From: a virus
Length of the DNA stretch: 29,119 bases
Virus record (IMG/VR): IMGVR_UViG_3300009068_000139
Coordinates: 1-29,119 of that record
Strand: one strand, 5' to 3'
Shown here one piece after another: positions 1-29,119 of the stretch. A model generated the notes under the pieces. That model ran no database searches and had not been told where the DNA came from. It worked only from the letters and a program-made list of their open reading frames with translations. How positions within the stretch are numbered: the first letter of the stretch is position 1; every line of letters starts with the position of its first letter. The translations under genes were made by a program, and so were the position numbers.

Positions 1-100
1 CTACATACATACGACTGTTGGCTTTGTTCGTAATCAAATAAACAAAGCCAACACAGTCTTCAGGTAGTTCCTCAATAATTTCGTTATTATAAAGCCACAT
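1..100 (-). CDS. GIY-YIG endonuclease-like protein, 3' end outside window
   Basis: This frame opens with ATG at 100 and is still open at base 1, so only the first 33 residues are visible. Residues 17-33 read GFVYLITNKANSRMYV, followed by a codon that begins with G. This fits the first half of the GIY-YIG nuclease core (G-x-V-Y-x-I-x-N ... Y-V-G). The leader MWLYNNEIIEELPEDC is acidic. It lies 28 bases downstream of the zinc-ribbon gene and is probably in the same transcript. GIY-YIG domains cut DNA in homing, repair and restriction enzymes; which role applies here cannot be told from the fragment. The GIY-YIG call rests on the N-terminal half-motif only. Confidence 0.6.
   Translation of the reverse strand, partial: MWLYNNEIIEELPEDCVGFVYLITNKANSRMYV
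16..53. repeat. 13-bp perfect inverted repeat inside the GIY-YIG-like gene
   Basis: Bases 16-28 and 41-53 are exact reverse complements (core GTTGGCTTTGTT / AACAAAGCCAAC) around a 12-base spacer. The repeat lies wholly within the codons for the GIY-YIG half-motif. There is no U-run after it, so it is not a normal intrinsic terminator. It could be an RNA hairpin over this gene or a coincidence of the codons. Confidence 0.6.
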
Positions 101-110
101 TAGAATAATC

Positions 111-126
111 AGTAGTGTAAACTACT
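111..126. repeat. Short intergenic hairpin between zinc-ribbon and GIY-YIG-like genes
   Basis: AGTAGT (111-116) pairs with ACTACT (121-126) across the loop GTAA, just downstream of the zinc-ribbon stop codon. The stem is short and AT-rich and has no U-tract, so terminator function is unlikely. It may mark mRNA processing or be chance. Confidence 0.35.
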
Positions 127-128
127 AT

Positions 129-275
129 TTATTCTTCCTCTTCGTAATCGTCTTCTTCGTAAATATCAGCGGAACATACAGGGCAATAAACTATATCTTC
201 CAATCGTTCTTCTGACTTGAGGATAATTTTACCCCTTGCCTGACATTCAGTACACTCAAAAATTTTAGTTGTCAT
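129..275 (-). CDS. Small zinc-ribbon protein (48 aa) following nrdB
   Basis: This 48-residue frame was found by direct reading. It starts at ATG 275 and overlaps the nrdB stop in an ATGA arrangement, so it is probably translated by coupling to nrdB. It has two Cys-x2-Cys knuckles, CTEC (residues 8-11) and CPVC (31-34), about 20 residues apart, the pattern of a structural zinc ribbon. The last 10 residues are almost all acidic (EEDDYEEEE). No catalytic motif is visible. Zinc ribbons of this size usually bind nucleic acid or protein. The acidic tail argues against simple DNA binding, so a partner in the reductase region or a regulator is possible. The function is unknown. Confidence 0.75.
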   Translation of the reverse strand: MTTKIFECTECQARGKIILKSEERLEDIVYCPVCSADIYEEDDYEEEE

Positions 276-1264
276 GCAGCTTTCCCCCATACATCACCCC
301 ATGTACCAGACAATGCACCTTTAGCGTAATCAGTTACACGATTCTCAAAGAAGTTACCGTGTACTGGTGCATTGATCATTTCTTCAACCCATGGTAGTGG
401 ATTCTTCTTAACTTTAAAGATACCTTTCATACCAAGAGAGATCAGACGACGATCTGCAATATAGCGAATGTATTGCTTAACATCAGCTGCAGACAGTTCA
501 CGCATGTCGCCATCTTTATAGCAGAGATCAATAAACTTATCTTCTAACTCTACCATTTTCTCAGCGATAGTGTAGATTTTACCTTTGAGTTCATCATTCC
601 AAATCTCAGGATTCTCTTTGATATACTCACGGAATAACTTAATCATTGACTCAGCATGGATTGTTTCATCGGCAATAGACCAAGTAACAATTTGACCCAT
701 ACCCTTCATCATGCCGTGACGTGGAAAATTAAGCAACATGATAAAAGAACTAAACAACTGCATGCCTTCAGTAAAGGCACTGAAAACAGCAATATGCTCA
801 GCAGTACTAGCGACAGTACCATTGCGACTAGAAAGGTCAAGTACATAGTCATGCTTATCCTTCATCTCCTGATACTCTAGGAATTGATTGTAAGTTGATT
901 CAGGCAACCCAAGTGTTTCAATCAGATGCGAGTATGCAGCGATGTGTAATGCTTCTCTTGCTGCAAAACCCATCAACATCATTCTCACTTCAGGTTGTGG
1001 GAAATAAGGAAGATAGTTGTTAACATAACCACCAGCCACATCAATGTCACCTTGTGTGAAGAAACGGAAGATGTTCGTAAGGAATGTCTTCTCTTGTGGT
1101 GTTAGTTTCTTCTTCCAATCTTTAACATCTTCTGCCATTGGCACTTCTGAATGAAGCCAATGTGCCTGCTCATGTTTCAACCAAGCATCATATGCCCATG
1201 GATAGTTGAAAGGTTTAAAGTGGTTTCTTGTATCGGTTAATCTTGTTTTTGTTTTTGTAATCAT
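272..1264 (-). CDS. nrdB: Ribonucleoside-diphosphate reductase class I beta subunit
   Basis: This 330-residue R2 subunit houses the diiron-tyrosyl radical cofactor that NrdA needs to reduce ribonucleotides to deoxyribonucleotides. The metal ligands can be placed by comparison with E. coli R2: D73, E104, H107 (AREALH), E166 (FTEGMQ), E200 and H203 (ADETIH). The radical tyrosine is Y111, four residues after H107 as in the E. coli enzyme. Length is normal for a phage R2. The start ATG at 1264 is preceded by a GAGGGAT ribosome-binding site. It lies one base after nrdA, and the two proteins form the holoenzyme that supplies dNTPs in the infected cell. No intein or intron interrupts it. Confidence 0.96.
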   Translation of the reverse strand: MITKTKTRLTDTRNHFKPFNYPWAYDAWLKHEQAHWLHSEVPMAEDVKDWKKKLTPQEKTFLTNIFRFFTQGDIDVAGGYVNNYLPYFPQPEVRMMLMGFAAREALHIAAYSHLIETLGLPESTYNQFLEYQEMKDKHDYVLDLSSRNGTVASTAEHIAVFSAFTEGMQLFSSFIMLLNFPRHGMMKGMGQIVTWSIADETIHAESMIKLFREYIKENPEIWNDELKGKIYTIAEKMVELEDKFIDLCYKDGDMRELSAADVKQYIRYIADRRLISLGMKGIFKVKKNPLPWVEEMINAPVHGNFFENRVTDYAKGALSGTWGDVWGKAA

Positions 1265-1265
1265 T

Positions 1266-3059
1266 TTATCCCTCGCAAGCCAAACATTCGTTACCTTCGG
1301 CTAGATCGTGTAAGTTAATTTCTTTAATAATTTCTCGTTCAATACGCTTTGACACTTTATCTGCTTTGGCGATCTTATCACTACGGCAGTAGTACATAGT
1401 CTTCAATCCAGACTTCCATGCTTGGAAGTGAACAGCGTGAATATACTTAATGTGACTATCTGGTCTAAAGAATACATTCAACGACTGCGCTTGGTCAATC
1501 CATGGTTGGCGGTCTGCTGCATGTTGTACCACCCAACGCTGGTCAATTTCCATAGAAGTCTTGAAGACGTCTTTCTCCCATTCTCCCAACCAATCCAGAT
1601 GCTGAACGCTTCCGTCATTCGCAATAATCGAACTCCATATTTCTTGGGCATCAGCCTTAGGGTTTGAAATAACATAATCAGTGACGACCTTATCAAGATA
1701 TCGATTCTTATTTAAGTGAGAACCCGATAGAGTGTCTTGGCGATAAGCATTGGCACGATAAGGTTCAATAGAAGGACTAGTGTTGCCCATAAGAATGGAA
1801 GAAGAAGCATTGGGAGCAATAGCCATAAGATGACTAAAGCGATTCCCAGTACCCACTGCATCAGGTGCTTCACCACGTTCCAATCCCAGTTCTTTATTAG
1901 CGACATCTAATTTCTCTCTTATAGTTTTAAAGATGTTTTTGTTTCTGCCAACTGCCAATGATGATTCCCATGGAAGATTATTCTTTTGTAGATATGCATG
2001 CCAACCTAGCGCACCAATACCAATACTTCTCTCACGAGATGCTGAGTACTTTGCACGCTTAATTGAGGAAGGAGCATGATCAATAAAATACTGCAGAACA
2101 TTGTCAAGCATTTCAGCAACATCACGTAGGAACTGCGGTTCGTCTTTCCAATCATCATAATACTCCAAGTTCAAAGATGACAAACAACATACTGCTGTGC
2201 GTTTCTCATTTGTTGGTAGAATAATTTCTGAACATAAGTTTGATTGATTAATCTTCAAACCTAGATCTTTCAAGTGTTGTGGCATTTTACGATTTGATTC
2301 GTCAATAAAATGCAGGTATGGTTCACCTGTCATCATACGCATCTCAAGGATTCGTTGCCATAATTCTTTTGCGGATACAGTTTCACGAACTTCATTAGAA
2401 GCAGGATCCACTAATTTCCAAGAGTCATCAAACTCTGGATCAATCATACACTGCTCAATGAGTTCCATAAACGCATCTGGAATGTTAATCCCATGATGCA
2501 TGTTTAGAGTACGCATGTTTTGATCGCCTGTTGGCTTACGCATCTCTAAAAAGTTGATGATGTCTGGGTGATCAATAGACAGATAAGCAGCATAACTGCC
2601 ACGACGGGTGCGACCCTGACGGTATGCCAAACTAGATGCGTCATACATTTTGAGGTGAGGCATAACGCCAGTACTTTTATCATCAGCCGAACGAATACCA
2701 AAGCCAATCCCAACACCACCACCCAACATACTAAGCCAATTTGTTTCAGATAGATTATCAACTAAACCCTCCGCTGTATCTTCAATATAATTAAGGAAAC
2801 ATGATATAGGAAGACCACGCTTACTACGACCAAAAGATAAAATGGGAGTAGAATAAGAGAGCCAATGCTTACTGCTGTATTCATATAACCTTTGCGCATG
2901 TTCTGGATTACTCCCAAATTTATCTGAAACAAAAGCGAATCTCTCTTGAGGACTTACCTCGTCATCCTTCATGTAACTTTCTTTTAATCTAATTCTACCT
3001 AATTCGTCAAACAAACTATCTCGGTTGTAGTCAACCTTTACGCCATGCACCATTTCCAT
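1266..3059 (-). CDS. nrdA: Ribonucleoside-diphosphate reductase class I alpha subunit (short form)
   Basis: This is the catalytic large subunit. The active-site block NQSNLCSEI (271-279) carries N274, the thiyl-radical cysteine C276 and E278. The redox cysteines are C87 (PISCFLN) and C292 (AVCCLSSL). The C-terminal pair C592-x2-C595 (CLACEG) is the shuttle dithiol re-reduced by thioredoxin or glutaredoxin. The protein has 597 residues against about 760 in E. coli and lacks the N-terminal ATP-cone. It should therefore escape dATP inhibition through that domain. Loss of the cone is common in aquatic phage NrdA. It sits between thyX and nrdB in a nucleotide-metabolism run, with a GGGG-type ribosome-binding site before ATG 3059. 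Confidence 0.96.
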   Translation of the reverse strand: MEMVHGVKVDYNRDSLFDELGRIRLKESYMKDDEVSPQERFAFVSDKFGSNPEHAQRLYEYSSKHWLSYSTPILSFGRSKRGLPISCFLNYIEDTAEGLVDNLSETNWLSMLGGGVGIGFGIRSADDKSTGVMPHLKMYDASSLAYRQGRTRRGSYAAYLSIDHPDIINFLEMRKPTGDQNMRTLNMHHGINIPDAFMELIEQCMIDPEFDDSWKLVDPASNEVRETVSAKELWQRILEMRMMTGEPYLHFIDESNRKMPQHLKDLGLKINQSNLCSEIILPTNEKRTAVCCLSSLNLEYYDDWKDEPQFLRDVAEMLDNVLQYFIDHAPSSIKRAKYSASRERSIGIGALGWHAYLQKNNLPWESSLAVGRNKNIFKTIREKLDVANKELGLERGEAPDAVGTGNRFSHLMAIAPNASSSILMGNTSPSIEPYRANAYRQDTLSGSHLNKNRYLDKVVTDYVISNPKADAQEIWSSIIANDGSVQHLDWLGEWEKDVFKTSMEIDQRWVVQHAADRQPWIDQAQSLNVFFRPDSHIKYIHAVHFQAWKSGLKTMYYCRSDKIAKADKVSKRIEREIIKEINLHDLAEGNECLACEG

Positions 3060-3075
3060 ACTTGCCCCAATATTA

Positions 3076-3756
3076 TTATAGTTTTACTAATTCATTTGCT
3101 AGAGGAAATACCTCAGCAATAACCTTTGCGCATTGTCGTGCGACTTCTTGATGTTCCTTTTGTGTACCATTTGCAGATCGGAGTTCGATAAAGTGAATCC
3201 AGCTACGCAATGTACCATTCATGTATAAACGAGAAACAGTTAGTCCTTCTGGGAGTACTGCTCTTGCTTGCTCTTTTGCGATACCATTGTCTATCGCCCA
3301 AGCATACGCTTCTTCAGCTTCTCTAATCACTCGTCTTTGTCTTTCTTCCCACCATGTTGCCAATGCTAGATTTGTATTCTCAACACTATTTTGACGATTC
3401 TTCGTATCTTGAAGTCGGGCTTCTCTAAGAACGAAAGATAAGTCTTTGGTTGGATCAGCATATCGCTGGCTAAATTCTTGGAATGAAAAAGAACGATGAC
3501 GCAAGATTTGTCTTGCTATGTCACGAGTAGTTTCAATTTCTAAACAAGCACTGACCATTTCTAATGGTGACCAATGCTGATGCTTAATTAAATACTTAAT
3601 TAACTTCTCTGATGTATCTGTGTTGATTTGGTTGCTGGGATTACTAACACGAGCACAAAAGGCAACTAACTCTTGCACATCTACTAAACCTTCTTGAAAC
3701 ATTTCCTCTGAAGGTTTACTATAACTCACCATTCTAACATTCATATTTTCTTCCAT
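3076..3756 (-). CDS. thyX: Flavin-dependent thymidylate synthase ThyX
   Basis: ThyX makes dTMP from dUMP using FAD, NADPH and methylenetetrahydrofolate. The signature RHR-x2-S-x4-S-x-R-Y is complete at residues 86-99 (RHRSFSFQEFSQRY). The length, 226 residues, is usual. It overlaps the end of the primase gene by 16 bases and is followed by nrdA, forming a dTTP supply unit. ATG 3756 is used, but residues M5 or M9 could also serve as start. Its presence means that thymine, not 5-hydroxymethyluracil, is the base this phage makes at the nucleotide level in the visible region. That matters for the TET/JBP module at 18455-23106. Confidence 0.96.
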   Translation of the reverse strand: MEENMNVRMVSYSKPSEEMFQEGLVDVQELVAFCARVSNPSNQINTDTSEKLIKYLIKHQHWSPLEMVSACLEIETTRDIARQILRHRSFSFQEFSQRYADPTKDLSFVLREARLQDTKNRQNSVENTNLALATWWEERQRRVIREAEEAYAWAIDNGIAKEQARAVLPEGLTVSRLYMNGTLRSWIHFIELRSANGTQKEHQEVARQCAKVIAEVFPLANELVKL

Positions 3757-4772
3757 GTACTAAATTTCAATTTTGCTTCCATACCAAAGTAGGTGTTTGT
3801 ATTTATGACTTTGGTGATTTCATCGGCAGTCATTTCGCCATGTAAAATCATTTCATTCACATCTTTCTGTTCTATGTGTTCTGGAAACATACAAACAGAA
3901 TAACCTAGATTGATATACTTGTCTAACTGTTTGACAATGTCTTTATTTCTTGGCTCATTGTCCATCACAATAGTTGCATTAGTAAGAATACTCCTAATAG
4001 TAGGGGTATCAAAACTTGCTCCTGAAACAGCCACTGCATTCGGTAAAAACAACGAGTCAATTGGTCCTTCAACAACGAGAATTCTTTTAGCATAATCAAT
4101 CCTTTCGAGCCCATAAATCTTTTCCTGAGTCTCATCCACCTTGATGGTATAATACTTAGGCTCTTCATTTCCGTAAGCTCTAGCCTGATAAGCAAAACAC
4201 TTACCAGCATTAGTAAAGAATGGTATTATCATTCTTGGATGCTCATCTTGTATTGGCTCTTGGAATTTAGCAGTCACTGAGTTAGTGTATGATTTAAACT
4301 TTGGAGCAAAGTACAAGAGACTCCACTTGTCTTTGGGAATCTTTCTCTTAACTACATACTGAACAGCAGGATGTGTCAGGGGTAGTTTATCTAGTCTTGA
4401 AAGAGATGAAAGAATATCATCTTCCAGTAAATCTTCTGGTTCAGTCTCAAGAACTACTTGTGTTTCACCAATGTCTTTATGATCATTATATCTTGTTGCG
4501 CCAGACTTATATCGTTCAAGCACGTACTCATCATAGAGTTTTGTATCAACATACTTAATTAGATTGCCGATGTTTGTACCATAACCACAGTTGTGACATT
4601 TTACAAATAGATCTGCCTTTGCACGATAGATGTAACCTCGTGCTTTTAATTTATTAGATGTGCTATCCCCACAAACTGGACATGAATAGTTCCAGAGATA
4701 ATCTTTCTTTTGTTTGAAATTTCGCAAGCGACTACCCAGTATTTGGGCATACTTTGCATCAATGTATAACAT
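3741..4772 (-). CDS. 61: DNA primase, T4 gp61-like
   Basis: The primase makes RNA primers for the lagging strand and works with the gp41-like helicase encoded at 23116-24510. At 343 residues it is almost exactly the length of T4 gp61. An N-terminal zinc ribbon is formed by C31, C34, C59 and C62 (CPVC ... CHNC). A TOPRIM domain follows, with the glutamate motif VVEGPID (233-239) and the acidic patch MDNE (270-273). It is separated from the helicase gene by about 18 kb, so the primosome genes are not adjacent here. A sigma70-like promoter with a consensus -10 lies just upstream, suggesting a separate transcript start for the primase-thyX-nrdA-nrdB group. Confidence 0.93.
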   Translation of the reverse strand: MLYIDAKYAQILGSRLRNFKQKKDYLWNYSCPVCGDSTSNKLKARGYIYRAKADLFVKCHNCGYGTNIGNLIKYVDTKLYDEYVLERYKSGATRYNDHKDIGETQVVLETEPEDLLEDDILSSLSRLDKLPLTHPAVQYVVKRKIPKDKWSLLYFAPKFKSYTNSVTAKFQEPIQDEHPRMIIPFFTNAGKCFAYQARAYGNEEPKYYTIKVDETQEKIYGLERIDYAKRILVVEGPIDSLFLPNAVAVSGASFDTPTIRSILTNATIVMDNEPRNKDIVKQLDKYINLGYSVCMFPEHIEQKDVNEMILHGEMTADEITKVINTNTYFGMEAKLKFSTWKKI

Positions 4773-4797
4773 TACAAATCTCCACTAGTAGAGTACA

Positions 4798-4826
4798 ATT
4801 ATACCCCACTTATCATTATAAAGCAA
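4798..4826 (-). promoter_or_regulatory. Sigma70-type promoter candidate for the primase-thyX-nrdAB group
   Basis: On the minus strand TATAAT (4803-4798) lies 17 bases after TTGCTT (4826-4821). The -10 is a perfect consensus and the -35 matches 3 of 6. It lies in the only non-coding gap around here (4773-4829), about 26 bases before the primase ATG. The TATAAT is preceded by GGG as in the stronger promoter at 15458-15486. Confidence 0.5.
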
Positions 4827-4829
4827 GTT

Positions 4830-5186
4830 TTATTTTATTAGTTTAACGATAGTTCCGATTTGTGCAACAAGAAATCCAATAACTGCAGCACCACCAATTA
4901 CATACCATTTCCACTGCTCAAGAGCAGAGACACGTTCATTCATTTTTGCTAAATCTTTCACAACATCTTTTTTGATTTCAGCATGTTGGTCTTGAGAGAT
5001 TTGAGCATTGGCTTGCATCTTATGTTCAATGCGTGTTTGCATATCGTCAATTTTATCAACGATTTCTCTGTTACTTGTGGTAACTCGAGAATGTACCTCT
5101 TTAATATCGGATTTCAATTCTTTGACATCCTCTTTTATGGTTTCTACTTGTGCTTCCAATTTAGCGAGTCTTTCTGGTGAGTCCAT
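4830..5186 (-). CDS. Coiled-coil protein with C-terminal membrane anchor (XhlA/holin-like), lysis cassette
   Basis: This 118-residue protein has a long heptad-rich charged coiled coil (about residues 5-88), a tryptophan pair region (QWKWY, about 91-95) and one hydrophobic C-terminal segment (about 95-113) with a short basic end. This architecture is that of XhlA-type haemolysin/holin accessory proteins, which sit in the inner membrane and help lysis. It starts directly after the stop of the lipoprotein gene (TAAATG), so it is probably coupled to the two spanin-like genes. No endolysin is seen in the window. It could also be a membrane-tethered structural protein; the lysis call rests on architecture and neighbours. 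Confidence 0.55.
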   Translation of the reverse strand: MDSPERLAKLEAQVETIKEDVKELKSDIKEVHSRVTTSNREIVDKIDDMQTRIEHKMQANAQISQDQHAEIKKDVVKDLAKMNERVSALEQWKWYVIGGAAVIGFLVAQIGTIVKLIK

Positions 5187-5450
5187 TTATTTTACGCTCT
5201 CAAAAATGCTTTTTTGTGTATTGTACCATTCAACCCAAGTGTCAACCTTAATTTTACATTCATGATATTGCCCGTAATTGTCCACTACGACTTTCAACAC
5301 TTCACTTAACTTTTCAGTTGGTTCTGTAGTTTTTAAGGCAGGGCATGCTTCCATAAGTTGTTTTGGAACTTCTGGAAAATTTCTTTTAACAGGTGTTGTT
5401 AGACATCCTGACAATAAAACAATAATAGGTAAAACTAAAAGGAGTTTCAT
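5187..5450 (-). CDS. Small outer-membrane lipoprotein, o-spanin (Rz1)-like
   Basis: The 87-residue product has an N-terminal signal with a lipobox, LSGC, placing the lipidated cysteine at residue 16, followed by a threonine/proline stretch. This is the layout of an Rz1-type outer-membrane spanin, which joins an inner-membrane partner to fuse the two membranes at the end of lysis. Two more cysteines (about residues 34 and 61) could form a disulfide in the periplasm. It overlaps the stop of the upstream two-helix membrane protein by ATGA (5447-5450), the tight pairing expected of i-spanin/o-spanin genes. It implies a Gram-negative host. Confidence 0.7.
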   Translation of the reverse strand: MKLLLVLPIIVLLSGCLTTPVKRNFPEVPKQLMEACPALKTTEPTEKLSEVLKVVVDNYGQYHECKIKVDTWVEWYNTQKSIFESVK

Positions 5451-5899
5451 TTCTTACCTATTGCAGCTTGATTTAAAATATCAACTGTATCGGAAGTTAT
5501 CTTACATTGTGAATCAATTTTAACTTCAACTGTTTTAATTTTTTCTTGTATGACTACTTGTGTTTCTTTAACAACTTTTACTCTATCCTGATAGACAGTG
5601 ACGATCTTTTCATTCACTTCTTTAGACTTTTGTTCAGCAATAGCAATCTTGGCTTCTAGTTCAGCAACCCTTTCTCTCCATGCCATCTCAACAGAGTATC
5701 CACCTTTTAAGTAAACACCTGCCACTAAAAGCACAATACTTACCACTTGTATTAATAAGTGATAAGGTGCAATAACTGGAAGCCAGCGAACTACATAACC
5801 AAAGAAAAAGGATACAGCGAATCCGATGATACCAGCAATAAGAATAGTATTAATTATCCATGCTAAGAATGTATCAGAGAAAAACGCTAACATCCACAT
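5447..5899 (-). CDS. Membrane protein with periplasmic coiled coil, i-spanin (Rz)-like
   Basis: This 150-residue protein has two hydrophobic segments (about residues 12-35 and 45-65) and then a long charged helix (about 70-132) with coiled-coil periodicity. Classical Rz has one N-terminal membrane helix followed by coiled coil; this protein carries an extra helix. The ATGA overlap with a lipoprotein gene supports an inner-membrane spanin role. One cysteine lies near the C-terminus (about residue 132). The order i-spanin, o-spanin, XhlA-like is compact and separated from the virion genes by a terminator and two conserved genes. Family identity is inferred from architecture rather than from a sequence motif. 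Confidence 0.6.
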   Translation of the reverse strand: MWMLAFFSDTFLAWIINTILIAGIIGFAVSFFFGYVVRWLPVIAPYHLLIQVVSIVLLVAGVYLKGGYSVEMAWRERVAELEAKIAIAEQKSKEVNEKIVTVYQDRVKVVKETQVVIQEKIKTVEVKIDSQCKITSDTVDILNQAAIGKK

Positions 5900-5901
5900 T
5901 A

Positions 5902-6438
5902 TTAAACTCCCACTGGTTTCGGACGACGAATCATTCCTGCAATTGTAGATGCCTGTCCTGCTTTGTACTTCTTAATTTCCTTTGGACCAATCTTTGGTTC
6001 ATTAGTGGAAACAGCTGCACCAGTGACATTAGCGATACCGTCTTCTTCAAGAAACTTCTTAACAATAATCTCTTCCTCAACGAGCGACACTCGATTATCC
6101 AACATCTTCATGATGTTGTCAAACTTTTCTTGTAGCATTGCAGTAGAACGATTGCCTGACTCATAATGTTCTTTAACTAACCAGAGTGCAGCAACCAATG
6201 ATTTCATTTTGCTCTCGCCACCTGGAAGTCTATTGATAATCTTCTTCACATTGAAGACTAAACGATTTAAGTAAGTGTATGCATCTCTTTCTTGAGATGT
6301 CTGCAAAGTATTTGCCTTACGGATATTCTTACCCTTAGCATCAATGATACCTAGTTTGAATGCTTCTGTGTCCTCAAAGTTAGTTACTAACATTTTGAGA
6401 ATTCGATATGCAATTAAATTGTCTACTATGCGACTCAT
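5902..6438 (-). CDS. Conserved T4-like phage protein of unknown function
   Basis: The 178-residue product is helical and basic, with no signal peptide or membrane segment. The first 90 residues (MSRIVDNLIAYRILKMLVT ..., then a YLNRLVFNVKKIINRLPGG segment) resemble a protein family seen near structural genes in aquatic T4-like phages, as far as I recognise it. The C-terminal 40 residues are proline/lysine-rich and probably disordered. The ATG shares its first base with the last base of the upstream stop (TAATG at 6438), so translation is coupled. It may be a virion or assembly protein, but no motif supports a specific role. Confidence 0.6.
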   Translation of the reverse strand: MSRIVDNLIAYRILKMLVTNFEDTEAFKLGIIDAKGKNIRKANTLQTSQERDAYTYLNRLVFNVKKIINRLPGGESKMKSLVAALWLVKEHYESGNRSTAMLQEKFDNIMKMLDNRVSLVEEEIIVKKFLEEDGIANVTGAAVSTNEPKIGPKEIKKYKAGQASTIAGMIRRPKPVGV

Positions 6439-6818
6439 TAAATTTTCCTAAGTGTTGATATAATTGTTTCATCCAAAACTATATCAGACAAAATAATACC
6501 GTATTCTGGTAACTCTTCTGGCATTCTATCGAGGTATACTAGAAATGTTACTAGCACATCCCAACATGATTTGTCAATCTTGTAGAACAGCATTCTTGTT
6601 GCTGAATCACCGAAGATATTATAAAGGACAATAATGTGATTGAGGATTAATCGCTCTCTCAGTTCATCATAATTCTTATACCTTGAGAGTAATTTCTTTA
6701 GATATAAGAACTTCTTTATGTCTTCTTCAAATTCCTGTAGGCTATGACACTGCGGATTATCGTAGTGGTGCATTGCGTATACAAGAAAGTTACCTTCATT
6801 TAGTTTTTCACTAACCAT
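6438..6818 (-). CDS. Conserved phage protein, DUF7207-like
   Basis: This 126-residue protein is mostly helical, with the recognisable segments NFLVYAMHHYDNPQC (about 10-24), EEDIKKFLYLKKL and ERLILNHIIVLYNIFGD (about 55-72). These match what I recall of a small family widespread in large myoviruses (DUF7207 type). No enzyme motif is visible. It is the first gene after the terminator at 6828-6857, so it either starts a new transcript or is reached by read-through. The role is unknown. Its position before the lysis cassette and after virion genes fits a late function. Confidence 0.65.
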   Translation of the reverse strand: MVSEKLNEGNFLVYAMHHYDNPQCHSLQEFEEDIKKFLYLKKLLSRYKNYDELRERLILNHIIVLYNIFGDSATRMLFYKIDKSCWDVLVTFLVYLDRMPEELPEYGIILSDIVLDETIISTLRKI

Positions 6819-6827
6819 ATTATCTTC

Positions 6828-6857
6828 AAAAAAGAGAGGGAGAACAACTCTCCCTCT
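6828..6857 (-). terminator. Rho-independent terminator after the virion gene block
   Basis: Read on the minus strand, AGAGGGAGA (6857-6849), loop GTTGT, TCTCCCTCT (6843-6835) form a perfect 9-bp GC-containing stem, followed by C and six T (6833-6828). It is placed 16 bases after the stop of the 423-residue virion protein and before the next gene. It is the clearest intrinsic terminator in the window. Confidence 0.92.
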
Positions 6858-6872
6858 TACATCATGTATTTA

Positions 6873-8144
6873 TTAGCTATCTCTGTAAGCGATATCGTCA
6901 GATTGGTCGCCAGTGATTGAACCCATGGCAACTAAAGTTTCATACTGAACACGACCAGCACGACCGCCAGTGCCAACAGTACGACGAACCCAACCAGCAT
7001 GCTGTGAACCACCAACAGCACCATCACCTAGTGCAGCAGTTGCAGTTGCTTGATCCGCTGCATTTTGAATTTCAAAGTACTGAGCATTGTTACCAGTGCC
7101 AGAAATATCGATAACTGTTTCAGTTGTATAAGTCAAACCAACCAAAGTACCAGCAGTAGTAACAATAGCAACACCAGCTTCAGTAGTTAGTGTGAAACCA
7201 GTAACAGATGGAGAAGTACCAGTAACTGCAGAAACTTTATAAGTTGTGCCAGTTGCGTAGCCAGTAATAGTGCCAGTACCAGTATTTGTACCAGTGATAG
7301 TAACACGATCATTAGCAGCAAGAGTAGAAGCACCGCAAGTGAATTGACCACCAGTACCAGAAGTAGCAACAGTTGCTGCAAGAGTACCAGTAGTTGCTGC
7401 TGCCTTAACTTCGAACGCATTGGCAGTACGACCAGCAGTAGCAACATAATAAGATGTAGTAGAAGTTAAACCAGTGGCAGAAGCACCACCACCATTGTTA
7501 TACTTAACTTCTTCATTGGCAACTAAGCCATGTGCAGTATAAGCAACAGTATCAGTAGCAATAGTAATTCCAGAAGTAGGAATAATACGAGCAGGTTTAG
7601 CAATAGTCACAGTTGGTGCTGAAGTATATGAAGTACCAGTGTTAGTAACAGTAATTGCTGTAACTGCACCACCAGAGATAGTTGCAGTAGCTGCAGCAGA
7701 AGAGCCACCACCACCAGAGAATGTCACTGCTGGAGCAGTACCAAGGTAACGAGTTTTACCAGCAGAAACTGATACAGCGGAAACATTGTCTCCACCAGAT
7801 ACAGCTTCAGTAGCGTCAACACCGAATACTAAATTAGATCTACCCATAGAAAATGTATCGGCAGAGCCATGTGCTACATATACAGGTTTCTCAGATAGAG
7901 TATAAGAAGTACCACCAGATACAGTAGTAACAGTACCCTTACCGTTATTTGTACCCATGACAACTTTAGCCACAGTGTTAGATGTGATTGAAACGATTTG
8001 ATAATCTACACCACCCGCAAGGATATAGTTACCAATTTTTGCTTCAGTTGTAAATGAAGTAGATGTACCAGTCACTACACCAGTACTGGCGATAGCGATA
8101 GTTCCACTTGCTGTTTTAGAGTCTTTGTTGCCCCATAGTGCCAT
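6873..8144 (-). CDS. Virion surface protein, Thr/Ala/Gly-rich beta-repeat type
   Basis: This 423-residue protein is dominated by Thr, Ala, Gly, Val and Ser, with almost no charged residues between about 120 and 370. The N-terminus MALWGNKDSK and the C-terminal block HAGWVRRTVGTGGRAGRVQYE (about 380-400) look conserved among aquatic T4-like virion proteins. The middle contains GTSYTSAPTVTI and TGTTYKVSA-type beta modules, typical of phage decoration or fibre-like proteins. A strong ribosome-binding site (AAGGAGA at 8157-8151, six bases before ATG), a possible late promoter upstream and a strong terminator downstream all fit a highly expressed structural protein. Head decoration or tail adhesin are both possible. 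Confidence 0.7.
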   Translation of the reverse strand: MALWGNKDSKTASGTIAIASTGVVTGTSTSFTTEAKIGNYILAGGVDYQIVSITSNTVAKVVMGTNNGKGTVTTVSGGTSYTLSEKPVYVAHGSADTFSMGRSNLVFGVDATEAVSGGDNVSAVSVSAGKTRYLGTAPAVTFSGGGGSSAAATATISGGAVTAITVTNTGTSYTSAPTVTIAKPARIIPTSGITIATDTVAYTAHGLVANEEVKYNNGGGASATGLTSTTSYYVATAGRTANAFEVKAAATTGTLAATVATSGTGGQFTCGASTLAANDRVTITGTNTGTGTITGYATGTTYKVSAVTGTSPSVTGFTLTTEAGVAIVTTAGTLVGLTYTTETVIDISGTGNNAQYFEIQNAADQATATAALGDGAVGGSQHAGWVRRTVGTGGRAGRVQYETLVAMGSITGDQSDDIAYRDS

Positions 8145-8173
8145 TTTGTGTCTCCTTAGATTTGGACTTTAAT

Positions 8174-10636
8174 TTATTTATTCATTAGTTTGGAAGTGCC
8201 TGTAATCTTACGAGCACCAGATTTTGCCCCAGCTGGGCGACCACGACCACGCTTCTCAGCTGCTGGCTTCATTGGTTTTTTATCATCATAATCATCTGCG
8301 CCTTCTGGATCAAAGTAATTTGCTCCATAAGAATGCCCCTGAATTCTACGAACTGGTAGATCAGCCAATTTGATTTCCGTAATAAAATCTTTATACGAAA
8401 TTTTGTGTGGTATTAAATTACCTTCGTCATCGAAAGATTCTTTAACTGGTTTCTTTACTTTCTTAACAGGCTCCCACTTTTCTTCATGTGGTGCGTCACC
8501 AGCTGCATTTACTTTAACTTCTACAGATTTAGCTTCATTCATTTCAGAGTGCATGTAGTCAGCTGCAGTTTGGATGTAGTCAGTGGCAAGAGTAATCTTA
8601 GACTGAACCCATTCTGGTAAATCAGTATCTGGCTTTAGAATTTCTTTAATCATATCAGCACATCGTGTTAGAGTTGCTAATTGATTTAGAGCCATGTCAC
8701 CTTCGTAACCATATTCTTGCTCGTCTTTTGCTTCTTTTAGGTGACCAGCATTTTTAGCAGCATTTAAAACATCTGAACGATCTTTATATGACCCAGTAAA
8801 TACATCTGTGGTTAGATGTTCTTTATATTTGTTGTGATGTTCTGGTTTAATATGTTTTAGTAATGCAGCACCAGCTGGGTGTAAATTATCATTTATGGCT
8901 TCTTTGATTTCTTCTTTTGTCAAACGATCAACTGCTTTTTCAAGACCATCTCTACGTTTAAAAGATTTTTGTTTGTATCTGCTGGATAGTTCGTTGCTGG
9001 CAGCTTTCATACCAGGACTTCTTGCTGCATCTGCCTTGCGTTCAAAGTCTGCACCAATTTTACGAGTAATTACAGCATCACGGGATGCTTTCTTAGCATA
9101 AGAACCAAGAGTACTCTTTGACAATTCTTCGATATATTCAGCTTGTTCATTGGCTTCACTAAGTGCTTTGATTTGACTTTTAACTTTTTTAGTACCAAAA
9201 TAAGCATGATCAATTACATGCTGACCTTTTTGATTCACTCTAACATTGTAGTTATTATCTTTGTGCTTTGCTACAAGTGCTTTTTTAATAGAATTTGCTT
9301 GATCTGCACCATCATAGACATTTTCTTCAATCTGTTCAACTTCTTCGTTTGCTTGTTGCATTTTTTGCATTGCTTGTCCAGCAAGGTTTGCTGCTTTACC
9401 AGAACCTTCTTTTTTCTCAGTAGACTTTTTCCAATCGCCTTCGTATTTGAAAGAGATTAGTTTACCATTCTTATCTTTTTGTGTAGTCATCTTGTCTTCG
9501 TTGCGCAGAGCACGACCAATTGCTTTGTTGTGCGCTTGAGCAGTTTTGTGTTCTGGCTCTGCAGCTGGAACTGGATTGTTAAGTTTATAACGAGCACCAC
9601 GAGATGCATCCATAGTCTTACGCATTAAAGCATTTTCTTTATTGCGCTCTTCAATCTCTTCAACTTCTTCATTGGTTGGGTGACCATTGATTGGTTTGTT
9701 TGCAGCTTTGTGTGCTTTGTTCTCAGGTGTCCCTTTGATATACTTTCTATCAGGAACAGGTGCTACTGGAGCATGAGTTGGTGCTTGTGGTCTTCTTGCT
9801 GGAACTGGATCTGGAACATGATACTCATCATCTTCTCTTTCACGACGACCAAAACCGCTACCACCATATGCATGTCCATGACTTGGACCAGAGTAACTTT
9901 GGTATCCTTCAGAGACACCATCTTTTTTCTTGTTAGTATCGTAGTAAGCACCAAGAGCCATTTTGATACGCTCTTTCTTAGACTTACCATCAAACTTTGG
10001 ATTCTGACTATGAACAAAATCATGGATCCAATCACCAGCTTTGGCATCTTTGGATAGAACTTCATTGAGTGCATCTAGATCTTCTTGATCGATATCGTCA
10101 CCCATGTTTAAAGTTCTTCTTTTATTGGCAATCAGAGCACCTTTGGTTTTACTAGACTTCATAAGGTTAGATAACTTCTGACGAGCAACTGACATGTGAC
10201 TAACTGGATCTAATTTATTAAGTTTAGTCTTCATACGACGAATCTCATCTAGTTCTTCAACTGATTCAGACATAGTTGAATGTTTAACTTTAGTAGAACT
10301 ACCATTAGCACCTTGGAAATGAACATCATCGCCAGATCGTTTAGCAGTCCAATGTTTACCATCTTCAGTCTTAAACTTATGCTCTTGTTGGTCTTTTAAT
10401 TTTGCGATGGCTTCGTGATGTTCTGGGTGTAAAGGAATAGAGAAATCAAAATTATGATGAACAGTCTTCATAGTACCCCAAGAATACTTTTGTGACTTCA
10501 CAGTACCTTCTTCTAGCTGTTCAGTTTCTTCTTTACGAAGAATCTCAAAGTCTTGTTTGTCAAGTTCACCATTATGGTTCTTGTCCAACTTCTTTTGTTT
10601 ACCCTTCAACGCTTCCATAAATGATTTGTATTCCAT
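8174..10636 (-). CDS. Large virion/head-associated protein with EF-hand-like loop and AT-hook-like tail
   Basis: The 820-residue product starts MEYKSFMEAL, similar to the capsid-targeting peptides discussed in the findings. Residues 18-29 form a calcium-loop pattern (D18-x-N20-x-N22-G-E-L-D26-x2-D29). The body is a chain of charged, lysine/glutamate-rich modules joined by acidic linkers (EEVEEIEE, EEVEQIEEN), one with the LSKSTLGSYAKKASRD sequence that I recall from other T4-like virion proteins. The C-terminus has KRGRGRPAGAK, an AT-hook-like GRP core for minor-groove DNA binding. Such a linker-rich design suits an internal head protein that is cut during maturation. It follows the Dps-like gene by two bases. 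No catalytic domain is recognised. Confidence 0.65.
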   Translation of the reverse strand: MEYKSFMEALKGKQKKLDKNHNGELDKQDFEILRKEETEQLEEGTVKSQKYSWGTMKTVHHNFDFSIPLHPEHHEAIAKLKDQQEHKFKTEDGKHWTAKRSGDDVHFQGANGSSTKVKHSTMSESVEELDEIRRMKTKLNKLDPVSHMSVARQKLSNLMKSSKTKGALIANKRRTLNMGDDIDQEDLDALNEVLSKDAKAGDWIHDFVHSQNPKFDGKSKKERIKMALGAYYDTNKKKDGVSEGYQSYSGPSHGHAYGGSGFGRREREDDEYHVPDPVPARRPQAPTHAPVAPVPDRKYIKGTPENKAHKAANKPINGHPTNEEVEEIEERNKENALMRKTMDASRGARYKLNNPVPAAEPEHKTAQAHNKAIGRALRNEDKMTTQKDKNGKLISFKYEGDWKKSTEKKEGSGKAANLAGQAMQKMQQANEEVEQIEENVYDGADQANSIKKALVAKHKDNNYNVRVNQKGQHVIDHAYFGTKKVKSQIKALSEANEQAEYIEELSKSTLGSYAKKASRDAVITRKIGADFERKADAARSPGMKAASNELSSRYKQKSFKRRDGLEKAVDRLTKEEIKEAINDNLHPAGAALLKHIKPEHHNKYKEHLTTDVFTGSYKDRSDVLNAAKNAGHLKEAKDEQEYGYEGDMALNQLATLTRCADMIKEILKPDTDLPEWVQSKITLATDYIQTAADYMHSEMNEAKSVEVKVNAAGDAPHEEKWEPVKKVKKPVKESFDDEGNLIPHKISYKDFITEIKLADLPVRRIQGHSYGANYFDPEGADDYDDKKPMKPAAEKRGRGRPAGAKSGARKITGTSKLMNK
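8175..8182 (-). promoter_or_regulatory. T4-type late promoter candidate before the 423-residue virion gene
   Basis: On the minus strand AATAAATA (8182-8175) matches 7 of 8 bases of the T4 late -10 element TATAAATA. It lies 31 bases before ATG 8144 and spans the stop codon of the upstream gene. The AT-rich context lowers its weight. Confidence 0.4.
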
Positions 10637-10638
10637 TC

Positions 10639-11085
10639 TTATTCCCCAGTAGTTTTTAGGATGGATCTTAACATCCAGCCATGTTTCTTATGTGCATCCA
10701 GTCTATCTGCCACGAAATTAGCAAAACCTTGCTCTTTTGCAGCAGTGAGTAGATCGAATAACTTATTTAGGCGAACGATGCTTTCGTTGTTCGCTGCAAG
10801 TAGATCTGCAATCATTGTCTCTGGAGTGTGTCCAACATTACCTGCATCGATAGACTTATGAACATAAATCTCGTCTAGGTTTCTGGGAGCATACTCGTTC
10901 ATTGCACGGAGTTCTTCTGCAAATGGATCGACTGCACCATATAATTCTTCATATAAATCTCCGAAGAATTCATGTAGTTGAGGGAAGTCTTTACCTTCTA
11001 CATTCCAGTGATAGGAGTGTGCTTTGAAATACATCAAAAATGTATTGCTTAGACAGACTCTTGCTTCTAGTACAGTATCATTCAT
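10639..11085 (-). CDS. Dps-like ferritin (DNA-protection during starvation family)
   Basis: This four-helix ferritin-like protein keeps the Dps inter-subunit ferroxidase residues: the histidine of HWNVEG, the histidine of FPQLHEFF, and D and E of VDPFAEEL. Dps dodecamers bind and oxidise iron with hydrogen peroxide and some bind DNA. I place the start at ATG 11085 (148 residues), directly after the upstream stop, because Dps proteins begin close to the TVLEARVCLSNTF helix. An in-frame ATG at 11136 would give 165 residues but overlap the upstream gene by 50 bases. It lies among virion proteins rather than stress genes, so it may be packaged or may protect DNA from oxidative damage during infection. 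Confidence 0.9.
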   Translation of the reverse strand: MNDTVLEARVCLSNTFLMYFKAHSYHWNVEGKDFPQLHEFFGDLYEELYGAVDPFAEELRAMNEYAPRNLDEIYVHKSIDAGNVGHTPETMIADLLAANNESIVRLNKLFDLLTAAKEQGFANFVADRLDAHKKHGWMLRSILKTTGE

Positions 11086-11086
11086 T

Positions 11087-11707
11087 TTAACAGTTCCACT
11101 TTCTAAGTGCGAGTGCCTTACGACTTGGCTCGCCATTTGGTTTCTTCATTGGACCTTCCATGCCACCCATTCGTGCACAGAAAGACTTACGACGATTTGC
11201 TGCTTTACTTCCAGCTTTTAATTTAGATGGAGAAGTAGTAACTGGTGCTTTTAAATTAGCACCTTTAGCATTGTATGCGTCACGACCCTTTTGAGTCAGA
11301 CCACCAGTCGAAGACTTGTGTCCTTTGGCATCAACTGCATACTCTAGTAATTCTAGATCGCTAAACTGTTCAAACTTTTCCCAGATGTATTCTGGATCTA
11401 AATTATGTAACATTGCCATTTCTTCGACAACGGATTCGATTAGATCAAACTGTGCTTCTAGTTCTTCATTCTGAGATGCCTTCAATGCGGCATCAGTTGG
11501 AGCACCTTTGCTTCCAGGTTTGCGCATCTTTTCGCCTGATCCAGCTTTGATTCGTTTTTGTTTAGCATGGATATTGTCCCACAATCCACGCTTACCTTCT
11601 TTAATGCATGAACCTTCAGCACATGGTGCAGTTCCAGGTTTGCGTTTGTAACCTTTCCAACAGTTACAGGTCTCAGATAAATGATCTGCAAAAGATTTAA
11701 AATACAC
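11087..11707 (-). CDS. DUF6321-like virion-cluster protein with cysteine-rich N-terminus
   Basis: The C-terminal 75 residues (SSTGGLTQKGRDAYN ... SFCARMGGMEGPM ... ALRKWNC) resemble the DUF6321 family found in large phages. Before it are a cysteine cluster (CNCWKGYKRKPGTAPC ... C), a basic stretch (WDNIHAKQKRIKAGSGEKM) and an acidic helix. I favour the GTG at 11707, which has a GGGAG ribosome-binding site eight bases upstream (11720-11716) and gives the N-terminus [M]YFKSFADHLSE. ATG 11737 adds 10 residues and has no clear binding site. The function is unknown. Its high basic content, cysteines and capsid-targeting-like start suggest an internal head protein. Confidence 0.65.
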   Translation of the reverse strand: MYFKSFADHLSETCNCWKGYKRKPGTAPCAEGSCIKEGKRGLWDNIHAKQKRIKAGSGEKMRKPGSKGAPTDAALKASQNEELEAQFDLIESVVEEMAMLHNLDPEYIWEKFEQFSDLELLEYAVDAKGHKSSTGGLTQKGRDAYNAKGANLKAPVTTSPSKLKAGSKAANRRKSFCARMGGMEGPMKKPNGEPSRKALALRKWNC

Positions 11708-13607
11708 TTGGCATACTCCCTTTAGTAACTTTACCATGAGACATTCTTGACTTCTCTACTTTACGAACACGAGACACTAATCTTTGAGCAACACGAGAGA
11801 TAATATCTTTTCTCTTTGCCATTGTTTTCTCGATTCGTTCTTTTTCTCCAACAGAAACTTTAGCAGGATCACGACCACGAAGCATTCTTTTCTTCATTAG
11901 TTTGATTGCTAATCTTCTTGCTCGTTTATTAATAGTCGCTGGGTTTGAGAATCGCTTCAATGCAATCTTGGTAGAACGACCTCTTTTTGCAGAAGTCTTA
12001 CGGAGACGAATCTTACCTTTTAATCTTTCTGCACGAGAAAGAACTTCCATTAAATCATACTTGGCTTCTTCTTGTAGTGGTGGAATTTCTTCGCCATCGT
12101 CATCATATACTAAAACAATCTCATCTTCTTCATAGAGATCTTCAATGTCTTCATCAGTAACAGAGTTTACCATTTCTTCAATGTCTTCATCAGTAAAATC
12201 TTCTTTGAAGAATGGATCTTTTGACATTGTTGAATCTGTGCTAATTCCTGATCGTTCTTCACCACATTGGCATTTATGCTCACCACACTCTGGACAAACT
12301 GCTTTCTTCTGAGCTTCTTCTAATTCTTCTGATAAACCACTTGGTTTATCTCTAAAGTGTTTCCAATCAGATGCATCTGTAGATACGATATGTTTATAAG
12401 GAACTTCATGCCCAGACATAGTCTTAACATGAGTGCCAGTTTTATTTGCTACATTACTGAGGTGATGTTGATTACCTTTTTTGTAAATAACAGTTCCGCC
12501 ATGACTAGAGACATCATCTTCTCCATATCCTTCTTTCATTTGACTATGTTTCTTTAGATCATTGTCAAATTGTTTGTTGGTGGCTTTGTTGATACCTTTA
12601 AATCTTTTATTACCTTTAGCATAGTTGCCAGAAGCATCAGCTGCTTTTGCAGATGCGCCAGCTGCTGTCTTATATCTTGCTAAAAGATCAGTTGATAATT
12701 CATTAACAACTTCTTCTTTAACTTGATCTTTTGTATTGTAATTATAGAATGTCAAGAAACCTTTAGTCTTACCAGTTGGCTTAGTGATGTCTTGTTTAGC
12801 ACCAGTATCTGTTGTAGATGGCTCTAATTTATCCGTGCCGTTTTGTTGTATGACTGCTTCTTTCATTTGTTTTTCTTCCGTAGGTTTAACATCTTGAATC
12901 CACTTGGAAACAAGATTTCCTGACTGTTCTTTTAATAGTAAATGATTCGAACCACGCTTAACGATTGTAAACATCTCACCATTTGATTCTACAACATCAC
13001 CTTCGTTAAAAATCTCTCCACAGAAATATTGTTCACGGAGTTTATCTTTAACTAACAGCAACTGTTTTTTGACTGGTTCTAAACCTAAGCCAATACGAAC
13101 ATCGTTCATTAGACGACGACCATCAAGTTCACGAATGTTGCTTGGTAACTTCTTCTTAAATTCTTCGTATAATCCTTTGGTTGCTAACTGTTTCATTTTA
13201 GCAAAGTTAGCATCAGGATTCTTTTCTGTGATTGGAATAATTTGGATGGAGGTATTTTCTTTAACAAGTTTCTTTAGTTTGTCGACTTGTTCGCTTCCAG
13301 TAACTATTACAATCTTCTTGTATTTTTTACCCAAATCTTCTAGAAGGTTATTAATCTTAGACTCATTTACAGATTTGAAATTAGTCTTAGGGAACATTAA
13401 CTTGAGGTATTGTTCCTTCTTCTCTTCTTGAATTAGGCTATCTTTAGTGGATGCGTAGATGACATGGTCAGTATTCTTTTGCTCTGACAGTCTATTGACA
13501 GTCTTAACCATTAGTTCGTGTGCTGTAGTTGGAGGATCAAAATCTCCGAAGGCACAAACTAAGGTTGTTGACGGTAATTCTTTGATTAGTTGTCTATAAT
13601 CTTTCAT
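11697..13607 (-). CDS. Degenerate HxGH-type nucleotidyltransferase fused to a basic virion domain
   Basis: The N-terminal 170 residues resemble cytidylyltransferase/NMN adenylyltransferase folds: FGDFDPPTTAHELMV matches the G-x-F-x-P-P-T-x-G-H loop, but the first histidine and the glycine before the second histidine are changed. A DGRRLMNDVR segment replaces the usual ISSTxxR. A small beta domain follows (GEIFNEGDVVESNGEMFTI ... SKWIQDV), then disordered linkers, a CPECGEHKCQCGE cysteine motif and a strongly basic C-terminal helix region of about 100 residues (ARRLAIKLMKKRMLRG ...). I start at ATG 13607 (MKDYRQLIKE) because that peptide matches the T4 capsid-targeting sequence; ATG 13616 would add three residues. 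Catalytic activity is doubtful. Confidence 0.7.
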   Translation of the reverse strand: MKDYRQLIKELPSTTLVCAFGDFDPPTTAHELMVKTVNRLSEQKNTDHVIYASTKDSLIQEEKKEQYLKLMFPKTNFKSVNESKINNLLEDLGKKYKKIVIVTGSEQVDKLKKLVKENTSIQIIPITEKNPDANFAKMKQLATKGLYEEFKKKLPSNIRELDGRRLMNDVRIGLGLEPVKKQLLLVKDKLREQYFCGEIFNEGDVVESNGEMFTIVKRGSNHLLLKEQSGNLVSKWIQDVKPTEEKQMKEAVIQQNGTDKLEPSTTDTGAKQDITKPTGKTKGFLTFYNYNTKDQVKEEVVNELSTDLLARYKTAAGASAKAADASGNYAKGNKRFKGINKATNKQFDNDLKKHSQMKEGYGEDDVSSHGGTVIYKKGNQHHLSNVANKTGTHVKTMSGHEVPYKHIVSTDASDWKHFRDKPSGLSEELEEAQKKAVCPECGEHKCQCGEERSGISTDSTMSKDPFFKEDFTDEDIEEMVNSVTDEDIEDLYEEDEIVLVYDDDGEEIPPLQEEAKYDLMEVLSRAERLKGKIRLRKTSAKRGRSTKIALKRFSNPATINKRARRLAIKLMKKRMLRGRDPAKVSVGEKERIEKTMAKRKDIISRVAQRLVSRVRKVEKSRMSHGKVTKGSMPSVF

Positions 13608-13631
13608 GCGATCCATCTATAAAGTAGTACA

Positions 13632-13643
13632 TATTATTTAGGA
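13632..13643 (-). promoter_or_regulatory. Shared 12-mer upstream of virion genes, possible late promoter (copy 1)
   Basis: The 50-base gap 13617-13666 contains, on the minus strand, TCCTAAATAATA, about 16 bases before ATG 13616. The identical 12-mer occurs at 17714-17703 upstream of another virion-cluster gene. CTAAATA keeps the TAAATA part of the T4 late -10 element TATAAATA. Confidence 0.35.
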
Positions 13644-13666
13644 GTTTGTATCCTTACATAGATTAG

Positions 13667-15451
13667 TTATTTCATAGCCTTACGAAGATCATTGTACAAT
13701 TCATCTTTATGTTCAGGTTTCATCTGAGAAGATAGATGAGAATGGAATTCTTCTTTCTTACCTGCTGACGCTAACTCTCTTAACTTAGTTCCAGAGATAC
13801 CAGTAACACCTTTGGCATTTTCATCTCGTTCACCTGATGAACTAAATGAGATGTCTTTGAAGTTGTAGTGACCATGAGCACCTTTGACACCATTGTATTT
13901 CTTTAGTAAGTCATACATTGGTTTACGATCTGAACCACCAACAAAGTGTAGATGAGTCACACCCTTAGTGTGGAGATCAGCTGCATGTTGTAACACAGTT
14001 GGTTTATCTTTGGAAGCGACTTCAATGTTAGTTCCAGGAAATGCATTTCGTGCATGCTTCAGTTTGGTTTCTGGATCGAGAGGATTCTTACCATCTTTTG
14101 TATCGTGAGAGTGAGAAAGAATCAGAGTGTGACCACCACCAACTTCTTTGGCTTTATCTTTGATAGTCTTAACAACTTCTTCGTGACCAGCAGTTGGAGG
14201 ATTCATACGACCATATGCCATAACATGGTGCACATCACCTGCTGGCTTTGGTTCACCACGAGACTTCAATAGATTCTGGCGAGCAAACTCTGCACGATTG
14301 ACCAACTTGGTTGGCTCTGTTACACCATTGTGAGTATGATTGTATACGAAACCTTCTGGCTTCGAAGCAACACCACCGATGGCATGTTCATAAGAACCTT
14401 CATTAGATTCTAGAGTCTTAACCAATTCATTCTTAGCATTGGCAAGGTGACCATGCATCTTCAGTAGATTGTCGTAGTGTTGTTTGTTCTTTTCGATATG
14501 CTTTAATTGTGAATCAGCATCATCGATAATTGCTTGTTTCTTTGCAGGGGTTTTAATCTTATCGAACTTCTTCTTCAACTGAGAAGAAACATGAGCAGAG
14601 AATCCTTCAGTGGAAGGTGTCTCACCAGTACGAACTGTTTGATTGATATAAGTTGCTAGGTGTCCTGATTCACCGCTATGCTCTGGGTGAATTGCTTTGT
14701 ACATTTTAGCACCATGAGTCTCATGAATAGTTTTGGCTTTGGATAACTCACCAAGGACTTTCTGTTGAGACTGTGGAGAGTACTTTGCACCTGCTGAATC
14801 GTAGCTGGCAGTATGGTGGAACATATCTGGATGAGAACCGAACTCACTCTCAGAAACATTACCTGTTGCATTCATGTTGCTAAGGTTAGTGCCTTCGTAT
14901 TTGGTATGAGTAACTACACCCATCTTTGACTTATTGATTGCTTGGGCTTTGTCACCAGATGCAGTATAAGTGATAGTGTTTGGTGTGAAAGAAGTTTTGC
15001 TTCCTTCTTTTTTCAAGTCGTTATGTGTATACATAACATCACCTTGATAAACACCTTGCTTTGGAGCAACCTTTGGTAAATGTTCTAAACCTGCTTTAAG
15101 TTTCTCAACAAGACCTGGAGCATGTCCATGATTCTTCTCGATGTCTTCAGGTGTATAATTTAACTTTGGGTTTTTATTAAACGCAGACTTTGACGCAACA
15201 AAGAATTTACCATTCTCTGGATGATGACCATAAACGATAGATGGTGAACCATCATACTTCATTGTCAACTTGTTGGAGGTTGTACCTTGTTTAGTATGAT
15301 AGTGTGCAGCATGAAGGGCATTATACGCATGATTGAATCCGTCTGCTCCGTGGAACAGTGGACGATCCTCAGCGTGAGTAATGTGTTTAAGTTTTGCACC
15401 CTCTTCGGCTGGTGCACCTTCAGTTAAAAAGTCTCTAAATCCTAGTATCAT
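13667..15451 (-). CDS. Ligase-like nucleotidyltransferase fused to HxGH nucleotidyltransferase
   Basis: Residue numbers are from ATG 15451 (594 residues). The N-terminal half resembles covalent DNA/RNA-ligase folds: motif I K65-Y-D-G with following SPS, a motif III-like VYQGDVMY (about 134-141), motif IV KPEGFVYN (about 364-371) and motif V TKLVN (about 381-385). It looks like the DUF6267 group. The C-terminal 180 residues carry AYGRMNPPTAGH (about 412-423) and ISGTKLR (about 552-558), a good match to NMN-adenylyltransferase/cytidylyltransferase active sites. A TTG at 15490 would add 13 residues, but a consensus promoter occupies that stretch. The start MILGFRDFLTEG resembles a capsid-targeting peptide with a gp21-type site after FLTE. 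Substrate unknown. Confidence 0.75.
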   Translation of the reverse strand: MILGFRDFLTEGAPAEEGAKLKHITHAEDRPLFHGADGFNHAYNALHAAHYHTKQGTTSNKLTMKYDGSPSIVYGHHPENGKFFVASKSAFNKNPKLNYTPEDIEKNHGHAPGLVEKLKAGLEHLPKVAPKQGVYQGDVMYTHNDLKKEGSKTSFTPNTITYTASGDKAQAINKSKMGVVTHTKYEGTNLSNMNATGNVSESEFGSHPDMFHHTASYDSAGAKYSPQSQQKVLGELSKAKTIHETHGAKMYKAIHPEHSGESGHLATYINQTVRTGETPSTEGFSAHVSSQLKKKFDKIKTPAKKQAIIDDADSQLKHIEKNKQHYDNLLKMHGHLANAKNELVKTLESNEGSYEHAIGGVASKPEGFVYNHTHNGVTEPTKLVNRAEFARQNLLKSRGEPKPAGDVHHVMAYGRMNPPTAGHEEVVKTIKDKAKEVGGGHTLILSHSHDTKDGKNPLDPETKLKHARNAFPGTNIEVASKDKPTVLQHAADLHTKGVTHLHFVGGSDRKPMYDLLKKYNGVKGAHGHYNFKDISFSSSGERDENAKGVTGISGTKLRELASAGKKEEFHSHLSSQMKPEHKDELYNDLRKAMK

Positions 15452-15457
15452 ATCACT

Positions 15458-15486
15458 ATTATACCCTAAGTTGCAATAATTGTCAA
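15458..15486 (-). promoter_or_regulatory. Perfect-consensus sigma70 promoter, start predicted at the ATG
   Basis: On the minus strand TTGACA (15486-15481), a 17-base spacer and TATAAT (15463-15458) match the bacterial sigma70 consensus at 12 of 12 positions. The ATG at 15451 begins seven bases after the -10, where transcription should start, so the message would be leaderless or nearly so. Host RNA polymerase should use it without phage factors. Confidence 0.85.
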
Positions 15487-15512
15487 GCAATAACCCTACA
15501 GAATTGAGGGGA

Positions 15513-16754
15513 TTATTTCAGTCCGAAAGTACCAACTAGACTCTTATGTGGTCCAGAAGAACTTTTAATAGCGAAGGTAGCCACACGAACTGGTTTCTTG
15601 GTTATTGGATGTTTACCTTTAATAACAACTGTACTTCCTTGATGCTCTGTATAAAGATCTGTAGCGTTTGCCAAATGTTCATCGGCAATGCTATGAGATG
15701 ATTTAATAACTGGCTCAGAAGAACCATCAGCTTTAACTTTACTGTGAGCAACTGAATGCGGAATGTGAGTTGGAGCAGAAACATGCTGACGAATAATGTC
15801 ACGCAATTCTGAATCAGATTTGGTAGAAAGCCCTGCATGAAATTGTTTAGCAACTGCAGTCTTTGCATCTCTGGAAGAAGACTCTGCAGCATTGACACGA
15901 GCATTAGAAGTGTGTAGATATTCTGCTTGTTCTTTTGGCTTTAAACTATCATGACCATCGATAAATTTACCCAGATGTTCGTGCATAATTTTATTCTTCT
16001 TGCTTAGAGTTTTGCCTGTTGCAGCAATACCCTGTAGTTTGGCGTGTTCCATTCTTGCCTTATCAATACCCATCTTATCAATTTTGTACTGAATATTCTT
16101 TTGATCAGCAGAACCATTATATCCAAGTGATTCCATATGTTTATGGTGAGCATCAGTCAATGCTTTCAAACTACCCTTTTCAATACCAGCAGTCTTCTCC
16201 ATAGAGTCAAGACCTGGATTACGATAGTTTGGTTCATTGGATCCATACTTAGCTGATACACCATGGTATCCAACTGTCTTACCTTCTTTATTTTTAAGAG
16301 TGAGAATCAAGTCAGCGTTTGAATTTGGATCTGATACACCATTACCATTTGCATCTTTTACTGTCTTGAAATGGTCTCCAGGGCTGTTTGGTTTGTCTGC
16401 GTTAGATGTCCAATGAACATCACCAATATGAGCATGATCACCAATATGTCCTTGCTCTTGAAGATGTTTTTTAAATGCTTCAGCTGTATTTTTAGCATGT
16501 GCATCAATTTCATCGTATGCATCTTTACCAACCTTCTTCATTAAGCGATCGTGAACTTGCTGTGGAGTACCAGCATGCTCTTCGTTCTCTGATTCAGAAC
16601 GATGATGCAATGGAAGTTGTTTATCTGCATGAAGATGTTTTGCCAAAAGTAACTCGTGCAGTTTACCTTTATCATCAGACTCTAAGTCTTGTGACAATGC
16701 TCTTTCGAGTATTAGGTTATTTTCTTCTTTAAGAAATGATTTGAAATTTAACAT
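15513..16754 (-). CDS. Virion-cluster protein with possible PD-(D/E)XK nuclease fold
   Basis: The 413-residue product begins MLNFKSFLKEE, a capsid-targeting-like peptide. Residues 30-42 (GKLHELLLAKHL) provide a glutamate (E34) on a helix, and SNADLILTLKNKEGKTVGYHGVSAKYG (split here at 146-171) gives D148 and S167-x-K169 on consecutive strands. This E ... D ... (S/E)xK arrangement is what a PD-(D/E)XK nuclease core looks like, with serine replacing the usual glutamate. The rest is histidine- and lysine-rich helix. The GAGAGA ribosome-binding site overlaps the gap after the 303-residue gene. The nuclease reading is inference from spacing of residues. Structural role without catalysis is the alternative. 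Confidence 0.6.
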   Translation of the reverse strand: MLNFKSFLKEENNLILERALSQDLESDDKGKLHELLLAKHLHADKQLPLHHRSESENEEHAGTPQQVHDRLMKKVGKDAYDEIDAHAKNTAEAFKKHLQEQGHIGDHAHIGDVHWTSNADKPNSPGDHFKTVKDANGNGVSDPNSNADLILTLKNKEGKTVGYHGVSAKYGSNEPNYRNPGLDSMEKTAGIEKGSLKALTDAHHKHMESLGYNGSADQKNIQYKIDKMGIDKARMEHAKLQGIAATGKTLSKKNKIMHEHLGKFIDGHDSLKPKEQAEYLHTSNARVNAAESSSRDAKTAVAKQFHAGLSTKSDSELRDIIRQHVSAPTHIPHSVAHSKVKADGSSEPVIKSSHSIADEHLANATDLYTEHQGSTVVIKGKHPITKKPVRVATFAIKSSSGPHKSLVGTFGLK

Positions 16755-16759
16755 AGTTT

Positions 16760-17671
16760 TTATCTCTCGACTACAATTACATTTTTGTTAATGCGTTTTT
16801 TATAGGAAGCCAGTACTCTAATTCCTGGATACTCTTTAATACTTTTTCTCGTCTTGTCATTACGGATAAGAAAGAAAACATCTTTATCGCCATGAACATG
16901 TTCTAATTTAGTTATAATATTAGAAACAGTCACTGTCAGCGTATCATCCTCTTGGCTAAAAGAAGATGATGCAAATGTTTTAGTGATAACTGCACCACCT
17001 GGAATTAAATCTGAACCAAATACTACTGCTTTCTTTTCTTGCAGTTTAGCAGCAACTGCTATATTTGGTTCAATGGTATAATATGTGCTGTGCTTTACTA
17101 ATTTAGTCTTTTTGGCGACCACCGCTTTATCAATAATACCTTTGGCTTCTGCGCTAAAGTATGAGTCAGCAGACTCCCAAGTCTCTGCATCATCTTTCTT
17201 GATAGAAATAGAGTATCTAACACCAGCAGTATCCTCAAGAATAACATCTGCCTTTTTTCTACCAGCAGTATCAGTACCAACTGATACTGCTTTCTTACAA
17301 CCATTAACAACATATGTATTATTTGGCGATTTGAAAATTACATTAATTGGACCAGTCTTTGCTGTATCATTAATCCAATCAATTAAAAAATCTTCATTAC
17401 CAACACCAGCGGATGCTTTACCTTGTTTGCCTGCTGGCTTAGCAAGAATTTGAAATTGTTGAACCCTCACACGACCAACTGAAGATTCAGATGAAGGTGA
17501 TGGATCGTATTGTCCTCTTAGTTTGATTTGGATATCTTCAAGCGTGGAGACTCTGTTCTTGTCTGTAAGAACAGCCACTTTCTTATCACTCAGTTTTTTG
17601 ACATCTGTATAACCGACATCAGCCAATGCTGTGATTAGAGTTTCGATTGAATAATTCTGTGGTTCCGCCAT
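16760..17671 (-). CDS. Virion-cluster protein with possible PD-(D/E)XK nuclease fold (second)
   Basis: This 303-residue protein has GNEDFLIDWIND (91-102, E93), then KKADVILED (139-147, D142), then RYSISIKKDD (152-161, with S156-x-K158). As in the neighbouring 413-residue protein, the order helix-glutamate, strand-aspartate, strand-SxK matches a PD-(D/E)XK-like core. Unlike its neighbours it does not begin with a capsid-targeting-like peptide (MAEPQNYSIETLI), so it may act outside the capsid interior. The last 80 residues are beta-rich and basic. The hairpin at 17686-17706 and a shared 12-mer lie in its upstream gap. Function is not established; a structural protein of the neck or head is equally possible. 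Confidence 0.55.
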   Translation of the reverse strand: MAEPQNYSIETLITALADVGYTDVKKLSDKKVAVLTDKNRVSTLEDIQIKLRGQYDPSPSSESSVGRVRVQQFQILAKPAGKQGKASAGVGNEDFLIDWINDTAKTGPINVIFKSPNNTYVVNGCKKAVSVGTDTAGRKKADVILEDTAGVRYSISIKKDDAETWESADSYFSAEAKGIIDKAVVAKKTKLVKHSTYYTIEPNIAVAAKLQEKKAVVFGSDLIPGGAVITKTFASSSFSQEDDTLTVTVSNIITKLEHVHGDKDVFFLIRNDKTRKSIKEYPGIRVLASYKKRINKNVIVVER

Positions 17672-17685
17672 TCGATTCCATTAAC

Positions 17686-17706
17686 AATAGGTTTTTATAA
17701 CCTATT
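17686..17706. repeat. 8-bp perfect hairpin in the gap before the 303-residue gene
   Basis: AATAGGTT (17686-17693) and AACCTATT (17699-17706) are exact reverse complements around a five-base loop. The hairpin starts at the stop codon of the zincin gene and fills most of the 33-base gap. No U-tract follows on the minus strand, so it is not a standard terminator; it may protect or process the mRNA. The loop contains TATAAA-like sequence. Confidence 0.6.
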
Positions 17707-17714
17707 ATTTAGGA
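17703..17714 (-). promoter_or_regulatory. Shared 12-mer upstream of virion genes, possible late promoter (copy 2)
   Basis: TCCTAAATAATA on the minus strand, identical to 13643-13632. It spans the last codons and stop of the zincin gene (the end of RRPK and stop), so part of it is constrained by coding. It lies 31 bases before ATG 17671. Confidence 0.3.
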
Positions 17715-18433
17715 CGACGAGATGCTCGTATAGTTCGCTGATATTTACGATCCCACTTAGCAATCTGCTGCATCAACTTAGGAATTGCAGCGTTATTACG
17801 ATAGTCGTAATTGAATGCTTTGAGGATGTAGTTGAGTGTTGAAGAATCTTTAGAGTATTTTGCTCTATTGATTAGTTCTTCTGTGGAGATGGTTGGTTTG
17901 TAGATTTTGAAATCAAGTAACACACAGTGGGCATATGCCTGAATTTCATCGAACTCGGAGAGATATCTTCTCTCAATGTTCTTCTTTTCATGTTTTACTT
18001 TTTTGTAAGGAACGATGTAGTTTGACCACTCGTCTCCTCTTCGATCAAATTGCATGAAGTGGATTAGCTCGTGCATTTGAGTCTGGATTATACGATACTT
18101 AAACTTGTTCCAAGTATCTTGTGTGAATGGGAATCTATCGAAAGCAGTAGTGTATATTTGGATACAGCACTGTCGTTCATCTGGTCCATATTCACCACCA
18201 ACGGCAACATAGTTGTCGTACATTTTGGCTTTGGATTTTTGTGGGAGGAACTCAACTTTAGTTCTCCACTTTTTGAAGTAATTTGAAAGACCCTTACTAT
18301 CGTTGCAATAGTTGTCTAGGTCTTGCCAGACTTTTGAAGGTATAAATTTTGCTCTGAATGGACGCTCGTGAAAGTTGAGCAGATCCATCCAATCGTAATT
18401 AGCGTTTTCTAGGAATTCAAAATTGCATGGCAT
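17705..18433 (-). CDS. Zincin-like metallopeptidase domain protein (HExxH)
   Basis: The 242-residue protein carries HELIH at residues 121-125, in a helix (TQMHELIHFMQFD), and a downstream EFDEIQAYAH helix (160-169) whose E163 could be the third zinc ligand. This HExxH plus E layout is the gluzincin pattern. There is no signal peptide, so it would act in the cytoplasm or be packaged. It follows the P-loop kinase gene after a 21-base gap and begins within a 13-base direct repeat. The C-terminus is basic (RTIRASRRPK). Targets are unknown: prohead protein processing, attack on a host protein, or a peptide step in DNA modification are all conceivable. Confidence 0.7.
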   Translation of the reverse strand: MPCNFEFLENANYDWMDLLNFHERPFRAKFIPSKVWQDLDNYCNDSKGLSNYFKKWRTKVEFLPQKSKAKMYDNYVAVGGEYGPDERQCCIQIYTTAFDRFPFTQDTWNKFKYRIIQTQMHELIHFMQFDRRGDEWSNYIVPYKKVKHEKKNIERRYLSEFDEIQAYAHCVLLDFKIYKPTISTEELINRAKYSKDSSTLNYILKAFNYDYRNNAAIPKLMQQIAKWDRKYQRTIRASRRPK

Positions 18434-18461
18434 TTTACATCCCAGAAAGGCATTTTACATC
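18429..18461. repeat. 13-bp direct repeat at the kinase/zincin gene junction
   Basis: GGCATTTTACATC occurs at 18429-18441 and again at 18449-18461 with a 20-base period. One copy covers the kinase stop codon and the other the zincin start codon. It looks like a small tandem duplication that created or moved the intergenic junction. Confidence 0.75.
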
Positions 18462-19063
18462 TTGAAATTACCTTCCAAGAATGTGAGTACCTTTCCCTGC
18501 TCCTCTAAGTTAGTGTTACTAAACTCGGTAATATAAGGCATCAGTTCAAAGTTTGATAGTAGATTACTATATTTAGTTTCTCGCCCTCTTAGGAATTGTT
18601 CAGACTGGTCGGAACCACGATCTTTGTATCGTTGTTCTAGGACTTCCTTAGTGGTCTTCAAATAGACCACCTGAAGGTCGGTGTTCGGTAGTCCCATGGC
18701 GAACTCTAAGAAAGACTGATTGAAGACTCGATCTCCCTCAAATAGAATGTTACAGTTATGAGTCTGAATCCACTTTTGTAGTTCTGGCTGGACTGCCATT
18801 GATAGGCGATCTGTTCCAGCAAATGTTTCACCCTCTTGATACTTACCAAGAATATAAAGATCCATCTCTTCATTATACATGGCAGATACTAATTTGGCTG
18901 GCTCGACCTCGATCCATTTCTTATCTTCCATAAACTTACGGAATAGAGTGGTCTTACCAGTTCCAGGTTGTCCACCAACTGCAACCAACTTGCGAGTCTT
19001 CATAGGGTTAGTCACCTTTACAATATTAATAGTGTCATCGACACCGAATCTATCATTAAACAT
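18455..19063 (-). CDS. P-loop kinase, candidate 5-hydroxymethyluracil DNA kinase
   Basis: The 202-residue protein has a clear Walker A, GGQPGTGKTT (30-39), after a beta strand (RKLVAVG), and a strand NILFEGDRVF (about 104-113) that supplies the acidic residue. QVVYLKTTKEVLEQRYKDRG (about 133-152) matches the LID/arginine region of nucleotide or polynucleotide kinases. Its size fits a small phosphotransferase. It ends the coupled TET/JBP run and overlaps the orphan gene by eight bases. Known thymine-hypermodifying phages need a P-loop kinase that phosphorylates 5-hydroxymethyluracil in DNA, and this is the only kinase in the run, so I propose that role. A nucleotide kinase is the alternative. 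An internal Met21 could also be the start. Confidence 0.7.
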   Translation of the reverse strand: MFNDRFGVDDTINIVKVTNPMKTRKLVAVGGQPGTGKTTLFRKFMEDKKWIEVEPAKLVSAMYNEEMDLYILGKYQEGETFAGTDRLSMAVQPELQKWIQTHNCNILFEGDRVFNQSFLEFAMGLPNTDLQVVYLKTTKEVLEQRYKDRGSDQSEQFLRGRETKYSNLLSNFELMPYITEFSNTNLEEQGKVLTFLEGNFKM

Positions 19064-19448
19064 TTCGTGCTTCTTTAATTAAGTTCTTCAATTCATCTTC
19101 TGTGAACACCCATACTCTTCCGAGAAAGTGATGAGTGTCACTATCTACATTATGCTTCTTAGTGAATGTAGTTTTCTTAATTATATCTCTTGCAAGATTC
19201 TTAGACAAGTTTTCTTTAATCTCGTCTGCATAGGTTGGGACAGTTTCTTTTAGTTTGGCTAACTCGAACTCAGCTACCTTATGTTCAACTGTAATTTTAT
19301 TGAACGAATGCGTATCAAGAAAGTCTTCCATGTCAAATCCACATCCACCAAATGATAGACTGCTTGAAGAAACAGCAGCATTAGTTGATATGGTAACACT
19401 ACCAGTTGTTAAACCATCAGGTATACCTGTGCCAATTATCGTACTCAT
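19056..19448 (-). CDS. Orphan small protein inside the DNA-modification run
   Basis: This 130-residue protein is not recognised. The first 35 residues are Ser/Thr/Gly-rich (MSTIIGTGIPDGLTTGS ... SFGGCGFD) and probably flexible. The rest is charged helix (residues 50-95) ending in a hydrophobic strand and helix (HHFLGRVWVFTEDELKNLI). It overlaps the transferase-like gene by ATGA and the kinase gene by eight bases, so it is translated with both. No membrane segment or metal site is apparent. It could be a small partner of the modification enzymes, or a virion protein inserted in the run. Confidence 0.6.
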   Translation of the reverse strand: MSTIIGTGIPDGLTTGSVTISTNAAVSSSSLSFGGCGFDMEDFLDTHSFNKITVEHKVAEFELAKLKETVPTYADEIKENLSKNLARDIIKKTTFTKKHNVDSDTHHFLGRVWVFTEDELKNLIKEARNV

Positions 19449-20464
19449 GTAAACATCTCCAATCCATTTAATATAGGTTCTTCATCATTAAACATCCAAT
19501 CCAGATTCTCTAGTTTACCAGAGTTAAGGAATGAACTAAATTTATCTTTATTGATACCATGTCTATGGTCTAATCTCAAGTCAATAGTTTCTTCTCTTGA
19601 TTGCCATAGAACATTCCAATCAATACCATACCAACCATCTTTCTCACACTGCTGGATTTCTTCTGCTTGACGATCCAGATAGTATCCAAGATACCTGCCA
19701 TGACTTGTTCTGAATATCTTCTTGTAAGAACACAGGCAAGTTTCCATTGTGAAGTAATCTACTTGCGATTCCAACTCTGGGAATCTTTCTTTCGTCTCAA
19801 TGAGAATGTCCCTCGCTTGTGCTTCCAGATTTGAATAATCGACTCCAGTGAGTTTTCTATCCATATCGTTATCCCTCCCAAGGGCGAGAAGTAATCCATT
19901 ACGATGAGAGCGAGAGCCATCATAATCATCAAGCATGAGGCTAGTAGGATTGATACACACACCAGCAGTATGCTTAAGATGCTGCAGATAAAACCAAGTG
20001 GAATAACGACCAAACTTATGCAGCCCAGACTTAATGCCTGTCCAGAGATTATTAAAGTTCTCTTCCTCAGTGGATCCATAAAATTCTTCCAGTCTTTCTC
20101 GTTGTGTCTTATCGCCAATAAATTGCTGATAAGAAGCAAACATCACAGGGAGATGTCCTTTGTTCCACTTTGTATCAGTCTGATATCTTAATCGTTTATA
20201 GTTGACAGTGTTCCATTGAGTCATGCGATCGACAGTTGCCAACTCAAAGTCTGGAAACTCGTTCATGAGAATCCAAGCTGTTGGAAGATAGTATGTGTTA
20301 CCATACAACCAACACAACCATAACTTCTGTTCATCGTTATGTTCGTATCGTTTGTTGAGATAGTTCGTCGCCCATACTGCTGGATCGCAATCGTCATACT
20401 TTAATGACCAAACATACCAGCGAATGAACGCTTCTCTACGATTTTGTTCTAGTCTGTAATCCAT
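19445..20464 (-). CDS. Amino acid:DNA transferase-like protein (alpha-glutamyl/putrescinyl-thymine type)
   Basis: This 339-residue helical protein resembles the phage amino acid:DNA transferases, first predicted as alpha-glutamyl/putrescinyl-thymine pyrophosphorylases. These replace the activated phosphate on 5-hydroxymethyluracil in DNA with an amino acid or amine. The recognisable core is FGRYSTWFYLQHLKHTAG (about 150-167), then LMLDDYDGSRSHRNGLLLALG (split at about 176-196), plus a tryptophan-rich N-terminal helix pair (WLCWLYGNTYYLPTAW). It begins at a TAATG junction with the GNAT gene and overlaps the next gene by ATGA. Its C-terminus NGLEMFT resembles the clamp-binding-type tails discussed in the findings. 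Assignment is by recall of the family and by context, not by a defined catalytic residue. Confidence 0.6.
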   Translation of the reverse strand: MDYRLEQNRREAFIRWYVWSLKYDDCDPAVWATNYLNKRYEHNDEQKLWLCWLYGNTYYLPTAWILMNEFPDFELATVDRMTQWNTVNYKRLRYQTDTKWNKGHLPVMFASYQQFIGDKTQRERLEEFYGSTEEENFNNLWTGIKSGLHKFGRYSTWFYLQHLKHTAGVCINPTSLMLDDYDGSRSHRNGLLLALGRDNDMDRKLTGVDYSNLEAQARDILIETKERFPELESQVDYFTMETCLCSYKKIFRTSHGRYLGYYLDRQAEEIQQCEKDGWYGIDWNVLWQSREETIDLRLDHRHGINKDKFSSFLNSGKLENLDWMFNDEEPILNGLEMFT

Positions 20465-21105
20465 TATACTAAAAATTCTTCAAGTGATGGTTGTTCCATT
20501 AGTGCTTCTCTCAACCATGCCTTACCAACTGCATCAATTGCTGTTTGCGTTTTGGCTTTCTTCTTCTCACCCCACTTATAGGATTCTAATCCTTCAGCAC
20601 GGAATTGATCTCTGGCTTTGTATGGTGGCAATGCTTGAAGTGCATTCACAATGGCAAAGTCACGATAAGCAATCTGCTCTGCTCTTGTTGGAAACAATGG
20701 TTGATCTGAACGAAGTGAACCTGTTGGATCAACTGCCCACCAAATCAAACCATTCTTGTAGTGCCATGTAACTGAAGAAGGAGTGCAAGACATCTTTAGT
20801 CTAGTCATCTTTCTTTCCTTCACTGCATAATCAATCCAAGCATCCCAGCATTTTGAAGCGTAACCATTTCCTTCTTGTCCTTCAAGTGTAACAATCTCAT
20901 ACAGATTGCTATAACCATCACGATTGAATGTGGCAAAGATTAAACAAACAACATCACCACTCACTTCAAGAGCCATTGGTGGTGCTTTGTCATAGTTATG
21001 AAATCGATACCACAATGAATGTGCAGCCGATAAGAACTTGGTGTTCTTACCAGCTGGGCTATTTTTAATTAACTCTTCAACTCTCGTTGAATTAACAAAG
21101 TTCAT
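20464..21105 (-). CDS. GNAT-fold acyltransferase
   Basis: The 213-residue protein shows GNAT features: a beta strand with LYEIVTLEGQEGNGYASKCW (split at 69-87), in which G79-x-G81-x-A83 forms the acetyl-CoA pyrophosphate loop, then the strand LKMSCTPSSVTWHYKNGL (103-120), corresponding to the usual N-x-x-A-x-x-F-Y-x-x-x-G-F region. GNAT enzymes acylate amines. In a hypermodification pathway it could acylate or remodel the amine placed on the base. It overlaps the amidotransferase gene by 14 bases and joins the transferase-like gene at a TAATG. It ends PSLEEFLV, close to the polymerase tail SLEDFFG. Substrate unknown. Confidence 0.72.
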   Translation of the reverse strand: MNFVNSTRVEELIKNSPAGKNTKFLSAAHSLWYRFHNYDKAPPMALEVSGDVVCLIFATFNRDGYSNLYEIVTLEGQEGNGYASKCWDAWIDYAVKERKMTRLKMSCTPSSVTWHYKNGLIWWAVDPTGSLRSDQPLFPTRAEQIAYRDFAIVNALQALPPYKARDQFRAEGLESYKWGEKKKAKTQTAIDAVGKAWLREALMEQPSLEEFLV

Positions 21106-21781
21106 ATTGTAAGTCTACCTCATCCTCAATAACTTCTCGTTCGATAGTCATTGCAAGTTGGTCATCAAATGTAATGTAATGGTTCATCAAAGTATTAATC
21201 GGAAATCCTGGAACAAATGCTCGTTTTGGAACATCAGCAGTAGAAGTAATTATACACCCATTTGAGATAGATGTCAAATATAATGGTCGTTTACCATTGC
21301 GATAGAATCTAATTCGTTTATCAGTATACAACTCAATTACTGCAAGACTAGAAAGTTTCCAATGTTGCAATGGCGAGTAGTGTTCCAACGATCGAAGCAA
21401 TAACTCAGTATCGTTTTTGCCTTCGCAGGTATAACCATGGAGTAATTCCCAGTCTTCATAAAGTTCTTGAGTAATAACTCCATTATGAACCACAGAAACA
21501 TTCTCATTGGCAATTGGTTGGTTGAATTCTAAGTCACTGGTACTGTAACGACAGTGACCAATTAGATAAAGACTACCATCTTCATTAACATAACTGGGAA
21601 AGTTAAATGAGAACTCATCGGCAGGGACTGGTCGCTTGTCAGTGATAATCTTTCCATGTTTAACATAGGAGATTCCAGTAGCGTGCATGCCTCGAATCTT
21701 AGACTCAAGGAACACACGATGAAGCATTAAGAAATCCTCGGCAAGAGGTTCTTTAATAATTGCGCCAATGACTGAACACAT
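21092..21781 (-). CDS. Class II (Ntn) glutamine amidotransferase domain protein
   Basis: This 229-residue stand-alone glutaminase domain starts MCSVIG, exposing Cys2 as the N-terminal nucleophile after Met removal. Other Ntn-amidotransferase landmarks are RGMHATG (30-36), GHCRYST (75-81), HNG (99-101) and GKNDTE (121-126), the same order as in GlmS and PurF. No sugar-isomerase, phosphoribosyl or synthetase domain is attached, so ammonia must pass to another protein. It is coupled to the TET/JBP gene by a 1-base overlap (TAATG) and to the GNAT gene by 14 bases, so the acceptor is probably in this run. Supplying an amino group to the modified base is the natural inference. Confidence 0.88.
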   Translation of the reverse strand: MCSVIGAIIKEPLAEDFLMLHRVFLESKIRGMHATGISYVKHGKIITDKRPVPADEFSFNFPSYVNEDGSLYLIGHCRYSTSDLEFNQPIANENVSVVHNGVITQELYEDWELLHGYTCEGKNDTELLLRSLEHYSPLQHWKLSSLAVIELYTDKRIRFYRNGKRPLYLTSISNGCIITSTADVPKRAFVPGFPINTLMNHYITFDDQLAMTIEREVIEDEVDLQYELC

Positions 21782-23106
21782 TAGAAGAATCCTTCAAGTG
21801 AGTTTGCCTTTTCTGCTTCTGGATGATACTTCATTAATATATCACGACCAAGTTTGCTTTCAAGGTATTCATACCACTCATCTGATTCCCACATTGCTGG
21901 GCTAACACCATTCCAAAGATGTCGTTGAGAACCATCTTCATACTTCTGGTCTGGATGTTCTTTGTTAAGTCTGCGTTGTTCAACAAAGTCATAACGACAA
22001 TCTTCGTATTGTTTTGAACCCAACTCAAGCATCTTCTCACGGAAGTAAACAACCAATGAGATTCGTTCTGCTTCTTCATCGAGCAATTCAATTTGAGTAT
22101 TGCCGTGCATAACCTCATGGTTATTAATCAACAACAGATCTCCAGGTCTTGGATTAACTGCAACACGATACTCTGGTGCTACCAAATAACAACCTGTATA
22201 GTTACCATTGTTTGTTAGAGTCAATAGATTGGATAGACCAGCAGTAAAGTCACCAGCATCGTAGTGACATGCAGTTCTGAAAGACTTATTAACAGTGACA
22301 GTAGTGAATGGAGTTTCAGGAACTAAGAAAGCAGGATCTAGTTTCTTTGCTGCTTCCATTTGATTGTTGTATCTCCATGGCAACAAGTCTTTGAAACCCT
22401 GCGCAAGTTGCTGTAAGAATGGATATGCCATGGCAAACTTTGCTGGCTCACGAGCAGTATAAGATGTTGCACGACCATAAGGAATGCGAGGATAACGATC
22501 GAACCAACCAGCAATACCAGACATGACACCATTGGCATAGGTAGTTGCACAGACATATGATTTCTCAATTCGTCTCGCTTCGATAACCATATCAGATGCA
22601 TCTAATTTACGAACTTTCTCAACCCACTCATTGAAAACAAATCCATCTTTCTTAACTGCTTGGATACCCCAAACATTATTTCGTGTGGATGGTTTGTCAG
22701 TCTTACCTTCGTGTTTGGCTTTAATGGCTTCGATTGGATCTCCATCCAAAGATGCTTTTGGGTTTAAGAAGTAGTCAATGATTTCTGATTCATATTCAGT
22801 TACCCATTCACGATTACCCAACTTCTCTGCTCTTGGACCTGCAGCCATACCTCTGTTCTGAGTTTCAGTTGCAGCTTCACGCAAACCAATGTATGCTTGG
22901 TCTTGTTGTTCTTTGCTGAAGTAGTTCTTACGAAACTTCAGAACAATTCTTTCTTCAGAGTATGTTAGTTCTGGATGTCCAGGAATTTCTGGCATATATA
23001 CATCGCAGTCCTCTTCAATCAGGAAATCATAATGTGACTCATCAGGGAACTGTCCCAACATATGAGTCATATCAAGTTTCTCTTTTGCTACAATTACCTT
23101 TACCAT
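21781..23106 (-). CDS. TET/JBP-family 2-oxoglutarate/Fe(II) DNA-base dioxygenase
   Basis: The C-terminal half has the TET/JBP signature: VTVNKSFRTACHYDAGDF (270-287) with iron ligands H281 and D283, PRPGDLLLINN (319-329), the distal H334 (VMHGN) and R348 (ERISLVVYFRE) for 2-oxoglutarate. TET enzymes hydroxylate the methyl of 5-methylcytosine and JBP enzymes that of thymine, in DNA. The N-terminal 250 residues are a separate region including two RNNVWG and GRATSYTAREPAKF segments. A strong ribosome-binding site (AGGAGAA) precedes ATG 23106, which opens the coupled modification run. The tail NSLEGFF resembles the polymerase tail. ThyX in the same genome and no visible cytosine methyltransferase favour thymine as substrate. 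Confidence 0.87.
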   Translation of the reverse strand: MVKVIVAKEKLDMTHMLGQFPDESHYDFLIEEDCDVYMPEIPGHPELTYSEERIVLKFRKNYFSKEQQDQAYIGLREAATETQNRGMAAGPRAEKLGNREWVTEYESEIIDYFLNPKASLDGDPIEAIKAKHEGKTDKPSTRNNVWGIQAVKKDGFVFNEWVEKVRKLDASDMVIEARRIEKSYVCATTYANGVMSGIAGWFDRYPRIPYGRATSYTAREPAKFAMAYPFLQQLAQGFKDLLPWRYNNQMEAAKKLDPAFLVPETPFTTVTVNKSFRTACHYDAGDFTAGLSNLLTLTNNGNYTGCYLVAPEYRVAVNPRPGDLLLINNHEVMHGNTQIELLDEEAERISLVVYFREKMLELGSKQYEDCRYDFVEQRRLNKEHPDQKYEDGSQRHLWNGVSPAMWESDEWYEYLESKLGRDILMKYHPEAEKANSLEGFF

Positions 23107-23115
23107 ATCTTTCTC

Positions 23116-24510
23116 CTAAAACTTAAATCCTTCGAACGATTCTGCTTTTTGTCTACGACCAAAATTACTTTTATCAAACATTGGTTCATCGTCATCATTC
23201 TTTCCTGAGTCACTTAGTGTCTGTGCCGATGCTTCTACATCATACAGTTTCATTTTTGCTCTATCAATCCCAACTACAAATCTTTTGTAGAATCCTGGAT
23301 CGTTATAGCGATTCTTTAACTGCTTAACAATAATCTGATTCAATCCTTCCAACTCTTCATTGCTGACCAAAGCAAACATAAAGTCAGCTGTCGCTGGCAA
23401 ACCAAAAGATTCAGAGGTATCTTCAAGTCCTGGATCCGAGTTTGTGAATCCAGAACGAGTTGTTTGTGTAGCTGATACAATCGGGACATTATATTCAACT
23501 GCCAAACCTCTCAACTCTTCTGCAATGCTCTTAATATATGTATAAGAGTTAATACTTCCACCTTGCTTCATTCGTTGACTCGCACAAATATTGAGATAGT
23601 CAATGAAGATAATATCAGGTTTGAATTCTCGTTTCAACTTTAGTTCTTCCAGCAACGCACGGAAGTGACCAGAGTGAGCACCAGCAGTTGGATATTCTTT
23701 AACAATAAGTTTACCTTTAGTCTTACTTGTAATCTTGGCAATACGATTCTCGTAAATATCCCTGTCAATAACTTTCAGTTCATCCATGGTTAGGTTAAGA
23801 AGATTCGCATCAATCCTTTCAGCGATACGTTCTTCTGCCATTTCCATAGTTATGTATAAGACATTTTTACCTTGGACTAGGCAACCAGCACCCACGTGAC
23901 ACATAAACAAAGACTTACCAACACCAGTGCCAGCAAGAGCAATATTAAGTGTTTTCTTTGAGAGTCCACCTTTAGTAATCTTATTGAACATGTCAAGATC
24001 AAAAGGAATCTTTTCTTCAACTCTATGATAGAAGTCATAACGACTTGAATGGTCATCGAGGTAATCATGACCGATATGGTTATCAAAAGACACGGCAAGA
24101 GCATCAGAAAGAATAGAGGGAAGAGCATCAGTTGAGTGAGCTTTGTCTCTGCCATCAATGATTTGAATTGATTTAAGGATTGCATTATATACTGCCTTGT
24201 CTTTACAAAACTTCTCTGTGTGTTCCATCATCCAGTCTTCGTTGACTGGTTCATTACTCAATGTGCTAATAAAGTCTCCAAGTTCAGCCAACTCTTTATC
24301 GTTGAGATCTTTTCTATTACTTACTTCAATTTGTAGGATTTCTTTGGATGCTGGTTTGTTATACTTCGTAAAGAAAGAAACAATCTCGTCTGCGAGAATT
24401 ACTTCTTTACGATCTGTAAAATATTCTTTCTTGATAAATGGAATTACCTTACGACAATAGTTCTCATCAAATATCAGATTGCTCAGAATCTTTTGTTCTA
24501 TTCGCATCAA
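23116..24510 (-). CDS. 41: Replicative DNA helicase, T4 gp41/DnaB-like
   Basis: The 464-residue protein is a hexameric 5'-3' helicase that opens the fork and recruits the primase (3741-4772). An N-terminal helical domain (1-165) precedes the RecA-like motor with Walker A GTGVGKS (194-200), Walker B IIFIDYLN and the DnaB-type strand VPIVSATQTTR. The length matches T4 gp41 (475). Its start overlaps the small conserved gene upstream by 44 bases; ATG 24507 is an equal choice. The C-terminus ESFEGFKF is close to the other phenylalanine-rich tails in this genome. The order uvsX, small gene, gp41 is as in aquatic T4-like phages. Confidence 0.95.
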   Translation of the reverse strand: MMRIEQKILSNLIFDENYCRKVIPFIKKEYFTDRKEVILADEIVSFFTKYNKPASKEILQIEVSNRKDLNDKELAELGDFISTLSNEPVNEDWMMEHTEKFCKDKAVYNAILKSIQIIDGRDKAHSTDALPSILSDALAVSFDNHIGHDYLDDHSSRYDFYHRVEEKIPFDLDMFNKITKGGLSKKTLNIALAGTGVGKSLFMCHVGAGCLVQGKNVLYITMEMAEERIAERIDANLLNLTMDELKVIDRDIYENRIAKITSKTKGKLIVKEYPTAGAHSGHFRALLEELKLKREFKPDIIFIDYLNICASQRMKQGGSINSYTYIKSIAEELRGLAVEYNVPIVSATQTTRSGFTNSDPGLEDTSESFGLPATADFMFALVSNEELEGLNQIIVKQLKNRYNDPGFYKRFVVGIDRAKMKLYDVEASAQTLSDSGKNDDDEPMFDKSNFGRRQKAESFEGFKF

Positions 24511-24802
24511 TTTCTGTTCCGCCTGTATATGTTAAATTGTTTTCTTCTACACCTTGATGCAGTAATTCTTGTAGTATATCACCTATGTATGCTTCAAAAG
24601 GTTTCATATCTGTCAAACCTTTATCACCATTCTCAAGTATCTCATACTCAAACTTTAAATGAAGTTTATCATTCTTTTCATCTGGATCGAATGATACCTT
24701 TCCATAGGTATAGATTATACCCTCAAACGCACCTTCAGTCAACTTAATTGCTTGAAGCCCACTGTGTTTGTGTTCAAGGACTTGATATCTAAAATTACTC
24801 AT
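24467..24802 (-). CDS. Conserved small protein between uvsX and helicase
   Basis: This 111-residue acidic protein is beta-rich (HSGLQAIKLTEGAFEGIIYTYGKVSF, here residues 13-38) and ends in an acidic tail with DSEQSDI. I recall that a small gene often sits here in aquatic T4-like phages, but I do not know a function. It overlaps uvsX by eight bases and the helicase by 44, so expression is tied to both. No zinc, P-loop or membrane motif is present. A replication accessory role is suggested only by position. Confidence 0.6.
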   Translation of the reverse strand: MSNFRYQVLEHKHSGLQAIKLTEGAFEGIIYTYGKVSFDPDEKNDKLHLKFEYEILENGDKGLTDMKPFEAYIGDILQELLHQGVEENNLTYTGGTEIDANRTKDSEQSDI

Positions 24803-25871
24803 CGAATTCTAATTCTTCCAATGCTTTATCAAGGTCGTCTTCTTGCATCATCTGTCCACCTTGACCAATGGAGTATTTGCTCTTAATAAAGTCATAGAAT
24901 GTTTTGCTTGTAAGAATCGACAACCAAAAGTCTTTACTATCAGTTTCTTTAATACGATATTTCTTATCTTCTACTTCTCCAGTAGTAGGATCACATTTGG
25001 CATACCATCCATTGCTTGGTTTGACCACATGCTTGGATTCAAGAGCAAGGTCAAGCAAACCAGACCACTTACTGAGACCACCATCAAAAGATACGCTAAC
25101 AGGGATTTTAGATTTTTCTTTGACATAACGACTCTTCTCTACATTGATAATAAAGTTATAACCAACAATCTCTGTTCCTTCTTTCTCTTGCTGACGACCG
25201 AGAATGTAAACATTATCTGCTGAATACATTGCACCAGTGCCACCACCAACGATTGCTTTCGGGAACATTCCGATCTCCATATATGTATGGTTCACTACAA
25301 CGAGTGGAATATCTTTAAGATTCAAGTGCGGAGTTACCATACGGAACAGTGACTTCATCTGCTTGGCACGAGTCATGTCTGCTGCAGATTTACCTTCCAG
25401 CGCATCTTCAACTTCTTTCTTAGATGCTAGATTACCGATTGAGTCGATGACGATAATCAAATGATCACCACGATCTACATTCTGTAGCTGTTGCATAATG
25501 TCGAACTTCAATTGTTCAACGTCTGTCAATGGAGTGTGAACAACTCGTTTTGTATCAATACCAAATGTATCGAAGTAAGATTGCGGAGTACCGAACTCTG
25601 AATCATAGAACAACAAAGCTGCATCTTCATATTTGTCCATGTAAGACTTTGCCATTAACAAACTGAACGCAGTCTTAAAATGTTTACTTGGACCAGCCCA
25701 CATTGTAATACCTGGAGTAAGTCCACCATCAAGACGACCAGATAAAGCCACATTGATGATTGGAACAGAAGTAGGAATCATATCCTTCTTCTTAAAGAAC
25801 TTTGATTCAGATAGAATCGCAGAGTCTTTGATAGTTGTGTTCTTTTTAATTTTGTCTAGTATGCTTGCCAT
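24795..25871 (-). CDS. uvsX: RecA-like recombinase UvsX
   Basis: UvsX coats single-stranded DNA and drives strand exchange for recombination-dependent replication. The 358-residue product has the UvsX-type Walker A AGPSKHFKT (59-67), in which the loop residues differ from bacterial RecA, and Walker B LIIVIDSIGNL (about 140-150). The loop region GGGTGAMYSADNVYI follows, and the C-terminus is acidic (DDLDKALEELEFDE), as in T4 UvsX, where it tunes DNA binding. It follows the thioredoxin gene by one base. No UvsY or gp32 gene is in the window. Confidence 0.94.
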   Translation of the reverse strand: MASILDKIKKNTTIKDSAILSESKFFKKKDMIPTSVPIINVALSGRLDGGLTPGITMWAGPSKHFKTAFSLLMAKSYMDKYEDAALLFYDSEFGTPQSYFDTFGIDTKRVVHTPLTDVEQLKFDIMQQLQNVDRGDHLIIVIDSIGNLASKKEVEDALEGKSAADMTRAKQMKSLFRMVTPHLNLKDIPLVVVNHTYMEIGMFPKAIVGGGTGAMYSADNVYILGRQQEKEGTEIVGYNFIINVEKSRYVKEKSKIPVSVSFDGGLSKWSGLLDLALESKHVVKPSNGWYAKCDPTTGEVEDKKYRIKETDSKDFWLSILTSKTFYDFIKSKYSIGQGGQMMQEDDLDKALEELEFDE

Positions 25872-25872
25872 A

Positions 25873-26124
25873 TTAACCTTTCAGGAATTCTAATAATTTT
25901 TCTTCAGTGACTAAACCAACTTGTCGTTTGATTTCAGATCCTTTATCATCGACTAAAACCATAGTTGGAACAGAACGAACTTTGTACTCTTGTGCCATCA
26001 TCATTTCATTATCAATATCGTATTCTTCAATCGGGATATCAATCTTATCTTTCGCACCATTGATAATCATTGTAAGTCCTTTGCATGGACCACACCACTC
26101 GGCATAAAATTTTAACAGCTTCAT
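25873..26124 (-). CDS. Thioredoxin
   Basis: This short (83-residue) thioredoxin-fold protein has the canonical W-C-G-P-C active site at residues 10-14 and the cis-proline loop SVPTM (about 51-55). It lacks one N-terminal strand and helix compared with E. coli thioredoxin, giving a glutaredoxin-sized product as in many phages. The likely job is reducing the NrdA C-terminal cysteines (592/595), though it is far from nrdAB. An AGGAG ribosome-binding site lies six bases before ATG 26124, overlapping a sigma70-like promoter. Confidence 0.93.
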   Translation of the reverse strand: MKLLKFYAEWCGPCKGLTMIINGAKDKIDIPIEEYDIDNEMMMAQEYKVRSVPTMVLVDDKGSEIKRQVGLVTEEKLLEFLKG

Positions 26125-26135
26125 TTATATCTCCT

Positions 26136-26164
26136 ATTATACAGTAACTTTTGTTGCAAGGCAA
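26136..26164 (-). promoter_or_regulatory. Sigma70-type promoter candidate before thioredoxin-uvsX
   Basis: On the minus strand TTGCCT (26164-26159), 17-base spacer, TATAAT (26141-26136): perfect -10 and 4 of 6 at -35. It lies in the 40-base gap 26125-26164. Transcription would begin about five bases before ATG 26124, inside the ribosome-binding site, so transcripts from it would be nearly leaderless. Confidence 0.5.
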
Positions 26165-26716
26165 CTATGGATTGTTCTTGGAATGTGGAACATCAAACAC
26201 AAATGTAATGCGAACTACATCACCAACATTCTTGGTTCCATGTGACAGTTTATTGTTAAACCAAAACAGATCTCCTGCATCGATCTTTACAGATTCTCCA
26301 CCAACAGTGTAAACATATGAACCTTGTATTGCAAGATGGTATCGATCTCTTGTTTGATAATAACTACCAATATCAATATGCTGTCCAACTTCTCCACCAA
26401 TCGGTAGTGAAAGAAATCCACATCTATCAAATTTCTTAAAGTTGCGTTTTAAGAATCCTACAATCTCTGTGTGTCTGCTATACGCTGGTGTTTCTACGGA
26501 TAATTCACTATCACCCACATATTGATTTAGGTCTTTTACCGCACCGATTTTTAATTGAAGGACACCTGCTTGTACTGCAGGGAATCCATACTCATTGACT
26601 AAATCGTGCACACCTTCAATTTGTTTCTGAGCACCCCAGTCCTCTGGGTATTGATGCAGCTGTTTCAGTATCTTAGAAACATTAATACCTTTTTTTATAA
26701 CTCTAATGTTAGCCAA
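26165..26716 (-). CDS. Aspartyl/asparaginyl beta-hydroxylase-like 2-oxoglutarate oxygenase
   Basis: The 183-residue protein shows the double-stranded beta-helix residues of this family: H113-x-D115 (GEVGQHIDIG), AGDLFWFNNKLSHGTKN with distal H159, and R169 (VVRITFVFDV) for 2-oxoglutarate. Bacterial and animal relatives hydroxylate Asp or Asn side chains; some phage relatives have unknown substrates. It overlaps the polymerase stop by eight bases and precedes the thioredoxin-uvsX promoter. Its length matches a bare catalytic domain. It could modify a phage or host protein, or take part in a DNA-modification pathway with the TET/JBP protein; the sequence does not decide. Confidence 0.85.
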   Translation of the reverse strand: MANIRVIKKGINVSKILKQLHQYPEDWGAQKQIEGVHDLVNEYGFPAVQAGVLQLKIGAVKDLNQYVGDSELSVETPAYSRHTEIVGFLKRNFKKFDRCGFLSLPIGGEVGQHIDIGSYYQTRDRYHLAIQGSYVYTVGGESVKIDAGDLFWFNNKLSHGTKNVGDVVRITFVFDVPHSKNNP

Positions 26717-29119
26717 AGAAATCCTCCAATGAACTTTCTTCTTGCGTCTTCCAACCTAGTGGTTCAATTACAATTTGTAGTGCGTCCAAGAAAACTTTCT
26801 CAAACATCTTATCATAATCTATGTATGATTCTAATTTAAACTCTTTTGGCAGAACCTGAGGGAATGCAATCACATCTTCTTGGAAAGGATTCGGTGTACG
26901 AACATACACAAACTTAATCTTATCTCCATCACGAATTGGCTGGTACTTCTTCTCAATACCAATACGCTTGCAGTGGTGATTGAACAACAATGCACCACGA
27001 ACATGGATTGGTGTACCCTTTGTGTAAATTGGACTGCCTGCATACTGCTTCAATCCATTTATACCTCTTGGGAAAGCAATCTCTTGAATCGGTAATTTGT
27101 CAAACTCTTTTCTAAACTCCATAACATATGTATGTAAATCTTTTTCATCCCCTGCGAGGATAACTTGAAGCGAATCACGCAACTTTGTGCGAATAACCGC
27201 AGGTGTAGATGACTTGACCATCTCAAGACCCATAACTTTGATCTTAGGTTTCGCAAACTGAACTCCTTCTGAGTTGTGAACATTAATGACATATCGTTTC
27301 TTTGCAGTCCAGATGGCTTTGTCGGCAAGAACTTCTCGCTTCATAACCATCTTCTGACTGTAAGCATTCATGTAATCTGATAGTTCGGTGTAGCCTTGAT
27401 CAATGAATGGTTGGAAAACATCCTCGCAAATCTTATCCATGTACTTGATTTTCTGCTCAGTGTTCTTACCCTCGCAAACTTTCTCGATGAGATGTTCAAG
27501 TGTAAGATAGATTGAGTCAGTGTCAATCGCAATAACAAAGTCTTTACCCTCTGTCTTGAGAGTCTTGTTAAGGAATGCATTCAACTTGTTCGCCATCCAA
27601 CGAATGGACAACTGACCAGAAGTTGTAATACCCTCTGCCATTCTAATATCAAAGTAACGGAAGTATTGATTACCCATCGCACCATAAGCAGAGTTAAGAG
27701 CAATCTTCATTGCCATCTGCAGATTATTAAGACGAGAGATATCTTTCAACAGGTGAACCTTGGACTTATCGTTTTGATATTCCTGTTCAATCTTTAACAT
27801 CTGTTTCTTAAACTTGGAACGATTCGCATACATCTCTTCCATCAACTCAGGCATAAACCCTTTGATGTCTTTGCGGTATGTCCAACCATTTGCAGTCATC
27901 GCTAGGTCTCTTCGTTTGAGATAGTCTGTGTCAATCTCTTTGTTGAGTAACTTATCAACAGTCACTGACAACTTCTCGGATGTCAGAGTTTCTGGGCTGA
28001 TGTTATACTGCATAATCAAGTGAGGATACAAACTGTTCAAGTCAAAGGAAACAACCCACTTATGCATACCAATCATCGGATCTTTGACATAAGCACCTTC
28101 GAACTGAGCATCTTTACCAGAGTATGCCTTCGCTGGAATCACAATACCTTTCTTGCGTAGGTGATTGTAAATGATAGTGTCCCACATACGAACCTGAGAG
28201 TAAACATCTTCAGGATTAATCTTCGCATTGTATGCCATGGTCAGATGCAACTCAAGCAGACGCATCTTGTCTTCTAGTTTGTCAACCAACTCCACATCGT
28301 GAATGTTATACTCAACAAACACATCCCAGTGGTTTGTGTAGAAATCTTTGAAGTCATTTCCTGGATTTTCTTTCTTCGCATCATCTAGTTCTTCATCAGC
28401 GATGTAATCCAAACGATATGACTCTTGTTTAGTATATGTATATTTTTTGTAGAGTTCGAGATAGTCCAGCTGAGAGATACCTAGAATGTCATAGTGAATC
28501 TCTTCGTTACCTTTGATGAATGTCTTGCGTTGATTGACATAACCCCAAGGACTAATCTTGTTGGCAAATGTATCACCCAACTCTCGCTGAATGCGATGGA
28601 TCAAGTAGACATTATCGAAGAAGTCAGTGTTCCAACCAGTAATGACATCTGGGTAGTTACCTTGCCACCAAATCATAAACTCTTTGAGCATGTGTTGTTC
28701 ATCACGACAGTTGACCATCGTAACATCGGCACGAGTAGACTTATACTCACCATACTTCGTTTGAGCAAAGGTAATAACCTTCTTGGATTGAAGATCTTTA
28801 ATAGTAATTAGAAGAACTTCTTCGTTGGCTGACTTGATATCTGGGAATCCATTTTCAGTTTCAGTCTCAATGTCAATGGTGTAAACTTTAATCTGTTCCA
28901 TATCCCAGTTGACATCGTCTTCGTAGGTGTCACTGATATACTGATATGCGTAGTTGGTGTTACCATAAACAGGGAATCCCTCAACACCTTCATAGCGTTT
29001 GAGGAAGTCTCGAGTCTCACGGATACCTCCAGGTTTTATTTCATCAACGAATGTATCTTCCAGAGTCTTCCATTTTGATTCGACTTTAGAAGTGACAAAA
29101 AGCGTAGGATAGAAATCTA
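26709..29119 (-). CDS. 43: DNA polymerase, family B, T4 gp43-like; 5' end outside window
   Basis: The frame is open from 29117 to the TAA at 26709, giving 802 visible residues. An ATG at 28901 is internal: upstream codons read DFYPTLFV ... GFPVYGNTNYAYQYISDTY, the gp43 N-terminal domain, so perhaps 20-30 residues lie beyond the window. Exonuclease motifs are intact: TIDIETE, GWNTDFFDN and YNIHDVELV. Polymerase motifs are DLNSLYPHLI (A), KIALNSAYGAMG (B) and AIDTDSIYL (C), plus KKRY. It should both synthesise and proofread DNA. The tail SSLEDFFG corresponds to the gp43 C-terminal peptide that binds the gp45 sliding clamp. The gene heads the replication region. Confidence 0.96.
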   Translation of the reverse strand, partial: DFYPTLFVTSKVESKWKTLEDTFVDEIKPGGIRETRDFLKRYEGVEGFPVYGNTNYAYQYISDTYEDDVNWDMEQIKVYTIDIETETENGFPDIKSANEEVLLITIKDLQSKKVITFAQTKYGEYKSTRADVTMVNCRDEQHMLKEFMIWWQGNYPDVITGWNTDFFDNVYLIHRIQRELGDTFANKISPWGYVNQRKTFIKGNEEIHYDILGISQLDYLELYKKYTYTKQESYRLDYIADEELDDAKKENPGNDFKDFYTNHWDVFVEYNIHDVELVDKLEDKMRLLELHLTMAYNAKINPEDVYSQVRMWDTIIYNHLRKKGIVIPAKAYSGKDAQFEGAYVKDPMIGMHKWVVSFDLNSLYPHLIMQYNISPETLTSEKLSVTVDKLLNKEIDTDYLKRRDLAMTANGWTYRKDIKGFMPELMEEMYANRSKFKKQMLKIEQEYQNDKSKVHLLKDISRLNNLQMAMKIALNSAYGAMGNQYFRYFDIRMAEGITTSGQLSIRWMANKLNAFLNKTLKTEGKDFVIAIDTDSIYLTLEHLIEKVCEGKNTEQKIKYMDKICEDVFQPFIDQGYTELSDYMNAYSQKMVMKREVLADKAIWTAKKRYVINVHNSEGVQFAKPKIKVMGLEMVKSSTPAVIRTKLRDSLQVILAGDEKDLHTYVMEFRKEFDKLPIQEIAFPRGINGLKQYAGSPIYTKGTPIHVRGALLFNHHCKRIGIEKKYQPIRDGDKIKFVYVRTPNPFQEDVIAFPQVLPKEFKLESYIDYDKMFEKVFLDALQIVIEPLGWKTQEESSLEDFFG

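Follow-up and report, generated by a model that had tools for sequence, protein, structure and literature searches.

A six-gene phage operon with a predicted TET/JBP-initiated pathway of thymine hypermodification

A run of six genes in a T4-like phage probably encodes post-replicative thymine hypermodification, in which DNA made with thymine would be acted on by a TET/JBP-type dioxygenase (TET), a P-loop kinase, and an amino acid:DNA transferase (AADT). The genes lie in the window analyzed here, a stretch of 29,119 nt (IMG/VR virus record IMGVR_UViG_3300009068_000139, positions 1 to 29,119). As this is a 29 kb fragment, absences of genes from its own phage are deduced from relatives. The features of the window discussed below are:

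3076-3756, minus strand: ThyX thymidylate synthase (TIGR02170, 6.6e-47)
18455-19063, minus strand: P-loop kinase, 202 aa (PF18751, phrog_800)
19056-19448, minus strand: orphan ORF130, 130 aa (alignment of 25 homologues)
19445-20464, minus strand: protein of the AADT / aGPT-Pplase2 family, 339 aa (PF18724)
20464-21105, minus strand: probable GNAT-fold acyltransferase, 213 aa (weak Pfam match, AlphaFold model)
21092-21781, minus strand: stand-alone class II glutamine amidotransferase (Ntn glutaminase), 229 aa (GATase_6, conserved residues)
21781-23106, minus strand: TET/JBP-type 2OG-Fe(II) dioxygenase, 441 aa (Tet_JBP PF12851, conserved catalytic residues)

The six ORFs of the operon fall within 18455-23106, all on the minus strand, and each junction of the coupled run claimed by the preliminary description was seen in the sequence. 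TET and the glutaminase share base 21781 in a TAATG, the glutaminase and GNAT reading frames overlap by 14 bases (21092-21105), GNAT and AADT meet in a TAATG at 20464, AADT and ORF130 in an ATGA (19445-19448), and the ORF130 and kinase frames overlap by 8 bases (19056-19063). A ribosome-binding-like AGGAGA precedes the TET start and 9 bases separate TET from a gp41-like helicase ORF. The gene order was kept in more than 100 IMG/VR contigs, with the helicase preceding TET in all TET genes with upstream sequence (65/65), the glutaminase between TET and AADT in 72 of the 72 relatives having both, and the kinase downstream of AADT in all 47 cases where over 2.5 kb of sequence follows that gene. 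The arrangement is therefore not due to chance. Median dN/dS was 0.08-0.20 across all six genes, which are real and under purifying selection. PADLOC gave no relevant match.

The earlier family assignments (TET/JBP, glutaminase, GNAT, transferase, and kinase) were upheld variously by profile matches, catalytic-site residues, shared families, or predicted fold. TET matched Tet_JBP PF12851 in Pfam (3e-27, 95.3 bits; curated cut-off 34.9), its metal triad (H281xD283 and H334) and the 2-oxoglutarate residue R348 were each conserved in at least 97% of 90 homologues, and alignment placed the HxD..H..R residues in line with those of other phage TETs. It is proposed as a hydroxylase of thymine in DNA, the gene context favoring thymine as substrate. 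Phage TETs are filed in public records under the names "SNF2 DNA repair protein" and "queuine tRNA-ribosyltransferase."

Profile comparison of the 339-residue protein with the AADT family was positive, the match to ADDT PF18724 (3.4e-20, 73.2 bits; curated cut-off 26.2) being to the same family as that of M6 gp51 (1.4e-46), and the protein aligned with homologues from Cr30, Wooper, and Montesquieu. A PDB profile search with the AADT alignment gave nothing useful and no AADT relatives were found in the bacterial genomes scanned in search of a host. The proposed role is the displacement of a phosphate by a nitrogen nucleophile. For the 202-residue protein, comparison with the 5-hydroxymethyluracil kinase family was positive via Ploopntkinase3 PF18751 (8.6e-9), also matched by the Wooper and VioletZ kinases, and via phrog_800 (1.7e-15), which takes in M6 gp54 as well (2e-39), a Pfam HMUDK; the link to gp54 consists of phrog_800 and a weak local HMM match. 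The Walker A motif GQPGTGKTT was conserved in homologues, the protein was 37% identical to a Cr30 protein, and a PDB profile search returned P-loop similarity only. The curated 5-hmdU kinase model PF18748 (HMUDK_HMUD1) was not matched in six relatives or Cr30, nor was it among the families listed for the window kinase. Because PF18748 was unmatched, the putative 5-hydroxymethyluracil-DNA kinase is proposed to work like such enzymes within the wider phrog_800 family and not as a PF18748 member. PHROGs files this family as "terminase small subunit." Between the two enzymes, ORF130 has a variable, Ser/Thr-rich N-terminus and a conserved C-terminal stretch of about 80 residues (25 homologues), evolves with a dN/dS of 0.16, is absent from 4 of 47 loci, and had no significant match in Pfam, PHROG, or PDB.

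Gene content in relatives points to the source of the modified pyrimidine. ThyX was present in all six relatives searched and would supply ordinary dTMP, so that thymine and not 5hmU should enter DNA. The thymidylate-synthase-type family PF00303 was found neither in relatives G001-G005 nor in VioletZ or Wooper. AADT phages without TET carried a thymidylate-synthase-type enzyme (M6, Ag3, Cygsa01, and Montesquieu), whereas those with TET (the window clade, VioletZ, and Wooper) were without one, and Cr30 was the only AADT phage examined that had both. C5-cytosine methyltransferases had no profile match in 111 window-type contigs (1.10 Mb) and none were found in three 162-165 kb relatives, nor was PF00145 found in G001-G005. 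These patterns support TET as a substitute for the nucleotide hydroxymethylase in supplying 5-hydroxymethyluracil. The central proposal of the preliminary description, that TET hydroxylates thymine in DNA before the kinase and AADT act, is well supported by the protein families and by this complementarity, since the clade has neither a C5 methyltransferase nor a thymidylate-synthase-type enzyme and TET replaces the latter in AADT phages.

In the predicted pathway, DNA would be made with ordinary thymine via the phage ThyX (step 1) and TET would oxidize the 5-methyl group of thymine in DNA to give 5-hydroxymethyluracil (step 2), the counterpart being the M6/ViI-type thymidylate-synthase-like hydroxymethylase that acts on the nucleotide pool. 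The kinase would then phosphorylate the hydroxymethyl group (step 3) and a nitrogen nucleophile would replace the phosphate via AADT (step 4), steps 2-4 being inferred from characterized relatives. The invariant glutaminase may give ammonia (step 5), either directly to step 4 to form 5-aminomethyluracil or for amidation of a carboxylate brought by an AADT-linked amino acid, and the amine may be acyl-capped by GNAT (step 6), a slot held by a COOH-NH2 amidoligase in sister phages. Steps 5 and 6 are suggested by the pattern of gene content alone and are less certain than steps 1-4. It is plausible that both ammonia and an acyl group are used and that the resulting base is one not yet described. 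The modification would likely protect the DNA from host nucleases.

The glutaminase matched GATase_6 (1.6e-11, Pfam), conserved its nucleophile C2 with R78, N100, G101, and D124 in 89 homologues, and is a single domain in the window; it is a putative ammonia source. The 213-aa protein had a weak sequence match to GNAT (0.006, Pfam) and a PDB profile search with its alignment gave nothing useful. Its AlphaFold2 model (pLDDT 63.9, pTM 0.67; block-mean pLDDT 59-88 in a core of residues ~40-160) had GNAT structures as all of its top PDB matches (Z 11.7, rmsd 2.5-2.6, 128-131 residues aligned), which supports a GNAT fold, and acylation of a side-chain amine is its proposed role. Across the 72 loci the slot after the glutaminase held GNAT in 62, an amidoligase in 10, and both in none, and whichever was present always lay between the glutaminase and AADT. 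In 15 loci the GNAT-AADT gap contained an insert of 225-242 aa that was nuclease-like by eye; its AlphaFold model (pLDDT 46.6) had no usable match, a PDB profile search with the insert alignment gave nothing useful, and no assignment is made.

For steps 4-6, a variant of the main reading, suggested by the order in the preliminary description, is possible: AADT may attach an entire amino acid to the base, the carboxylate of this residue being amidated by the glutaminase and a second amine acylated by GNAT. AADT pathways of the M6/ViI/phiW-14 type reportedly begin with amino acids, and the amidation could be done by the amidoligase clade. However, a homologue of the sister-phage amidoligase was found in neither G001 nor G002, relatives of 162-164 kb, although the glutaminase is invariant, so that no activated carboxylate is known that could receive its ammonia. 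A tentative suggestion is that the dedicated glutaminase, as a second source of nitrogen for hypermodifying DNA, feeds ammonia to AADT to yield 5-aminomethyluracil. The amine would then serve different phages as a shared handle, acylated through acyl-CoA (GNAT) or ATP-dependent amide ligation (amidoligase) so that the DNA bears exchangeable, amide-linked groups.

It is rather unlikely that TET, kinase, and AADT modify thymine while the glutaminase and the GNAT/amidoligase slot make up a distinct module (peptide or cell-envelope) within the operon. Such a module would fit the pairing of class II glutaminase and amidoligase (sometimes with ATP-grasp and GGCT) in LUZ24-like phage tf, Vibrio phage 1.262.O, and Sinorhizobium phage phiM6, and since no AADT or TET is annotated nearby in these phages, step 5 may not concern DNA. 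Cr30 and VioletZ likewise carry the TET-AADT-kinase trio with no detectable relative of the window glutaminase. Against this stand the invariant placing of the 229-aa glutaminase between TET and AADT, the frame overlaps in the window, and the mutually exclusive GNAT or amidoligase confined to the same interval.

The substrate of TET is open to a further reading, considered improbable, that it acts on host-methylated 5-methylcytosine and that the kinase and transferase elaborate 5-hydroxymethylcytosine. Melnitz-type marine phages pair a C5 methyltransferase with TET and have a homologous kinase downstream, and the HxD motif does not discriminate: choice of substrate from the active site was tried with the residue at D+3 of HxD, which is Asn in actinophages and Asp in both the window group and the group linked to 5mC methyltransferases, and is thus not informative. 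Nevertheless, the Melnitz-type group is without a detectable AADT, host 5mC would be sparse, and in the other phages examined AADT is accompanied either by an enzyme of the thymidylate synthase type or by TET and no methyltransferase. As no C5 methyltransferase was found in the window group (111 contigs and five relatives), 5mC is kept as a minor rival only. A nucleotide-level route in which 5hmdUMP comes from ThyX or another enzyme and TET has a different role has the presence of ThyX in its favor but is very improbable, given that a curated model identifies ThyX as an ordinary thymidylate synthase and that TET, Cr30 excepted, replaces the thymidylate-synthase-type enzyme in AADT phages.

With this operon, the long-standing prediction of TET/JBP as a starting point of complex base modification becomes directly testable. 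AADT phages fall into a thymidylate-synthase-type and a TET kind, the second with cultured members, and Cr30 and VioletZ offer culturable proxies for the TET-AADT-kinase core. If the pathway is confirmed, TET enzymes of bacterial viruses would have thymine as a substrate with no methyltransferase involved, and the glutaminase together with the swappable acyl-transfer/ligase slot would bring amide chemistry to DNA hypermodification; confirmation would also help to relabel the kinase family and phage TETs.

Among the closest known systems are those of actinophages, in which TET-AADT-kinase has been published as a system predicted to hypermodify thymidine (PMC11955845); as these are already annotated, the core set described here is not new. 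Gordonia phage Wooper, Mycobacterium phage VioletZ, and Rhodococcus phage Tonitrus likewise have a TET-like enzyme, a PF18724 transferase, and a P-loop kinase consecutively, and Wooper and VioletZ share the lack of PF00303 and PF00145. Unlike the window, the actinophage module has a ParB-like gene ahead of TET and, in Wooper, another gene after the kinase, its TET is very divergent with the catalytic domain alone in common, and no relative of the window glutaminase or GNAT was detectable in phage records of the actinophage hosts. In the M6/ViI/phiW-14 route, 5hmdU is acted on by a DNA kinase followed by amine transfer (PMC6449724), and M6 gp51 (AADT) and gp54 (kinase) are of the same families as the window proteins. 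In contrast to the window, M6-type phages have a thymidylate-synthase-family enzyme and no TET, and in M6 the AADT adjoins PLP enzyme and radical SAM genes where the window has the glutaminase and GNAT. Caulobacter phage Cr30 and Stenotrophomonas phage DLP6 carry full-length orthologues of the window TET (46-48%), with no relative of the window glutaminase found in either. Cr30 also has AADT (28%) and the kinase (37%) within 9 kb in non-contiguous genes and, unlike the window, a TS-family gene and a weak TAGT-like gene, while DLP6 is without AADT. Melnitz-type Methylophilales phages resemble the window in having TET with a homologous kinase downstream but differ in the C5 methyltransferase adjoining TET and in having no detectable AADT, and theirs is probably a cytosine route; Melnitz gp7 was considered as a hidden AADT and had no HMM support. 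The class II glutaminase and GS-fold COOH-NH2 ligase of the LUZ24-like, tf, and phiM6 sets recall the window clade, with a larger glutaminase gene and with AADT, TET, and kinase not annotated in the stretches shown. Compared with known TET-AADT-kinase sets, so far as the literature could be compared, the invariant stand-alone glutaminase and the GNAT/amidoligase slot are new here.

The six ORFs described previously, together with each of their five junctions, were present in the sequence of the window, a 29,119-base fragment of an IMG/VR virus, confirming the six-gene run. Median dN/dS across the six genes was 0.08-0.20, and was 0.08 for UvsX and gp41. Features of the window were:

18455-23106, minus strand: in operon order, TET/JBP dioxygenase, class II glutaminase, GNAT, amino acid:DNA transferase (AADT), 130-residue orphan, P-loop kinase
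~18429-18462: short direct repeat GATGTAAAATGCC, located at the kinase gene end and the next ORF start
10639-11136: phage-borne ferritin/Dps-like protein (PF00210, 2.2e-20)
26165-26716: second 2OG oxygenase-like protein (Asp_Arg_Hydrox/cupin), adjoining the DNA polymerase gene and kept in many relatives
Within the window: T4-like NrdB, NrdA, ThyX, primase-like ORF, gp41-like helicase, UvsX-like ORF, thioredoxin-like ORF, and DNA polymerase, assigned partly by reading translations

The TET/JBP protein matched PF12851 (3e-27) and kept catalytic residues H281, D283, H334, and R348, while the glutaminase matched GATase_6 (1.6e-11) and kept C2, R78, N100, G101, and D124. The GNAT scored 0.006 by sequence, and its identity was settled by an AlphaFold2 model from 15 relatives (pLDDT 63.9, pTM 0.67, core better), for which every one of the best PDB matches was a GNAT enzyme (Foldseek 1.9e-5; VIA alignments of 128-131 residues at 2.5-2.6 A, Z 11.7). 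Profile searches supported the proposed transferase (PF18724, 3.4e-20), a Pfam family that includes M6 gp51 (1.4e-46). The kinase kept its Walker A motif, matched PF18751 (8.6e-9), and fell into phrog_800 (1.7e-15) together with the Wooper and Melnitz kinases and M6 gp54, a 5-hmdU DNA kinase according to Pfam (PF18748, 7.7e-18), although the window kinase itself had no PF18748 match. The phrog_800 label "terminase small subunit" is likely a misannotation of a hydroxymethylpyrimidine-DNA kinase family, and public records likewise probably misannotate the phage TETs of DLP6, Cr30, and Nigel as SNF2 DNA repair protein or queuine tRNA-ribosyltransferase.

Sequence comparison favours thymine as the target base on three lines: methyltransferase absence, the distribution of enzymes among AADT phages, and ThyX presence (6/6 relatives searched); the TET active-site motif does not distinguish T from 5mC. 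A C5-methyltransferase HMM built from the marine Melnitz group matched 67/72 Melnitz-type loci and none of the 111 window-type contigs (1.10 Mb), and PF00145 was absent from relatives G001-G005 and from Cr30, DLP6, C48C1, and S-CBWM1. Among AADT phages, M6, Montesquieu, Ag3, and Cygsa01 had a thymidylate-synthase-family enzyme and no TET, and G001-G005, VioletZ, and Wooper had the reverse, these genomes not being independent samples and the Wooper and VioletZ TET matches falling under Pfam's own cut-off; VioletZ TET was found by an HMM built from the window's relatives (9e-9). Cr30 had both, with a very strong thymidylate synthase match that may represent ordinary ThyA. The Melnitz-type arrangement (L210 and L222-L292) looks like a parallel cytosine route: the C5 methyltransferase adjoined TET in 67/72 loci, no AADT was detected, and many had a downstream kinase of the window kinase's family; in Melnitz, a 427-aa protein of no family match lay between TET and kinase. 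Synechococcus phage S-CBWM1 (L005:3729-6061), lacking any C5 methyltransferase in its genome, had a TET-associated glycosyltransferase gene (3.5e-10) immediately after TET, possibly a base-J-like system.

IMG/VR stretches matched TET (332) and AADT (191). In the 111 window-type contigs, with loci merged beforehand, the glutaminase lay between TET and AADT in 72/72 loci having both. Where more than 2.5 kb followed AADT, the kinase lay downstream in 47/47 loci and the orphan was absent from 4/47. The glutaminase-AADT slot held either the window-type GNAT (62 loci, 15 with an extra ORF of no assigned family) or a GS-fold amidoligase (10 loci: a different GNAT accompanied it in five, a low-molecular-weight phosphatase-like protein in the other five), and window-type GNAT and amidoligase never shared a locus; relatives G001 and G002 (162-164 kb) yielded no sister amidoligase homologue. 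At about 15 loci (L066:12631-13305 and homologues) a 225-242 aa ORF of no family match separated GNAT and AADT; its D-rich motif appeared nuclease-like by eye, and its predicted model gave no usable match. A different 192-aa ORF occupied this position in L136 (2843-3421). Seven loci (L131, L080, L015, L085, L010, L068, and L053) carried an extra ~200 aa 2OG-Fe(II) oxygenase between TET and glutaminase (PF13759 in L131). A radical SAM protein, of a class known to carry out tailoring in M6-type pathways, was inserted between orphan and kinase at L083:6777-8201.

In M6, ViI, and phiW-14, 5hmdU in DNA is phosphorylated by a 5hmdU DNA kinase before amine transfer (PMC6449724). In the window phage, TET would make 5hmU within the DNA polymer, and the previously proposed core of TET, kinase, and AADT acting on thymine is well supported by computation as a prediction. 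Since the glutaminase is invariant and the next enzyme switches between acyl-CoA enzyme and carboxylate-amine ligase, the pattern is most simply read as glutaminase and AADT jointly placing on the base a nitrogen that GNAT or amidoligase would then acylate. The main argument against this reading is that LUZ24-like and other phages carry glutaminase-amidoligase sets whose annotated neighbours include neither AADT nor TET, and that neither Cr30 nor VioletZ has a detectable relative of the window glutaminase. The ammonia and acyl steps are plausible but less certain than the core.

The idea of TET-linked thymidine hypermodification sets reportedly originated with Iyer and co-workers in 2013, as cited in PMC6449724. 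The class is already known: five genes of Rhodococcus phage Tonitrus, among them ParB-like, TET-like, aGPT-Pplase2, and 5-hmU kinase genes, have been described as a predicted system for thymidine hypermodification (PMC11955845). Such a set also appears in the annotation of Gordonia phage Wooper, and one can be recognised in Mycobacterium phage VioletZ. Within the literature searched, the novelty of the window's version of the class lies in its T4-like lineage, its glutaminase, and its slot for either GNAT or amidoligase, never both.
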